Positions 1 through 64,000 of a stretch of DNA of 64,000 bases are shown one piece after another; position 1 is the stretch's first letter, and each line of letters begins with the position of its first letter. The notes beneath the pieces were generated by a model that was given only the letters and a program-made list of their open reading frames with translations, was not told the DNA's origin and made no database searches. The stretch comes from Laspinema palackyanum D2c (lineage in GTDB: Bacteria; Cyanobacteriota; Cyanobacteriia; Cyanobacteriales; Laspinemataceae): the NCBI RefSeq assembly GCF_025370875.1, contig NZ_JAMXFD010000022.1:1-64000 (forward strand), read 5' to 3'. Both the position numbers and the translations under genes were made by a program.

Positions 1-190
1 TAACGACTTCAGTCGTTCTCTTCTCTTAAGTTCGTAGTAACGACTTCAGTCGTTCTCTTCTCTTAAGTTCGTAGTAAGAATTGAATTAGAAGTAATTCTT
101 GAGCTACTTTTTTCCCTTAAAGTTAACTCCCGGAAACGACTGAAGTCGTTACTACGAACTCGGATAACGACTGAAGTCGTTACTACGAAC
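1..190. repeat. Palindromic repeat cluster, two orientations
   Basis: Two copies of the unit GTAGTAACGACTTCAGTCGTT (1-80, the first cut by the window edge) are followed at about 132-190 by two copies in the opposite orientation. The core AACGACTTCAGTCGTT is an almost perfect palindrome able to form a hairpin. The same family recurs near 7.7, 19.1, 19.4, 24.1, 46.2, 56.4 and 63.6 kb. Open frames across it are by-products of the repeat and are not genes. The stretch 191-498 holds no recognisable gene. Confidence 0.9.
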
Positions 191-498
191 ATTGATACAG
201 TTTTATCATTTAAGCCTAACAATCTCTCTTTTGCTACGATTGCCACGGGTTAACTGTTGCAAATTAAACGAATAACGCTCTAGTTCTGAAAATTTTCGTT
301 AATTTACATAAATTGTTATATTTGTCAACCCCCCGAGGAATGAAACCGGGAACTCGGCCATCTGGAGACCCTTTTGAGGGGTATTGATGCCCCAGGAAAC
401 CGAATCCCGGGGGAGTGAAGTGGTGCTTATGGCCTAAAAATCGCTACAATCCAAGTAGATAAACTGTTTTTTGTGTCAAAATTTCAGCGGCTTGAGCA

Positions 499-1155
499 AT
501 GACCTCATATACTACGACAAAAGCTGACATGATAGAACTCCGGCGGCTCAAAGGCTTACTGCCGCCGGAATTGCAAAGCTGGGTCATGGTCGAAAAAGCG
601 ATCGAAGTGAATCCCCCCTTGGTTCGCAGTGAAGAAATCGGAAGCGATCAGGTGGAAGTCCAAATTGACCTAGTGAAGTGGGAACAACTCGCCCTAGATC
701 AGCGCAACTTGCTGTTTTGGCATGAAGTAGCACGCATCCAAAACGACACCATTTCTAAAGAGGGATGGGAAATGGCGGCGCTGGCGATCGGGTTAGGTGG
801 TGCAGTGGGAGAACTGTGGGTACAGGATGGTTTGCTGCTGTTGTTGGCACTGTCTCTGTGCGGCGTGGCGGGATACCGACTTTATCAGAAAAACAATGGA
901 GATCGCACCTTAAAGGAAGCAATCGAAGCGGATGAAAAAGCGATCGCCCTTGCGACTCGTTTTGGCTATTCCCTTCCCAACGCTTATAAAAGTCTCGGCA
1001 GCGCCTTAAAAACCCTCGTTGAACTCACCCCGAAAAAACGCCAGCGTAGCAAATACGAAGCCCGGTTGCAAGCGCTCAAACGCAGTGCTGCCAAAGCTAA
1101 AGCTAAAGTTAAGGCGGCGCGGGAAACTACCACGAATACGGAAAGCGTGTACTAA
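499..1155 (+). CDS. DUF3318-type membrane-associated protein
   Basis: A 218-residue protein of the cyanobacterial DUF3318 type; its function is unknown. Residues 1-90 are soluble and include the motif FWHEVARI near residue 73. Two hydrophobic segments at about 91-107 and 111-127 probably form a membrane hairpin. The C-terminal 90 residues are helical and very basic, with a Lys/Ala-rich tail. The ATG at 499 is the first in frame. The gene stands alone on this strand and converges with queE, with only 16 bases between the stop codons. Family assignment rests on recognising the sequence pattern, not on a search. Confidence 0.7.
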   Translation: MTSYTTTKADMIELRRLKGLLPPELQSWVMVEKAIEVNPPLVRSEEIGSDQVEVQIDLVKWEQLALDQRNLLFWHEVARIQNDTISKEGWEMAALAIGLGGAVGELWVQDGLLLLLALSLCGVAGYRLYQKNNGDRTLKEAIEADEKAIALATRFGYSLPNAYKSLGSALKTLVELTPKKRQRSKYEARLQALKRSAAKAKAKVKAARETTTNTESVY

Positions 1156-1171
1156 CCCCCACCGCACCCCA

Positions 1172-1984
1172 CTACAACTGACCCAACATTTTATGGGTTT
1201 GTGGGACCACTCTCACGGGTTTCAGCCATTGTTTCATCACTCCTTGCCACGCCAGCACCTTTGTGGGTGCTGGTGATTTTATGGCAGGGGTCGGGCGATC
1301 GCCAAAGTTCGCCGTTTCTCCCGCATTCAGCGGCGTCACAGGTTGCAAAAACACCGTCACGTTGGGGTTAATCCCCGCTACCAATTGCGCCGCCTGTTCC
1401 AACTCCGCCTCTAAGGTGTCATCAGAAATAATAATTTTGACAAATACTTCCACTCCGGCAGCACAGCAGAGGCTCAAAAATTCCTGATGTGCCTGCCAAT
1501 GGGTTTCTCCACTGACACTCGGCAATTTGATATCCATCCCCACCAGATCCAAATGAGGCAAAATCCTCTGCAATTGCTGGGGACGATGACCCCCAGTTTC
1601 CAAATACAGGGGTAACCCGGTTCGTTGTTTGAGTTGTGGCAAAAATTCCACCAAAAAGGGAGTATGGAGTAAGGGTTCACCGCCGGTTAAACTGATGCTG
1701 TCATGTAAACCCGGTTGATTTTGGCGATCGATCCAGTCTAGGAAGAGAGGGAGGGGGACGGGGTTGGGGTGAATTTCAAAATCGCGATCGCCGGGAGTTT
1801 TTTCAATCCGGCAGGTATCCGGTGCCGTCCAAGTATGAGCGCTATCGCAATAGTTACAGCGCAAATCACATCCGGCAAAGCGAACGAAAATTTGACGAGT
1901 CCCCACATTCAATCCTTCGCCTTGAATACCAGAAAATACTTCGATCGCTCTTACAGTGGGAGGAGCGGCAATAGTTGCAGTCAT
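1172..1984 (-). CDS. queE: 7-carboxy-7-deazaguanine synthase
   Basis: Radical-SAM enzyme that converts 6-carboxytetrahydropterin to 7-carboxy-7-deazaguanine in queuosine precursor synthesis. The N-terminal region has SGIQGEGLNVG, then the cluster motif CDLRCNYC (CX3CX2C, about residues 39-46), then the SAM-binding GGEP near residue 101. Length (270 residues) is at the long end for the family. An upstream in-frame TTG at 1990 is possible, but the ATG at 1984 gives a normal N-terminus. No other queuosine gene is adjacent, so it looks like a stand-alone unit. Confidence 0.92.
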   Translation of the reverse strand: MTATIAAPPTVRAIEVFSGIQGEGLNVGTRQIFVRFAGCDLRCNYCDSAHTWTAPDTCRIEKTPGDRDFEIHPNPVPLPLFLDWIDRQNQPGLHDSISLTGGEPLLHTPFLVEFLPQLKQRTGLPLYLETGGHRPQQLQRILPHLDLVGMDIKLPSVSGETHWQAHQEFLSLCCAAGVEVFVKIIISDDTLEAELEQAAQLVAGINPNVTVFLQPVTPLNAGETANFGDRPTPAIKSPAPTKVLAWQGVMKQWLKPVRVVPQTHKMLGQL

Positions 1985-2029
1985 GATCAATCGATGGATT
2001 CTTTACGGGATTAATGTTTTGTCTATAAC

Positions 2030-2203
2030 AACCCCGCAGGCTGAAGCCTGGGGCTATACGGACGAAGCCCGCCTGCGCGGGCTAAGATAGAAAACAGACT
2101 TGATATCCAATTCAGTTGTCTCAAGTTTTCTCTTCAGCCTGCGGAGGCAGGCTTTGTCCGTGTAGCCCCAGGCTTCAGCCTGCGGGGTTTTATTTGAGAC
2201 AAC
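2030..2203. repeat. Paired inverted-repeat element
   Basis: A 34-base arm at 2030-2063 is repeated in inverse orientation at 2156-2189 with one mismatch. Each arm itself contains the imperfect palindrome AGGCTGAAGCCT. A further inverted repeat, GTTGTCTCAA (2115-2124) and TTGAGACAAC (2194-2203), encloses the right arm. The element lies between queE and the gene at 2218-2805, contains no gene, and resembles paired REP/BIME or MITE-like elements. Confidence 0.8.
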
Positions 2204-2217
2204 CGGATTTGGTATGA

Positions 2218-2805
2218 TTAGGGGTTGTGCTTCGGTGGAACTTGGCCGAGTTTCTGCAACTGTTGTTGCACCTCTACTTCCACTATAGAAGGGATTCGAG
2301 CGATCGCCTGGACAATTTCCCTCTCCAGTTCGGCGATCGGCGTTTGTCCCGGTTTCCCCGCAGGCAGTCCATCCAAACACTGTTGTAGCGCGGTAATCAC
2401 TTCCGCCAAACTTTCCACCTCTTCCAATTCCGGGCGCTCTTTAAATTCACTCCGCAGCCGCTGTAACTGGGTCGTTACAACCGTTAGAGTTTGCTCCAAC
2501 TCGGTTGAGCGCGATCGCAGTTGTCGCACTGCCACCACCACGGGCTCAATCTCTTGGGCGATCGTCATCTTCATCGCTTCCGGGGCAATTTTCACTTCCT
2601 CCACCGCCACCCGAGATGGCATACTCTGTCGTCGGCGATTCACCAAATTCAACCCCAAAGAAACGATCACCGGCGCTGCCGCATAAATCACCTGCCCAGA
2701 AATAGCCGCCAGCACTGACCCCAGCACTACAGCCGCCAGAGAGACATATTCAGCAATATTCAGCCAGTCACGCCGATCCATCAAGTCACCCCAGGTACTG
2801 AACAT
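2218..2805 (-). CDS. Hypothetical membrane protein with coiled coil
   Basis: A 195-residue protein I cannot assign to a named family. Residues about 20-55 contain two closely spaced hydrophobic segments, probably a membrane hairpin. The rest is strongly helical with heptad-like Leu/Val/Glu patterns (about 85-130 and 155-190), suggesting a cytoplasmic coiled coil. The second Met (residue 9, MDRRDWLN) is an alternative start. No neighbour on the same strand is close enough to define an operon, and the paired inverted repeat begins just beyond its stop. Confidence 0.6.
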   Translation of the reverse strand: MFSTWGDLMDRRDWLNIAEYVSLAAVVLGSVLAAISGQVIYAAAPVIVSLGLNLVNRRRQSMPSRVAVEEVKIAPEAMKMTIAQEIEPVVVAVRQLRSRSTELEQTLTVVTTQLQRLRSEFKERPELEEVESLAEVITALQQCLDGLPAGKPGQTPIAELEREIVQAIARIPSIVEVEVQQQLQKLGQVPPKHNP

Positions 2806-2884
2806 CCCTCATTTTAAGCCTTAACCTGGAAACTCTACCGTTCCTCACGGAAACTCTCGTCCCAGAATCCTTGAGTTTTCCGGC

Positions 2885-3109
2885 TCATAGCAAATCTTCT
2901 AAATTCACTTCAATCCAATTTTGACGGTTATTGATGTTTTCAATAGCATTTATTAGCTTATCTCGGTTCGCTTTTGAACTTAATAAATATTCAGTTTCAT
3001 CAATTTCAGAAACTACAATTTTTATATTTTTACCCGCAAATTTTGTTTTAACATCATCTAAAAATTGACTATCAATTTCATTAGCATTCAATCGATAAAT
3101 AACCGACAT
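2885..3109 (-). CDS. Small antitoxin-like protein
   Basis: A 74-residue acidic protein that begins MSVIYRLNANEID and ends in an Asp/Glu/Leu-rich helix. Size, composition and layout (short beta-strand start, central ETEYLLSSKANRDKL, flexible acidic tail) resemble small cyanobacterial antitoxins of type II systems. No toxin-like gene is next to it: downstream is an 80-base gap to the coiled-coil membrane protein, upstream is the divergent trpD. It is therefore either an orphan antitoxin or an unrelated small protein. Its sequence is more AT-rich than its neighbours, consistent with mobility. Confidence 0.5.
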   Translation of the reverse strand: MSVIYRLNANEIDSQFLDDVKTKFAGKNIKIVVSEIDETEYLLSSKANRDKLINAIENINNRQNWIEVNLEDLL

Positions 3110-3300
3110 AATTGTTCCCGATTTGAGAGGCCCATCTTAAGCATAAGATAATCCTAACAGAGCCACCGCTCCAACTTCAACCCAGCCCCACTCCTGAAAA
3201 CCCAATCCAGAAATTTCCTACGAGCCTGCTTATCGCGGTAAAATCGATTCGTTTAAATCAGCAGCACCCCAACTGCTTGCCGTGCAATCCCAATTTAACT

Positions 3301-4392
3301 ATGATTGATTCTCCTTCTGCAACCGAACAAACTCCCGGAAAAATCACCTTAGACACCAACTGGTCCGAGTTATTGCAACAATTGCTCGATCGCCAATCTC
3401 TGACGATGGATCAAGCGAGTCAACTGATGACGGGATGGCTTCAAGAAGAAATCCCCCCGGTGTTATCCGGGGCCATTTTAGCCGCTTTGCAAAGCAAAAG
3501 TGTTTCCGCAGAGGAACTGGCAGGGATGGCAAAAGTATTACAATCCCAGTCTGCCTATATGGAAACTGGGACAAATTGCGAAACTCGTAAACAGGCGATC
3601 GATACCTGTGGCACCGGAGGCGATGGGGCTTCGACTTTTAACATTTCCACCTGTGTTGCCTTTGTCGCTGCTGCTGCTGGGGTTAAGGTTGCCAAACATG
3701 GAAATCGATCGGCATCGAGTAAGGTGGGTTCTGCCGATGTGTTGGAAGCGTTGGGTGTGAATTTGAATGCACCGGGTAGTCAGGCGATCGCCGCTTTAGA
3801 TGAAGTCGGCATCACCTTTCTATTTGCACCCGGTTGGCATCCGGCCATGAAAGCGGTGGCCCCCCTGCGCCGCACCTTAAAAGTTCGCACCGTTTTTAAC
3901 TTATTGGGACCTCTAGTTAATCCTGTGCGACCCACCGGACAGGTGATAGGCGTCTGTGACCCCCACTTGGTGGTGCCGATCGCCCATGCGTTACGACAAT
4001 TGGGGACCGAATTAGCGATCGTGGTGCATGGACGGGAAAAACTCGATGAAGCGGGATTAGCAGATGCCAGTGATTTAGCCATCCTTGCCAATGGAGAAGT
4101 GCAACTCAGTACCATCACCCCGGCAGAACTCGGGCTAGAACCCTCACCCACGGGAGCATTGCGAGGCGGGGATGTCGCAGAAAATGCCCAGATTTTGCAG
4201 TCGGTCCTCCAAGGTGGAGGGACTCAAGCGCAACAGGATGTAGTCGCCTTAAATGCTGCTTTAGCCTTACAAGTTAGCGGTCTGATCCCCGTAGGGGACC
4301 ATATCCAGGGCATCGCCTTAGCCAAAGAAATTCTTGCCTCCGGTGCCGCTTGGACCAAACTACAGCAATTGGTGGCATTTCTGAATCAGTAA
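3301..4392 (+). CDS. trpD: Anthranilate phosphoribosyltransferase
   Basis: Transfers phosphoribose from PRPP to anthranilate in tryptophan synthesis. The all-helical N-terminal domain is followed by the glycine-rich PRPP loop [17 protein letters not shown], then [18 protein letters not shown] and the anthranilate-site segment [21 protein letters not shown] (given here by its key residues H, R, R). Length 363 residues is typical. A TTG codon at 3277 would add eight residues, but the ATG at 3301 is the better start. It is a single gene, not clustered with other trp genes, as is usual in cyanobacteria. Confidence 0.95.
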
Positions 4393-4406
4393 GATAGCAG
4401 CGGGTT

Positions 4407-4473
4407 AGAAACCGGGTTTTTTCAGAAAATGTGTTGGAATGACCCGTTAATCTGGGGGAGAAACCCGGTTTCT
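4407..4473. repeat. Inverted repeat downstream of trpD
   Basis: AGAAACCGGGTTT (4407-4419) pairs with AGAAACCCGGTTTCT (4459-4473) around a 39-base centre. A near-identical pair of arms occurs at 48753-48819 behind gvpN. It may act as a transcription end point, but no clean T-tract follows the right arm. A dispersed repeat is the safer reading. Confidence 0.75.
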
Positions 4474-4532
4474 GGTCCGTGGACTCTAAAACTTGACCCG
4501 TATCCTAGCTGGGGTCAAGTTTCAGTCACACC

Positions 4533-5108
4533 TCAATTTTGAGTAGCAGAGGTGCGAGTTCGTAACTCAATGATATTTTCCTTGATGGTGATATCGTAAC
4601 TGCCAAAAAAGTTTTGTCCTAAGAGACCCATGCCTTGGAGACCCCCTTCAACACCGGGTGGGGCGATCGTGACGAGGAGTTCTTCCAGGGTCGCATCCCC
4701 CACTTGGATTTTAGAAACTCGGCCCACTTCCATTTCCACCTCTGAAGCACTCGCGGTGGAAATTCGAGCTTTATCGAAGGGGACTACATTTAAACTGCGG
4801 GCCATTGTGGGGGTAATTAAGGTGGCACTCGCCCCCGTATCAAAGAGCATCTCGAATTTCTCTGTGCCATTGAAGATAACATCTACCACCGGAATGCCGC
4901 CCTGACGACGTTTGATAGGGATTTGAAAGACGCCGGACATGGCCCCTTCGGGGACATCTGTGGTTTGATTGGGGCAGAGGTTTCCTAATTCAATGAGGTT
5001 GCCATTGGAATCAATAGCGAAACAACCGGGATATTCCTGAGCGAGGGCGACAGGCCCCATCAATCCTAGACTGGTCACAGCAAATAGGGTAGAGAGAATT
5101 TTTTTCAT
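4533..5108 (-). CDS. Secreted retropepsin-like aspartic protease
   Basis: A 191-residue single-domain aspartic protease of the clan AA, TIGR02281-like type. Residues 1-23 form a clear Sec signal peptide (Lys-Lys, hydrophobic core, ALAQ cleavage region), so the protein should act in the periplasm or be lipid-anchored elsewhere. The catalytic motif is LFDTGASATLIT near residues 90-101, and the typical second half GLLGQNFFGSYDI follows. Such proteins act as dimers because each supplies one Asp. The substrate is unknown. It is transcribed alone and converges with trpD. Confidence 0.8.
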   Translation of the reverse strand: MKKILSTLFAVTSLGLMGPVALAQEYPGCFAIDSNGNLIELGNLCPNQTTDVPEGAMSGVFQIPIKRRQGGIPVVDVIFNGTEKFEMLFDTGASATLITPTMARSLNVVPFDKARISTASASEVEMEVGRVSKIQVGDATLEELLVTIAPPGVEGGLQGMGLLGQNFFGSYDITIKENIIELRTRTSATQN

Positions 5109-5534
5109 TAAACTTTTTCCTCTTGGCAGTTAGAGCAGAAATGGAAAGGGGGCAATGGCTAAATCCAGCCGCTCGGAATTCAGGGTAGCATTGGGCAATG
5201 CCCAACCTCCGGTGCAGATGAGTCAAGTTGGGTTATGTCTATTATGCCCGGTTGATTCAGGAAAGCGAAACCCCGGCAGCCAGACATTCACAGACCCTGA
5301 CGCCCAGGGGAAATCCACCGGGGAAGCGAACTTAGGTGAGGAAATATGGCTCACGGGGGAAAGCCAGGGAGTTGCGATCGCTTCTTTACATTACGGCCAA
5401 CAGATACGCGCCAAGAAAGCAACTCATGGAATAATAGGATCTTGCGGAAGTCAAACGGCTGGGTCCCTCATAGACTAAATGGACCCCTTACCCGTGACTG
5501 CCGAAACATGACCCCTGAAGCTAGTGAGGTTTCT
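5109..5534. other. Intergenic region upstream of carA
   Basis: About 420 bases between the divergently transcribed protease gene and carA. A reading frame at 5155-5478 on the plus strand is open, but it has no recognisable family features and no good ribosome binding site, so I do not call it. I see no convincing promoter, riboswitch or repeat here. Confidence 0.4.
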
Positions 5535-6695
5535 ATGTCTCTTTCTGCCGATCGCCCTGCCTTGCTCGTACTAGCAGATGGAACGTCCTATCGCGGTTGG
5601 TCCTTTGGAGCCACTGGCACGACCATTGGTGAAGTGGTCTTCAATACCGGCATGACAGGCTATCAAGAGGTATTGACAGATCCCAGCTACTGCGGCCAGA
5701 TCGTGACGTTCACCTATCCCGAATTAGGCAATACCGGGGTGAATCCCGACGACGAAGAATCCCAACGTCCCCAAGTGCGCGGGGCGATCGCTCGGAATAT
5801 CTGCAAGCGGCCCAGCAACTGGCGCTCAACCCAGTCCCTCCCCGACTACCTGACCCAAAACAATATTCCTGGGATTTACGGCATCGATACCCGCGCACTC
5901 ACCCGCAAAATTCGCATGGTTGGGGCCATGAATGGTGGAATTTCCACCGAAATCCTCGACCCCGCCGAATTATTAGCCCAAGTGCAAGCGGCCCCCTCCA
6001 TGAAGGGCTTAAACCTCGTCCCAGAAGTCTCCACCTCAACGGTTTACGAATGGACCGAAACCACTGACCCCCATTGGGAATTCAGTCCCCAAGCTCAAGG
6101 CATGAACGGGGAAACATTCACCGTCGTTGCCCTAGATTTTGGGATTAAGCGTAATATCCTGCGCCGTCTAGCGAGTTATGGATGTCGCGTGATTGTCGTT
6201 CCTGCCACCACTTCCGCCGAGGAAATCCTCAAGCACAATCCCGATGGGATTTTTCTCTCCAATGGACCCGGAGACCCGGCGGCAGTGCTCCAAGGAGTCG
6301 AAACCACCAAACAATTGCTGAACTCTGAAAAACCCATGTTTGGGATTTGTTTAGGACACCAAATTTTGGGACTCTCCCTGGGTTCGGATACCTTTAAGCT
6401 CAAATTTGGGCATCGCGGTTTAAATCAACCGGCAGGGTTAACGGGTCAAGTTGAAATTACCAGCCAAAATCACAGCTTTGCCTTGAGTGACGATTCTTTA
6501 AGCAGCGAGGTGGAAATTACCCATCTGAACTTGAACGATCGCACCATTGCCGGTTTGCGTCACAAGTCTCTGCCAGTGTTTTCCGTCCAATACCACCCCG
6601 AAGCGAGTCCGGGTCCCCATGACGCGGACTATATTTTCAAACAGTTTGTCGATTCCATGCGTGAATCTCGGACTGCCGCGAAAACTGCCAGTTAG
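5535..6695 (+). CDS. carA: Carbamoyl-phosphate synthase small subunit
   Basis: Glutaminase subunit that feeds ammonia to CarB for arginine and pyrimidine synthesis. The N-terminal CPSase domain contains [14 protein letters not shown]. The class I glutamine amidotransferase domain has the [10 protein letters not shown] oxyanion segment, the nucleophile in MFGICLGHQ, and the His/Glu pair in [10 protein letters not shown] near the C-terminus. The frame is open far upstream. The ATG at 5535 (386 residues) aligns best with the family N-terminus, with ATG 5508 as the alternative. carB is not adjacent. Confidence 0.95.
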
Positions 6696-7189
6696 CAGGG
6701 TGCGGAACTTAAAACCGGGTAATTAATTGGCAAAATTCCTTGTCAATCGGCAATCGGACCGATTACAATCTAAAAATCTAAAGGCGCTGCTCATTGACAA
6801 ACGGCCAGAAAGCCTTTAAAATGGATCGTCGATTTGAGGAGTAAGGATTTAATCCGAGATTTGCTGGGCATCTGCGGATAATCGGGTATAATATCCGACA
6901 AGATCTGAACATGGAGCAGCCACTCGCGCCTTCCCTTAGACTTTTCCGCCCTACCTTTGAGACTTCCTTGCTTGGTTGCCGAGGTGGGTGTGGATTCTTG
7001 AGTCTAAGAGGGTACGAGTCTAATCATCCTCATCGACCTTAAACCATCAAGCGCTTTTGGAATCTTTCTAAAAGCTTTGCGGGATACCGCCGCTGTCACC
7101 TTCCAGGGTGATAGTGCCATCGCTGCATTGTCCAGCAATAGCCGGACAAATGTCGCGTAAATGTATCAGTATGCAGCTAGGAGGGCGTT
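6696..7189. other. Long leader upstream of the STAS gene
   Basis: About 490 bases with no supported gene. A TATAAT at 6887-6892 (TTGCTG at 6861, spacing wide at 20) could start a transcript with a leader of about 290 nt before the STAS gene. A 43-codon frame from about 6911 has no recognisable features. A strong Shine-Dalgarno AGGAGG lies at 7179-7184. Whether the leader is structured could not be resolved by eye. Confidence 0.4.
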
Positions 7190-7558
7190 ATTCCTGAGCC
7201 ATTAACCCTGACCGTTAGCCTAAGAGGCACGCGCGAAGTCGGGAACGATTACCAACTCTTCCGTCTCACTGGCTTACTCGATGCCTTTTCGGAAGCGACC
7301 TTTCGGAAGGCTATCAGTCAGTGTATTGACGAGGGTCCCACGAACATTATTTTGGATTTATCCAAAATAGATTTTGTTGACAGTTCTGGTTTAGGTGCGC
7401 TGGTGCAACTGGTAAAAAAAGCTCAAACTGCTGAAGGTACCTTGCAAATTGTCAGCAATCCCCGGGTGACCCAAACGGTCAAACTGGTTCGATTAGAGCA
7501 GTTTCTCTCTTTGCAGCCATCGGTGGACGCTGCCCTAGAGAAAATCAAATCCACTTGA
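7190..7558 (+). CDS. STAS-domain anti-sigma factor antagonist, ATT start
   Basis: A 122-residue STAS protein of the anti-anti-sigma type. LTVSLRGTREVG starts the first strand; the phosphoacceptor segment is KIDFVDSSGLGALV (DSSGLG), with the conserved Ser pair. In this frame there is a TAG at 7178-7180 and no ATG, GTG or TTG until 7352, which is inside the domain and would remove its first half. ATT at 7190 lies 5 bases after AGGAGG (7179-7184), so translation from ATT is the best explanation; CTG at 7208 is a second option. The partner sigma regulator is not in the window. Confidence 0.75.
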   Translation: MPEPLTLTVSLRGTREVGNDYQLFRLTGLLDAFSEATFRKAISQCIDEGPTNIILDLSKIDFVDSSGLGALVQLVKKAQTAEGTLQIVSNPRVTQTVKLVRLEQFLSLQPSVDAALEKIKST

Positions 7559-7578
7559 GTGTTTTACGCTCTAAATAG

Positions 7579-7615
7579 GCTATCCAGTTCAATTTTGATA
7601 CTGGATAGCTTGTTT
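7579..7615 (+). terminator. Rho-independent terminator after STAS gene
   Basis: GCTATCCAGT and ACTGGATAGC form a perfect 10-bp stem around an 11-base loop (7579-7609), followed by TTGTTTATTT. It begins 20 bases after the STAS stop codon. Confidence 0.75.
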
Positions 7616-7635
7616 ATTTGGAGGATGGGCCCATG

Positions 7636-7946
7636 TTTGTAGTAACGACTTGCTGTCGTTTGACCCAGGGGGAGTATGGGTCCATGTTTGTAATAACGAC
7701 TTGCTGTCGTTGCTCTCGTGTCACGGCTTAAGCCGTGACACGCACGATTGGCGGTTGAAGCGCCTGCGTAATGACTGGATGCTTTACCTGCAAGGGGGCG
7801 TTACTTGGCCTCAGCCAAGTAACGCGGTAACGACTGAAGTCGTTACTACGAACGAAGAGGACGACTGAAGTCGTTACTACGAACGAAGAGGACGACTGAA
7901 GTCGTTACTACGAACGAAGAGGACGACTGAAGTCGTTACTACGAAC
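7636..7946. repeat. Compound palindromic repeat array
   Basis: Contains two GTAGTAACGACTTGCTGTCGTT-type units, a perfect 26-bp palindrome at 7717-7742 (centre GGCTTAAGCC), a hairpin GCGTTACTTGGC/GCCAAGTAACGC at 7798-7825, and then four inverted units AACGACTGAAGTCGTTACTA joined by CGAACGAAGAGG spacers. The same order of elements recurs at 56328-56552, so this is a composite element rather than independent hairpins. No gene is present. Confidence 0.9.
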
Positions 7947-7990
7947 TTTCTCCCCCATCTCCCCCATCCGATAAGAACCCGATCGCGAAA

Positions 7991-7999
7991 TGTTATAAT
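7991..7999 (+). promoter_or_regulatory. Extended -10 promoter
   Basis: TGTTATAAT is a perfect extended -10 (TG-N-TATAAT). No matching -35 is seen at 17 bases upstream (ATAAGA). It would start a transcript near 8006, giving mrnC a leader of about 255 nt or driving a separate small RNA. Confidence 0.5.
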
Positions 8000-8005
8000 C
8001 CCCTT

Positions 8006-8160
8006 ATCCCTCGGCACGATTCACCGGGTTAAACCCGATCGCCTTGGATAGTTATGCCCTAGGGCAGAGGGAAACTTCAGGCGATCGGCTGACCTACCCC
8101 GCCTAATCCGGGGACTAGAATGTGAGGCGAGGCAGTGACCCTGGTAAAATTTTCCCTTTT
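8006..8160 (+). ncRNA. Candidate structured leader or small RNA
   Basis: Downstream of a strong extended -10, the stretch contains a perfect stem CCGATCGCCT (8035-8044) with AGGCGATCGG (8079-8088), an inner GCCCTAGGGC palindrome (8056-8065), and a second hairpin CCCCG/CGGGG near 8097-8113. It is followed by an A/T-rich run (AAAATTTTCCCTTTTC). It does not match SRP RNA, tmRNA or RNase P RNA by key motifs. A 6S-like RNA or mrnC leader are both possible. No family was recognised. Confidence 0.3.
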
Positions 8161-8260
8161 CAAGAATTCAAAACATAAAATGGTAACCCAGTTAATCCAG
8201 TTAGGGGAGTTTGGACGTGGGATCGGGAATCATTAACTCAAGTGGTTTAGTGCGGGCAGT

Positions 8261-8776
8261 ATGACAGCAACCCCAGAAGCAACAAGCCCAGAAGCTAATC
8301 TAGTCGCTGATGTCCCCCCCGGTGCTATGGCGTTTGAGCGCCAGGACTACTTGTCCCTGATGCTCCCCGTCAAAAAATTATCGGCCCCGGAAATTCAACA
8401 GCTATCACCCATCGCCCTAGCCTATCTGGGAGATGCAGTGTACGAACTGTTTATCCGCGCCTGGTATTTACGACCACCGAAACGCCAGAAGCTCTATCAT
8501 AATTGTGTGGTGTCGCAAGTGCGAGCCGAGACCCAAGCACGAATGCTGCGATCGCTCGAACCGTTCCTAACCCCGACCGAACTTGAGATTCTCAAACGCG
8601 GGCGCAATGCTGCCACGGGAGGGCCAAAACGAGTTGATGCCGCAATTTATCAACAGGCAACAAGCTTGGAAAGCCTGATGGGATATTTATACCTCACCGA
8701 TCCCAACCGCTTGATCTACCTATTCACCCAATTAAATCTCGAACCCCTCGAAAGTGGTGGCTCTACTGAACTATAA
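8261..8776 (+). CDS. mrnC: Mini-ribonuclease III
   Basis: A 171-residue RNase III-type catalytic domain without a double-stranded RNA-binding domain, the Mini-III family that matures 23S rRNA ends. The signature is [18 protein letters not shown] with catalytic Asp58 and Glu62. The downstream LKRGRNA segment and the second acidic helix [11 protein letters not shown] (E137) are also present. About 25 N-terminal residues before the domain are low-complexity. rlmB follows 82 bases later on the same strand, so two 23S rRNA-processing genes probably form one unit. Confidence 0.9.
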
Positions 8777-8858
8777 AGTCAGTTCCACCCATTACCCTCA
8801 CGCTGATTCCCACCCTTGAGCTTCCCCAACCGGGAAAGAGACTCAACACCACATTGGG

Positions 8859-10031
8859 ATGAAGCCATCTACCCCCCCAATCATAATTGTCATGCCTGGT
8901 AAACCCGAAAATTTGAAGCCCTCAGTCCGATCCAAGCGAGAATCTTATCCAAAAAAAGACAGTGGACAGGGATCGTCTTATCCGAAAAAAGACAGTGGGC
9001 AGGGATCGTCCTACCCGAAAAAAGATTATGGACAGGGATCGTCTTATCCGAAAAAAGACAGTGGGCAGGGATCGTCCTATCCGAAAAAAGACAGTGGGCA
9101 GGGATCGTCTTATCCGAAAAAAGATTATGGACAGGGTTCCTCCTACCCGAAAAAGGACGGGAAAAGTCGCAAATCCTTTCCCCCGGGTTCTGCCCAACCC
9201 GCCCTTGACCCAGATACAGACCTCAAAGATATGATTTACGGTCGCCATACTGTATTGAGTGCTTTAGAGGGAGAGCGGCAACTGCATCGGGTCTGGATTA
9301 CGGCTCAATTGCGGTATGATCCCCGCTTTCATACGGCGATCGCCACCGCCAAAGCTACGGGAACGGTGATTGATGAAGTGGATTACCGACGCCTGGATCT
9401 GCTGACTCACGGGGAAAATCACCAAGGGGTTGCCGCACAGGTTTCTCCCTATACCTATTGGGAACTCCCGGATCTAATTGCCAATGCCTTAAAGGTATCC
9501 GATCGTCCAGTCCTCCTTATGGGTGATGGGATTAACGACCCTCACAATTTAGGGGCAATGATTCGCACCGCTGAGGCGATCGGCGCTCAGGGGATGGTGA
9601 TCCCCCAAAGACGAGCGGTTGGGATCACATCAACGGTGATGAAAGTCGCCGCCGGTGCCTTAGAATTTTTTCCGGTTGCCCGGGTGATCAATCTCAGTCG
9701 AGCCTTGGAAGAGTTAAAGGAAGCCGGGTTTTGGATCTATGGCACTGCCGCCAACGCGCCTTCGGCTGTGAGCAGCATCGAATTTAGCCGACCCACGGTT
9801 TTGGTCGTGGGATCCGAAGGGGAAGGTTTGAATTTGTTGACACAACGTCACTGTGATGAGTTAATTTCTATCCCCCTCCAAGGAAAGATCCCCAGCCTGA
9901 ATGTCTCAGTAGCAACGGGCATGGCGCTTTACGAGATTTTTCGTCAGCGATGGACCCAGCGTCCGAATATGGGAAATGTGAAGAAAAATACTGTTGAAAA
10001 AATAAATCCAAGGGAGTATAAAGAAATGTAA
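8859..10031 (+). CDS. rlmB: 23S rRNA Gm2251-type 2'-O-methyltransferase
   Basis: SPOUT-class TrmH/RlmB-family RNA ribose methyltransferase, 390 residues. The C-terminal part has a substrate-binding domain (from [12 protein letters not shown], about 125) and the knot motifs [30 protein letters not shown] and [16 protein letters not shown]. The N-terminal 100 residues are unusual: six full copies and one partial copy of an 11-residue Lys/Gly/Ser/Tyr-rich repeat (SYPKKDxGQGS), likely disordered and RNA-binding. The family is normally about 250-300 residues, so this extension is extra. It follows mrnC. The start could also be ATG 8892. Confidence 0.9.
8943..9158 (+). repeat. 33-bp tandem coding repeat in rlmB
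   Basis: Six full and one partial copies of a 33-bp unit lie in frame within rlmB and encode [11 protein letters not shown] or [11 protein letters not shown]. Copies differ by silent changes and by the Ser/Tyr switch. The unit length is a multiple of three, so copy-number change would preserve the frame. Confidence 0.95.
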
Positions 10032-10101
10032 ATTAACCCGTCTGCTCGAACCAAGACTTAATAGCACCTCGTCGTCATACAACGGTAAATAGGGGAATGA
10101 T

Positions 10102-10386
10102 ATGAAGGAATTGAAAGAAATCTTGATTAGCTTGCTGAACCTTTTAGGCTGGGCCTGGTGGGTAGAGATTGCCACAGACAATCCTCGGTGTACTTACTAC
10201 TTTGGACCATTCCTGAGTAAAACGGAAGCCGAAACCGCTAAAAACGGATATATAGAAGACCTCGAACAAGAAAGCGCTCAGGGCATTTCCTTTGCGGTCA
10301 AACGCTGCAAACCCAGCGATCTCACGGTTTATGAGGAGCCGGGGGAGATGAATAGTCGGGGAAAATCCCCGGCATATAGCGGTTAG
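10102..10386 (+). CDS. DUF1816-type small protein
   Basis: A 94-residue cyanobacterial protein of the DUF1816 type. The core is WWVEIATDNPRCTYYFGPFLSKTEAETAK (key residues W, Y, F, GPF), followed by GYIEDLEQE and AVKRCKPSDLTVYEE. Function is unknown; members occur only in cyanobacteria. A Shine-Dalgarno-like AGGGGA lies just upstream of ATG 10102. It follows rlmB by 70 bases and converges with the hydrolase gene on the other strand. Confidence 0.75.
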   Translation: MKELKEILISLLNLLGWAWWVEIATDNPRCTYYFGPFLSKTEAETAKNGYIEDLEQESAQGISFAVKRCKPSDLTVYEEPGEMNSRGKSPAYSG

Positions 10387-10408
10387 TTTGAATTGGGAGG
10401 CTGCCTGA

Positions 10409-11278
10409 TTATTGGGAAGAAAGCTCGGATGGTGCAACGACTTGGGGATGGCGATCAATCCAGCGATCCATATCCCCGAGGACTTGCGCCGGTATTTCCC
10501 AAGGAAACAGGTGAGCGGTATTGGGGTAGCAGATGAATTCAGATTTTTTTAGGTGATCAGCGGTTTCCCGACTCGAATCTGCGGTAATGTGGCGGTCGGC
10601 TTCCCCCGCCATGACTAAGGAGGAACAAGTGATTTGTTCTAGGTCAGAGAGTCGGTTGTAGCCCCCTGTGAGGGCGGCGTTGAGCGCATTACGAGCCGGA
10701 CGGCTGGTTTGAAGATAGGCAGACATCCCCCGAGAAGCGAGGTATTGGTAAGCGACGGGAGTATGTTGCTGAATTAGGTAACGAAAGAGCGATCGCCGGC
10801 CCAAGGTTTCGATATTCCATTGCCAACTCGGAACGACTCGATTAATAATCCCGGAGACTCCGGTAAAGGCTAAATCTTGCCAACTAATCGGGGGATGGGA
10901 ACTCCGGGGACGGGCAGCAGAAGCGACTAACATCAATCCCGTGACGCGATCGGGGTGTCGCAACGCCAGTTCCATTGCCAAAATCCCTCCCAGAGACCAA
11001 CCTAAGAGTAAAAAGCGATCGACCCCGAGGCGATCGAGCAATGCTTCTATATCCTGAAGATGGTCCGTCATTTGAAAGCGCCCTCGGGTGCGGCTTTTCC
11101 CGTACCCTCGCAAATCTGGGGCAATGGTTTGGAATCTTTGGCTCAAATGGTCCGTAAACACAGACATGGAAGCCCCGTGACCCGGATGGCCATGCAAACA
11201 GAGAATCGGAAAGCCGGATCCCCGGACAAGCGCACTTAAGTGATGCGGCGAATAAGTTAGAGGTGGAGTGGACACCAT
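10409..11278 (-). CDS. Alpha/beta-fold hydrolase
   Basis: A 289-residue alpha/beta hydrolase. HGHPGHGASM forms the oxyanion region (about 29-38), the nucleophile elbow is LGWSLGGILA, the acid is probably the Asp in AGEADRHI, and the catalytic His lies in NTAHLFPWE near residue 258. No signal peptide is seen, so it should be cytoplasmic. The substrate is not predictable. It is transcribed alone, 104 bases downstream of the serine hydrolase start region on the same strand. Confidence 0.85.
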   Translation of the reverse strand: MVSTPPLTYSPHHLSALVRGSGFPILCLHGHPGHGASMSVFTDHLSQRFQTIAPDLRGYGKSRTRGRFQMTDHLQDIEALLDRLGVDRFLLLGWSLGGILAMELALRHPDRVTGLMLVASAARPRSSHPPISWQDLAFTGVSGIINRVVPSWQWNIETLGRRSLFRYLIQQHTPVAYQYLASRGMSAYLQTSRPARNALNAALTGGYNRLSDLEQITCSSLVMAGEADRHITADSSRETADHLKKSEFICYPNTAHLFPWEIPAQVLGDMDRWIDRHPQVVAPSELSSQ

Positions 11279-11382
11279 GTCGAATTGCTCAGGTCAGAGG
11301 TTTTCCTTTTCATAGTATCGGGATCGACTCCCTAGCGGCTACTGATCCCCCATCTGGTATTGCTCGCTACAACCCCTTGCCT

Positions 11383-12726
11383 TTAGAGTTGACCACTGCG
11401 GAAGAGATATTCTGAGATTTCCGAAATAAACTGACGAATACTCGGTTCGCTATAGGCACCATCGTCAATCACGGTAATAATGTAAGTCTCGCCGAAGAGA
11501 TTCATCGCTACCGTGGTGCCGAGGACGCGAGAGGTTTGCCCGGTTTTTTCCCCTAACCAGTGACCGAATCCTCCTTCTAACCCAGCGAACCCGAGTTCAT
11601 GGTCATATTGCCGTTCCAGGGAACGAATTAGAATTTCATCGCCGAGATGTTCTCGGTTATAGATTTGAATCATCATCTCAGTCAGATCATCGCTGGTGGT
11701 GGTGTTCCTGCCGATCGCCACATTCTGAGGATAAATGCGATCGCCGACAAATTTAGAATAAACCCGCGTTTGTTTAAAACCCCGTTCTTCTAACACTTGA
11801 TTAATGTAATCCCACCCCAAATAATCAATAATTTGATTGGGGCCGATATTGCTACTGTGACCGATCGTGGCATCTAAAATCGTTTGAATGGGATATTTTT
11901 CACCCACCCGCAGGTCCGAGGCATCCTCGGTATAGTTACCCCGATCGACATGAATCGGGGTATCAAACCGGAGTTTTTCCGAGGTGACTTTGTTCATTAA
12001 CGCCACGGCGATCGGGACTTTCATCAAACTGGCGGCATCTCGCGCCGGTTCATTTCCGCGCAACCGACGGCAGATATGAGTCGTGAGGTGACAGATGGTA
12101 ATTTTGACTTGGTTCGAGAGGCCACTGCGTTGAGCAATGGGAATTAAAAATTCCGATTGTGCCACTTCCAGACGGTACGAAACCGCCTCTAAATTGGCTT
12201 GATATTCAGGGATTTTTGCCTTGGCGCGATCGCCATAGTCGGAATCAGCGGGAATTTGATGCAAATTATCCAACGCTTGTTCCCAAAGGGATTTGAGCGT
12301 TTGTAAGGTCTCAACGGAGGAATTCCCCGCCTGACCCAACTCTGATGCTTGTACACCATATTTGAGTGCCTCTTCCCAGTAGGGTTTGCCATTGAGTTGT
12401 TTCGCCAGATTTCGTTCTACCGTTTCCATGCGCGCCAACAGGGTATCGTATCGTTGCAACAACGGCGCGAACTCAGAAGGGTAGGACCATTGATCCGTAG
12501 AGACAGGCGTTGAGTCAGCACAGTTCGGATCAGAAAGCGAGGGATTGTCTTGTGGAGTGGGGCGATCGCCACCGATGCTAGTCCCGGAGTTCGTCTCCAT
12601 TGCAGTGGGAGAACAAGTCAGCGGGGGGGCTTTCGCTTGGGGTTGCGGCATCCACCACATCCCCGCCGCCAGTAGACTCAGAGAACTTGTCAGTGCGATC
12701 GCAATCCGTTTTTTACCTCTGTGCAT
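11383..12726 (-). CDS. Class A beta-lactamase-like serine hydrolase
   Basis: A 447-residue exported protein. Residues 4-25 form a hydrophobic signal or anchor segment, followed by a Pro/Ser/Thr-rich linker and a helical region (about 85-190). The C-terminal half is a penicilloyl-serine-transferase fold with SxxK as SLMK (about 233-236), an SN-type motif in GHSSNIGPNQ, and the KTG triad in GEKTGQTS. Such cyanobacterial proteins are usually annotated as serine hydrolases. Real beta-lactamase activity or peptidoglycan action cannot be told apart from sequence. GTG 12735 is an alternative start to ATG 12726. Confidence 0.8.
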   Translation of the reverse strand: MHRGKKRIAIALTSSLSLLAAGMWWMPQPQAKAPPLTCSPTAMETNSGTSIGGDRPTPQDNPSLSDPNCADSTPVSTDQWSYPSEFAPLLQRYDTLLARMETVERNLAKQLNGKPYWEEALKYGVQASELGQAGNSSVETLQTLKSLWEQALDNLHQIPADSDYGDRAKAKIPEYQANLEAVSYRLEVAQSEFLIPIAQRSGLSNQVKITICHLTTHICRRLRGNEPARDAASLMKVPIAVALMNKVTSEKLRFDTPIHVDRGNYTEDASDLRVGEKYPIQTILDATIGHSSNIGPNQIIDYLGWDYINQVLEERGFKQTRVYSKFVGDRIYPQNVAIGRNTTTSDDLTEMMIQIYNREHLGDEILIRSLERQYDHELGFAGLEGGFGHWLGEKTGQTSRVLGTTVAMNLFGETYIITVIDDGAYSEPSIRQFISEISEYLFRSGQL

Positions 12727-12930
12727 ATTGCACACCCTACCTCACCGAATAAAAACCATCGACGTTGGTTATTTTACTGAATCCTGCACCAAAAAACCGA
12801 AAACAATTCATAGACAAGAGTTTTACGGAATCCACCCCACATCACTTGTAGCAGAATAGATCCCATCAGTTCTCGGTTAAACCGCTCCACTCCAACAAAT
12901 TACCGAAAATTCCCGAGAAACTCTCAACCC

Positions 12931-13904
12931 TTGCTCCCCCTGGGACTGAGTAATCATCTGAGTGGCGCTCAAGTCCGCGTCGGAGTGACTTGCGCCTTAT
13001 GCCATGCCACGATCGATGGAAAAACCGGGGCCATTTTAGAGGGGGCCACCAATAAGGATCTTGATGCTGGTTTATTGCTGGCAATGGCGAGTAACACTGC
13101 CGCACTCTATCGGCAGACGGGGGTCAATCCATTGGAACTACCCAAAGGCAGCCATACCTATACCAATAGCCCAGGGGAACTGACCAAATTGCCGGACTCC
13201 GAAACCTTATGAATCGTTGACGGATTCATAAGCAGTGCAACGGGGGGCGGTAATTTTTAATCAAGCCGGTTGTGTGGATTGTCATAGTGGTCGCTACTTT
13301 ACCAATCATGAGGTAATTCCGCAACGGGTAGTGGGGACCCAGCCCGAACGGCCCCAGGCATCCTTGGGACTAAAGAAACTGTTCCAAGACCCGACGACTT
13401 ATCCCCCGAGCGTCCAGGTCCCGCTTCCGGAGAATCCCCCGGTGATTCCGGTGCCAACGGATATTACACCGCAACGGTCGATTGATCTGACGTTTGGGAT
13501 TACCGAGCCTAAGGGTGGATACAAAGTGCAGCACTTGATTGGGTTATACCTGACGGCTCCTTATCTTCATGATGGCGGTGTAGCAGCGGCAGCCGATGGG
13601 TTAAGCCCTGATGCAGAGGGCAAGTTCCCGGTAAGCCAATCCCGATCGCATTGGCTTACCGGGAACCCTGTTACAAGGGATAAATCCGGATCCGGAAGCA
13701 AGTTTAAGAATGCGGGTCGATCGCCGCTTGCGTGAAGCCATGATTGCCGCCAACCGGGCGAACCCCAGTCTACAACGGGCTAATATTGACGGCAGGGGAC
13801 ATGATTACTGGGTGGATGAAGAGGCTGGATTTACACCGGGAGATCAGACGGATTTGATTCAGTTTCTCTTATCCATTGATTTCGCAATTGCCCTAATCTG
13901 GTGA
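12931..13904 (+). pseudogene. Broken di-heme cytochrome c-type gene
   Basis: Three consecutive segments in three frames give one continuous cytochrome c/peroxidase-like protein. 12931-13209 carries the heme motif CALCH. 13232-13640 carries CVDCH and PYLHDGGV. About 13650-13904 gives IGLPGTLLQGINPDPEASL and ends LSIDFAIALIW. The N-terminus is missing and no start is credible. Both frame changes fall exactly at perfect hairpins (13207-13231 and 13624-13666). Two CxxCH motifs indicate an exported electron-transfer protein in the ancestor. I regard it as non-functional. Confidence 0.8.
13624..13666. repeat. Perfect 17-bp hairpin in cytochrome pseudogene
   Basis: The arm at 13624-13640 is the exact reverse complement of 13650-13666, with a 9-base loop containing CGATCGC. 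The right arm still encodes the expected protein (IGLPGT), so the left arm looks like an inverted copy of it that replaced coding sequence. Confidence 0.85.
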
Positions 13905-14018
13905 TAATCAGGTTACTGGGAAGGATAAAAGTTCAATTTAGTGAGTTAGAGTTATTAAGGGAGGAGAGGTTGATGGAAGAATTGATGCGGGGGTTATTGG
14001 GCGATCGCATTACGCTAA

Positions 14019-15346
14019 GGGATTTCCAGAAAATAAATTCTGCAACGCCGTGATAAAATAAGCATTAACCCCGTGCGCAAGGAGAACGCAGATGGAATTA
14101 ACAGATTCGGTGAAAAATTTATTAATTGAGACAGCAAAGCAATTGAAAGGAGCCGCGAAACGTCGTTTCATGGCTCAGACGGTTAAAGACTTAGGCTTTG
14201 GGGGTCAGAGTCGAGCTAACAAAGAACTGGGATGGGATAGGGATACAGTAAGGAAAGGAGTGCGGGAACTAGAGACCGGCATAACTTGTGTAGATAATTA
14301 TAAAGGCCGAGGTCGCAAAAAAGCTGAAAAACATTTGCCGCATCTCTTAGTAGATATTCAATCGATAGTAGATAGTCAGAGTCAAACAGATCCTACATTT
14401 AAAAGTAACCGCTTATATACCCGCTTAAGCGCAGAATTCGTAAGAAAACAGCTAATTATCCAAAAAAACTATACGGAAGAAGAGTTGCCCACGACAGAAA
14501 CCATTCGACGGAAACTTAACCACTTAGGTTATTACCCGCAAAAAGTGAAAAAAAGTCAACCTCAAAAAAAAATTCCCGAAACCGATGAAATTTTTGCGCA
14601 GATGGAAGCGATTAATAAAGAAGCTTTACTCTCTCCTACCACGTTAGAAATCTCAATGGACGGCAAAGCTGCCGTTAACATTGGGCCTTTTTCCCGAAAA
14701 GGAAAAACTCGCGTCCCAACGTTCGCTTGCGATCATGATTTTAATTCAAACAGTAAAGTCATACCTTATGGGATTTTTTTACCTCAGTCAGATGACTTAT
14801 TTTTATATTTTATAGAATCGAAAGTAACTAGAGAAAAGCATAGTTGATATTTTAGAAGAGTGGTGGCAAGAGTTTGGCTCCAGGTTTGGGGAGTGTAAAA
14901 CTCTGCTAATCAAACAAGATAATGGGCCAGAGAATCATTCACGAAGAACTCAATTTATGAACCGCATTGTCGAGTTTGGTGAAACTTATAAAATCAACGT
15001 GCGTCTGGCATACTATCCGCCATATCACAGTAAATATAATCCGATTGAGCGGACTTGGGCTGTGTTAGAAAATCATTGGAATGGCACCATTCTTGAGGAT
15101 ATCAAAACCGCTTTACAGGGGGCAAAAACCATGACTTGGAAAGGCAATAATCCCGTGGTAAAGCTTGTGAATAAGACCTATCAAACAGGAGTCAAGCTAA
15201 CTTGTAAAGCAATGGAAAAGCTGGAAACCAAGCTCACTCGTTTGATAAACATAGAGCCAGACAATCAGTACAACTTGGGAAAATGGTTTGTAGACATCTT
15301 CTATAATGCCCCGTGAAGTTTGCAGATTTTATTTTGTGGAAATCCC
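14019..15346 (+). mobile_element. ISAzo13-like insertion sequence
   Basis: A 1,328-bp element bounded by terminal inverted repeats of about 26 bp that begin GGGATTTCCA at 14019 and, reading inward from 15346 on the other strand, GGGATTTCCA again; two or three mismatches occur in the rest. TAA at 14016-14018 and 15347-15349 is a candidate 3-bp target duplication. One transposase frame of the ISAzo13 type fills it, now frameshifted. The flanks (13905-14015 and 15350-15480) hold only short coding-like remnants. Confidence 0.8.
14092..15316 (+). pseudogene. ISAzo13-type transposase, frameshifted
   Basis: The first part (14092 to about 14835, residues 1-248) has an N-terminal helical region with RANKELGWDRDTV and the DDE start ISMDGKAAVNIGPFSRKGKTR (key residues D, K). 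After a one-base shift near 14835 the frame continues with IVDILEEWW, the second acidic motif IKQDNGPENHSRRT and HSKYNPIERTW, the final Glu. All DDE residues survive, so the gene is one indel away from intact. The start is preceded by AAGGAG. Programmed frameshifting is possible but no slippery run is obvious at the junction. Confidence 0.85.
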
Positions 15347-15480
15347 TAACCTGGCTGATTTTTATCATTGGGTTTTGTGGCGTGACTTACAGTATCTTGG
15401 ATCGCGATTCTGATAGGCGATCGCCCGATTAACATCCCAGGAGCAGGGAGCAAGAGGCTCCCTACTCCTCATCCAGAAAC

Positions 15481-16017
15481 TTACTCAGTTTCCGGTAAGG
15501 GCGGGCGGAGGGATAGATACACCAAAGGACCCAGTAAGGGAACGATCGCCACCGCCCAGAAAACCCGAGAATCGTGCCCACCCCGACGGGCCATATCATC
15601 GCCCAGTAGGATTGGCAAAACTAACTACAGTAAGGCAAAATCCCAACTCATTAAATATAAAAATCGACGGGTTTGCCACTGCTTAATAAATTCGTCAAAA
15701 TTGCCGAAATATAGGGCATAGATGATTAAGCCAATGGTCCTAAGAAGCAGGGCCACTCCTGTTAAGCGAGCATCAAAAAGTTTTATGAACCCATCTTTTT
15801 TACCGGAAAAGTAAGGGCGGCTTTCCCGCAACAGGAGATAGGGCATCATCCCCATGACTCCAGACCCATTGGATGCTAAAAAAGAGGGCCAAGCGGGTAT
15901 CGGTTGCATTCGCTCATCAATAAACATCAACCCGGCATAAATTAACGGCCAAACTCCCATAAAACTAAACAGGTTAAACCCATAAGCATTCACATCATTC
16001 AGTTGCAGTTTGACCAT
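15481..16017 (-). pseudogene. Membrane protein gene with in-frame TAG
   Basis: A 178-codon frame is open from ATG 16017 to TAA 15481 except for a single TAG at 15625-15627 (codon 131). Both sides read as one protein of a cyanobacterial/plastid-type membrane family. Before the stop: GVWPLIYAGLMFIDERM, GVMGMMPYLLLRE and WQTRRFLYLMSWDF. After it: LPILLGDDMARRGGHDS and FWAVAIVPLLGPLVYLSL. About five membrane segments are expected. It is either a very young pseudogene or a case of amber readthrough; I favour the former because its neighbourhood is decaying. Confidence 0.75.
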
Positions 16018-17599
16018 TTTTCAATCAGGGTTAAGTTGCCCGTTTGCTCTAAGGGTTCGAGTTGTAAAATATAGCCAACAAACAATGACCAAATTATTAA
16101 CAAAAAATTTTTAAACCCATAACCAAAAAGAACCTTTGAGGGAATGGTTTCTGGATATTATAAGAGACAATTTGCGAGAGTTCCTCTGTCTAAAGTGAAG
16201 GTTTCCCAGGAAAAGAAACACAGGAACTGACCCAGGGATGGTGCATTCCGGGCAGATTTTGGTGTTGAGCAGCGTTTTGGGTGGGTGGCCCTGATTAACT
16301 CTGAACGGTGGCATGGGGTTTGTAAAGGGAACGGATGCCTTCTTGACAATCTGAGGATGATGTCACTACAAATTCTGATTTATTTAAGTATATTTACTCA
16401 GCATCAGCCAAATTGCTGATTTCTGTTAAGCTATTTGGCTGATGTAGAAATAAAAGGACCGCGTAGACAATGAATGGTTGGGTGATTTCACTTATTCGAG
16501 ATTGAGGTTACAAAAGTTCAGGGGATGATCGGTTGAGTGAGTCATCGGAGGGCTGGTGAAAAAACCGAAAAAAAAGAGGGTCAATATGGGAAGCATCTGC
16601 GAAAGGATTCACTTAACAGAAAGGGAATCAGGAAACAAAAACATCTATCCCTCGGTGGATATTACAAACGAAAAATCTCAAAACAAAGCTCATCGCTGGT
16701 CCCTTTTGAGCGGGAATAAAATGGATGGGGTGATTGACAAGAATGAGTCTTACCCAATCCCTGTTAGCAATCGAAGGGGAACTAGACCCCCAAGCTTTTT
16801 GACGATGGAGAGCGGCTGGTATCGATGCCGCAGTCTCTAATTGAATTGGATATAAATTCTGCGGAAAGATGCGGGTTTTCCTATTTTATGGTATTGGAAG
16901 AAAAATCTTCGGGTGAAGCCCCACAGTTTCTGATGAGCTACTTTAGGTACCCTAGGGAGCAGAAAAGCACCTGGTTTAAGCCAAAGCAATCCTCCTCCCA
17001 AAATTGGAGGTTAATATCCCTGATTGCTTTTGCCCATGATGGGTTAAACCCCATATCTAAAAATGACCAACTTGGCATATAGTCATGAAAGTTAGTAAAT
17101 TTTTATGAAAACTTGGTAACAGGCTGTACTATAACAAGTTACAAGGTTTATTCCCGATTTCAGCGAAGTTAAATCTCGGATATGAAGCAATTTTTTAAGT
17201 GCAAAAATTGCAACTGTTTTATAGACTAATGAAATCAGAAGACTTTCGTATCAGCTAATGCTAACACTCAACTTTGCACATTTCCGCTTGAATGTGGCAC
17301 CATTTTTGTTGCCTATCCAGCTCTATTTTGCGCCAGGACTACCTGCGCCGGATATTCACGCGATGTCAGTCCCAGTGACCAGACCCTATGAGGAGCGTCC
17401 CACCACCGAGGCGAATTCCGATTGTAAGGAGAACGATCAGAAAGAATGCGATCATCATCGGGGCAGTCGGGAGGAGCGTTCGGAACGCTAGTTTTTTAAG
17501 GTTGACGGCTAACCCTGTTGTGGGGAACTGAACGCGATCGCTTCATGAGGCGGCGGGTCACAAACTGTGGCCCGCCAGTCTACCTCAGACAAGTGAGAC
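16018..17599. other. Gene-poor region
   Basis: About 1.6 kb in which I recognise no gene. Short frames on both strands lack family features and ribosome binding sites. A possible truncated N-terminus (MSLTQSLLAIEGELDPQAF, from about 16743) and a 30-codon minus-strand frame with a membrane-like segment at 17366-17458 are noted but not called. A 12-bp perfect inverted repeat lies at 16402-16444. The part 17060-17270 is strongly AT-rich. Confidence 0.5.
16402..16444. repeat. 12-bp inverted repeat
   Basis: CATCAGCCAAAT (16402-16413) and ATTTGGCTGATG (16433-16444) are exact reverse complements around a 19-base loop. No T-tract follows, and no gene adjoins. Confidence 0.6.
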
Positions 17600-19042
17600 T
17601 CAACCCCGAACAATCTGCTCGATTTTCTGCGCTTGCACCGGCAAGGCAGCCGTAAAAACTTCCCGACCCTCTTGGGTAACCATGACATCATCTTCAATGC
17701 GGATGCCTCGGACATCGTGAAACTGGGCTAATTTATCCCAGTTGACGACTCCATCATATTGCTCACGCCGTTGGGGGTCGTTTAAAATCGCGGGGACTTG
17801 ATAAAATCCCGGTTCAATGGTGACTAACATTCCCGGTTGTAGCGTCCGGTTCAGACGCAGGTAACATAAACCAAAGCGATCGCTGCGATCGCGACCCTCC
17901 TGATATCCCGCAATATCTCCCAAATCTTCCATATCATGAACATCCAATCCCAGGAGATGTCCCACCCCATGCGGAAAAAATAAGGCATGGGCGTCCATTT
18001 CCACTAAATCCTCGGGATTGCCACGCAGAATTCCTAAATTTACCAATCCTTCAGCGATCGCCACCGCTGCTACCCGATGAATATCTGCATATTCCACCCC
18101 AGGACCCACCTGCTCAATGCAGGCGTCATGGGCCGCTAGAACCACCTCGTAAATATCCCGTTGGGTGGGGGAAAACTGCCCGGAAACCGGCCAGGTGCGC
18201 GTGACATCTGCGGCCCAACCTGTGGCAGTTTCTGCCCCCACATCCACTAACAGCAAATCTCCCGGTTGCAAGGGGTTATGGTAATGCTGATTGTGCAGAA
18301 CCTGCCCCTCAACCGTGACAATACTGTTATAAGCACAGGTAAAATTCTGGGCCATAATCGCCCCTTCCATTGCAGCGCGGACCATTGCTTCAGTTTGAGC
18401 CCGTCGAGTGGACATCATTCCCACGAGATGAGCTTGGACGGTACAGGCAGCCGCTTGTAACAGTTCTCGAATGGCGGATTCATCGTGGATTAGACGTAAT
18501 TGAGCGATCGCCAGGGCCAATTCCCGATCGCCAGCAACTGTGGGGTTGCCTTGATCGGGAAACAATCCCACCGGGCGATCGAGGATATCCGCCTGTTCCA
18601 TGCGCGTCTTCAAATCCGATGCAGCAACAGTTGCAGCATTTTGGCTGCGAGATTTTAACTCGGAAAGGGGAAATGCCGCATCTGCGGCGATCGCCTCGGC
18701 AACCTGCGATCGCTTCGGCATTTCTCCATGCCAAAGGGTACTACCGGGATGGGGATCATCCATAAACAGTTCCAATCTGCCCCCTTCCAGACGAATGGCC
18801 GCATTTTCTAGGGAGACTCCGGCAAAATATAAGAAATGACTGCTTGGGCGAAAGGGATAAACATTCGCCGGAAAATTGCGGGAACAGGGACTTCCTGACC
18901 ACAAAATCACGGGAGTTGCAACTTCATTTGCCAGCTTGCTGCGGCGTTGCTGTAGGGCGGTTGCCAGGGAAGTTGCAGGAGTGGACATTTGCATGAGGGA
19001 TAATTTCACCTTGCGATCGAGTTCGGTTTTATCATCCATCAT
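17600..19042 (-). CDS. Aminopeptidase P family metallopeptidase (M24)
   Basis: A 480-residue Xaa-Pro aminopeptidase-type protein that would remove N-terminal residues before proline. The N-terminal domain (to about 180) has FRPSSHFLYFAG and the binding loop. The C-terminal pita-bread domain has all metal ligands: Asp in LLLVDVGAE, Asp in ADVTRTWPV, His in FPHGVGHLLGLDVHD, Glu in VTIEPGFY and Glu in RGIRIEDDVMV. It is cytoplasmic and transcribed alone. ATG 19042 is the first start; Met17 or Met19 (STPATSLATAL) would give an N-terminus closer to usual family length. Confidence 0.92.
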   Translation of the reverse strand: MMDDKTELDRKVKLSLMQMSTPATSLATALQQRRSKLANEVATPVILWSGSPCSRNFPANVYPFRPSSHFLYFAGVSLENAAIRLEGGRLELFMDDPHPGSTLWHGEMPKRSQVAEAIAADAAFPLSELKSRSQNAATVAASDLKTRMEQADILDRPVGLFPDQGNPTVAGDRELALAIAQLRLIHDESAIRELLQAAACTVQAHLVGMMSTRRAQTEAMVRAAMEGAIMAQNFTCAYNSIVTVEGQVLHNQHYHNPLQPGDLLLVDVGAETATGWAADVTRTWPVSGQFSPTQRDIYEVVLAAHDACIEQVGPGVEYADIHRVAAVAIAEGLVNLGILRGNPEDLVEMDAHALFFPHGVGHLLGLDVHDMEDLGDIAGYQEGRDRSDRFGLCYLRLNRTLQPGMLVTIEPGFYQVPAILNDPQRREQYDGVVNWDKLAQFHDVRGIRIEDDVMVTQEGREVFTAALPVQAQKIEQIVRG

Positions 19043-19094
19043 AGGCAGTAAAGAGATCTCAGACTAAAGTCCCCCGAACCTCGTTATCTTAGTT

Positions 19095-19325
19095 TGTAGT
19101 AACGACTTCAGTCGTTATTTCCCCGTTCGTAGTAACGCCTTCAGTCGTTATTTCCCCGTTTGTAGTAACGACTTCAGTCGTTATTTCCCCGTTCGTAGTA
19201 ACGCCTTCAGGCGTTATTTCCCCGTTTGTAGTAACGACTGAAGTCGTTATTTCCCCGTTCGTAGTAACGACTGAAGTCGTTATTTCCCCGTTCGTAGTAA
19301 CGACTGCAGTCGTTATTTCCGGTAT
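19095..19325. repeat. Seven-unit 33-bp palindromic repeat array
   Basis: Seven tandem units GTAGTAACGACTTCAGTCGT plus an ATTTCCCCGTTC spacer, period 33 bp. The palindromic core varies: GACTTCAGTC, GCCTTCAGTC (one arm changed), GCCTTCAGGC (both arms changed), GACTGAAGTC (core inverted) and GACTGCAGTC. The array lies between the aminopeptidase start and the next array. Confidence 0.95.
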
Positions 19326-19382
19326 CGCGATCATCAGAAGGGGTTTAAACTCCCTAACCTGGTGGCGATCGGTGCCAAATCT

Positions 19383-19622
19383 CTACTACGAACAGGGGAG
19401 AACGACTGAAGTCGTTACTACGAACAGGGGAGAACGACTGAAGTCGTTACTACGAACGTGGAGAACGACTGAAGTCGTTACTACGAACAGGGGAGAACGA
19501 CTGAAGTCGTTACTACGAACGTGGAGAACGCCTGAAGGCGTTACTACGAACAGGGGAGAACGCCTGAAGGCGTTACTACGAACAGGGGAGAACGACTGAA
19601 GTCGTTACTACGAACGGGGAGA
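19383..19622. repeat. Palindromic repeat array, opposite orientation
   Basis: About seven units of AACGACTGAAGTCGTTACTA with CGAACAGGGGAG or CGAACGTGGAG spacers, period 31-32 bp, in the orientation opposite to 19095-19325. Two adjacent units carry the paired variant AACGCCTGAAGGCGTT. The two arrays face each other across about 57 bases of unique sequence. Confidence 0.95.
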
Positions 19623-19665
19623 ACGGTTACCCTAATGAAAGAGGAGTCTTCATTCCATCCAACCC

Positions 19666-20109
19666 ATGAACGCATCTAAATCGGGGTCAGTGCGCCCTTT
19701 AAAACCGAGTCACTGGCCGATCGCCCAATTACCTGGGGTCAGTTCCCAGGACCAAAATCTACTGGAAAATTGCGGGATTACCACCACTCGGGAACTGCTG
19801 CGCCGGGGGAAAACGCCTGAACAACGGCAGGCGATCGCCTCGGAGTTAGGCATCCATCTCCAATATGTGAATAAATGGGTGGCAATGGCTGAATTAGCCT
19901 CCGTTCCAACAGTCGGCTGTGAATATTGTGGATTATTGTTACACGCCGGGATTGCTTCGATCGCCCAACTGGCTGACTTACCCATCCACCGATTACACCA
20001 ACAACTTTTAAGGGTCCAAGTTGCCAATCTCCAACGCCGGGACCTTTGTCCCTCTGTGGATGAAGTGACGCGATGGATTCAACAGGCGCGGACACTTGTG
20101 AAAGGATGA
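19666..20109 (+). CDS. DUF4332-type protein
   Basis: A 147-residue protein resembling DUF4332 helix-hairpin-helix-like proteins. QDQNLLENCGITTTRELLRRG and GCEYCGLLLHAGIASIAQLA (about 88-107) are the two helical-hairpin repeats; both have the 'first locate, then thread' pattern seen in small DNA-binding or scaffolding domains. Members are common in cyanobacteria and of unknown function. It starts 40 bases after a palindromic repeat array and converges with the TetR gene. Confidence 0.7.
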   Translation: MNASKSGSVRPLKPSHWPIAQLPGVSSQDQNLLENCGITTTRELLRRGKTPEQRQAIASELGIHLQYVNKWVAMAELASVPTVGCEYCGLLLHAGIASIAQLADLPIHRLHQQLLRVQVANLQRRDLCPSVDEVTRWIQQARTLVKG

Positions 20110-20134
20110 GGGATGAAGGATGAAGGATGAGGAA

Positions 20135-20758
20135 TTACTCGTTTTGGGGTGGCACTAAGACGCCATGCAGGAAAATATCGGCCAATCCTTCCGCCATTTC
20201 CTGCATCGCTTTGGGAGAGGAATCGTTTTCCAGGAGGGTTTGTTGACTGAACCCTGCCACGGCAAACATTCCGAGGAACACATGAGCAACCAGGCGCGGA
20301 TTCATGGGACGATAAATTCCCCGTTCCATTGCGGTTTCAAAGAATGCCTCAGCGACATCGGTCATTTTGGAAATCACCTCGGCTTGAATGCGATCGCGTA
20401 ACTCCGGGTGAAACTGAGCCTCCAGGAAGCAAACCCGCATCAAATCCGCATTTTTGTGAATATTCAACATCCGCCGCCGCATCACCTGCGCTACCGCCTG
20501 ATAACTGCCCATTTCGCTGAGTTCCGTGAGCAGATCCGTGAGGATTTCGATCCATCCCTCCGTTGCCAACTCCACCAAAATTGCTTTTTTATTGGCAAAA
20601 TGACGGAATAGGGTTCCTTCAGCTACACTAGCAGATTGAGCGAGGTCCCTGGTGGTGGTGCCGTTGTAACCCTTTTGGGCAAATAACCGCTGCGCCGCAT
20701 TTAAAATCCGAGTGCGCGTATCGGTTTCAGCAGGTTGGGAGCGAGTAAATATATTCAT
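20135..20758 (-). CDS. TetR/AcrR-type transcriptional regulator
   Basis: A 207-residue TetR-family repressor. The N-terminal helix-turn-helix is ILNAAQRLFAQKGYNGTTTR, then LAQSASVAEGTLFRHFANKK (about 18-57). The C-terminal ligand domain is helical and not assignable to a ligand. The divergent gene is the M16 protease pair, with about 150 bases between starts, so that operon is a natural target candidate by position only. Confidence 0.9.
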   Translation of the reverse strand: MNIFTRSQPAETDTRTRILNAAQRLFAQKGYNGTTTRDLAQSASVAEGTLFRHFANKKAILVELATEGWIEILTDLLTELSEMGSYQAVAQVMRRRMLNIHKNADLMRVCFLEAQFHPELRDRIQAEVISKMTDVAEAFFETAMERGIYRPMNPRLVAHVFLGMFAVAGFSQQTLLENDSSPKAMQEMAEGLADIFLHGVLVPPQNE

Positions 20759-20909
20759 CGTTAATAGAAAATAGTGCTGTGGGAAATCACATCAATAGCG
20801 TTTTTTTCTAACCCCGGAGGACTCAACGAACCCGAATCAAACAGAGGAATAACCGCCCTTGCATCACTTAAAATGGCTGACCCTCAATCGAGGAGTCACC
20901 CCCAGACTG

Positions 20910-22553
20910 ATGAATCAAAATCACCGCTTTTTTTTATTGGCTATGTCAATCTCTAGGTTTCGGATGGCGATCGCAAAATTGGGAAAATCCCTAGGGACTG
21001 GGAAATGGTCCCACTCCCGACCCTTCATGATCGCCCTTTTGGTCACGCTTCTCCTCTGGTCCGGGATTTCATTAAACCCGGCACTGGGTCGAGAGCAAGT
21101 TTCCCCAGCTAAAACTCAGTCAATCCAGCCTTACTTAGACCGGGTTGCGGAGAAAATTAGCGAGTTTACCCTCGATAATGGACTCAAGTTTATCGTTTTA
21201 GAACGACATACCGCCCCGGTTGTTTCATTTCTAACATACGCTGATGTTGGCGGCACCAACGAACCGGAAGGCAAAACCGGCGTTGCCCACTTTTTAGAGC
21301 ATTTAGCCTTTAAAGGGACTCAGCGCATTGGGACCCGCAACTATCGAGCCGAGAAAGAGCTGCTCGAAAAACTCGATCGCCTTGATGCTCAAATTAGAAC
21401 CGCTACAGCCGCTGGAAAAACTGCCGAAGCTCAACGGTTACAAGCCGAATTTGACAAAACCGAAGCGGCTGCCGGTGAGTTGGTCGTCCAGAACGAATTG
21501 GGTCAAATTGTCGAACAATCCGGAGGCGTTGGACTCAATGCTACCACGTCTGCCGATGCCACTCGCTATTTCTACAGCTTTCCTTCCAATAAGGTAGAAC
21601 TCTGGATGTCCCTAGAGTCTGAGCGTTTCCTTGAACCCGTCTTTCGCGAATTCTATCGGGAAAAACAGGTGATTCTCGAAGAGAGAAGAATGCGGACGGA
21701 TAACTCCCCCATTGGCAAAATGATTGAGGAATTTCTACAAACTGCCTTTGTGACGCATCCCTATCGCCAACCTGTGATTGGCTATCCCCAGGATTTAGTC
21801 AATCTGCGGCGTGAAGATGTCCAGGAGTTTTTTGAGACTTATTACGTTCCCAACAATTTGACGATCGCGGTTGTTGGAGATGTGGACCCAGAGAATGTGC
21901 GGCAATTGGCACAGACTTATTTTGGGCGCTACAAAGCCGGACCCACTCCTCCGAAGGTGGACAAAACCGAGCCTCCCCAGACGGAACCGAGAGAGGTGGT
22001 GGTTCGGTTTCCCTCGGAACCTTGGTATTTAGAAGGATATCACCGTCCAGCTATCAATCATCCGGATAATGTAGTGTATGAATTGATGGCTCAAATTCTC
22101 AGTTCTGGACGGACTTCTCGCCTCTACAAATCCCTTGTAGAAGAACAGCAAGTGGCTTTGACGGCGCAGGGTTTGAATGGATTTCCCGGAGAAAAGTATG
22201 AGAATTTAATGCTATTTTATGGCCTGACTGCTCCCGGGCATACGGTGGAAGAAGTGGCAACTGCTTTGCAAGAGCAAATCAATCGGCTGACGGTGGAAGA
22301 AGTGTCCACAGAAGAGTTAGAGCGGGTTAAAACCCAAGCCCGAGCGGGAGTGTTGCGATCGCTGGCTTCTAATCAAGGGATGGCGAGTTTGTTGGTGGAA
22401 TATCAAATTAAAACCGGCGATTGGCGCAATTTATTTCAAGAGTTAGAGCAAATTGCGGCGGTGACACCCAAAGACATTCGGCGCGTCTCTCGTCAAACAT
22501 TCCGGCCCGAAAATCGGACCGTGGGACTGCTGCTGCCCGAGGAAAAATCGTAA
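20910..22553 (+). CDS. M16 zinc peptidase (pitrilysin family)
   Basis: A zinc protease of about 547 residues with an N-terminal hydrophobic segment (about 40-55, IALLVTLLLWSGI) for export or anchoring. The inverted zinc motif HxxEH is intact as HFLEH (about 127-131), and the distal Glu lies in the E-rich helix that follows an insertion of about 55 residues. The C-terminal half contains the usual second inactive lobe. ATG 20910 is chosen; 20943 is an alternative. It overlaps the next gene by one base (TAATG), indicating translational coupling to its M16 partner. Confidence 0.88.
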   Translation: MNQNHRFFLLAMSISRFRMAIAKLGKSLGTGKWSHSRPFMIALLVTLLLWSGISLNPALGREQVSPAKTQSIQPYLDRVAEKISEFTLDNGLKFIVLERHTAPVVSFLTYADVGGTNEPEGKTGVAHFLEHLAFKGTQRIGTRNYRAEKELLEKLDRLDAQIRTATAAGKTAEAQRLQAEFDKTEAAAGELVVQNELGQIVEQSGGVGLNATTSADATRYFYSFPSNKVELWMSLESERFLEPVFREFYREKQVILEERRMRTDNSPIGKMIEEFLQTAFVTHPYRQPVIGYPQDLVNLRREDVQEFFETYYVPNNLTIAVVGDVDPENVRQLAQTYFGRYKAGPTPPKVDKTEPPQTEPREVVVRFPSEPWYLEGYHRPAINHPDNVVYELMAQILSSGRTSRLYKSLVEEQQVALTAQGLNGFPGEKYENLMLFYGLTAPGHTVEEVATALQEQINRLTVEEVSTEELERVKTQARAGVLRSLASNQGMASLLVEYQIKTGDWRNLFQELEQIAAVTPKDIRRVSRQTFRPENRTVGLLLPEEKS

Positions 22554-24049
22554 TGAGTCAGAGAATGGTTACATCTAAGAATAAGCCCACAAAATATTGG
22601 ATTGTGCTGTTGGTTTTGCCGGTGATATGGTTGCTGTTTAATGCGGGGATTGTCACCGCAGAATCAGCGAAGCATTATACGGATTTGGAGTTTGCACCGC
22701 CTCCGGAAATTGTGTTACCACCTTTCGAGCGCTTTGAGCTAGAGAATGGCATGGTGGTATATTTGATGGAGGACCGGGAACTGCCTTTAGTTTCGGGGAC
22801 GGCTTTAATTCGCACAGGAGATCGCTGGGAACCGGGGAATCAAACTGGACTCGGCCAAATTCTCGGTCAAGTATTACGAACGGGGGGAACAACGTTGCAT
22901 TCCCCGAATGAATTAAATGAGTTGCTAGAACGTCGCGCTGCTTCAGTGGAAACGAGCATTGATACCACTTCTGCATCAGCTAGTTTTAGTGCCTTAAGTC
23001 AGGATTTGAATGAGGTGTTTGGACTGTTTGCTGAAGTGATCAGAACTCCGGCATTTGCTCCGGAGCAAATTGAGTTAGCAAAAAGCCAACAATCTGGGGC
23101 GATCGCCCGTCGGAATGATTCCCCCAGTGCCATCGCCTCTCGGGAATTCCAAAAGCTGATTTATGGGGAAAATAGCCCCTATGCTCGGACGATTGAATAT
23201 GAAACCTTGAGCAATATTTCTCGGTCCGATGTGGTGCAATTTTACCAGCGCTATTTCCATCCCAATAACATGATTTTGGGCATTGTAGGAGATTTTGAAA
23301 AGGCGGAAATGCGTAGGCTAATTGAGCAGAAATTGGGCGACTGGAAACCCGGTCCAACCATCAGCAAAAATATTGCGGAGTTATCCCCAACTGCTCAAGC
23401 TCAACAAGGGGGAGTCTTTTTCGTGGAACGCCCGCAATTAACCCAAAGTACAATTCAAATCGGACATTTGGGTGGGGAGTTAAATAGTCCGGATTATCCG
23501 GCGTTGTCGGTTCTGAATGGGGTGCTGAATGGATTTGGCGGACGGTTATTTAATCAGGTGCGATCGCGCGAAGGATTAGCCTATTCTGTCTATGGCGTCT
23601 GGAGTCCCCGCTATGATTATCCGGGAATGTTTATTGCCGGGGGTCAAACGCGATCGGAGGCAACGGTGCCATTTATTCAGTCTGTTTTTCGAGAAATCGA
23701 ACGCATTCGCACCGAGCCGATTACTGCCGAAGAGTTACAGTATGCTAAAGATACCACCCTCAATTCCTTCATCTTCAATTTCGCCGATCCGAGTCAAACC
23801 TTGTCTCGGTTAATGCGATATGAATATTATGGATATCCCGAGGATTTTATCTTCCAATATCGGCGCGGTGTCGAAAACACGACCATTGAAGATGTGCAGC
23901 GAGTCGCACAAAAATACTTGAACCCGAATCAGTTAGTTACCCTAGTGGTGGGGAATCCGATGGAGATTAACCCTCCCTTAAGTAGTCTGACTCCTGATAA
24001 TCAGGTGACTTCCATTGACGTGACAATTCCAGAACCCTCAAGAAGTTAA
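22553..24049 (+). CDS. M16-like protein lacking zinc motif
   Basis: A 498-residue M16-family protein with an N-terminal membrane segment (about 14-35). Where the active protease has HxxEH, it has LGQILGQVLRTGG, so the zinc ligands and catalytic Glu are absent. The C-terminal half keeps the substrate-binding signature GGRLFNQVRSREGLAYSVYG. By analogy to two-subunit M16 enzymes, it should form the inactive half of a heterodimer with the preceding protein. The start ATG 22553 shares a base with the preceding stop. Confidence 0.88.
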   Translation: MSQRMVTSKNKPTKYWIVLLVLPVIWLLFNAGIVTAESAKHYTDLEFAPPPEIVLPPFERFELENGMVVYLMEDRELPLVSGTALIRTGDRWEPGNQTGLGQILGQVLRTGGTTLHSPNELNELLERRAASVETSIDTTSASASFSALSQDLNEVFGLFAEVIRTPAFAPEQIELAKSQQSGAIARRNDSPSAIASREFQKLIYGENSPYARTIEYETLSNISRSDVVQFYQRYFHPNNMILGIVGDFEKAEMRRLIEQKLGDWKPGPTISKNIAELSPTAQAQQGGVFFVERPQLTQSTIQIGHLGGELNSPDYPALSVLNGVLNGFGGRLFNQVRSREGLAYSVYGVWSPRYDYPGMFIAGGQTRSEATVPFIQSVFREIERIRTEPITAEELQYAKDTTLNSFIFNFADPSQTLSRLMRYEYYGYPEDFIFQYRRGVENTTIEDVQRVAQKYLNPNQLVTLVVGNPMEINPPLSSLTPDNQVTSIDVTIPEPSRS

Positions 24050-24086
24050 TTCTTCATTAGGAGTGGCGATCGCCCCTACCGGAAAA

Positions 24087-24160
24087 GAATAACGACTGAA
24101 GTCGTTACTACAAACAATCAGAAAGAATTTTCCGATGTTCGTAGTAACGACTTCAGTCGT
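24087..24160. repeat. Facing pair of palindromic repeats
   Basis: One unit AACGACTGAAGTCGTTACTA and one inverted GTAGTAACGACTTCAGTCGT separated by about 35 bases, between the converging M16 and PLD-like genes. As a pair, the two could also form one larger stem. Confidence 0.85.
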
Positions 24161-24163
24161 TTC

Positions 24164-26098
24164 TTATCCCGACTTGTGAGGTTTAGATTTTTTCCGAGGA
24201 GAATTTTGAGTCGGCGGAAAAGTTGCCGCCAGTTTAGCTAGTTCCCCAGCAATAAAGGCATCTGGTGACTCGCCTGCCTCCGATGCAATCCCCAGGCGGA
24301 TGAAGTCTTGCCAGACGGGTTCGGAGAGTAAATTGAGAGCAAGGGTGCGATCGCCACTGGCAATAACAGCCATCACCTGCCGCCATGCTTCGCACAAGCT
24401 ATCCAGTTCCTGGGAATCCGGGGTGAGTTCAGATAGCTGGGAAAGCGCCTGATTCAAGCTAGGGGAATCCGGGGACATTTGCTGCGATCGCAAGCCCTGA
24501 CAAGCAATTTTTAGCCAAATCGGGAGCAATTCTAGCCACTCCCGGTCCTGAATCTGCTGTAAGGCAGTCTCTGCCATCCCCAACCCACCCCAGATACTTA
24601 GAGAGGTGGTGGCGAGGGATTCATCTTGAGTGGTAATTGCCTGCTGCCAGAGGGATTCGGCGCGTTGTTGAAATTGGGTAGAGAGAAACTGGTACGCTTC
24701 GCTGACGATTTCGGGAAGGGTGACTTGATAGACAGTTTCTCCCTGGGGTAGGCGATCGCCTCCATAAGTTAGCCAATTATGTGCGCTACAGATATAAGTT
24801 TGGCGATCGATGACAACTTCTTTGGCGTGAGACTGTTCCAACTCGACGACTTGTATAGCGGATAATCCTTCTGCTGTCTTTATCGCTGCTAATTTTGTCA
24901 GCCATTCGGGAGAAAGCTTACCCATGATATCTATATCTGTAGAGGCGATTCGCGAATCGCCCCTACAGTCGGAGGATTCCCCGGATCTATTTCCCTGTCC
25001 GATGAGAATCCAAACCCCGCGTTTGACGAGGGTTTCTAATCTTTGTAACAGGCGATTATCTATTCCTTTTTCTGTGAATATAGGCGAATAAATTAACACC
25101 TGATGCGTGGCAGTTTCGAGGGTTTCTAAAAATTGTTTCTGAATCTGATTCTCGGGGATTAAAATTGCACTGCCGGTTTCGGTGGGATTTTCTCCGCCAT
25201 TATCCCGATTAGGAGTTGCTGCTTGTCGGACTTGTTCCAGTCTAGCTTCAACTTCTGGATTCTGCGGTGGTAAACTTTCCTCACCATTGGTAGAACGGAT
25301 TGCAAACAACTCCGTTAGGGAAATTTTTCCCTCAGATTGAAGCATTTCTAGCCAAAGGGTGGCGGATTGTAGTAACTGTTCTCCGCGTCTAAATTGCAGG
25401 GTTAAGTGCTGATTTAGGGTATCAAAAATAGCAAACAGTGCCACGGATTGCCAACGGGTTTCGGGCGATTCAGCGATTTGGAAGGCGGTGACTTCTTTGC
25501 CAGATTCGGGACTGTGGAATCCCAATCCTTGATGGATGAGGCGTTGCTGGACATCGGTGAGGGTTAGGGAGTCTATCGGTTGAATGCGGCTGTTGAGGGG
25601 AAGAAAATCGCCTAAATTGGGGAGATTTAAAGCGGATTCGCGGAGAGGATTAACTTCAAAGGTAGTCGCCTCTAATAAAGGGTCAGCGATCGCATAGATA
25701 GGATGACTTTCTGGCGGTTGCGGGACGGACCCTTTTTCATAAAAAGCTCGCCCTTCTGGGGTGAGTTTAAGGGAACCGTCGGGGAGAACATTTAGGGTAT
25801 TTAATACCTTGAGATTGGCGGTGGTACTTCTAACAAAAATGGGGTCCAAACCCAAGACTTGGGCGAGTTCAACCTCGGTGGGTTTCGGGGTAATTTCTAA
25901 GCTGGCCCGGAGGATAAATTCTTCTAAAACATTGAATTTTCTGGGCGCAGTTACCATTAATTCTATGCCCGTTTGAAGCATAGCATAGCGGAATTGTCTA
26001 GCGGCAATTACCGATAAGCCCGGACTGGTTTTTTCGAGTTTTTCCACCGAGGTTTGCAGGGAGGAATCAATGGGTTTAGGGGAGGATTCGAGAAACAT
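24164..26098 (-). CDS. PLD-like nuclease-type protein with winged-helix region
   Basis: A 644-residue protein. The N-terminal 120 residues look like a winged-helix reader (EVELAQVLGLDPIFVRSTT, then KVLNTLNVLPDGSLKLTPEG). The centre contains a phospholipase D-like module: VLIYSPIFTEK (about 334-344), RGVWILIGQG, and an HxK motif in HAKEVVIDRQTYICSAHNW (about 424-442). Only one full HxK is clear, so a dimeric or degenerate active site is expected. The C-terminal 170 residues are helical. Its ATG lies inside the upstream helicase gene (23-base overlap), so the two are co-translated. Confidence 0.7.
   Translation of the reverse strand: MFLESSPKPIDSSLQTSVEKLEKTSPGLSVIAARQFRYAMLQTGIELMVTAPRKFNVLEEFILRASLEITPKPTEVELAQVLGLDPIFVRSTTANLKVLNTLNVLPDGSLKLTPEGRAFYEKGSVPQPPESHPIYAIADPLLEATTFEVNPLRESALNLPNLGDFLPLNSRIQPIDSLTLTDVQQRLIHQGLGFHSPESGKEVTAFQIAESPETRWQSVALFAIFDTLNQHLTLQFRRGEQLLQSATLWLEMLQSEGKISLTELFAIRSTNGEESLPPQNPEVEARLEQVRQAATPNRDNGGENPTETGSAILIPENQIQKQFLETLETATHQVLIYSPIFTEKGIDNRLLQRLETLVKRGVWILIGQGNRSGESSDCRGDSRIASTDIDIMGKLSPEWLTKLAAIKTAEGLSAIQVVELEQSHAKEVVIDRQTYICSAHNWLTYGGDRLPQGETVYQVTLPEIVSEAYQFLSTQFQQRAESLWQQAITTQDESLATTSLSIWGGLGMAETALQQIQDREWLELLPIWLKIACQGLRSQQMSPDSPSLNQALSQLSELTPDSQELDSLCEAWRQVMAVIASGDRTLALNLLSEPVWQDFIRLGIASEAGESPDAFIAGELAKLAATFPPTQNSPRKKSKPHKSG
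24937..24968. repeat. Palindromic repeat inside the PLD-like CDS
   Basis: A 32-base near-perfect palindrome (arms CTGTAGAGGCGATTCG and CGAATCGCCCCTACAG, one mismatch) lies in frame within the PLD-like gene and encodes CRGDSRIAST at about residues 379-388, between the core strand GVWILIGQG and the HxK motif. It resembles dispersed cyanobacterial palindromes normally found between genes. Confidence 0.75.
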
Positions 26099-29000
26099 CA
26101 ATTAGACCTCCTTGATGACGCACAACATTAGACACTTCTGAATAAATTCGCCCGACTTCCCCATGATGATGGGCGAATAATTCATGACAGCCAACGATAA
26201 CCAGCAATTCCCGGGCGCGAGAAAAGGCCACATTCACCCGTTCAGATTTTTTAGCAAATCCCACTTTTCCTTCGGAATTATTGCGAACCATGCTAACAAT
26301 AATTATGGACCTTTCCATCCCTTGAAATTGGTCAACAGTTCCGGTTCTAATTTGCAGAGAAGGGAAGCGGCTGTCATCCAAGATTCGTTCTTCAATCCGG
26401 TTGAGTTGGGCGCGATAAAAGGTGATGATACCAATTTCTTTGGGGGGATGACCCTGGGCGACTTTTTCGGCCCAAGTGGTTTCCATATCTTGACAAAGTT
26501 GCTCGATCGCCTCAATTTCTTTGGGATTAATAAAGGATGTCCCTTCTTTGCGTTCGCCAAAGGTGGAATCTTGGGGCATTTTCACCCAAATCAGGTGTTG
26601 ATGTGCCTGGATGATGGCACTATCCAGGTGATGTTTGCGGGCTTGATCCGGGTCTAAAATGCCGCATTGGAGACGGCGATCGTAAAATTGATTAATCGCC
26701 CCCATGATGTTGGGATGCATCCGATATTGAATCGTTAGCATGGTTTTGATAGACTCGGGGGCGGCATCAAATTGCAGTTTAAAGAAGGAGTCTTCTAAAA
26801 ATTGCAAGGCATCTTTACTGCTGCCCATTTCGATGGCAATATCTTCAATAGTATCATCATTCAGCATAGGCGGTAACTGACAGCGATCGCCGACTAAAAC
26901 TAACCGTTTAGCTTTGAGGGCGGGAATTAATAATTCCGGCGGTGTGCATTTGCTGACTTCATCGACAATCACCACATCAAATTTATTAAATTCTTCGGAA
27001 AAGTCTCGACGCGCCGCTTGGACACAGGTAATCCCAATTACATTGGCATTATCCAGATAAATTTGGCGTAATTCAGTGCGGTCCTGTTCCGAAGGATTAC
27101 GGAGTTTATCAATCCAATCTTGGACTAAGTTTTGATAGCGATTTAGATACTGTTCTTCCTGATTTCCCGCCTGTTCCCAGGTTTCAAACTGGGTTTTGAC
27201 TTGGTGTAAAAAAGGCAAATCACAGCAGTGGTTCTCGGCAATTTGCGGCAGGCGATCGCGTAGGGTTTCCCAGGTTTGCCGCCACCAATTGCGATGGTTG
27301 AGTAAGGGTTCTGGCAGATTGGTAGTCAGTTGTTGGGTAATTTCATGCAGTTCCAGTTCACACTGTTCTAGTTGCTGTTGCAGCGGTTGCAAATTTTGTT
27401 GTTGCTGGGTGAGATAGCTTTCAATTAGACCCTGAATATGACCTAAAACTTCAAAGGGGGCTAAGGCAGCAATTGCGTTTTCTAAGTTAGTAATTCGACT
27501 TTCCCAGGATTGCACCAGTGTCGCAAATTCTGAGGGTTTTTCCCAAATTAAAGCCCGGTTAGCTTGATATCGCTGGACGCCGGTTAAAATTGCCGGAGGA
27601 AGGTGAGGTTGTTGGCTTAATTTTTGTAACTGTTCTAACGCTTTTTGGAGAGTTTTTTCTCCTTCTTGACGCAATAAATTTAGGGCAGATTGTGATTGTT
27701 CAAGTTGCGGTTTTTGGGCGGCAATCCAATGCTGAATTTGATGCCACTGTTGCCCAATATGGCTTAATCCCTGTTCCGTTTCCGTTTTCAGCGGGAGTAA
27801 ACATTGGCGCGCCTGGGTGACAATTTCATCGATGCTAGTTTGGGCGATTTGTTGCAAAGTCAATTCGACTGACTGAACTTGCCACAAGGTGGCATACTGC
27901 TGTTGCTGCTGCTGTAAAATTTCCTGGGTTTTCACGACTAAATTCTGCCGTCCCGATGTCGTCAGTTGGGGATAATTGCCATATCCTGCCGCCAGTTCCC
28001 TCCATAAACTGCGATCGCCTGCTGAAAAGACAATCGGAGGCTGATTTAGACTGCGGTGCAAAAATTCATTAAAATAGGAATGATTGCCTTTGGTATTGCG
28101 AAAATTGCCCTTAGTTTCATAAGCTAAGGCTTTGAGAAATTGCTCCCAATTCGGCAGTTCCGTCACCGGATGATTGCCATAGTTGGGCATAATTGCCACA
28201 TTCAAGGTTTGGGCGATCGTCAGTAAACTATCGGGAACATGAATCAATTTACTGTTAAAGGGTTGACCCGTTTGGACCGCTTGTCTTAAAATGGTATAAA
28301 CTTGGGCAGGTGCTGTTTCTAACCAAACCCCAACCTCTTTAATCACGCGGTCAATTTCTAACTTACGAGTTTGTAAATTTTGAAAGCGTTGCTGGAGGGA
28401 TTTTTGCTTCGTTAAGGCTTGTTCATATTCCCCTTGCAGTTGCTGCAATGGAGTGGAATCTGCCCGAAATTGTTGGACGGCAGCAGCAGCAGCAGCGATC
28501 GCCTCAGCAGTGCGATTCGCTTCTGTGACAATTTCCCTAAATTTAGCCAACTCTGGCGCAACGGTTTCGCAACACCAAGCTGCCAACCCAAATGCACCGC
28601 GATCGGGACGAATCCATCCCAATTCTTGGGTTAAAGGTAATGCCACTCGCACTGCATCAATAAAAGTTTTAACCCTACTATCTTCCAAGGTATAAGGGCG
28701 AATTTCAGCCAATAACTTCACCACATCGGGAGATTCCCAGGGTACATTTGGCGCAGCAGCTAACAACGCTGCCAACTCCTCACTCACCCGTTTTACTTCG
28801 GGATTTTGCGCTTGTGCCGCCTGATACTGCTGTTCCCAAATTGCCCGATTTTCTAGTAAACTCTCCTGACGTTCTTTCCAAAACAGGCGATCGCTGGCGA
28901 GTGCTTCTTCCGCTGCCAAATACACCTCAAATTCCGCCGCTACCTTCCGCATTTGGTGATAAAATACTAAATCATTGCGCCGTTTTTCCAAATCCGTCTC

Positions 29001-31079
29001 ACAGTGACTCGCCGTATTTTGCAGCCAAGTCCCGATCGCATTCTCTTCTAAATAAGGCGCACCTTCTTCCTGTACCTTCTCCGCTTTTCCCTTTCGCAAC
29101 GCTCGAATCACGGGACTATGCACCAATCGACTCAAAGCATTATCCACCGCTAAATTGGCTTGAGATGCGATTAAAGTCCGTCCCCCTCGGCGCGCCACCT
29201 GGTAGCAAATTTCCGCAATTACTGTGGTTTTTCCCGTCCCCGGAGGACCTTGAATTAAGACTAAATCTTTGGCAGATAACACCATTTCCACGGCGGCAAT
29301 TTGGTCCGGATTGGCAGCGGGTAATAGTAACTCCGCCCTCTCCAGTTTAACCGAGTTTTTCGGAACCCTTGCCTGTCCCGCATCAAAGAAAAATTGGCCT
29401 AAAAAGGGATTCTGACTATGACCCTGTTCCAGCCGTTTTAAGGCGTTCATTTTATGAGTGATTTGACTCAGTTCCCCAAAGGCTTCAAACAATAAATATC
29501 CGCTTTCGGGTAACTGATAATAACCCCCTGCCATCAACTCTAGCAAATCAGAATCCGGCTTAATTCTCAGCAACCGCCGTTCAGTATCCACCGAGTCAAT
29601 TCGCCCTAAAATTCGTCCATCCCGGCCATTTTTTCCCAGGGGAGAACTTTCAAATAGGCGAAGCTGTTCGCTGCGGGCTTTATAAGTGCGACTCCAGAAT
29701 TCCCCTGCGGCTAATTCGGTTTCGCTGCTGCCGTCAATGGTTGCCTCACGACTGTCCAATTCAAAGCTAATCCGGCGCGCATCCGCCCCATAATTATGAC
29801 CGATAAACGGTACACAAAACTGCCGTGATTCCGCAATCCGTCGTTCAATTTCTACATAAACTCGCCATGCCTGAAGTTGTTCCTCAGTGGGAATTAAATC
29901 TCCAGAAACCGGCAGTTTTGCCATGCGTTTTAAGGCGGAACGAGGAACGCCTAAATCATACTGATGATCCGGCAGCAACCGCAGACGACAGAGGACCGTA
30001 AACCCATCCCCGCGTCCCCGAGTTTGGGGAACAAAAGTCACATCAATTAAACGTAATCCACCCCGTCCATCGGGACTGACTACAGCCTTTAAAGATAAGG
30101 TTTTGTAGCGCTTTTCTAACAGAGGAATTCCCGGTTCATCCCGATCGCAAGCAAGGGTAAGTTGCCACCGTTCCTCTCCCGCATCTTTCCCCGACCCCAG
30201 ACGGCGCAAGTAAAAAGAGTGCGATCGCTGTTCTAACAGTTGTGCGAATAACAGTTCCGCCCGATCGCGACGACTGCGAAAATCCTCATCGCGATCGCTG
30301 GGTTTCTCCCCTGCCAGTTCCCGAATCACATTGGCGATCGCTGTTTTGCCAACGAACCGATACCCCCACTTTGCCTCCTCCTGCTTGGCAGCAGATTTCT
30401 CCGAGGGTACTACCGTCGTCACCCACTCCACCCGACTGATAATCTCCGCAGTAACCTGAATCTCGCGCTTGTCCCCCTCGGAACATAAATATACCGACCC
30501 TGACAACCGAGTTCCTGCGGGGATTCCCTGGGAATTCACCGCCATCTGTAGCGACTGTAACCCCGGGGACAAATACTGCGATCGCACTTGCAACCAATCC
30601 AAGTCCGACACCACCTGACAAGACTCACCCAGTTGCAGTTCCCAACCCTTTTCTACCTGGCGATTCGGTTCAATCTCCCCAAACTCCAATCGCCCTGGAA
30701 CCGCCCAAATTGCGCCTTCCCACTGGACATTTTCCGCGCTTCCCGTCAATCTCACCTGATGCAAAATCGGCGCGGTATTTGCCTCACCCCTTATCGCTAC
30801 AGCACCCGTTTCACCCCCAACAGTTCGGGCGATCGCCAAATTCTCCAAGCGCACTCCGGCAACCGTCACCACCACCGCAGGCGCATCCACCGCAAACAGC
30901 ACAGAATCACCGCCACTCCCGCGAATCGTCACTGCACGCGCGATCGTGAAGGTTCCCTTGTAATCTCCCGGTTTTAAGGAGATTTCATATCCATCCCGGA
31001 CAATTTCCAGTAATTCAACAAAATTGGTGGGATCTGCTTCAATCGACGGCACAATCACTCCTGACTCATAGTGCGGCAT
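26076..31079 (-). CDS. Giant SF1 (Upf1/SMUBP2-like) helicase with beta-helix N-terminus
   Basis: A 1,667-residue protein. Residues about 10-125 resemble right-handed beta-helix repeats (KPGDYKGTFTIARAVTIRG, GVRLENLAIA). Residues about 130-215 resemble a beta-sandwich. From about 580 it is an SF1 helicase: Q-type NPDQ, Walker A QGPPGTGKTTV (610-620), then an insertion of about 750 residues rich in Gln/Glu coiled coil, Walker B VVIVDEVSKCTPPE (1369), GDRCQLPP, QYRMHP, and the C-terminal TVDQFQGMERSIIIVS (1581) and RVNVAFSRAR. No signal peptide is seen. It is the first gene of a two-gene operon with the PLD-like protein, suggesting nucleic-acid surveillance or defence. The upstream gene is unrelated. 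Confidence 0.85.
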   Translation of the reverse strand: MPHYESGVIVPSIEADPTNFVELLEIVRDGYEISLKPGDYKGTFTIARAVTIRGSGGDSVLFAVDAPAVVVTVAGVRLENLAIARTVGGETGAVAIRGEANTAPILHQVRLTGSAENVQWEGAIWAVPGRLEFGEIEPNRQVEKGWELQLGESCQVVSDLDWLQVRSQYLSPGLQSLQMAVNSQGIPAGTRLSGSVYLCSEGDKREIQVTAEIISRVEWVTTVVPSEKSAAKQEEAKWGYRFVGKTAIANVIRELAGEKPSDRDEDFRSRRDRAELLFAQLLEQRSHSFYLRRLGSGKDAGEERWQLTLACDRDEPGIPLLEKRYKTLSLKAVVSPDGRGGLRLIDVTFVPQTRGRGDGFTVLCRLRLLPDHQYDLGVPRSALKRMAKLPVSGDLIPTEEQLQAWRVYVEIERRIAESRQFCVPFIGHNYGADARRISFELDSREATIDGSSETELAAGEFWSRTYKARSEQLRLFESSPLGKNGRDGRILGRIDSVDTERRLLRIKPDSDLLELMAGGYYQLPESGYLLFEAFGELSQITHKMNALKRLEQGHSQNPFLGQFFFDAGQARVPKNSVKLERAELLLPAANPDQIAAVEMVLSAKDLVLIQGPPGTGKTTVIAEICYQVARRGGRTLIASQANLAVDNALSRLVHSPVIRALRKGKAEKVQEEGAPYLEENAIGTWLQNTASHCETDLEKRRNDLVFYHQMRKVAAEFEVYLAAEEALASDRLFWKERQESLLENRAIWEQQYQAAQAQNPEVKRVSEELAALLAAAPNVPWESPDVVKLLAEIRPYTLEDSRVKTFIDAVRVALPLTQELGWIRPDRGAFGLAAWCCETVAPELAKFREIVTEANRTAEAIAAAAAAVQQFRADSTPLQQLQGEYEQALTKQKSLQQRFQNLQTRKLEIDRVIKEVGVWLETAPAQVYTILRQAVQTGQPFNSKLIHVPDSLLTIAQTLNVAIMPNYGNHPVTELPNWEQFLKALAYETKGNFRNTKGNHSYFNEFLHRSLNQPPIVFSAGDRSLWRELAAGYGNYPQLTTSGRQNLVVKTQEILQQQQQQYATLWQVQSVELTLQQIAQTSIDEIVTQARQCLLPLKTETEQGLSHIGQQWHQIQHWIAAQKPQLEQSQSALNLLRQEGEKTLQKALEQLQKLSQQPHLPPAILTGVQRYQANRALIWEKPSEFATLVQSWESRITNLENAIAALAPFEVLGHIQGLIESYLTQQQQNLQPLQQQLEQCELELHEITQQLTTNLPEPLLNHRNWWRQTWETLRDRLPQIAENHCCDLPFLHQVKTQFETWEQAGNQEEQYLNRYQNLVQDWIDKLRNPSEQDRTELRQIYLDNANVIGITCVQAARRDFSEEFNKFDVVIVDEVSKCTPPELLIPALKAKRLVLVGDRCQLPPMLNDDTIEDIAIEMGSSKDALQFLEDSFFKLQFDAAPESIKTMLTIQYRMHPNIMGAINQFYDRRLQCGILDPDQARKHHLDSAIIQAHQHLIWVKMPQDSTFGERKEGTSFINPKEIEAIEQLCQDMETTWAEKVAQGHPPKEIGIITFYRAQLNRIEERILDDSRFPSLQIRTGTVDQFQGMERSIIIVSMVRNNSEGKVGFAKKSERVNVAFSRARELLVIVGCHELFAHHHGEVGRIYSEVSNVVRHQGGLIDVSRILP

Positions 31080-31215
31080 CTTGGCGATCGGGCGATCGCC
31101 TGGGCGTGAAACTGTGGTTTCATTTTACCTTAAATTGTCTCTCCCTACAACGTCCCATTTTCAGCTATTATCCCCAGCTTTGTCTTAGATTAAGTATCAC
31201 AAATCATGAAACTTG

Positions 31216-31728
31216 TCAATCCGTGATTTTTCCTTCTATTCTGACCTGATTTTCTTCATTCTGATCGCTGCTATCATCCGCCGTTACTTCCAACTTTTGA
31301 GCCAAAATTTCTAAGCGGTGGTGTTCTTTTTTTAGTTTTTCTTCTAACTCTTGAAGTTGGTCTCTGCGCGCTTCTAATTCTAGGGCTCGACGGGAGAGTT
31401 CCTGACTTTGTAAAGTCAAAGATTGCCGCCATTGTTCAATCTCATCCGCCTGTTCCTGTAAAAAATCCGGCGTCAATCCTTTGGTCAAATATTGTTGAAC
31501 CAGATTAATCGCCCATTCCGTCGCCTCATTGATCGTGCGAATTTGTCCCCCAGTGGTAATATCCGCTAAAACCAGAATTCCCTCGCCAAAGGCATTGGCT
31601 TCTGTGGTGACAATTGGCTCAGTTTCTGACACCAAAGCCCAGATATCTCCAGATTTCTGACAGGCGAGTAGTCGTAACCCTGTTTTGCCTAAGAATCCTT
31701 TTTTTTGCACCTGAGCTAAGTATATCAT
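31216..31728 (-). CDS. Conserved cyanobacterial coiled-coil protein
   Basis: A 170-residue protein starting MIYLAQVQKKGFLGKTGLRL, a pattern I recognise from conserved cyanobacterial hypothetical proteins. A globular N-terminal half (to about 85) is followed by EWAINLVQQYLTKGLTP and a long coiled coil (about 110-160, ELSRRALELEARRDQLQELE). Function is unknown. The frame is open 34 codons further upstream, but ATG 31728 fits the conserved start. It is 121 bases beyond the valS stop on the same strand and could be co-transcribed with it. Confidence 0.65.
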   Translation of the reverse strand: MIYLAQVQKKGFLGKTGLRLLACQKSGDIWALVSETEPIVTTEANAFGEGILVLADITTGGQIRTINEATEWAINLVQQYLTKGLTPDFLQEQADEIEQWRQSLTLQSQELSRRALELEARRDQLQELEEKLKKEHHRLEILAQKLEVTADDSSDQNEENQVRIEGKITD

Positions 31729-31849
31729 TGCAGTCTGCTTCAAAAGGTGATGGATTGGAATGGGCGAGAATTGTCGGTTTCCGGTCCCATTCTCAATGAG
31801 AGAGAGGACCGGAGGCAGATTTATCTTCAACAGTTAGGGGGTTTCGGGA

Positions 31850-34591
31850 TTATTCACCTCTTAATTGACGGAGGCGATCGCGTAAAATTTCCCCCTGCTT
31901 TTCCGCTTCGGCGAGGCTGTCTCGCGCCCCTTGGACCACTTCTGGCGGGGCTTTGTCCACGAATTTAGCGTTAGATAATCGCCCAGAAATGGATTTCACT
32001 TCTCCCTCAATTTTACCCAAACTTTTCTCCAGTTTGGCACAGAGTTGTTCTATATCCACCACTCCTGCTAGAGGCACTAATACTTGGACAGTTCCCACCA
32101 CTCCGGCGATGGTTTGTTCCGGTTCTTCCGCTAAAGCTGGGGTAATCGTCAAGTCTTCAACTTTGGCTAAACCTTGAATATAAGATTCCCCGCGATGGAG
32201 AATATCCCGTTCTTTATCGCTGTCACTTTGCAAAATGGCTTTAATTTTTGCCCCAGGTTTAATATCCACCTCGGCGCGTAAATTCCGAATAGTCCGAATC
32301 GACCCAATAATTAACTGGAAGTCCGATTCTAAGTCACTATCCATCAAATTAGCATCAGCTTCGGGATAGGATTGCACCGCTAAGGATGCCGTTGACTCTG
32401 CTTGGGTTAAGGTATGCCAAATTTCCTCCGTGATATGAGGAACAAACGGATGGAGTAATTTGAGAATTCCCTCTAAGACGAAAGCGAGGGTTTGTTGCGC
32501 CACCCGTCGGGAAGCGGCATTTTCTCCTTGTAAGCGCGACTTGACTAATTCAATATACCAGTCACAGAAATCTCCCCAAATAAACTCATACAAAGTTTTG
32601 GCAGCATCCCCTAATCCGTAGGTATCGACTGCTTCACAGGTTTGTTGCACCGTGTGATAATACCGCGACAAAATCCAGCGATCGCACAGTTCCAAATTCG
32701 AGGCATTCTCTCCCGGATTCCCCAACTGTTGCGGCGTCTGTCCCTCTAAATTCATCATCACAAACCGCGCCGCATTCCACAGTTTATTCGTGAAATTCCG
32801 CGACGCTTCCACCGATGCCGACTCATCGGTAGTCCGATTATATTCCAAGCGAATATCTTGACCCGCGCCCACAACTTCCCGGATTAAGGTATAACGGAGA
32901 GAATCAGTCCCATATTTTTCAATCAACAGCAACGGGTCAATCCCATTCCCCGAAGACTTGGACATTTTTTTGTTATTTTCATCCCGGACTAATCCGTGAA
33001 TGTAAACATCTTTAAACGGCATTTTCTCCGTAAAATGTCCCGCCATCATCGTCATCCGCGCTACCCAGAAGAAGATGATATCAAAGCCTGTAACTAGAGT
33101 TGTCGTGGGATAATAGGTGCTTAAATCTTCAGTTTGGTCAGGCCATCCCAAGGTAGAAAACGGCCATAATCCAGAGGAAAACCAAGTATCCAACACATCC
33201 GGGTCTTGTTGAATTTGGACGGCTTCCCCAAATTGTTCTTTTAGTTTAGCGGTAGCTTCCTCAGCCGATTTTGCCACCACAAACGGCGTATCATCCGCAA
33301 TCATTCCCCCGGTTTCACTAATCGCATACCAAGCGGGAATTTGATGTCCCCACCAGAGTTGGCGAGAAATACACCAATCTTTGAGTTTTTCCAACCAATC
33401 GCGATACACTTTCGTCCAGCGATCGGGGACAAACCGAGGGGAATTTTGCTCATCCAGGAACGTCAAGGCGCGACTGGAGAGAGAGTCAATTTTAACAAAC
33501 CACTGAGTTGAAATCAGGGGTTCGACCGGGACTTTACCGCGATCGCTATAAGGAACCGTATGCTTATATTCCTCCACCTTCACCAGCAGTCCTTCTGCCT
33601 CCAACTGCTGCACCACTGCTTTTCTGGCATCCTGGCGATCGTGTCCCGCAAAAGGTCCGGCATTCTCATTCAATGACCCATCTTTATTCATAATGGTAAT
33701 AAACGGCAAATTATGCCGCATTCCCATTTCAAAATCATTCGGGTCATGGGCCGGAGTTACTTTAACACAACCCGTCCCAAAACTTGGATCAACAAACTCA
33801 TCTCCCACAATCGGAATTTCCCGATTCATAATCGGCAGCGTTAACATTTTCCCAATTAACCCTTTGTAGCGATCGTCATTGGGATTCACCGCAACTGCCG
33901 TATCTCCTAACATTGTTTCGGGTCGAGTCGTCGCCACCTCCACAAATCCAGATCCATCACTCAGGGGATAGCGAAAGTGCCATAAATGACCATTCACTTC
34001 CCGCTGTTCCACCTCCAAATCCGACACCGCAGACTGACTCGCCGGACACCAATTCACCATATATTTACCGCGATAAATCAGTCCCTCCTCATGCAAGGCG
34101 ATAAACGCTTCCAAAACCGCCTTGGAAAGACCTTCATCCATCGTAAACCGTTCGCGAGTCCAATCCACAGAAACACCCAACCGGCGCAACTGATTCGTAA
34201 TCGTATTACCAGACTCTTCTTTCCATTGCCAAGCGCGTTCCAGGAACTTCTCCCGTCCCACTTGATCCCGCGTTTTGCCATCTTCGCGCAGTTGCCGTTC
34301 CAAAATCGTCTGGACCGCAATACTGGCATGATCCGTCCCCGGCAACCATAGGGTATTGCGCCCTTTCATGCGATGATACCGCACCAGCACGTCAATCAGG
34401 GCGCTTTCAAAGGCGTGCCCCATGTGTAAACTACCCGTAACATTGGGCGGGGGAATCATGATACAGTAAGGCTCTCCCGGGTGATTCGGGTCCGCTTTAA
34501 AAACCTGATTCTCTTCCCAAAACGCCTGCCACTTGGCTTCTGTCGTCTTGGGTTCATATTGACTCGGTAAGTTAGGAATGGTGGAAGTCAT
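31850..34591 (-). CDS. valS: Valyl-tRNA synthetase
   Basis: Charges tRNA-Val. Length 913 residues. Class I motifs: HIGH-type [14 protein letters not shown] (about 49-62) and KMSKS in [14 protein letters not shown]. The editing (CP1) domain contains [17 protein letters not shown]. The anticodon-binding domain and the C-terminal valine-type coiled-coil arm ([20 protein letters not shown]) are all present. Start ATG 34591 ([15 protein letters not shown]) is well placed. No T-box-like leader is expected or seen in this phylum. Confidence 0.97.
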
Positions 34592-35129
34592 CGGGAATAT
34601 AAGGTGAACGGATTACAAACTGATCTATCTTACGATTTTGCCACAAGCCTTTGACGGAAACGAAGGGAAAATAATCAGGACCCCTCCAGGAAGGATGGCA
34701 ATGGCGGCAGTTGTAGCGGGACCCTGACCCTAAAAGCTGGGGACGTAGGGTCCTAGGGGAAGAGTCTACCGCGTTTTGGAGGGTCCTGGCGATCCAGAAG
34801 GGTCGGGAAATTGGCATCCGTAGCTGGTTGGGGTCGCTTTTGTAGGTGATCGGCTGAGTCTAACGCAATAGGCAATGTGGGGAATCAGGCCCTTAGAAAA
34901 AAGGTTGCCAAAGCGGTAGAAAAAGGGATTTAACAGAATCCAGGAAATACTAACCTAGCCTACCCCGTGTCGAGTCTACCTAGAACCCGAATATAGAAAA
35001 ATTCCTGGCTTTGGAAAAGAATAAACCCTAAATGTAGTATAATGTAGTGTTGAATGGTAGAATTAGCTGTATCGGCTACTCAGTTGTCGAGCAATCTACC
35101 TATAAAATCATAAATAATGTGGAGTTTCC
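34592..35129. other. Intergenic region between valS and HEPN-like gene
   Basis: About 540 bases between divergent genes. GGGACCCTGACCCT and a later TAGGGTCCTAGGG near 34718-34760 can pair into an imperfect stem. TATAAT at 35038-35043 is a plausible -10 for the HEPN-like gene, with a weak TTGGAA 21 bases upstream. No gene is seen. Confidence 0.4.
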
Positions 35130-36413
35130 GTGAAAAATTACTTTCAAAATCAGGAATATGTTTTGAAATGGATTAGTTTTTACTATCTAGGTTTCCGCTA
35201 CCAAGGTCGTGGCGTAATGACCTGGAATCCAGAACAAGGATTTTATATCCAAGCATTTTTAGAAACTCCTCAAGAATTTCCAAAAACTACCATTGAATTA
35301 AATAAACCCGATATCATCAGAAAACAGCATTTAACATCGATTCGGATGAAATCCACCAATTTTACCTGGGCTATTGTTCCGAACGTACATTTGGGCGATC
35401 AGGGGGAAATGATTCTTTTAGAAAATCGGATTTTTATTAAAGTTAGCCGAGTAATTTTTTATAATTGTTGGGGTTTTTCAAATAAACCTAATAACAATTT
35501 GTGGGGTTCGGCACTATATAAAACTGCAAGCAAATTACGTTTGCCAGATAAGGTTAGTACAGAGGTATTAATTAATGATCAACAACGAGAGTTTAAAGAA
35601 GAATTATCAGGAATTTTGTATGAAGACGAAAACAATTATAAATTGGTGGGGCGTATGATTGACGACAGATATCTTAAAATTTCTTGGTTACTGCCTACTT
35701 CTCAATGCTCCAAAGTAGATAATTGGAAATGGTCAGAAGCACTTCAAGATTCTTTTTCTCTTTTGTATGGGGAAAGTATTGAGTTGGTGAGGCGTGAAAT
35801 TCGGCGGGGATATAATAAAATTTATAGTGAAATTAAACATCAATCCCGGTTAGATTCTCTAGGTGTTTTATCTCCATTAAAACAAACCCAGCAGCTTAAT
35901 AAAAGTTCTTTAATGTTGCTGACTCAGTTTTTTGTAACCGAAGGAGTGAATTCTGGGATTTGTCGCCAAATGTTTAAACAAATGCTGGAAGCGTCTCGCC
36001 AGGAAAGTTGGCAAGCTAGAGAACTACTTCTTTCTACAATCCTTGAAGCGGCCCTAAGAACAATTGAAAACCATCCTTTCAAGCCCAGAGATCATTCATT
36101 TCAAGTAGCAAAAGCCTTAAAAAATTTTAGAGAAAAGTATTTCTCAAAAGACTGGAAACCAGAGATCAAGAAGATACTCGATATTTATGAAAATATGCGC
36201 CATCGGAATGCCCATCCTGATTTTTTACTGAAAAAGGGTGGATATTTATCCGAAGAATATAGAGAAAAATCAGTTGACGATATGATTTATTTAAGCCGAT
36301 TTTACGGATATATGATTTTAGCAATGGCAGGGTTTCAGGATTTAGAGCCTCAGTTTCCTCCCCCATTTGCTGAGTGGAAAGCAACAGTTAAAATTGAACC
36401 ACCACAGAAATAA
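35130..36413 (+). CDS. HEPN-motif protein, ApeA-like candidate
   Basis: A 427-residue protein starting at GTG 35130 behind GGAG. The N-terminal half is beta-rich (FRYQGRGVMTWNPEQGFYIQ), followed by a helical C-terminal half with LLLSTILEAALRTIE and the RHRNAH motif (residues 357-362). This is the Rx4H signature of HEPN ribonuclease domains, followed by a further helix (YLSRFYGYMILAMAG). The two-part layout resembles ApeA-type anti-phage proteins, but I cannot prove membership. The gene is clearly more AT-rich than its neighbours, which suggests horizontal transfer. No toxin-antitoxin partner adjoins. Confidence 0.55.
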   Translation: MKNYFQNQEYVLKWISFYYLGFRYQGRGVMTWNPEQGFYIQAFLETPQEFPKTTIELNKPDIIRKQHLTSIRMKSTNFTWAIVPNVHLGDQGEMILLENRIFIKVSRVIFYNCWGFSNKPNNNLWGSALYKTASKLRLPDKVSTEVLINDQQREFKEELSGILYEDENNYKLVGRMIDDRYLKISWLLPTSQCSKVDNWKWSEALQDSFSLLYGESIELVRREIRRGYNKIYSEIKHQSRLDSLGVLSPLKQTQQLNKSSLMLLTQFFVTEGVNSGICRQMFKQMLEASRQESWQARELLLSTILEAALRTIENHPFKPRDHSFQVAKALKNFREKYFSKDWKPEIKKILDIYENMRHRNAHPDFLLKKGGYLSEEYREKSVDDMIYLSRFYGYMILAMAGFQDLEPQFPPPFAEWKATVKIEPPQK

Positions 36414-36521
36414 ATGTAAAATTCCTCAAATGCTTTCTATAGGGCTTGCTGCATAGGTGAGCGAGCGCAACCCAAAACCTAAATTCGGGAAAATTTGCCT
36501 TCCGTTATGTCTCAAAAAAGT

Positions 36522-36557
36522 GATCGCCTTGACTGTTACCGAATCACCAAGGCGATC
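36522..36557. terminator. Hairpin between converging genes
   Basis: GATCGCCTTG (36522-36531) and CAAGGCGATC (36548-36557) form a perfect 10-bp stem, followed by GCTGTTTAATTTA. It lies about 110 bases after the HEPN-like gene and just before the end of the converging DUF4351 gene, so it could terminate either. Confidence 0.4.
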
Positions 36558-36607
36558 GCTGTTTAATTTATCCAATATGTTCTGTAGAGAAGCGCTGATT
36601 CACTTGT

Positions 36608-37480
36608 CTACAAATCCCGATTATAATTGTCAGTCACGGGAGGAAAAGCCGCCATCAATTCTTCCAAAGAATTTACATTCATCAGCCTTTCGGCAAACAG
36701 TTCTAATTGCTCCCGGTTCAACCGTTGCAAATTAGCTTCCACCGCTTCCGGGACTTCCCCAAACCGACACCGGATTAGGTGTTGGATGAGTTGTCGTGTT
36801 TCTTGGCGTCCTTCTTCCACTCCTTGCTGTAAAATGTCTTGACCCCAAGGGGATTCCAATAATGCCTGGGTTGCAAAATTCAGGATTTTCTCCACGATAT
36901 TTTCTCCTAATACATAGCTAGAAAAAATTCCCAACAATCGTTGTAAATCTTCCGACCGTTCTTCCTGTTGTATTCGGACTGCGGCGCGACGTAAGATGGT
37001 TTCGTTTGCACCCCCTTTCATCACCGTTGCTAAGGGCAGTAGGGCCTTGAGTTCCGGTTGAAAGGCGAGCTCGGCATCGATTTCCCAGAGGTTGATCACC
37101 TCATAGTCTTGCTTTGCCTCTAGTCCCATAATACTCGATTCATAACAAGTGGGAATGGGGGTGTTCCCGGTTGGCGGAAAAATATTGACCACCACCGGAT
37201 GCACGCGCAAATCATATTTTTCTTCTGCTAGTGCCGCATAAGCCCGAATCCGTACCGGCATCCTTGTATCCGGGCGAAATTGGAGTTCGGTTAGGCTAAT
37301 AAATTCCCCTTCTTCCTCGCTATAGGCTTTGATGAGGATATCGCTATCTCGACTGAGCCATTGAAATTCTGAATCGAGGATGACTTCGGCGACTGTACCG
37401 GATGAGCGCGTCACCCATTTGACCCATCCATCGGGGTAGAGTCCGATTAATCTTTTGCCACTAATATCTGCTTTTCCCAT
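36608..37480 (-). CDS. Rpn/DUF4351-type PD-(D/E)XK protein
   Basis: A 290-residue protein of the abundant cyanobacterial group related to Rpn recombination-promoting nucleases. The PD-(D/E)XK-like core is near residues 45-70: DILIKAYSEEEGEFISLTELQFRP, with Asp at 48 and the E-x-Q in TELQ. The C-terminal DUF4351 region (ETRQLIQHLIRCRFGEV through ERLMNVNSLEELMAAF) is typical. Members are dispersed and multicopy, and usually interpreted as selfish or recombination-linked nucleases. Confidence 0.75.
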   Translation of the reverse strand: MGKADISGKRLIGLYPDGWVKWVTRSSGTVAEVILDSEFQWLSRDSDILIKAYSEEEGEFISLTELQFRPDTRMPVRIRAYAALAEEKYDLRVHPVVVNIFPPTGNTPIPTCYESSIMGLEAKQDYEVINLWEIDAELAFQPELKALLPLATVMKGGANETILRRAAVRIQQEERSEDLQRLLGIFSSYVLGENIVEKILNFATQALLESPWGQDILQQGVEEGRQETRQLIQHLIRCRFGEVPEAVEANLQRLNREQLELFAERLMNVNSLEELMAAFPPVTDNYNRDL

Positions 37481-37613
37481 TGTTTTATGGCGGATATTTA
37501 TAACTATAATTATAACCTAAAGCATGGAGACAATTAATATATTATCATTTTAATATTGTTTTTTATTGCGAGGTTGAATAACAAATATTTATATTTTTGC
37601 ACAAAATCTTGAA

Positions 37614-37667
37614 TGCCCCTAGGTTCCCATCAAACCTATAATAATTTTTGATGGGAACCTAGGGGCA
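37614..37667. promoter_or_regulatory. 21-bp perfect inverted repeat with TATAAT in loop
   Basis: Arms at 37614-37634 (begins TGCCCCTAGGTTCCC) and 37647-37667 are exact reverse complements around a 12-base loop that contains TATAAT (37637-37642). It lies 50 bases upstream of the LodA-like start. It could be an operator or a small palindromic element carrying a promoter. Confidence 0.7.
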
Positions 37668-37685
37668 AATCAACTCGATAGGCTC

Positions 37686-37691
37686 TATAAT
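37686..37691 (+). promoter_or_regulatory. Candidate -10 for LodA-like gene
   Basis: TATAAT 27 bases before the start codon, downstream of the 21-bp inverted repeat. If used, the right arm of the repeat would cover the -35 position. There is no good -35 match. Confidence 0.35.
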
Positions 37692-37717
37692 CATGAGGAT
37701 TAAACCAGGAATTACCT

Positions 37718-40018
37718 ATGGCCTTAATTGATCAGGTTAAACAAGTCTGCGATCGCCTCGTGAACCACGGATGGCGAGAATTACTATTACAGCATGGGTT
37801 GGATATCACAGCGGCAAACCTGACAGCGGAATTGGGGAAAATCCTCCCGAACATCAACCGCAATCTTCCAGGATTTACGGATTTTGCTGATGAAGGGAAT
37901 CGGGCGATCGCACCGGGGTCTCCTGCCCGCAGTTTACTCTATCATGCCTTAGCTGCGACGACAGTCGTTATCGGGGCTGAGGGCAATGAATTAACCGCCT
38001 TTCCTACCCTGGCTGAGATTGAGGCGGTGGAAAACTACGTCTATGGCGTCAAACCCCCCTCGTTGGCGGAATTACGGGTTAAGGCGAATTATGCACCCTT
38101 GGCGATCGCCGTCTTTGCCTCCGAATACCGTCCCGCCTCGGACACCCCCCACCAGAAACACGCGGATTTGTGCTTTTCCCGGACTGGGGTCGCCCGAGTG
38201 GGAACCTCTGAAGCCCTGTATGACGGCAAACATCGCGGGTTTTTACCCTTTGTAGAAGGGGACTCCCAAGCGATGCGGGTAATTCCAGCCCAGTATAGTG
38301 CTTATGTTGCCGTCATCCGTCGAGGCGATCGCCCCGGATATAAACCGATGCGGGTGCGCGATGGAGACGATCGCAGGTTATTCTGGTTTCCCTTACACAA
38401 ACTATTTAGCGGCAATGAATGTATCCGTGATTTTAATTTAACCCTCAACCTAGAAGCTACTCATATCAACGAAAAACTTCGTCGCATCCATCTCCAACTG
38501 CAAAACCAAGGGTATGACACCGGCTGGAGTGAACCGGATATTAGCAATCCGCCCTTTATCTTTACCGAAGGCATCGCCGAATTCTCACAAAATCCCGATG
38601 ATGGCATGGGAACCCTCACCCCCATTGTCCATCCCCTTCTCGTCGAAGCAGCAGAATATCAAGGCAAACCTCTCACTTATCAAGTTCCTGCCAACTATGG
38701 TTTAACCCTCTCTTCCAGCTTGCTGATTCCCTCAGACAACGAAGCGCGACGCGCCCCGGAATATGTCCACGCCCGTCACCAAGTCTTACCCAACGGGGCC
38801 ATCACTGACCTGAATGAACGCCCGGATGTTGCTAGTATAGTAGCCCAAGGCGGATACAATGCCTTACATTACCTCGATTTTACTGCCGATGGCTGGATCG
38901 AAGCCCTCTGTCCCGAATTAGCGATTCAAATCCCCCGACGGGTTCCCGCTTATTCCCTGGTAAGCGCCCCAGATTACTTCCCCACCTGCGATCAAAGGCA
39001 TCTGATGGATTGGTGGGAACAATCGGTGCCAGAAGCTGTGAGAAACAGCATTTGGCGAATTCCTCCCGAAACCTTAGCCGATGAGCGAATGCCGCCCAAT
39101 TTGGCCTTAACTGAAGCCGATTTTCGCCCGGAAGATACTACGGTAACGGCGATCGTCTCCTTACCCGGAGAACCCTTTGTCAAACAGCGTCCCCTCGACC
39201 GTTTCATCCTGAATCGCCAATCCTACCTCCCGGATGCGGCTGCGGGAATCTATGCGCCGGGATGGGATGTGAGCTTTGATCGCACACCAGAAGGCTTGGA
39301 TTTCCTAGCTGCTTATGGTCTGGGCAGTCCCTTCCCCGAAGATTCTAAACTTTGTGCCGCACTTAGTGCGTTTTGGCCTGCGGTCTCACCTGACTCCGCC
39401 CGCACCTTTGAACCGATGCCAAGTTGGCCAACTGTCAGCCCTCTGACTGATGCGGAAATCGGGCAAACTGGGGACTTGCCTTGGGATGGGGTTCCGGGAC
39501 CGCGCCTGGTGCAATTGAGCGATCGCCAGGTGGTGGAATATGAGGCGATCGATCATGTCGATTACGTCACCAATGCCTTACAGGGTAAATTCACCTTAGC
39601 CCTAACGGGAAAAGTTGATGTGCGAGAATACGAGGCGAGAGTGCTAACAATGGCTTATGTCTATCACGCTTTAGGCATTGAAGAGGAAAAATACTTTCCT
39701 CCCGGACAGTCCGAGGCACAAGACGCTGAGGCATTTGGCCGAATTGTCAATGAAAAATCCAAATGGGGTGTTCTCTCCTTCCGAGAAGTTACCCCAACGG
39801 AGACAGAACTACTAGAGGCGCAAACCCAAACAGGTCAACGCTTACGGGGAAAAACCTATCGGTTTGAAATGTATCGGCATGGCAATATCACCACTCCGGA
39901 AGATGTGCGAAAACGCTGGGTGGAAATCCGCGAACGGGTTACCCTGTTTGTCGATGGACTGCGGGTGTTGATGAAACGGGATTCTGGAGTCTGGGAATCG
40001 AAAAATGTGCGAGGTTGA
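37718..40018 (+). CDS. LodA/GoxA-like candidate CTQ oxidase
   Basis: A 766-residue protein without signal peptide. The C-terminal third contains LGSPFPEDSKLCAALSAFWP (about 534-554), matching the LodA/GoxA pattern L-G-x-P-F-x2-D-x3-C followed by an FWPA segment; in LodA this Cys becomes part of cysteine tryptophylquinone. The likely quinone Cys is C546; the partner Trp cannot be fixed by eye (W570 or W589 are candidates). GVARVGTS near 154 and YSLVSAPDYFP also fit the family. It overlaps the following flavoprotein gene by 14 bases, as in lodAB. The substrate (an amine or amino acid) is unknown. Confidence 0.55.
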   Translation: MALIDQVKQVCDRLVNHGWRELLLQHGLDITAANLTAELGKILPNINRNLPGFTDFADEGNRAIAPGSPARSLLYHALAATTVVIGAEGNELTAFPTLAEIEAVENYVYGVKPPSLAELRVKANYAPLAIAVFASEYRPASDTPHQKHADLCFSRTGVARVGTSEALYDGKHRGFLPFVEGDSQAMRVIPAQYSAYVAVIRRGDRPGYKPMRVRDGDDRRLFWFPLHKLFSGNECIRDFNLTLNLEATHINEKLRRIHLQLQNQGYDTGWSEPDISNPPFIFTEGIAEFSQNPDDGMGTLTPIVHPLLVEAAEYQGKPLTYQVPANYGLTLSSSLLIPSDNEARRAPEYVHARHQVLPNGAITDLNERPDVASIVAQGGYNALHYLDFTADGWIEALCPELAIQIPRRVPAYSLVSAPDYFPTCDQRHLMDWWEQSVPEAVRNSIWRIPPETLADERMPPNLALTEADFRPEDTTVTAIVSLPGEPFVKQRPLDRFILNRQSYLPDAAAGIYAPGWDVSFDRTPEGLDFLAAYGLGSPFPEDSKLCAALSAFWPAVSPDSARTFEPMPSWPTVSPLTDAEIGQTGDLPWDGVPGPRLVQLSDRQVVEYEAIDHVDYVTNALQGKFTLALTGKVDVREYEARVLTMAYVYHALGIEEEKYFPPGQSEAQDAEAFGRIVNEKSKWGVLSFREVTPTETELLEAQTQTGQRLRGKTYRFEMYRHGNITTPEDVRKRWVEIRERVTLFVDGLRVLMKRDSGVWESKNVRG

Positions 40019-41030
40019 CGTGGCGATCGCCGGGAGTGGTCCGGGAGGAACTGCTGCCGCCATTGCCTTGGCACAGCAAGGGTTCCGAGTGGCGATCGCT
40101 GAAGCGGAACCCTTCCCTCGCCCTCATCCGGGGGAAACCCTCCACCCCGGCATCGAACCCCTGTTACAGCAGTTAGGAGTCGGCAATCGCCTCTTACCTG
40201 CCGGATTCCTGCGTCATCCCGGAAACTGGATACAATGGGAGGGCAGTCGCCGGTTTGAACCCTTCGGGTCCGATGAAACCGGCCCTTGGCAAGGGTTTCA
40301 GGCATGGCGGGCGGATTTTGATACAATCTTGCGCGATCGGGCGGTGGAATTAGGTGTCGAAGTCCACCAACCCTGCCGCGCCTTATATCCCATTGTCAGC
40401 GAAAACCGAGTAATAGGAATCGCCACCAACCAAGGTGAAATCAAGGCAAAATTTGCAGTCGATGCCACCGGCAGCAGACAGTGGTTAGCCAAACAATTAA
40501 AGTTAGCAATTCACCCATTTTCTCCCCCCTTAATCGCCCATTATGGCTATGTCCAAGGAGACTGTCCCATCCGAGATCATGCACCGGCGATCGTAGCGAG
40601 GGAAGGGGGATGGATTTGGACCGCCAAAGTCCGTCCCCAACTCTACCAATGGACCCGCCTTAATTTGGACAACAAACCCCTAGAAAAAAACTGGCAACCC
40701 GCCGAATTCCAAACCCTAAAACCCTGGGGAAAACCCGCCGTTGCGGATGTCACCTGGAGACAAGTTTCTCCCCCCGCCGGACCCGGTTATTTTCTAGTCG
40801 GAGATGCCGCCACGGTTTTGGATCCAGCCTCCTCTCATGGCGTCCTCAAAGCAATCATGTCCGGCATGATGGTCGCCCATTTGATTACCAACCTCTTGAA
40901 TGGGAAAGCCTTTGAGAGTCAAGTTATGGCAGGGTACAGTCAGTGGATGGAGAATTGGTTTCAGAAAGATATCGAAACGTTAAGAAACCTTTACGCCTTA
41001 CTGCCGAATGCCCCAGATTGGGTAAAATAA
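40005..41030 (+). CDS. LodB-like FAD-dependent oxidoreductase
   Basis: A 341-residue flavoprotein of the geranylgeranyl-reductase/halogenase fold. The N-terminus is a Rossmann dinucleotide site VAIAGSGPGGTAAAIALAQQ; PHPGETLHPGIEPLL, WRADFDTILRDRA and the FAD motif GYFLVGDAATVLDPASSHG (about 262-280) follow. LodB proteins are required to form the quinone cofactor of LodA and are always encoded next to it, so this protein is most simply the maturation partner of the overlapping upstream gene. A free-standing reductase role is the alternative. Confidence 0.7.
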   Translation: MCEVDVAIAGSGPGGTAAAIALAQQGFRVAIAEAEPFPRPHPGETLHPGIEPLLQQLGVGNRLLPAGFLRHPGNWIQWEGSRRFEPFGSDETGPWQGFQAWRADFDTILRDRAVELGVEVHQPCRALYPIVSENRVIGIATNQGEIKAKFAVDATGSRQWLAKQLKLAIHPFSPPLIAHYGYVQGDCPIRDHAPAIVAREGGWIWTAKVRPQLYQWTRLNLDNKPLEKNWQPAEFQTLKPWGKPAVADVTWRQVSPPAGPGYFLVGDAATVLDPASSHGVLKAIMSGMMVAHLITNLLNGKAFESQVMAGYSQWMENWFQKDIETLRNLYALLPNAPDWVK

Positions 41031-41090
41031 TAGGGGAAAATACAGCCCTGTTTTATTCTGACAAGATTGATTAGAGGAGTGTAAGATTCA

Positions 41091-41528
41091 ATGACTATCA
41101 CCAACCATTTTATCGACATTGAAACCGAATCAGGAATCAGCATTCATAACCTGACTCCCTACATCAAAGACTTGCTAGAGGCAAATCCGGTTAAAAATGG
41201 TTATGTTTTGGTCTTTGCAAGACATACCACCACCGCTTTATTTATTAACGAATACGAAGAAAGATTGCTGGATGATATCAAGGTCTATCTGGAAAAATTA
41301 GCCCCTCCTGATGCCAAATATCTCCATAACGATTTGCATCTGCGCGTCGTCCCTCCTGATGAACCCATCAACGGACATTCCCATCTGATGGCAATCACCC
41401 TCAACAATAGCGAATACATTCCCATCGTTGAGGAAAATTTAGCCTTGGGGACTTGGCAATCAGTGATGTTAATTGATTTAGATGGGCCACGAAAACGCAA
41501 TCTGCTGATTCAAATTTGCGGGGAATGA
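41091..41528 (+). CDS. yjbQ: YjbQ/UPF0047 family protein
   Basis: A 145-residue protein of the UPF0047 family. Conserved segments: FARHTTTALFINE (about 43-55), PINGHSHLMAITLNNSE and LGTWQSVMLIDLDGPRKR. Some members have thiamin-phosphate synthase activity at low level, but the physiological role is not established. A Shine-Dalgarno-like GAGGAG is 18 bases upstream. It follows the LodB-like gene by 60 bases and could be in its transcript. Confidence 0.85.
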   Translation: MTITNHFIDIETESGISIHNLTPYIKDLLEANPVKNGYVLVFARHTTTALFINEYEERLLDDIKVYLEKLAPPDAKYLHNDLHLRVVPPDEPINGHSHLMAITLNNSEYIPIVEENLALGTWQSVMLIDLDGPRKRNLLIQICGE

Positions 41529-41731
41529 GGGGGTTCCCCAAAAGGCAGGCTTCCTCCCGGGGATCTAAACTGATGGAAACTCTATAAAAATCATCATAAA
41601 ACCCGAGGTTTTCTATAGAATCCAGAAACCATTTCCGCCACCAATCCCGTCAGTCACCGTTCCTGAAAAGGGCATATAGACTAGGAAAACCCGCAGACCC
41701 TGACGGGGTTATTCATAGCACAGAACCAAGA

Positions 41732-41990
41732 CTAATATGCTGCCACCATTAGCAATGGTAAGTTTTTCATCTTTGACGAAAAACTTACCATCCTCCCGAT
41801 CGCACCGACAATCATCGTGGGAATTACCGTCCCCAGTAGTGCTTTAACATCTTTAGCAAACTGGCGCTATTTGGCTTGGAGTTGGGCTTGACTTAGGGTC
41901 GGCTTTTTCGGCTTTCGCTTGGACTTTTTTTCTAGGACTTCTTTTTTTTGGATTGGGTCTTAGATGCCTTTTCGCGATGATGTCTCCGGA
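41732..41990 (-). pseudogene. Possible decayed Lys-rich coding remnant
   Basis: On the minus strand a Lys/Pro-rich stretch (KSKRKPKKPTLSQAQLQAK), an in-frame stop, and FAKDVKALLGTVIPTMIVG read as one damaged C-terminal region ending at 41732. No start or family is recognisable. A 14-bp perfect hairpin (41755-41768 with 41778-41791) sits within it. Confidence 0.25.
41755..41791. repeat. 14-bp perfect hairpin
   Basis: ATGGTAAGTTTTTC (41755-41768) and GAAAAACTTACCAT (41778-41791) pair exactly around a 9-base loop. The function is unknown; no T-tract follows. Confidence 0.6.
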
Positions 41991-42026
41991 TCGATATGTA
42001 ATCCAATCAACCCTCCATCGAATGTT

Positions 42027-42776
42027 TTAATTTTCAAGTCTGGCCAGACCAAACTCTTCACAAATTTCTGGCGTTAACTTCCGACGAGTAAAAACATTAA
42101 ATTTTAATTTTTTTTCATTTCTCGATAGATTTTCGCTGGTGCCAATGATGTAAACAGCACCCGGAAATGGAAGAGGCTTAATCGGGTGATTTCTTTCTGC
42201 CATTACATTTTTGACTTTTTCATGAGCTATATAAAATTTATAGTATCCGTAGCCTCTGTTATATTCCGGATTTTCAGGCAAACCAATAAGGTCATAACGA
42301 AGCACATTACAACTTCCTGACATTCGATAAAAATTCCAGGGCTTTAGATAAATAACAGAATCATTGTTTAAATACTTATATCCTTGATTGATATACCACC
42401 CATTAGCGGAAAAATTGTTTTTGACAAATTGAGCCAGATTTTTGCTCACGCAGTCATCCGCATCCACAATCATGATATGGGATGGAGAAAATTCTTTGGC
42501 TGCAATCAATCCAGCCAAAATTTTTCGACCTTTATCCGTCCGGGCTTGTGCCATATGGCTCGGTTGGTTGCTGGGGTAAGGGAAATCTACTTCAAGGTAG
42601 TTAATCTTAGGATGTGAAAAATTAATGGTGGGTCGTTGGTTACAAACAACAATTACTTGAAAATCAGAGCAAGTTTGATTACAAATCGAACGAGCAGTTC
42701 TTTCAAATAGCAGGCAAACTTTTTCCCATGAAGCCGATTTTTCCTGGCTTTTAAGCGGAACTACAAAAACAAGCAT
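42027..42776 (-). CDS. Glycosyltransferase family 2-like protein
   Basis: A 249-residue GT-A-fold protein. VFVVPLKSQEKSA opens the Rossmann-like core, ARSICNQTCSDFQVIVVCN is the typical nucleotide-sugar region, and the metal-binding DxD is present as IMIVDADDCVSKN (about 105-117). Nothing in the sequence fixes the sugar or acceptor. It is AT-rich relative to its surroundings and stands alone, between the decayed 41.7-kb region and the gas-vesicle locus. Confidence 0.75.
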   Translation of the reverse strand: MLVFVVPLKSQEKSASWEKVCLLFERTARSICNQTCSDFQVIVVCNQRPTINFSHPKINYLEVDFPYPSNQPSHMAQARTDKGRKILAGLIAAKEFSPSHIMIVDADDCVSKNLAQFVKNNFSANGWYINQGYKYLNNDSVIYLKPWNFYRMSGSCNVLRYDLIGLPENPEYNRGYGYYKFYIAHEKVKNVMAERNHPIKPLPFPGAVYIIGTSENLSRNEKKLKFNVFTRRKLTPEICEEFGLARLEN

Positions 42777-43316
42777 AATTGTTTACACTCCAAATTTTTG
42801 GTTCTAATTATAGTAGCACCCCGGTCAGGGCTACTCAGGTTGGGCAGCCCTGTTATAGCGATTCGCCGACTCATCAGATACGGACATTTAGACGAGTCAG
42901 AAAAGCGATCGCAATAGCCTGTAAGCGTTTCACGTCAGCCAGTGTGGAACTCCCTTACATTGAGCTTTCCTAGGAGATGGCGAAGCTTGATGCTCTCCCC
43001 GACAAAATTGTACGCGAACAACTTGGCTAACCGCTATGTTACCATAATTATGGGAGATGAGGCAATTAAATAGATTTCTTGCAAAATTCTAAAAAGCACA
43101 CTTTCTTCAGGGGGGGGTTGGACTGTCGGGGTTCTCATCTGACAGGGCGCAACAGTTGAGGATAGGTGCGGAAACTCTCATCTACAAGTTGGTTTAGGGA
43201 TTTTGGCGTGGGTGGGTTATGTGGCGGTGACTCCAGAATTGGGGGTCAAAATTAACCCAAAAGTGGCGATCGCCACTGGATTTGGGTATCATAAGCTAGA
43301 CTCTGCGAGAAAACCT
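42777..43316. other. Intergenic region before gas-vesicle genes
   Basis: About 540 bases with no supported gene. It contains several short inverted motifs (for example AGGGCTACTC and GGGCAGCCCT near 42827-42854, and CTAGGAGATGGCGAAGC near 42971) that may be the end of a lost mobile element, but no transposase remnant is recognisable. Confidence 0.4.
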
Positions 43317-43688
43317 ATGCCTAGAATTAAACCGCCCTCCTCAATGCCGCCGAAAATTAGTTCCACTCCTCGCAGAAACTGTGAGGCAGGGGAACAAGTT
43401 GAACTCTATAAAATGATGACGAAGCGACAGCGGATTCACCATGAGATTCAGATGATGAAACAGCGGATGGAGTTGTTGAATTCTCAGTTAAGTCTATTGG
43501 ATAGTCAAATTGAAGCGAAGGAAAAGACGATTCAGGAGGGGCGACAATCTTCTGATCAGGGGGGGGCGGCTTTTTCTGGAGAAATTAAGCCGATTCAGGA
43601 CCGTTCAACTCAGTCTCACCCCCCCATTTGTGAACCGATTCCTCGGGGGAATTCTCATTCGTTTAAAACGTTTCATCTGGAATATTAA
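43317..43688 (+). CDS. gvpV: Gas vesicle protein GvpV
   Basis: A 123-residue GvpV-type protein. The N-terminus is the typical Pro/Ser-rich MPPKISSTPR segment, followed by VELYKMMTKRQRIHHEIQMM and a coiled coil (about 40-75), with an unstructured tail. The frame is open 38 codons upstream, but ATG 43317 gives the family start. Its role in gas-vesicle assembly is minor and not well defined. It points towards gvpG, so it is transcribed separately from the other minus-strand gvp genes. Confidence 0.7.
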   Translation: MPRIKPPSSMPPKISSTPRRNCEAGEQVELYKMMTKRQRIHHEIQMMKQRMELLNSQLSLLDSQIEAKEKTIQEGRQSSDQGGAAFSGEIKPIQDRSTQSHPPICEPIPRGNSHSFKTFHLEY

Positions 43689-43702
43689 AGTCAGGCTGAA
43701 AT

Positions 43703-43736
43703 GGGGGTGGAATATCCATCCCCCTTGTTCTATTTT
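43703..43736 (+). terminator. Terminator after gvpV
   Basis: GGGGGTGG and CCATCCCCC form a stem with one bulge around an AT loop, followed by TTGTTCTATTTTT. It ends 23 bases before the end of the converging gvpG gene. Confidence 0.65.
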
Positions 43737-43758
43737 TAACGTTTGTCAAGGGTTCGGG

Positions 43759-44076
43759 TTAATCGAGGACTGTGATGGAGAAAGAAGATAAACCATCCTC
43801 GCTGATGAACTCTTCGGATTCTATTTCTTCTTGTTGTTCCGCTTCCATTTCTTCTTCCATTGCTTGAATTTTGAGCAACAGTTCCTCTTCCTGAATTTCA
43901 AAGTCTTCTTCGGAAATGTCGCCCATGTCGAAGGCGAGTTGTAAGGCTAATAACTGTTTTTGGACATTTTGAATGTCATCGAGTTCGCTGGTTGCTCGTT
44001 CTAGGAGTTGTTCCCCTAACCAGACGATGCCGCCAAGGGGTCCGGAGATGGGAAAAGTTAACAATTCAAATAGCAT
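43759..44076 (-). CDS. gvpG: Gas vesicle protein GvpG
   Basis: A 105-residue GvpG, required for gas-vesicle assembly. MLFELLTFPISGPLGGIVWLGEQL is the conserved start (F, P, G, W are key), followed by a coiled coil and DISEEDFEIQEEELL. The C-terminal tail is strongly acidic (Glu-rich). Start ATG 44076 is four bases beyond the gvpF stop, so the two are co-translated. It is last in the gvpJ-K-F-G unit. Confidence 0.9.
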   Translation of the reverse strand: MLFELLTFPISGPLGGIVWLGEQLLERATSELDDIQNVQKQLLALQLAFDMGDISEEDFEIQEEELLLKIQAMEEEMEAEQQEEIESEEFISEDGLSSFSITVLD

Positions 44077-44080
44077 AGGA

Positions 44081-44824
44081 TTATCCCTGTGATTCGAGTT
44101 GGGCAAAGGTATAAGGGGCGGTAAAGTTATTATACCGAATTCGCAGGCGATCGCCAAAGTTTTTATCGATCGCTTCTACTGCTTCACTAAACTCCAGTTC
44201 CCGGTCCCAAGGAATTAAATAAGCGGCATTATAAATCATCTCTTCAGTCATCGGGTCGCTTTCGATGACTTCTTCCGCTAAGGGATTTAATCCGGTTTGA
44301 AAGGCAGCAATCACCGCTTGTTTTCTAAACTTTAAGCTGCTTTCTATCATCTGACCGATGTTGATGACTTCTTCCATGCTTAAAGCTTTTCCTAAACTGG
44401 CATCCCGTAGTTGTTTTAAACTGGGATTCTCTTCTAGTAACGCTTCGATTTCGTTTTGGCTCTCCCAAAATAGTTTGATGCTGACTTCCCTGCGTCCTTC
44501 CAATTTCTGAAACAGGGCTTCGAGCTTCCCCTGATAGGGAGCAATTAAGTCTCGGATTACGGTGTCCCAGGTTTTAACGACCAACCCAAAGCGCAGGGGG
44601 AGTAAGGTGCGAAATCCAGCACTCATCGCCTCTTCTAAGACTTTTTCATGGCCTAATAAATTGCGCCGGGAGGTGAGATATTTGGTTTGTTTGGCTTCGG
44701 AATAGAGGAAGTGGAATCCCTGAATGGTTTGGTTATGAACAGGTTGGCGATCTAGTCCAGCGATCGTCAAGGTGTCTGGCAGGGGATGGGGTAAAATTCC
44801 GTACAGATAAAACCCTAAACTCAT
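44081..44824 (-). CDS. gvpF: Gas vesicle protein GvpF/GvpL family
   Basis: A 247-residue GvpF-type protein, an essential accessory factor that interacts with GvpA during early assembly. FYLYGILPHP opens the N-terminal domain. LLPLRFGLVV and the long helical C-terminal half (ALFQKLEGRREVSIKLFW), then AYLIPWDRELEF and LRIRYNNFTAPYTFAQLE at the end, are typical. It lies 32 bases after gvpK. Confidence 0.92.
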   Translation of the reverse strand: MSLGFYLYGILPHPLPDTLTIAGLDRQPVHNQTIQGFHFLYSEAKQTKYLTSRRNLLGHEKVLEEAMSAGFRTLLPLRFGLVVKTWDTVIRDLIAPYQGKLEALFQKLEGRREVSIKLFWESQNEIEALLEENPSLKQLRDASLGKALSMEEVINIGQMIESSLKFRKQAVIAAFQTGLNPLAEEVIESDPMTEEMIYNAAYLIPWDRELEFSEAVEAIDKNFGDRLRIRYNNFTAPYTFAQLESQG

Positions 44825-44856
44825 GTTAAGTTATGGTCTAATTTATTGAACAACAT

Positions 44857-45336
44857 TTATAGCGGTTGAGAGGTTAGCACTAACCGAAGTTTTGCCTGAA
44901 TTAAGTTCAGGTTAGCTACACCCAAATCCAGGTCACCTTGGACGACAATACCGACATTTAAGAGGCGGTCTAGTAATTCTAAGATGGACGCTTCTTGACT
45001 GGGTTCGCCTGGATAATAGCTGCCCGGTTTAGGTAGGAGGGTTCCCACTTCTCCGAGGTCCAGGTTCAAATCATTGGGGTCAATCTCGAAGATATCGCAC
45101 AATCGGAGGATTTCTGCTTCTAGTTTTTGCAAACTCTCGGCAGCAGCATCTAACTCGGTTTCATTGAGCACTTGGTCATCCATGCGACGAATCACTTGCG
45201 CTTCCATCAATTGCCGAATTAGTTCCACGAGGGTTAAGACGAGGGATGCTAACCCCGCTTTACTGTTAATAGCGCGACGAGTGGGGGTAATTTCGCTGAG
45301 TTGAGACGGGTTAGACGGGGTTTCAGCTAATGCCAT
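44857..45336 (-). CDS. gvpK: Gas vesicle protein GvpK
   Basis: A 159-residue GvpK. KAGLASLVLTLVELIRQLME and QVIRRMDDQVLNE form the GvpK core, ending at DLNLDLGEVGTLLP. The C-terminal 45 residues (SILELLDRLLNVGIVVQGDL, then DLGVANLNLIQAKLRLVL) resemble a GvpA/J-like beta-alpha unit, a fusion that is normal for cyanobacterial GvpK. It sits 33 bases after gvpJ in the same unit. Confidence 0.93.
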   Translation of the reverse strand: MALAETPSNPSQLSEITPTRRAINSKAGLASLVLTLVELIRQLMEAQVIRRMDDQVLNETELDAAAESLQKLEAEILRLCDIFEIDPNDLNLDLGEVGTLLPKPGSYYPGEPSQEASILELLDRLLNVGIVVQGDLDLGVANLNLIQAKLRLVLTSQPL

Positions 45337-45369
45337 GAGGGTGCGGTTTTCTTATAGGTTTGACCGGGT

Positions 45370-45777
45370 TTAAATCTCCCCAACGCTGCCGCTGGGTTCG
45401 GGGTTGGTTTCAGAGATTGAGGGACTGCTGGTGAGGGCTTTGAGCGATCGCATTTCGGCTTCTAAGACTTGCAGGCGATCGTGCAGTTGGCGGTTTTCTT
45501 CGATTAAATCTTGATTTTTACTGCTCAAATATGGGTCATTTTCCCACCAGTTGATTCCCATTTCTCGCGCTTTATCCACGGAAGCAATTAGTAAGCGAAT
45601 TCGGATATGGAGTAGCTCAGTTGTGGCAACGGAAATGGAAATATCTCCGGCAATTACTATTCCTTTATCTAAGACTCGTTCGAGGATATCGGCTAAAGTC
45701 GAGCCTTGGGTGGAGGTGGCAATGGTGCGATTTGAGTTGGATTGAGCGCTTGAAGGCTGTATCGGGTTAGAAGACAC
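45370..45777 (-). CDS. gvpJ: Gas vesicle protein GvpJ
   Basis: A 135-residue GvpA paralogue of the GvpJ type, a minor shell or nucleation component. The GvpA-like core is LADILERVLDKGIVIAGDIS, then VATTELLHIRIRLLIASVDK (about 31-70). A coiled-coil extension (ENRQLHDRLQVLEAEMRSL) follows, which GvpA lacks. The start codon is GTG at 45777. It is first in the minus-strand unit and divergent from gvpA by 1.19 kb. Confidence 0.92.
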   Translation of the reverse strand: MSSNPIQPSSAQSNSNRTIATSTQGSTLADILERVLDKGIVIAGDISISVATTELLHIRIRLLIASVDKAREMGINWWENDPYLSSKNQDLIEENRQLHDRLQVLEAEMRSLKALTSSPSISETNPEPSGSVGEI

Positions 45778-46962
45778 GATGAATTTAACTCAGTAAAGGG
45801 ATTTAATTAGAGTTTTGCAGGGTTGGCTAGAGTTGGCTGCATTCAGCCCTTCCTCAACAATTAGGTCGAAGCATCGGCAATTCCCGGGATGGGATTGATT
45901 GCGATCGCCCTAGCATCCAATCGATGAGAACAATCAGACTGAATGAATATCCTCTGCTATTTTTCCCTGTTTAAACTGCGATCGCCCACCTAAACCTCAG
46001 TTTTTTACGGTTTAAAGTGACCCCACTTTATTTAGATATTCTAACACGCCAATTTCCTTTAAACCGCTGCATCCTTGCTCTTTTTTCTTAAATCTTTCCT
46101 CTACCTGACTGCTAATGGTCATAGGTCTAACTATTATAAATCGAACTCCGTTGCTCTGCTCATATATTTTTATGAACAATCCTAAAGAAATATTGCAAAA
46201 TCCCCGGTTTGCAGTATCGACTTCAGTCGTTACCCCCATTTCCCCGTAAGGAATCCAGCCATTTTCAAAATCCCAACGCTATCATCCCACTTCTCTTGAC
46301 AAAACTCCCCAAACATGATTTAAAACTAAACCCTCGGATAGAGAAAAAGACTTAGAGAGAATTCCTAGACCCCTTCGGACGCCCAGACCCCTAAAAATCT
46401 CTCTTTAAAGTTTTGTTAAATTTGTAATTTCCTTGATAATGGAGGTGGCCGACTGAGGTACGATAACAACAAGCAGATTTCCTCAACAAATCCCCCATCG
46501 AATCAGGGTGTGGAACTCGCGGTAAACGGACGAGACGATTTTGCGATCGCCTCGAACCAGAGCCCTTGAAAAACACCGTGATTCGGAAAGATAAAACTCA
46601 GAGGAATTCTGGACTAAATCAGCCTAAAATCGGTGGGGGTAATGAGTTGGAAGGGGGTGGAGTTCAGCAAAACGGCAAAACACCGAAAAAAGGAAGGGAG
46701 GGACTGTTGTTTCAGTTCGACTTGTACAGATAAAATCAAGGCGAACGGACCCTGTTTTTCATCTAATTTTAGGGGTTAAACCGCAGTAGGAGGGTTCCCT
46801 TTGAATCTGGCATCTTGAATGGGGCCGCAAGAGGGGGAGAGCACCATCACTGGCATAAAAACCAAGTATTTTTATGTTAAATGGACTCAATCAAGTCATT
46901 AATCCACCTGGATCACGGGGTGGGAAAGTCCAAGTCTTTATTTACACTCTGGAGCAATCATC
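45778..46962. promoter_or_regulatory. Divergent gvpJ/gvpA control region
   Basis: A 1.19-kb intergenic region with no supported gene. A candidate gvpA promoter is TTGTTT (46707-46712), an 18-base spacer and TAAAAT (46731-46736), giving a leader of about 220 nt. One single palindromic repeat unit (ATCGACTTCAGTCGTTAC) lies near 46217. A short minus-strand frame at 46012-46239 reads through it and is not called. Confidence 0.45.
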
Positions 46963-47181
46963 ATGGCAGTTGAAAAAGTCAACTCATCTTCCAGTCTAGC
47001 CGAAGTCATCGATCGCATTTTAGATAAAGGCGTCGTGATCGATTTATGGGTGCGGGTATCCCTGGTGGGAATCGAACTGCTGGCGATCGAAGCAAGAATT
47101 GTCATCGCCTCGGTAGAAACCTATCTGAAATATGCGGAAGCGGTAGGGCTGACTTCCCAAGCTGCTGTCCCTGCGGCTTAA
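46963..47181 (+). CDS. gvpA: Major gas vesicle shell protein GvpA
   Basis: The 72-residue amphipathic shell protein that forms the ribs of the gas vesicle. [26 protein letters not shown] and [20 protein letters not shown] are diagnostic (key residues D-R-I-L-D-K-G and W). GGAG lies upstream of ATG 46963. Only one gvpA copy is present here, followed by gvpC and gvpN in the canonical order. Confidence 0.98.
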
Positions 47182-47224
47182 TCCATTGTAGTGGATCGAA
47201 AATAGCCAGTAACCGGACATTAAA

Positions 47225-47255
47225 CCTGCTGCCTGCGAAGAAAAGCAGCAGCAGG
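47225..47255 (+). terminator. Hairpin between gvpA and gvpC
   Basis: CCTGCTGC (47225-47232) pairs with GCAGCAGG (47248-47255), followed by TATTTCCC. It probably attenuates transcription so that gvpA mRNA exceeds gvpC and gvpN mRNA. Confidence 0.55.
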
Positions 47256-47367
47256 TATTTCCCATACATTAAAAATGGAAAATTGACCGGAAAGGGACAG
47301 TCCGACTCGGCCATGTCTTGAAAATTTTGCCCATAATTTAGCTGAGATTATACCCGGAGGAAAAGTC

Positions 47368-47736
47368 GTGTCTTTGCGAGAACAATGGAACGCTGCTAGG
47401 GTGCAACGTCAGCAGGAAATTCTAGTTCGGCAACAACAGGTCCTAGAACAGCGCTATGAGACTCAAATCAAATTAGAAGAAATCGCCGCCCATCGAGTCG
47501 AAATGGCGGCGGAAGTCAGCCAAGCGTTGCAGGACTTTTATGCCAACTTAAAAGCCGATGTTGCCGCTTTTCGAGAAGAAACGCGATCGCAACAGGAACA
47601 AATCTGGACTGCCGAAAAACAGCAGCGGAGTACCTATGTAACCAACCTGCAAGCGTATGTTTGGGGAACAGCGCCTACCCCAATTAAACCCCGTCCCAAA
47701 CCCACTGGAGTTTCCCTGAATTCCCCTAAGCGCTAA
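47368..47736 (+). CDS. gvpC: GvpC-like gas vesicle protein
   Basis: A 122-residue helical protein, starting at GTG 47368 behind CGGAGG. REQWNAARVQRQQEILVRQQ, VSQALQDFYANLKADVAAF and the ending NLQAYVWG fit short GvpC proteins that wrap the vesicle, but the usual 33-residue repeats are hard to see; one unit at most is clear. The position between gvpA and gvpN supports the call. The C-terminal 20 residues are Pro/Lys-rich. Confidence 0.65.
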   Translation: MSLREQWNAARVQRQQEILVRQQQVLEQRYETQIKLEEIAAHRVEMAAEVSQALQDFYANLKADVAAFREETRSQQEQIWTAEKQQRSTYVTNLQAYVWGTAPTPIKPRPKPTGVSLNSPKR

Positions 47737-47766
47737 CTCAACGGACGTGATGCAAAGAGGTTATTT

Positions 47767-48705
47767 GTGACCACAGTTTTACAAGCCACTTCCCAGAATT
47801 TTGTCGATACACCGGCCATTCATCGTCTGACAAAACGCGCCTTGCGCTATCTCCATGCGGGATTTTCAGTTCACCTGCGCGGTCCTGCTGGAACCGGCAA
47901 AACAACTTTAGCCATTCATTTGGCTAATCTGTTGGAACGTCCGATTGTTTTAATGTTTGGCGATGATGAATACAAATCATCAGACTTGATTGGCAACCAA
48001 CGGGGATACAACCGCAAAAAAGTAGTAGACAACTTTATTCACAACGTGATTAAAGTCGAAGATGAATATCGTCAATCCTGGTCAGATGCAAGGTTAACCA
48101 CCGCCTGCCGCGAGGGATTTACCCTCATTTATGACGAATTTAATCGATCGCGTCCCGAAGTGAATAATGTGTTGCTATCAGTTTTAGAAGAAAAACTGTT
48201 AGTCCTGCCAACCAGTGCACAACAACCGGAATATATTCGGGCGCATCCCCAGTTTCGCGTAATTTTTACCTCCAATCCCGAGGAATATTGCGGAGTCCAT
48301 GAAACTCAGGATGCCTTAATGGATCGGTTGATTACTTTAGATATTCCTGAACCCGATGAACTGACTCAACAAGAGATTGTTGTCCAAAAATCGGGATTAA
48401 CCCGAGGGGATGCGGCAATGATTGTGCATTTGGTCAAAACCTTTCGAGAACGGAGTACGACCCACGAAAAATCCTCGGGTTTACGCGCTTGTTTAATTGT
48501 GGCTACAGTCTGTCACCAAAATAATATTCCCGTCGTCCCCAGCAGTGCCGACTTTCGAGAAATTTGTGCTGATATTTTGCTCTCTCGGGCTAAAATTCCT
48601 CATGCTGAAGGACTTGCCATTCTCGGGCAACTATTTAAAGAAGTCATGGCGGCAGAGAAACGTTCCGCCACGGTTGAGGTTTTAACCCATGGTAAAGTAG
48701 GATAG
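47767..48705 (+). CDS. gvpN: Gas vesicle AAA+ ATPase GvpN
   Basis: A 312-residue MoxR-type AAA+ ATPase needed for gas-vesicle growth. Walker [16 protein letters not shown] (about 39-53), the GvpN-specific insert [20 protein letters not shown], Walker [20 protein letters not shown], sensor 1 [14 protein letters not shown] and sensor 2 LRACLIVA are all present. The start is GTG 47767, 30 bases after gvpC. It is the last recognised structural gvp gene on this strand. Confidence 0.95.
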
Positions 48706-48752
48706 ACTCGCCTAATTCTATCTTTTCTAGGGCTGTAAATACAGAGTTGGTT

Positions 48753-48819
48753 AGAAACCGGGTTTCTTGACAATATTTTGGCCTATTAGTAATAACTTTA
48801 GGCCAGAAACCCGGTTTCT
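48753..48819. repeat. Inverted repeat downstream of gvpN
   Basis: AGAAACCGGGTTTCT (48753-48767) pairs with AGAAACCCGGTTTCT (48805-48819); an inner pair TGGCCT/AGGCCA at 48779 and 48800 tightens the centre. The outer arms match the element at 4407-4473. It lies 48 bases behind gvpN. Confidence 0.8.
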
Positions 48820-48924
48820 TGCTCTTTGGATCTAAAAAACTGTATCGATATCCCACAGAACAATATCGGAAGTCGAATTTAACCTGAATGCGATCGCTCA
48901 ATTAGCAGCTACGAATCCCCCAAG

Positions 48925-51900
48925 ATGATTTTCAATAAATCCGTTGCCGTTCCACCCACCGCTAAAGAAGTTGACCTGGGCTATTCTTATCCAGATATCC
49001 CCTTGTTTAATGGGACTAGCGATTGGATTGAAATTCCCTATTCCGGAGATTTTAATCCCCGGCAGTTTACGGTGGAACTGTGGGTGGACTATCAAGGAGG
49101 AATTGGCTATCGAGCCATTTTAACCTCAGTTTGTAGTTCTGCTCAAGAAGGAAGGCGGGGCTATCTTTTCTGTGTGAATCCCGCCGGAAATTGGCAATTT
49201 TGGACGGGTAGCGGTCAACCGGACGCGCCTTGGGTGATGCTGACTGGACCGAGAGCTGCAAAAGGGGTCTGGACGCATTTAGCGACAAGTTATGATGAAC
49301 CGTCGCAAACAGTTTTCTTCTATATTGATGGCACTTTAGTAGCGCAACGCTCTGGAATTCCCTTTCATCCAAATGAGCGCAATTCCCTGCGCGTGGGGGC
49401 TGGTGCCACGGAACAAAGTGGGGCAAGTCCTTGTTTTTTTCAGGGACGAATTGCACAAATTAGAATCTGGAATCGTCCGTTAAGTCTTGCGGATATTACC
49501 ACTCTAGCAAACCCGGATTTAATGGGCAAGGGTCCAATAACTCTAACCCCCCCAATTGTTTCCTCTCCGGTAGAACCTTACCCAATTGCTTCCGAAACCC
49601 ACCCCGAACCGGAGGTTTTATTAGAAGAAACTCCCTCCGTGATTAGGGAAGAAGAAATCTGGGATGAGGAGATAACTGAACCGGAACCGGAGGTTTTATT
49701 AGAAGAAACTCCCTCCGTGATTGGGGAAGAAGAAATCTGGGATGAGGAGATAACTGAACCGGAACCGGAGGTTTTATTAGAAGAAACTCCCTCCGAACCA
49801 GAACCGGATATTTTAATCGAAGAAACTCCCTTCATGATTGGGGAGGAAGAGATAGAAGAACCGCGAGAAATATTGGAAATGTCTCCAACTCTGGGAGGAC
49901 CGGAACCGGAAACTGTTCCTGACGCAAAATCCTTACAGTCTGCTTTAATGTTCAATGGAATGAATAGCAGTGTAGAAATTAAAACGCCCTTTAAAAATAA
50001 TCAGACTTTTACCCTATCGCTGTGGGTTAAACCGGCATTGTTGGACCAGGGTTGGTGTGGGTTGTTCAGCAATGATTCTGGAGAGCATTTACCTCCCCTG
50101 CAACTGGGAATTGCCCCGAAAGGAGGATTGTATTACGATTCCTTTGATGCGGCAGGAACTTGTCGATATCATGATACCCTTGAGGGATTTTTTGAAAGTG
50201 CCGATCGCTGGGTACAGATTGCCTGGGTGAAAGTGGGAACCGAATATCGCTTTTATCGCAACGGCGAGTTATATGCCATCCAACCTGCACCGTCGGCCTT
50301 CTATCGGCATCACTCTCAGGCGTTGATTGGGATGGGAGAGAATGGGTTTGCGGGGGCAATTCGAGATGTGAGAGTCTGGAAAGTTGCCCGAACTGCCGCC
50401 GAGATTCGTCATGATTTGCACCGTCCTTTAACCGGAGAGGAACCGGGATTGTGCCATTACTGGGGGTTCAATGATGGCAATGGCGCGATCGCCTCCGATG
50501 GAGCAAAATGCGCTAACTGGGGGAAAATCATCGGGGCCACCTGGGGACAAGGTAACCCCCCTAGAAGCAGTGAAATTTCCCCAAACGAGGGATTTAGGCC
50601 CGTCTTATGCTTTGCCGGAGAAACAAACTATATCGAAGTCGAAGACCCCTTCGAGAATGATACCACCTTTACCATTTCCCTATGGTTGCAACCGGACACT
50701 GCAAGTCCAACCCCCTATGGCATCATGGGAAAACGCTGGTGGCCCTCCGCCTTTAAACCGGAACTGTGGGGGATTGAGTACCAACAAACGTTATACTATC
50801 ATACCTCGGATCCGTCTTCTCCAAACATTTGTCATGCGGCACCCTTGTTGAACTTTTTTTCTGGGTGCGAAGGAGAGTGGGTGCATTTGACCTGGGTGAA
50901 AGCGGGAACAGAGTATCGATTTTATCGCAATGGGACGTTATTTGCCACCCAATCTGCACCAGAACGGTTCTATACTGATAATACAACCTATTGGTTTGGC
51001 AAGTTGGGAATCGGGAATTCCGTGGCGCACTTTCGGGGGCAAATGGCGGATATTCAAATCTGGAATGTCGCACTCAGCGAGGAACAAATTAAGCAGAATT
51101 TGCAGCAGGGTGTCACGGGAGAGGAGCCTGGATTGCGGCATTATTGGCCGTTAAATGAAGGGCAGGGGACGCGGGTTCAGGATATTGCCAATCAAACCAA
51201 TCCGGGCAAAATTCGCGGTGCGACATGGCAGATTGAAGAAGTGGCGATCGCCCTGCCGGAACCAGAATTCCCCCTCCCCCACTTTGTGTCCTCGGTACTC
51301 ACGTTTGATGGAGAGGATGATGCCGTCATCCTTCCCGAACTGGGAGAAATAGATCGCACTTTTACCCTGTCCCTGTGGGTCAAACCGGCAACCTTGGATG
51401 ATGAACGGTGGCAAGGGATTCTCAGTAAGCAGGGGGAAGAGGGGGAGCAATTGGGACTCTGCTTGTGTCCTGGCGATCGCGCCTTGCAGTATCAAACCCG
51501 AGGGTTAGGGGAGAAAACGCTTGATAGCAATGTTTTGCTCAACTTCTTTGAAACCGGCAATCAATGGGTTCATATCACTTGGGTGAAAGCAGGAAGTCTT
51601 TCTCACTTTTACCGCAATGGCGAATGGGTTGCCACCCAACGGACCCCGGAACGATTACAGCAGACCCCGGGAGACTATTGCTTAGGGAAATCCCAGGTTT
51701 TTGGAAACCGAGATAGCTTTTTTGCCGGTCAAATTGCCGAAGTGAGACTCTGGCGGGTGGCGCGAACCGAGGCGGAAATTCAGAGCGATTTCACCCATCG
51801 CTTGCAAGGGGATGAACCGGGATTAATCGCCTATTATCCCTTGAATGAAGGGAGTGGAGACTGGGTAGGCGATCGCGGACGGATTCTGGGGGCGAAATGG

Positions 51901-51927
51901 GAACTGATGGAAATACCGATTGTGTAA
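48925..51927 (+). CDS. Four-domain LamG-type protein
   Basis: A 1,000-residue protein with four concanavalin A-like LamG modules at about 25-190, 340-530, 555-755 and 790-1000. Repeated signatures are FTVELWV / FTLSLWVKP, WVHITWVKAG, EYRFYRNG, and EPGLCHYWGFNDGNG-type ends. The first and second modules are joined by an acidic linker of 26-residue repeats (EPEVLLEETPSVI). No signal peptide or anchor is seen, so it may be cytoplasmic. It follows gvpN and precedes the ArsA-type gene; a role with gas vesicles is suggested by position only. Confidence 0.75.
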   Translation: MIFNKSVAVPPTAKEVDLGYSYPDIPLFNGTSDWIEIPYSGDFNPRQFTVELWVDYQGGIGYRAILTSVCSSAQEGRRGYLFCVNPAGNWQFWTGSGQPDAPWVMLTGPRAAKGVWTHLATSYDEPSQTVFFYIDGTLVAQRSGIPFHPNERNSLRVGAGATEQSGASPCFFQGRIAQIRIWNRPLSLADITTLANPDLMGKGPITLTPPIVSSPVEPYPIASETHPEPEVLLEETPSVIREEEIWDEEITEPEPEVLLEETPSVIGEEEIWDEEITEPEPEVLLEETPSEPEPDILIEETPFMIGEEEIEEPREILEMSPTLGGPEPETVPDAKSLQSALMFNGMNSSVEIKTPFKNNQTFTLSLWVKPALLDQGWCGLFSNDSGEHLPPLQLGIAPKGGLYYDSFDAAGTCRYHDTLEGFFESADRWVQIAWVKVGTEYRFYRNGELYAIQPAPSAFYRHHSQALIGMGENGFAGAIRDVRVWKVARTAAEIRHDLHRPLTGEEPGLCHYWGFNDGNGAIASDGAKCANWGKIIGATWGQGNPPRSSEISPNEGFRPVLCFAGETNYIEVEDPFENDTTFTISLWLQPDTASPTPYGIMGKRWWPSAFKPELWGIEYQQTLYYHTSDPSSPNICHAAPLLNFFSGCEGEWVHLTWVKAGTEYRFYRNGTLFATQSAPERFYTDNTTYWFGKLGIGNSVAHFRGQMADIQIWNVALSEEQIKQNLQQGVTGEEPGLRHYWPLNEGQGTRVQDIANQTNPGKIRGATWQIEEVAIALPEPEFPLPHFVSSVLTFDGEDDAVILPELGEIDRTFTLSLWVKPATLDDERWQGILSKQGEEGEQLGLCLCPGDRALQYQTRGLGEKTLDSNVLLNFFETGNQWVHITWVKAGSLSHFYRNGEWVATQRTPERLQQTPGDYCLGKSQVFGNRDSFFAGQIAEVRLWRVARTEAEIQSDFTHRLQGDEPGLIAYYPLNEGSGDWVGDRGRILGAKWELMEIPIV
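49607..49800 (+). repeat. 78-bp tandem repeat in LamG linker
   Basis: Two full and one partial copies of a 78-bp unit encode EPEVLLEETPSVI followed by (R/G)EEEIWDEEITEP. A fourth, degenerate copy continues to about 49860. Copies are nearly identical at the DNA level, which indicates recent duplication. Confidence 0.9.
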
Positions 51928-51986
51928 ATTAGGCGATCGGTGATGCCTGAATAATGGGATAATCAGATGCAGATTCATAAACCGGA

Positions 51987-53903
51987 ATGGTAGAAATCTC
52001 TATGAATATAACCGATAAAAATTTTACTTCGATTACCCAGTACAACTCCCTTCACCTTGCTTTATTTAGTGGTAAAGGCGGGGTGGGAAAAACCACCCTT
52101 GCTTGTGCTTTTGCCCGAAATTGGGCTAAATTATTTCCCCAAGACTCTATCTTATTAATCTCCACCGATCCCGCTCATTCTTTAGGGGATGTGTTGCAAC
52201 TTCCCGTAACCACTGCCGCTACAGCATTACCGGACTTGCCTAATTTACAAGTGCGATCGCTCGATGCCAAAGAACTCTTAGGGGAATTTAAAGCAAAATA
52301 TGGCAAATTCTTAGAATTATTAGTAGAACGGGGCAGCTTTGTTGAGGGAGAAGATTTAACTCCAGTGTGGGATTTAGACTGGCCCGGATTAGATGAAATC
52401 ATGGGATTGCTGGAAATTCAACGATTGCTCACGGAGAAAGTTGTAGATAGAATTGTGGTGGATATGGCCCCTTCCGGTCATACTTTAAATTTATTAGGCA
52501 TCAAAGATTTTTTAGATGTGGTCTTAAATTCCTTGGAACTGTTCCAAGAAAAACATCGGGCGATGTCTAAAACTTTTAGAGGAACCTATACACCCGATGA
52601 AATCGATAAGTTTTTAGTTGACTTGAAATCTGACTTAAATGAAGGGAGAGCATTGCTGCAAGATGAAAGTTTTACCGCTTGCTTAGTGGTGGCGATCGCC
52701 GAACCCATGAGTTTGTTGGAAACCGGACGGTTTATCACCAGTTTGGAAGAATTATTAATTCCTTGTCAGGGTTTATTCATTAACCAAATTGCCCTCAATC
52801 CAGAACCGGATTTAGACCGTTATAGTGAACAACAACACTTACTTGAAAAATTCCTCCACCTCCCCGGGAATCACCCGGTTTTCATCCTCCCGCAACAAGC
52901 TACCGAACCCCTGGGAGCAAAGGCCCTAGATGCCCTGATTCCTCAACTGCAAGCCCTAGAACAGGTGGAATTAGGTCCCGAGGCGATCGTGGAATGGCCG
53001 GAAAAAGTAGCCCCCAGCTTCCCGGATTTTATCGCAAAAGGTCGTCAATTAATTTTAGTGGGTGGGAAAGGAGGTGTGGGAAAAACCACCGTTGCCGCTG
53101 CATTAGGGTGGGGATTGGCGCAGCGCTATCCGGATAAAAAAATTAGAGTGATTTCCATTGATCCTGCCCATTCTTTAGGAGATGCTTTCGGTCAAGATTT
53201 GGGACATGAACCGATGCCAATCACGGAAAATTTAAGTGGGCAAGAAATTGATGCTGAGGTGATTTTGGAACAATTTCGCGATAACTATCTCTGGGAATTA
53301 GCGGAAATGATGAGTGGAGAAGGGCCGAATCCTGGAAGCATCAAAATTGCCTATACTCCGGAAGCATGGCGGATGCTGGTTGCCCAAGCTTTACCAGGAA
53401 TTGATGAAATGTTATCCTTGATTGAAGTGTTTGATTTATTAAATCGACATGAACAAGATTTAATTATTTTAGATACAGCACCCACGGGTCATTTATTGCG
53501 GTTTTTAGAAATGCCTGCGGCTTTATCCGATTGGTTGGCATGGATATTTAAATTGTGGATTCAATACCAAAATGTGTTAGGCAGAGTGGAATTTATGGGA
53601 CGATTGCGGACGTTGCGGCAACAAGTGGTGAAAGCACAAAAGCAGTTAAAAGATGCTGACTATACAGAATTTATTGGGGTAGTACAAGCACAAGCGGCGA
53701 TTCTGTCCGAACAGGTGCGATTAACAGAGTCATTGGCAAAGATGGAAGTGCCTCAACGGTATGTGGTTCATAATCGGTATCGCCCGGGGGGTGAAATTGA
53801 TGCGCGATTATTTCCAGCACAAACGGTGATTCATTTGCCGGTTTTGCCGCGTTCGGTGTCGGCTTTAGAGAGGATTCAAGGGGCTGCTGATTTGTTGTTT
53901 TAA
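51987..53903 (+). CDS. Tandem ArsA/Get3-family ATPase
   Basis: A 638-residue fusion of two ArsA/Get3-type ATPase halves. Deviant P-loops SGKGGVGKTTLA (about 28-39) and GGKGGVGKTTVA (about 357-368), switch I DPAHSLGDV and DPAHSLGDA, and switch II VDMAPSGHTL and LDTAPTGHLL occur in both. The cysteines that bind arsenite in ArsA are not evident, so a Get3-like chaperone or other membrane-protein role is likelier than arsenite export. arsB and arsR are absent. It lies between the LamG protein and the Cdc48-type ATPase on one strand. Confidence 0.85.
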   Translation: MVEISMNITDKNFTSITQYNSLHLALFSGKGGVGKTTLACAFARNWAKLFPQDSILLISTDPAHSLGDVLQLPVTTAATALPDLPNLQVRSLDAKELLGEFKAKYGKFLELLVERGSFVEGEDLTPVWDLDWPGLDEIMGLLEIQRLLTEKVVDRIVVDMAPSGHTLNLLGIKDFLDVVLNSLELFQEKHRAMSKTFRGTYTPDEIDKFLVDLKSDLNEGRALLQDESFTACLVVAIAEPMSLLETGRFITSLEELLIPCQGLFINQIALNPEPDLDRYSEQQHLLEKFLHLPGNHPVFILPQQATEPLGAKALDALIPQLQALEQVELGPEAIVEWPEKVAPSFPDFIAKGRQLILVGGKGGVGKTTVAAALGWGLAQRYPDKKIRVISIDPAHSLGDAFGQDLGHEPMPITENLSGQEIDAEVILEQFRDNYLWELAEMMSGEGPNPGSIKIAYTPEAWRMLVAQALPGIDEMLSLIEVFDLLNRHEQDLIILDTAPTGHLLRFLEMPAALSDWLAWIFKLWIQYQNVLGRVEFMGRLRTLRQQVVKAQKQLKDADYTEFIGVVQAQAAILSEQVRLTESLAKMEVPQRYVVHNRYRPGGEIDARLFPAQTVIHLPVLPRSVSALERIQGAADLLF

Positions 53904-54404
53904 TCTGGATTAGTTGGGGGAGGGGAATAGGCGCTTAAGCCGCTGAGAGGGCGTATCACGGCAGAGCCATGATACGAGGGGGAGGTGTATAGAGTAGGGT
54001 TTTATTTCCGGTCCCCTCCCCTGATTCTTGGTCCAGGTTAGGGTGGGGTCTCCCGTGAGGTGGCGATTCCCTACGGGATAGCTCCGCCTTAAGGGTTTAA
54101 GCGTTTGTATAGAGGTTGGTCCAACCTATTTCTTCGGCTCAGTGGGGAGGGGGTTTCCAAAAATGCTAAGATTTAGTCTAAACCACTCTACACCTTGGGA
54201 TATAGGGATCCATGCCCTATAAAATCAGCCTTTGGAGGAAGACTATTTAAGGGATAAATTGTTAGATTGAAAGTAACCTCCCTTAAACAAATCCGGGGCT
54301 TTTTCTATATCTTAGGGTAGAGCCAATTGCAGTGAACTACTGCATTTTGGACCCAAATTAATGGGGTCAAAAACGGAACTGTTAATTATGAGGGAGAGCT
54401 ATTT
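53904..54404. other. Intergenic region before Cdc48-type gene
   Basis: About 500 bases without a gene. A hairpin CGTATCA/TGATACG lies at 53952-53976, similar in style to the palindromes of the 7.7-kb and 56.4-kb compound elements. A good Shine-Dalgarno (GAGGGAGAG) precedes ATG 54405. Confidence 0.45.
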
Positions 54405-56282
54405 ATGAATGATTTATTTAAAGGGTTTGAGCAGTTATTAGAACTCGCGAAAACCTTGGAAGAGAAAATAGAAGCTGGAGAACTCAAGGCAGATATGCAG
54501 TTCCGTACTCGTCCGATTAGTAGCATACCCCGTACTGGCGCGATTCCCCGGACTGGGAATGTCGGAGTCTCCACGGGTGGGGTTTCTGTAGATGCCAGTC
54601 CTTTCCGTACACCACCAGGTCCGCGTTCTACGGGTCCTCGTTCCAAGGGTGGCGGGTCAAATTTTACTTCCCCCACTCCCGGGGTGTCGAAGCCCCCAAA
54701 ATCGGGTTCTTCGATGAAAGATATTGGCGGACTTCGAGAAGTTTTAACCGAACTAAAAGAACTGATTGGGATGCCTTTAAAACGTCCTGATTTATTAGCA
54801 AAAATTGGACTAGAACCGACCCGAGGGGTATTGTTAGTTGGACCTCCGGGAACGGGAAAAACCCTGACTGCTCGTGCTTTAGCCTCAGAATTGGGCGTCA
54901 ACTATATTGATTTAGTTGGGCCAGAAGTGATTAGTAAATATTACGGCGAAGCGGAGCAAAAACTGCGGGCAATTTTTGACCAAGCGGTGAACAGTGCGCC
55001 TTGTATTATTTTTATTGATGAAATTGACAGTTTAGCGCCCGATCGCTCTCAAGTTGAGGGAGAAGTAGAAAAACGCCTGGTAGCCCAATTGTTGGGGTTA
55101 ATGGATGGATTTGCTCAAACTCAAGGGGTGATTGTATTAGCCGCCACAAATCGACCGGATGCCTTAGATCCTGCCTTACGTCGCCCGGGACGGTTCGATC
55201 GCGAAGTGCAGTTTCGAGTCCCCGACTGCGCCGGACGGTTGGAAATATTAGAAATTCTCACCGGCGCAATGCCTTTAGATAACACGGTGCAGTTAGGGGA
55301 AATTGCCGAATTAGCCACCGGATTTGTAGGGGCAGATTTGAAAGCAGTTTGTCAAAAAGCCGCCTATACTGCCCTGCGTCGTCAAGTGCCTTCCATTGAG
55401 GCAGAGATTCCGGAGACGATGACGGTACAGCAGGGGGATTTTTTAGAAGCCCTCAAAGCGGTGAAACCCGCAGTTTTGCGGTCCGTGGAAGTGCAATCTC
55501 CTCATGTTTCATGGGATGAAATTGGCGGATTGGAGAGCATTAAACAGACCCTGCGAGAGGCAGTAGAAGGGGCGCTGATTAATCGGGAATTGTATTTACA
55601 AACCAAAGCCCGATCGCCCAAAGGAATTTTGCTCTGGGGTCCTCCAGGAACGGGCAAAACCCTGTTAGCCAAAGCCGTCGCCTCCCAAGCGAAAGCCAAT
55701 TTTATCTGCATCAATGGACCGGAATTACTTAGTAAATGGGTGGGGGCGAGTGAACAAGCGGTTCGCGAATTATTTACCAAAGCCCGCCAAGCAGCGCCCT
55801 GTGTGGTGTTTATTGATGAAATCGATACCTTAGCCCCTGCCCGAGGACAGCATACCGGGGATTCAGGGGTGAGCGATCGCGTCGTTGGACAATTACTCGT
55901 AGAACTAGACGGCTTGGCAACCGGGTCCGATATCCTAGTCATTGGGGCGACAAATCGTCCCGAGGCAATGGATTCGGCCCTCCTGCGGGCGGGACGCTTC
56001 GACTTACAACTGATGGTGGATTTACCGGATGGAGACAGTCGTTTAGGAATTTTGCAAGTCCACAATCAGGAACGTCCCTTATCCGAGGTAGATTTGTCCC
56101 ACTGGGCAACGGTTACCGAAGGTTGGAATGGAGCAGATTTGGCCTTATTAGGCGATCGCGCCGCAGTCGAAGCCATCCGCCGCTATCGGGCGATCGGCAT
56201 GAGCGATCCGGCGCAAATTCGGATTACCAGTGAAGATTTTACCTACGCTTACGATGCCTTGAACCAACAGCGATCGGCTTAG
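54405..56282 (+). CDS. Cdc48-type tandem AAA+ ATPase
   Basis: A 625-residue protein with two AAA+ domains of the Cdc48/p97 class. D1 has Walker A GPPGTGKTLTA (about 146) and Walker B IIFIDEIDSLAP; D2 has GPPGTGKTLLAKA (about 412) and VVFIDEIDTLAP. Arginine fingers (RRPGRFDR, LRAGRFDL) are intact. The N-terminal substrate-binding domain of Cdc48 is missing; instead residues 1-30 form an acidic helix and 31-105 a Pro/Gly/Ser/Thr/Arg-rich linker. It would unfold or disassemble proteins. Position downstream of gvpN, LamG and ArsA hints at gas-vesicle turnover or assembly. Confidence 0.88.
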   Translation: MNDLFKGFEQLLELAKTLEEKIEAGELKADMQFRTRPISSIPRTGAIPRTGNVGVSTGGVSVDASPFRTPPGPRSTGPRSKGGGSNFTSPTPGVSKPPKSGSSMKDIGGLREVLTELKELIGMPLKRPDLLAKIGLEPTRGVLLVGPPGTGKTLTARALASELGVNYIDLVGPEVISKYYGEAEQKLRAIFDQAVNSAPCIIFIDEIDSLAPDRSQVEGEVEKRLVAQLLGLMDGFAQTQGVIVLAATNRPDALDPALRRPGRFDREVQFRVPDCAGRLEILEILTGAMPLDNTVQLGEIAELATGFVGADLKAVCQKAAYTALRRQVPSIEAEIPETMTVQQGDFLEALKAVKPAVLRSVEVQSPHVSWDEIGGLESIKQTLREAVEGALINRELYLQTKARSPKGILLWGPPGTGKTLLAKAVASQAKANFICINGPELLSKWVGASEQAVRELFTKARQAAPCVVFIDEIDTLAPARGQHTGDSGVSDRVVGQLLVELDGLATGSDILVIGATNRPEAMDSALLRAGRFDLQLMVDLPDGDSRLGILQVHNQERPLSEVDLSHWATVTEGWNGADLALLGDRAAVEAIRRYRAIGMSDPAQIRITSEDFTYAYDALNQQRSA

Positions 56283-56327
56283 TGAGGTCATTTGTCATTT
56301 GTCCTTGGGAAATACCGAGGATGGGGA

Positions 56328-56552
56328 ATGTTCGTAGTAATGACTTCAGTCGTTTCTTAAGTTCGTAGTAACGACTTGCTGTCGTTTCCTAAGTTCGTAG
56401 TAACGACTTGCTGTCGTTTCCTACCTGAAGCGGTGACACTCACCATCAGGGGCTTAAGCACCTGTTTGGAAACTGGAGGATCCGGACATGGGAGCGTTAC
56501 TTGGCGGATGCCAAGTAACGCGGTAACGACTAAAGTCGTTACTACGAACATC
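56328..56552. repeat. Compound palindromic repeat element, second copy
   Basis: Three forward units (GTAGTAATGACTTCAGTCGT, then two GTAGTAACGACTTGCTGTCG) are followed by a hairpin GCGTTACTTGGC/GCCAAGTAACGC (56494-56521) and one inverted unit AACGACTAAAGTCGTTACTA. The order matches 7636-7946, but the central palindrome of that copy is degenerate here. Confidence 0.9.
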
Positions 56553-56648
56553 TCCCCCATCCTCCCTTAAGGGATAATAAACTTAAAGTACCGCTCTTTG
56601 GAGTTGCCTTACGGTGCCTCCTCAATTCACTTTGAAAAAACCAGTTTC

Positions 56649-57323
56649 ATGTTTGAACAACAACCTCAGACCCTACGGGAAAAAGTCCAGAAATTAGCGC
56701 ATCAATCCCTAGACCAATCAAACCCTTCGGCATGGTTTGATATTTTATATGCCGAAGCCAAAGGGGATGCGGGACAAGTGCCTTGGGCAAAATTATCCCC
56801 CCATCCGGTCCTGGAAAGTTGGTTAAATGATCGCCCCATAACCCCAGAGGGTCGTTCTGCACTGGTGACGGGATGTGGATTAGGCGATGATGCCGAAACC
56901 TTAGCCGCCCGAGGATTTGAGGTGACCGCTTTTGATATTTCCCCCACGGCGATCGCCTGGTGTCGTGAACGATTTCCCGATTCTGCGGTGAATTACTGCG
57001 TTGGGGACTTCTTTAACTTAGACCCAGCATGGCAGGGTCAGTTTGATTTAGTGGAAGACAGTCGGAATATTCAAGCGTTACCCCTTGAGGTGCGATCGCA
57101 AGTCATCGAGGCGATCGCCGCTTTAGTGGCCCCAGGCGGAACCTTGTTGATTATTACCCGCCATCGCGACAACGACAGCCAACCCGATGGTCCGCCCTGG
57201 CCCCTTTCTGACCGGGACCTCGGCGAATTTTCGCAATGGGGATTAGCAGAAATCCAGCGTCACGAATTTTGGGACGGGGATAATACGATTAAACAACTGC
57301 GGGTGGAATATCGGCGATCGTAA
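56649..57323 (+). CDS. Class I SAM-dependent methyltransferase (TPMT-like)
   Basis: A 224-residue methyltransferase. The SAM-binding GCGLGDDAETLAARGFEVTA is at about 75-94, with the acidic loop FDISPTAI and motif DLVEDSRNIQALP. The C-terminal GGTLLIITR strand is typical. Layout and the N-terminal WFDILYAEA segment resemble the thiopurine-type methyltransferases that act on small thiol or selenol compounds, but the substrate is open. The frame is open 17 codons upstream; ATG 56649 is favoured. Confidence 0.75.
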   Translation: MFEQQPQTLREKVQKLAHQSLDQSNPSAWFDILYAEAKGDAGQVPWAKLSPHPVLESWLNDRPITPEGRSALVTGCGLGDDAETLAARGFEVTAFDISPTAIAWCRERFPDSAVNYCVGDFFNLDPAWQGQFDLVEDSRNIQALPLEVRSQVIEAIAALVAPGGTLLIITRHRDNDSQPDGPPWPLSDRDLGEFSQWGLAEIQRHEFWDGDNTIKQLRVEYRRS

Positions 57324-57413
57324 TGAGTCGCATTTAACCAATATGATACCGATCTCCTAGGACGGGGTGATTCTCCACGGATTTCGGCGCTTACTGCCGC
57401 CATACTAACCCTA

Positions 57414-57451
57414 CAAAAAAACGCGAGAAGCTAGGATTAGCATCTCGCGTC
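57414..57451 (-). terminator. Rho-independent terminator of prk
   Basis: On the minus strand ACGCGAGATGCT and AGCTTCTCGCGT-type arms form a strong stem (57421-57450) followed by a run of seven T. It begins 34 bases after the prk stop codon. Confidence 0.88.
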
Positions 57452-57484
57452 GAGTGATGGGCTGGAATTTCAAACTAGCAACTC

Positions 57485-58489
57485 TTACACCTTCGCTGCT
57501 ATTTTGGCTTCCTTGGAAGTTAAGCGCTCGTAAGCGGCGCGCATCTTCAGACCCGTGAGCACTTGGAACAAACCTGTACCATTGTTAGAACCCGGATAGG
57601 TGGGGTGCTGAAGCAACAGTTCGGTCAATTCCCCGTAAAACTTAGTAGAGGTGTTACTGAGGTGACTTTCGATATAGATCATCTCCTCTAAATTCTCGAA
57701 CTGACCGTCTACTTCCAAAATCGAGACTTCATGACCTTCAAAGGCATCCGGTCCGTAGGCCATTTTGATCCCTGGGTAGGAACAGGTGAGTTTACGTCCA
57801 CAAGGGGTCCAATTAATCGTGGAACCCTCATCAAACAGATACACCGGATCCATATCATGCACCCCGTACCGTTGGATCATCTGCACCCGCAGAACCTTCC
57901 GTTCTTTGTCATCGGGGATTAAGTTCGTCGGTAACACCCGGATGACCACATCAGCATGAGCTTTTTGCGGTTCAATATAGGCGCTAAAGTCAGGACGACG
58001 GGAGTTAATGGATGCTAAAACATCTTCATAACGGTGGCCGCGTTCTGCCATATCCCGTTGAATTTTCCAGGCAATCTTCACCTCATCACTGATATCGAGG
58101 TAGACGCTGAAATCGAGCAGGGCGCGAACCCGCTCATCATAAATGGGATGCAGCCCCTCAATCACGATAATGTGATTCGGTTCCACCCGTTCAGGTGGAT
58201 CGATCATGCCAGTTTCGTGGTTATAGATGGGCTTGTCAACCGCCTGACCGTTCTTTAGCGCTTTGACTTGTTCATACATCAAGTCAAAGTTATTCGCTCT
58301 TGGGTCAAGCGCTGTGACCCCATGCTCTTTCCGCTGTTTGCGGTCTAAACTGTGATAGTCATCCAAGCAGATGACCGTCATCAGTTCTTCTCCAAATAGG
58401 TCTTTTAGTCGGTGCAGGAATGTCGATTTGCCGCATCCGGAGTCTCCGGCAACACCAATTAGAACCACGCTTTCCGGCTTACTGGTCAT
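57485..58489 (-). CDS. prk: Phosphoribulokinase
   Basis: Calvin-cycle enzyme that makes ribulose 1,5-bisphosphate with ATP. Length 334 residues is typical of cyanobacteria and plastids. P-loop GVAGDSGCGKSTFLHRL (about 12-28), ICLDDYHSLDRKQR (catalytic Asp and ribulose-5-phosphate contacts), VIEGLHPIYDERV and a redox-related Cys in the P-loop are visible. It is divergent from petH across 668 bases and has its own terminator. Confidence 0.97.
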   Translation of the reverse strand: MTSKPESVVLIGVAGDSGCGKSTFLHRLKDLFGEELMTVICLDDYHSLDRKQRKEHGVTALDPRANNFDLMYEQVKALKNGQAVDKPIYNHETGMIDPPERVEPNHIIVIEGLHPIYDERVRALLDFSVYLDISDEVKIAWKIQRDMAERGHRYEDVLASINSRRPDFSAYIEPQKAHADVVIRVLPTNLIPDDKERKVLRVQMIQRYGVHDMDPVYLFDEGSTINWTPCGRKLTCSYPGIKMAYGPDAFEGHEVSILEVDGQFENLEEMIYIESHLSNTSTKFYGELTELLLQHPTYPGSNNGTGLFQVLTGLKMRAAYERLTSKEAKIAAKV

Positions 58490-60378
<1,889 letters not shown>

Positions 60379-60426
60379 GGTTTACTGGGCGATCGCAGCT
60401 TAGTTCCAACTTCATCTCTGCATGAG

Positions 60427-60460
60427 GGGGAGGTCTGTTATGGGCCTCCCCTTCTTGTTT
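60427..60460 (+). terminator. Terminator after petH
   Basis: GGGGAGG (60427-60433) and CCTCCCC (60445-60451) form a 7-bp GC stem, followed by TTCTTGTTT. Confidence 0.8.
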
Positions 60461-60547
60461 GGGGGTCATTTGTCATTTGTAATTTGTCCTTGGTGGATGG
60501 ATGGGTGGATGGGGGAGATTATGACAAACGGCTGATGAAATTGGCGT

Positions 60548-60553
60548 TATAAT
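60548..60553 (+). promoter_or_regulatory. Candidate -10 upstream of Uma2 gene
   Basis: TATAAT lies 31 bases before ATG 60584. No clear -35 is present. Confidence 0.4.
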
Positions 60554-60583
60554 AGGAATAATATATTGATGGGGAACCGGGAT

Positions 60584-61348
60584 ATGACACAACTACAAAC
60601 TGATATTTCTACCCCGACATTGACTTTTGAAGAATATTTGTACTATCAGGGAAAACCCGATGTTATCTGTGAGTTATACCGGGGGAAACTGCTTGAAATG
60701 CCAATACCGCCCGGATTGCACACCCGAATTTGCCATTTTTTAACCGCCCAATTTCAGCGTTATTTTGTCACTCACGATTTACCGTTAGTGACGACGGGGT
60801 TGACTGGAGTCCGAACCGAAGACAATACCTCGCGAATTCCCGATGTGGTCATCTGTTCTGCGGAACTTTGGGACCGAGTTTGTACGAGAAAATGTGCAGG
60901 CGTCTTAGATTTTGAAGAAAAACCTGTGATGGTTGTAGAAGTCACGAGCGATAATTGGCGGGAAGATTATATTCTCAAGCGCGCCGAATATGCGATGGTA
61001 AATATTCCCGAATATTGGATTATCGATCCGAATAAGTCGAAAATCCAAGTTTGTTTTAACTCGAACAATGATAATGGGTACGAAGATTTAGAATTTTTGC
61101 CAGGACAGGATATTCATTCGGTGCAGTTTCCGGACTTGATTTTACCTGTAAATCGCGTCTTTTCTCCTCCGCTGGTGACCGATTTAATCCGCGAAGAACA
61201 AGCTGAACGAACACAGCTAGAACAACGGGTTCAAGAGGAACGTCAACGGGTTCAAGAGGAACGTCAACGGGCTGAAGAGGAACGTCAACGGGCCGATCGC
61301 CTTGCCCAACGCTTGCGAGAAATGGGGATAGATCCAGATGCAGTTTAA
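60584..61348 (+). CDS. Uma2-family PD-(D/E)XK protein
   Basis: A 254-residue Uma2 (DUF820) protein, a very abundant cyanobacterial nuclease-fold family of unknown function. TFEEYLYYQG, PDVVICSAEL, the catalytic EVTSDNWREDYILKRAEY and PEYWIIDP are all present. The C-terminal 50 residues form a coiled coil of EERQR(V/A) repeats (about 205-240). TTG 60566 or ATG 60569 are less likely starts. It precedes a toxin-antitoxin pair on the same strand. Confidence 0.88.
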   Translation: MTQLQTDISTPTLTFEEYLYYQGKPDVICELYRGKLLEMPIPPGLHTRICHFLTAQFQRYFVTHDLPLVTTGLTGVRTEDNTSRIPDVVICSAELWDRVCTRKCAGVLDFEEKPVMVVEVTSDNWREDYILKRAEYAMVNIPEYWIIDPNKSKIQVCFNSNNDNGYEDLEFLPGQDIHSVQFPDLILPVNRVFSPPLVTDLIREEQAERTQLEQRVQEERQRVQEERQRAEEERQRADRLAQRLREMGIDPDAV

Positions 61349-61420
61349 TGGGAGTTAGATTAAAAGTACAGCAGCAACACTGGCATAATTAAGAACAGAG
61401 AACCGATGGAGGACATGAAC

Positions 61421-61654
61421 ATGACAGCAGAAAGAGTGGTAGACTTGACAATGGATGAACTTAAAACGATGATTGCTCAAGTTGTGGATGAACGGTTAGG
61501 GCAAGGGGAACCCCTCGAAAACATCGTCAAAAAACGGTCTTTACAAGAAATTATGGATTCGGTCGATCGCCACAGATGGACACCTCCATCGGGTTCGCCT
61601 ACAGGTAGCGAAATGATTCGGGAGGAACGCCAACAATGGCAGATGCCTATGTAG
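61421..61654 (+). CDS. VapB-like antitoxin
   Basis: A 77-residue protein with a short N-terminal helix-rich part (MTAERVVDLTMDELKTMIAQ) and a flexible acidic/Pro tail, overlapping a PIN-domain toxin gene by 19 bases. GGAGG at 61408-61412 lies 8 bases before ATG 61421, which favours this start over the in-frame ATGs at 61406 and 61415. It should neutralise the toxin and repress the pair. Confidence 0.75.
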   Translation: MTAERVVDLTMDELKTMIAQVVDERLGQGEPLENIVKKRSLQEIMDSVDRHRWTPPSGSPTGSEMIREERQQWQMPM

Positions 61655-62073
61655 TGGATGCCAGCGTGTTGATTCAGTATTTCTTAACAGAAACTAATAC
61701 GCCACAGGTGCGGGTTTTAATTGGGGGTTTGGCAAGGGGCGATCGCTTGTATGTTCCAGAATTTGGCCTGTTAGAATGCGTCAACATTCTGTGGCGGAAT
61801 GTCCGCTTTCAAGGGTTGCCTCAGACAGACGGGGAACAGATGATTCGCGATTTGTTAGATTTACCCTTGGACATCAAACCCGTTAGTGAACTGCTACCTC
61901 GTGCGTTTCAAATCGGTTTAACTCATCAGTTAGCAATCTATGATTCGCTTTATATCGCCTTGGCATTAGATCGGGATTGCCCTTTAATTACCGTTGATGT
62001 CCGACAATCTCAAGCGGGGGCAGCTAGTGGTGTGGTTTTGAAGGCGATCGCTGATTTTTCGTCGTTGCCATAA
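61636..62073 (+). CDS. VapC-type PIN-domain ribonuclease
   Basis: A 145-residue PIN-domain toxin. Acidic active-site residues: Asp in YVVDASVLIQYFL, Glu in GLLECVNILWR, Asp in IYDSLYIALA and Asp in PLITVD. All four are intact, so it should be an active ribonuclease. Start ATG 61636 lies 10 bases after GGAGG and within the antitoxin gene, giving translational coupling. Confidence 0.88.
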   Translation: MADAYVVDASVLIQYFLTETNTPQVRVLIGGLARGDRLYVPEFGLLECVNILWRNVRFQGLPQTDGEQMIRDLLDLPLDIKPVSELLPRAFQIGLTHQLAIYDSLYIALALDRDCPLITVDVRQSQAGAASGVVLKAIADFSSLP

Positions 62074-62158
62074 TCAAACTGGACAGTTTGGCTTTAGTAG
62101 CGACTTGAGCGCCAAATCCCTGTAAAAATGGTAAGTTAGTCGGTTATGGATTAGAATT

Positions 62159-63475
62159 GTGACTTTCAAAATTGGTTTACTGGGATTGGGAACGGTGGGC
62201 GCAGGAACGGCGCAGATCTTGCTAGACTCCGGAGGACGTCATCCGTTGTTGCAGGAGTTGAAAATTGCTCGGGTGGGGGTGCGATCGCTGGATAAACCCC
62301 GGGATATCGACCTTCCTGCGGATATTTTAACCACGGATTTAGAATCAATCGTCACGGATCCTGAGATTGATATTGTGGTGGAGTTGATTGGCGGGTTGGA
62401 ACCGGCGCGATCGCTGATGTTGAAGGCGATCGCCTCTGGGAAGCATATTGTCACTGCCAACAAAGCGGCGATCGCCTTACATGGTGCAGAAATCTTCACT
62501 GCTGCCAATGAAAAAGGGGTCTATGTGATGTTAGAAGCGGCAGTGGGAGGCGGTATCCCGGTGATTCAACCCCTGAAGCAGTCTTTGGGAAGCAACCGCA
62601 TCCAAGGGGTGATGGGTATCGTCAATGGCACCACCAACTACATTCTCACCCGGATGCAACTGGAAGGGGCGGATTTTGAGGCGGTGCTCGCGGATGCTCA
62701 AAAATTGGGTTATGCGGAAGCGGACCCCACGGCAGATGTGGATGGTTTGGATGCTGCTGATAAAATCGCAATTCTGGCATCCTTGGCATTTGGGGGACGC
62801 ATCAAGCGTGAACAAGTTTATGCCGAAGGGATTCGCCAGGTGAGTGCAGAAGATATCGCTTATGCGGAAAAACTGGGATTTGTGATTAAGTTACTGGCGA
62901 TCGCCAAGCGGGAAGCAGGTCCTACTCCTCAACCTAACAGCGAGATTGAAGATCGCTTACAGTTGAGAGTGCATCCGACCCTAGTGCCGAAACAACATCC
63001 TTTGGCGAATGTGAATGGGGTTTATAACGCTATTTTTGTGGAAGGGGACCCGATCGGACAGGTGATGTTTTATGGACGAGGGGCCGGTGCAGGTCCCACG
63101 GCAAGCGCCGTGGTTGCGGATATTTTAAATGTGGCGGCAGTCTTGAAAACGGAAACGGAACCGATACCCCATCCGTTGTTAAGTTGTTCTCATCAACATT
63201 ACTGTGCGATCGCCCCAATGGAAGATGTGGTGACACGCTTTTATGCCCGATTTTTGACTCAGGATAGTCCTGGGGTGATCGGGGAATTGGGGACAATTTT
63301 TGGCAAAAATGGCGTCAGTCTCGAATCCGTGGTGCAAATTGGGATGCGTGAAAATCAGGCGGAAATTGTGGTGGTTACCCATGATGTGAAAGAAGGCAAT
63401 TTTAATCATGCCTTAGATGAAATTCGCAATCTAGCGGCGATCGTCTCCATTCCGAGTCTGTTGCGCGTTCTTTGA
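62159..63475 (+). CDS. hom: Homoserine dehydrogenase
   Basis: Makes homoserine from aspartate semialdehyde for threonine, methionine and isoleucine synthesis. 438 residues, start GTG 62159. The Rossmann GLLGLGTVGAGTAQ (about 6-19), VTANKAAIA, GGGIPVIQPL and the substrate segment GTTNYILTRM, GYAEADPTADVDGLDAADK (key D residues) are all present. The C-terminal ACT domain (YARFLTQDSPGVIGELG, near 362) allows feedback control by threonine. It is a single gene, not clustered with thrB or thrC. Confidence 0.96.
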   Translation: MTFKIGLLGLGTVGAGTAQILLDSGGRHPLLQELKIARVGVRSLDKPRDIDLPADILTTDLESIVTDPEIDIVVELIGGLEPARSLMLKAIASGKHIVTANKAAIALHGAEIFTAANEKGVYVMLEAAVGGGIPVIQPLKQSLGSNRIQGVMGIVNGTTNYILTRMQLEGADFEAVLADAQKLGYAEADPTADVDGLDAADKIAILASLAFGGRIKREQVYAEGIRQVSAEDIAYAEKLGFVIKLLAIAKREAGPTPQPNSEIEDRLQLRVHPTLVPKQHPLANVNGVYNAIFVEGDPIGQVMFYGRGAGAGPTASAVVADILNVAAVLKTETEPIPHPLLSCSHQHYCAIAPMEDVVTRFYARFLTQDSPGVIGELGTIFGKNGVSLESVVQIGMRENQAEIVVVTHDVKEGNFNHALDEIRNLAAIVSIPSLLRVL

Positions 63476-63493
63476 TTAGTTGATAAGCAAAAA

Positions 63494-63849
63494 CCGGCGG
63501 GGGTTTAAACCCCCGCCTAACAGAATCAAGTCGGTTAAAAACCGACTAAAAACATCACGCGATCAGACACGCAGTCGGTTTTAATGGACATCTTAGTGAA
63601 CTCCAAAAAATAAAACCCGCAAAAAGTTCGTAGTAACCCCTTCAGGGGTTTCTTTAAAGATGACTCCGTGAAGGAGTCACTACGAACGAACGTTTATATG
63701 ATTTATTTGTTGGAACCCCCTTACACTGTTTGCAATAACCGCTGGTTTTTTTTAACCGACTAAAAATATCACGCGATCAGGCTTTTTTTTCAGTCGGTTT
63801 CAACCGACTTGATTCTGTTAGGCCGCCAATCGTTTAAACCCCCGCCGGG
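63494..63849. repeat. Large composite inverted-repeat element
   Basis: A 356-bp block bounded by matching GGCGGGGGTTTAAAC ends. A perfect 21-bp inverted repeat lies at 63516-63536 and 63802-63822. Direct repeats of 27 bases with one mismatch (63540-63566 and 63754-63780) and several AGTCGGTT/AACCGACT stems lie inside. The centre contains a GTAGTAACCCCTTCAGGGGT palindrome unit and an inverted partner with the core GACTCCGTGAAGGAGTC. It follows hom by 18 bases, so the left arm palindrome (63496-63517) may terminate hom. Confidence 0.85.
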
Positions 63850-63893
63850 TGTGGCGACTAGATAATTCACTCTAATTTTTACCTCTAAATCCT

Positions 63894-64000
63894 ATGTTAA
63901 ATTCTCAATTCCCTGTTCCAGAAATTATCATTCCCGATGAGTTGCTTCCGCCCAAGGACTTGCGGTTATCGGTGGGGGGAAGTTTTAAGGCGATCGGGAC
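63894..64000 (+). CDS. Partial gene at window edge, methyltransferase-like start
   Basis: The first 35 codons of a gene cut by the window end. ATG 63894 opens MLNSQFPVPEIIIPDELLPP and KDLRLSVGGSFKAIG. The P-x-E-L-L-P-P and L-R-x-x-V-G-G pattern recalls cyanobacterial class I SAM-dependent methyltransferases, but the SAM motif itself is beyond the edge. Confidence 0.5.
   Translation, partial: MLNSQFPVPEIIIPDELLPPKDLRLSVGGSFKAIG

What the first reader, a model, noticed from the sequence alone, without database searches (positions are those of the whole stretch)
24164..31079. Two-gene helicase plus PLD operon: candidate new defence system
Seen: a 1,667-residue SF1 helicase with all motifs overlaps by 23 bases a 644-residue protein with a PLD-type HxK motif and a winged-helix-like start. 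Known: pairing of an Upf1-like SF1 helicase with a PLD nuclease occurs in Mokosh-type anti-phage systems, and PLD proteins also occur in DISARM. Unusual here: the helicase has an N-terminal beta-helix plus beta-sandwich region (about 1-215) and a 750-residue coiled-coil insertion between Walker A and B. Neither is a feature I know from those systems. The HEPN-like gene about 4 kb further on, beyond valS, fits a defence neighbourhood.
Basis: partly seen in the sequence, partly recalled or inferred. Interest (0 to 1): 0.75.

Follow-up and report, generated by a model that had tools for sequence, protein, structure and literature searches.

The report
Cyanobacterial helicase with swappable nuclease partner
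Two overlapping genes encode a giant UPF1-like helicase and a partner with a phospholipase-D-type nuclease domain, a long-resident cyanobacterial variant of the helicase-plus-effector modules found in Mokosh and CoCoNuT antiviral systems.

Summary
In detail: a 1,667-aa UPF1-like SF1 helicase overlaps by 23 bp a 644-aa protein with a winged-helix-like start and a PLD (HKD) domain. The pair belongs to the known UPF1-like helicase plus 'elongated wHTH + effector' superfamily (Mokosh MkoA/MkoB, CoCoNuT CnuH/CnuE). It is neither kinase-type Mokosh I (no kinase found; MkoA model hits are not diagnostic) nor CoCoNuT (no CnuB/CnuC among nine neighbours scanned). A coiled-coil insertion after Walker A is already published for CnuH, so that part is not new. 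What looks new: the insertion carries a domain homologous to the N-terminus of the cell's own RecG (profile E 6e-33); N-termini are swapped among relatives (beta-helix-like, IF2_N, none); the partner's effector is PLD, DarT or absent. Three intact DarT-linked helicases form a clade; two sit in BREX operons. Yet most named copies are chromosomal residents in conserved ordinary neighbourhoods, under purifying selection in the window's genus, with repeated PLD loss while helicase motifs stay intact. Best reading: a modular immune helicase-effector device, long resident and possibly partly domesticated in filamentous cyanobacteria. Nothing was tested at the bench.

The parts
26076..31079 (-). UPF1-like SF1 helicase gene, 1,667 aa
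24164..26098 (-). Partner gene, 644 aa: wHTH-like adaptor + PLD nuclease domain + C-terminal helical region
26076..26098 (-). 23-bp overlap of the two reading frames
30390..31079 (-). Helicase residues 1-230: beta-helix-like part (about 20-113) followed by a possible Ig-like part; present only in one subset of relatives
   Evidence: NosD-family hits; weak PapD-like E 0.11; low-confidence model; distribution
29010..30389 (-). Helicase residues 231-690: first half of the core with Walker A
   Evidence: PADLOC MkoA E 1e-29
29226..29249 (-). Walker A (GPPGTGKT), residues 611-618
27615..29063 (-). Coiled-coil insertion, residues about 673-1155
   Evidence: Long helices 673-743, 829-937, 1068-1155; no PADLOC family for residues 691-1190
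27846..28172 (-). RecG N-terminal-like domain, residues 970-1078, between two long coiled-coil helices
   Evidence: NCBIfam RecG NF008170 E 4e-15; hhalign 6e-33; HMM of seven host-type RecGs 4.5e-28
26079..27389 (-). Helicase residues 1231-1667: Walker B and second RecA domain
   Evidence: PADLOC MkoA E 9e-83 on residues 1191-1667; Walker B
25307..26098 (-). Partner residues 1-264: wHTH-like adaptor shared with PLD, DarT and effector-less partners
24704..25168 (-). PLD domain, residues 311-465
24776..24829 (-). HKD catalytic motif, residues 424-441

Best explanation
A two-gene immune module without McrBC, of the UPF1-like helicase plus wHTH-effector superfamily. Shown by sequence or model: an SF1 helicase with intact motifs and a coiled-coil insertion that bears a RecG-N-like domain, and a partner with a wHTH-like adaptor and an intact HKD nuclease domain. 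Inferred: the helicase loads on an abnormal nucleic acid (the RecG-N domain and the DarT version point to branched or single-stranded DNA; RNA or R-loops are not excluded); the partner's adaptor docks on the coiled-coil insertion, as proposed for CnuH/CnuE; ATP-driven movement releases or feeds the effector, here PLD cleavage. The swappable helicase N-terminus tunes what is sensed. The locus is an old chromosomal resident in this genus, and related lineages keep helicase and adaptor after losing the nuclease.
For: Homology to MkoA/MkoB and of the adaptor to kinase-type Mokosh MkoB (best E 2e-10 and 6e-9 in a set of 16 proteins) and, weakly, to a CoCoNuT CnuE (E 0.007). The effector is swappable: PLD, DarT (four adaptor-DarT proteins, Pfam 9e-16 to 6e-21) or none. 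The DarT forms L082 and L173 sit between pglX and pglZ/brxL of BREX operons, each followed by an ADP-ribosylglycohydrolase gene. One plasmid copy (L084) lies beside hsdR, toxin-antitoxin genes and, further on, a DrmD-like gene. Helicase motifs I-III are intact in 58 of 58 relatives and IV-VI in 57 each; catalytic H/K/D in 60-64 of 64 partners. N-terminus type changes at least 5 times and effector type at least 5 times on the helicase tree. Both genes are under purifying selection in the genus (omega 0.06-0.27 by segment, the linker 0.88).
Against: No bench data. The window copy and most named relatives sit among ordinary chromosomal genes and are vertically stable. The other plasmid copy (L083) has no named defence gene beside it. 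In 21 of 58 loci the nearest partner frame begins more than 300 bp after the helicase, so the operon is not always tight. In one family sample 44 of 88 partner frames are under 500 aa and mostly too short for the PLD domain (33 at 370 aa or less, 11 at 390-480 aa, the latter including DarT forms and a split gene). No relatives in phage records or viral contigs. The DarT and plasmid forms lack the RecG-N domain that the window form has.
Confidence: 0.55

Rival explanations
1. Domesticated genome or RNA maintenance helicase: an immune-derived helicase, now a host factor at replication forks, R-loops or RNA, recruited through its RecG-N-like domain; the PLD protein is a processing nuclease that several lineages have dropped.
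For: RecG-N domain homologous to the host's own RecG, found in 55 of 71 helicases of this family and absent from all five plasmid or DarT copies tested (L082, L083, L084, L173, L175); conserved ordinary synteny; 7 of 8 genomes of the genus; repeated PLD loss with intact helicase motifs.
Against: Only 81 of 145 genomes of one family and 32 of 292 of the phylum sample carry the adaptor; the RecG-N domain is also missing from eight named copies of a Microcoleaceae/Argonema-type subgroup, from L172 and from a tandem paralogue, so it does not follow residency strictly; effector swapping and BREX kin; the PLD motif is kept in most full-length partners.
Confidence: 0.3
2. A plain member of type I Mokosh working as MkoA/MkoB do.
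For: PADLOC MkoA 383.6 bits and MkoB 93.1 bits; helicase + PLD gene order.
Against: No Ser/Thr kinase domain among the 25 of 31 Pfam matches listed for the whole protein, and none in residues 1-230 by Pfam or PADLOC; a kinase-type MkoA scores 718.6 bits over nearly the whole model; the same model gives 264-357 bits to a CoCoNuT, a PIN-linked and two other helicases, so it does not discriminate; the helicase tree separates this family from five kinase-type MkoA (long branches).
Confidence: 0.1
3. A decayed or partial CoCoNuT (McrBC-type) locus.
For: CnuH has a helical/coiled-coil insertion after Walker A and CnuE is an elongated wHTH + effector (PMC11090510).
Against: No McrB-like GTPase or DUF2357 protein among the nine neighbouring ORFs scanned; conserved neighbours of relatives are histone-deacetylase-, GCS2-, SpoU-methylase- and M23-peptidase-type genes; the CnuH of L185 has the longest branch in the tree.
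Confidence: 0.03

Closest known systems
Mokosh type I (MkoA + MkoB)
   Same: UPF1-like SF1 helicase followed by a wHTH + PLD protein; significant homology of both proteins.
   Different: No Ser/Thr kinase found; extra coiled-coil insertion (Walker A to B 759 aa against 264-277 in five kinase-type MkoA); RecG-N-like domain; different N-terminus; separate group in the tree.
CoCoNuT cnuH-cnuE (Type II/III)
   Same: Helical coiled-coil insertion after Walker A; downstream elongated wHTH + variable effector; [quoted passage not shown]
   Different: No CnuB/CnuC seen beside it; single HKD motif in the partner, whereas the paper gives Type III-C CnuE two PLD domains; RecG-N-like domain; beta-helix-like or IF2_N start.
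PIN-linked UPF1-like helicase cassettes on plasmids (L087, L170, L171, L186, L188)
   Same: Next to this family in the midpoint-rooted helicase tree (the root is not inferred); Walker A to B distance 392-516 aa in the four where it was found; adaptor similarity in the Acinetobacter one (E 2e-7).
   Different: PIN effector and further genes (AAA ATPase, 4Fe-4S protein); proteobacterial.
Cyanobacterial RecG
   Same: 93 aligned columns of its N-terminal domain (hhalign probability 99.9, E 6e-33).
   Different: Only that domain is shared; RecG has DEAD/Helicase_C and wedge domains instead.

Membership tests
UPF1-like helicase + elongated wHTH-effector superfamily (CnuH/CnuE-like, as described in PMC11090510) | UPF1-like SF1 helicase with helical insertion after Walker A | tested here: met
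   (IGHMBP2-family TIGR00376 215.7 bits, below its curated cutoff of 348.9)
UPF1-like helicase + elongated wHTH-effector superfamily (CnuH/CnuE-like, as described in PMC11090510) | Downstream gene with wHTH adaptor fused to an effector | tested here: met
   Adaptor profile matches kinase-type MkoB E 2e-10 and 6e-9, CnuE only E 0.007, in a set of 16 proteins; TrmBL2 (wHTH protein) and PLD folds among the matches of the model
UPF1-like helicase + elongated wHTH-effector superfamily (CnuH/CnuE-like, as described in PMC11090510) | Adaptor docks on the helicase insertion | not testable with these tools
   No complex modelling available; taken from PMC11090510
Mokosh type I | Helicase carries a Ser/Thr kinase domain (recalled; the Mokosh-like plasmid loci L086, L166-L169 are annotated so) | tested here: not met
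   no kinase family in residues 1-230 or among the 25 of 31 families listed for the whole protein
Mokosh type I | Neighbouring PLD nuclease protein (MkoB) | tested here: met
   (MkoB E 6e-27)
Mokosh type I | Helicase falls among kinase-type MkoA in a tree | tested here: not met
   33 sequences, five kinase-type MkoA; unrooted, long branches
CoCoNuT | NxD McrB-like GTPase (CnuB) and DUF2357 protein (CnuC) in the operon | tested here: not met
   nine neighbouring ORFs between 20135 and 41030 scanned (small and overlapping ORFs not), none matches
DISARM | DrmA/DrmB core genes | tested here: inconclusive
   DrmC-like match of the partner is only E 0.013; no Drm gene among three neighbours scanned with PADLOC, but most of the window was not scanned
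Anti-phage activity | Protects cells from phage | not testable with these tools
   needs a bench test

The most novel reading that the evidence does not exclude
An immune UPF1-like helicase captured a copy of the host's own RecG N-terminal domain, carried between the long helices of its coiled-coil insertion. It thereby became a chromosomally resident device of filamentous cyanobacteria that surveys the places where RecG works (stalled forks, R-loops) and delivers a swappable effector there: PLD in this window, lost in many Nostoc and Microcoleus relatives, replaced by DarT in forms that joined BREX. It would be a case of an antiviral helicase partly domesticated into genome surveillance, with a shared docking domain as the link.
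Probability: 0.2. Interest if true: 0.75.

Novelty: new variant of a known kind. Interest (0 to 1): 0.5.

Why it matters
It shows that one helicase-adaptor chassis has been fitted with different N-terminal domains and different effectors (PLD, DarT, none) within one group of bacteria, and that it shares a domain with the host's RecG. That makes two questions directly testable: what these UPF1-like immune helicases recognise, and how an immune system becomes a long-term chromosomal resident. It also warns that MkoA model hits alone do not identify Mokosh.

Tried and rejected
Kinase-type Mokosh: rejected as a filing, because no kinase domain was found and the MkoA model is not diagnostic. CoCoNuT: rejected for lack of CnuB/CnuC among the scanned neighbours. 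Defence island around the window: not seen; the nine scanned neighbours are two M16 peptidases, a TetR regulator, a HmpF-like fragment, valS, a DUF4351 protein, a FAD enzyme and two proteins without a family. Novelty of the coiled-coil insertion as such: rejected (PMC11090510). Structure search with helicase residues 1-1200 gave only generic coiled-coil proteins at the top and no match at E 1e-3 or better; that model has pTM 0.34 and does not confirm the beta-helix. Pfam on the N-terminus of 20 relatives gave nothing convincing. A profile of host-type RecG N-domains found no solved relative better than E 0.97. Viral contigs and phage records: no relatives of the adaptor or partner. Literature searches for PLuB, for CnuH/CnuE with Mokosh, and for a cyanobacterial RecG N-domain listed no description of this variant that I recognised (also 8, 20, 56, 57; mostly listings seen); the library holds open-licence papers only.

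Limits of the counts. The order-wide helicase search counts 192 of 291 genomes, but many of those are general SF1 helicases or the RecG domain alone, so I do not use it as a count of this system. The order-wide partner search counts 73 of 291 and includes a few matches to the PLD part alone. The 78 named loci are the best 80 of 157 and lean to Nostoc kin. How many of the 292 genomes of the phylum sample lie outside the window's order is not shown. The class counts use 58 helicases; helicases cut by contig ends, of 1,100 aa or less, or without a partner frame in the locus were dropped. In one search the presence of the RecG domain was set by hand and agrees with the recount; L095 was left undetermined there; the tree is of the 'quick' kind with warnings about long branches. 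In one search the 88 ORF lengths were typed in; they include second copies, a split gene and DarT forms. Group codes (f33, f2) were read as Nostoc-type and Microcoleus-type from equal contig lengths, an inference.

Full report
Observation. Both genes lie on the minus strand: helicase 26076-31079 (1,667 aa) and partner 24164-26098 (644 aa), sharing 23 bp. Pfam finds AAA_11/AAA_12 in the helicase and a sub-threshold PLDc_2 match (E 5e-5) in the partner. The partner model is confident (mean pLDDT 85.2, pTM 0.70). Its top PDB matches are PLD-family proteins (NucT 6ehi E 4e-5; Zucchini further down, E 4.5e-3), and the wHTH protein TrmBL2 is among the first ten (E 3e-4). The HKD residues among 64 aligned partners: H 62, K 60, D 64, N 49. 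The region is therefore a real PLD domain with its motif intact.

Anatomy of the helicase. PADLOC models match the two halves of the core (MkoA E 1e-29 and 9e-83) but neither residues 1-230 nor 691-1190. Walker A and Walker B are 759 residues apart, against 264-277 in five kinase-type MkoA, 329 in a CoCoNuT CnuH, 501-516 in three PIN-linked helicases and 392 in a fourth (the pattern found no Walker B in a fifth). The model of residues 1-1200 (mean pLDDT 70, pTM 0.34) shows very long helices (673-743, 829-937, 1068-1155) with a small helical domain between the last two; local confidence is good from about residue 800 on and moderate before. That domain, residues 970-1078, is homologous to the N-terminus of cyanobacterial RecG: NCBIfam RecG NF008170 E 4e-15, profile-profile E 6e-33 with probability 99.9, and an HMM of seven RecG proteins alone E 4.5e-28. 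The window's own genome holds such a RecG (1,312 bits to NF008170). Residues 1-230 look like a short beta-helix followed by an Ig-like part. The support is weak: NosD-family hits at E 0.0016 and 0.058 and low model confidence.

Relatives. The partner's N-terminal adaptor was used as a profile. In genome contigs 157 stretches encode a relative; the best 80, 78 loci, were kept, and their titles are all cyanobacterial. The nearest are Laspinema, Oscillatoria sp. HE19RPO and Phormidium pseudopriestleyi. No viral contig and no phage record holds a relative. In the phylum sample 32 of 292 genomes have it, all 32 in the window's order, but how many sampled genomes lie outside that order is not shown. 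In one family of the order (f33, Nostoc-type by contig-length matches) 81 of 145 have it; in the window's genus 7 of 8 have both genes, the eighth being 87% complete.

Domain swapping. Among 58 helicases with a partner frame in the same locus, N-terminus and partner combine as IF2_N+PLD 29, beta-helix+PLD 15, none+PLD 6, none+short partner 5, IF2_N+short partner 3 (IF2_N was checked by Pfam on one relative outside this set, E 8e-11). The partner frame overlaps the helicase in 31, starts within 300 bp in 6 and further off in 21. Helicase motifs I-III are found in all 58 and motifs IV-VI in 57 each, all 8 with a PLD-less partner included. In Nostoc sp. C052 the partner is the adaptor fused to DarT (Pfam E 9e-16), followed by an ADP-ribosylglycohydrolase gene (E 4e-42), and the trio sits on a conjugative plasmid inside a BREX operon between pglX and pglZ/brxL. 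Two more adaptor-DarT proteins occur elsewhere (L175, and L174 with a broken helicase). On the helicase tree of 76 rows the three intact DarT-linked helicases form one clade; N-terminus type needs at least 5 changes, effector type at least 5 and the RecG domain at least 3 (quick tree, long branches flagged).

Residence. In 52 of 78 named loci at least one of a histone-deacetylase-type, a GCS2-type and a SpoU-methylase-type gene lies in the flanks; in the five Laspinema-type loci valS and the small HmpF-like gene do; 21 loci, several on short contigs, show none of the eight test genes (Pfam names). Within the window's genus the segments are under purifying selection (omega 0.06 to 0.27, PLD 0.26, linker 0.88; six genomes; valS 0.06 in five). 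In the family sample 44 of 88 partner frames are 530 aa or longer, 11 are 390-480 aa and 33 are 370 aa or less (lengths). The RecG domain is found in 55 of 71 helicases of this family. It is missing from the plasmid and DarT copies (L082, L083, L084, L173, L175), from L172, from eight named copies of a Microcoleaceae/Argonema-type subgroup, from one tandem paralogue and from a damaged copy, L095.

What it is. The CoCoNuT paper (PMC11090510; section 9 read in full, passages elsewhere; [quoted passage not shown] The window pair fits this superfamily. In a set of 16 partner proteins the adaptor profile matches the MkoB of kinase-type Mokosh (E 2e-10, 6e-9, 1e-5, 1e-3 and 8e-3 in five), a PIN-effector protein (2e-7; three further PIN proteins 3e-4 to 4e-3) and, weakly, CnuE (0.007); three others gave no match. 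The PADLOC MkoA model scores 264-357 bits on a CoCoNuT, a PIN-linked, a DarT-linked and an Aliarcobacter helicase, against 384 bits here and 719 for a kinase-type MkoA, so the Mokosh name does not follow from it. In a 33-sequence tree the helicases of this family are one side of a branch (support 100), next to the PIN-linked ones and apart from kinase-type MkoA and CnuH (unrooted, long branches).

How it works. Shown: helicase and nuclease motifs, the fold of the partner, homology of the RecG domain, swapping of ends. Inferred: recognition of abnormal DNA or RNA, docking, effector release. DarT acts on ssDNA and RecG works at forks and R-loops (both established knowledge, recalled), which leans towards DNA; PMC11291487 (passages) says that Mokosh degrades viral transcripts, so RNA stays open. 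Against defence: ordinary neighbourhood, vertical stability, PLD loss, loose spacing in a third of loci. For defence: BREX kin, effector swapping, homology to defence proteins.

Literature seen: PMC11090510 (section 9 in full, passages elsewhere); PMC11291487, PMC12278908 and PMC10952713 (passages); PMC12839542 (passages, reference list only). The original Mokosh paper (Millman 2022) is recalled, not seen.

Noticed in passing
window 24080-24170; whole genome G000: An inverted repeat built on AACGACTGAAGTCGTTACTAC lies between the PLD gene and the convergent M16 gene; the 21-mer occurs 274 + 290 times in the genome and its reversed control 0 times: an abundant, often clustered interspersed repeat.
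   Followed up: partly
   Followed up: partly
window 31216-31830 (-): 204-aa HmpF-like fragment (NCBIfam HmpF E 1e-34 over 165 of 553 positions), found beside valS in the five named Laspinema-type loci.
   Followed up: partly
   Followed up: partly
L187:4744-13042 (Hymenobacter plasmid): UPF1-like helicase followed by a 1,691-aa protein with DarT near its C-terminus (Pfam E 7e-11).
   Followed up: no
L087, L170, L171, L186, L188: Recurring plasmid cassette: UPF1-like helicase, PIN-domain protein, hypothetical protein, AAA ATPase and (in three of the five stretches fetched) a 4Fe-4S protein; the helicases are next to this family in the tree.
   Followed up: partly
L063 and L064 (Oscillatoria-type genomes): Two helicase-partner pairs in tandem; one helicase has the RecG domain and a longer insertion, the other lacks the domain (for L063).
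   Followed up: partly
L195:3177-6629 (window's own genome, contig C21): 1,150-aa protein with SMC-like coiled coil, a PLD-like stretch and TPR repeats; similar PLD matches in frames of about 1,170 aa occur in other genomes of the genus.
   Followed up: no
L178 and L183; L142, L150, L155, L156: Nostoc-type loci where the partner remains but no helicase frame was seen in the stretch (L178, L183), and Rhizonema/Scytonema partners that keep adaptor and C-terminal part without a PLD match.
   Followed up: no
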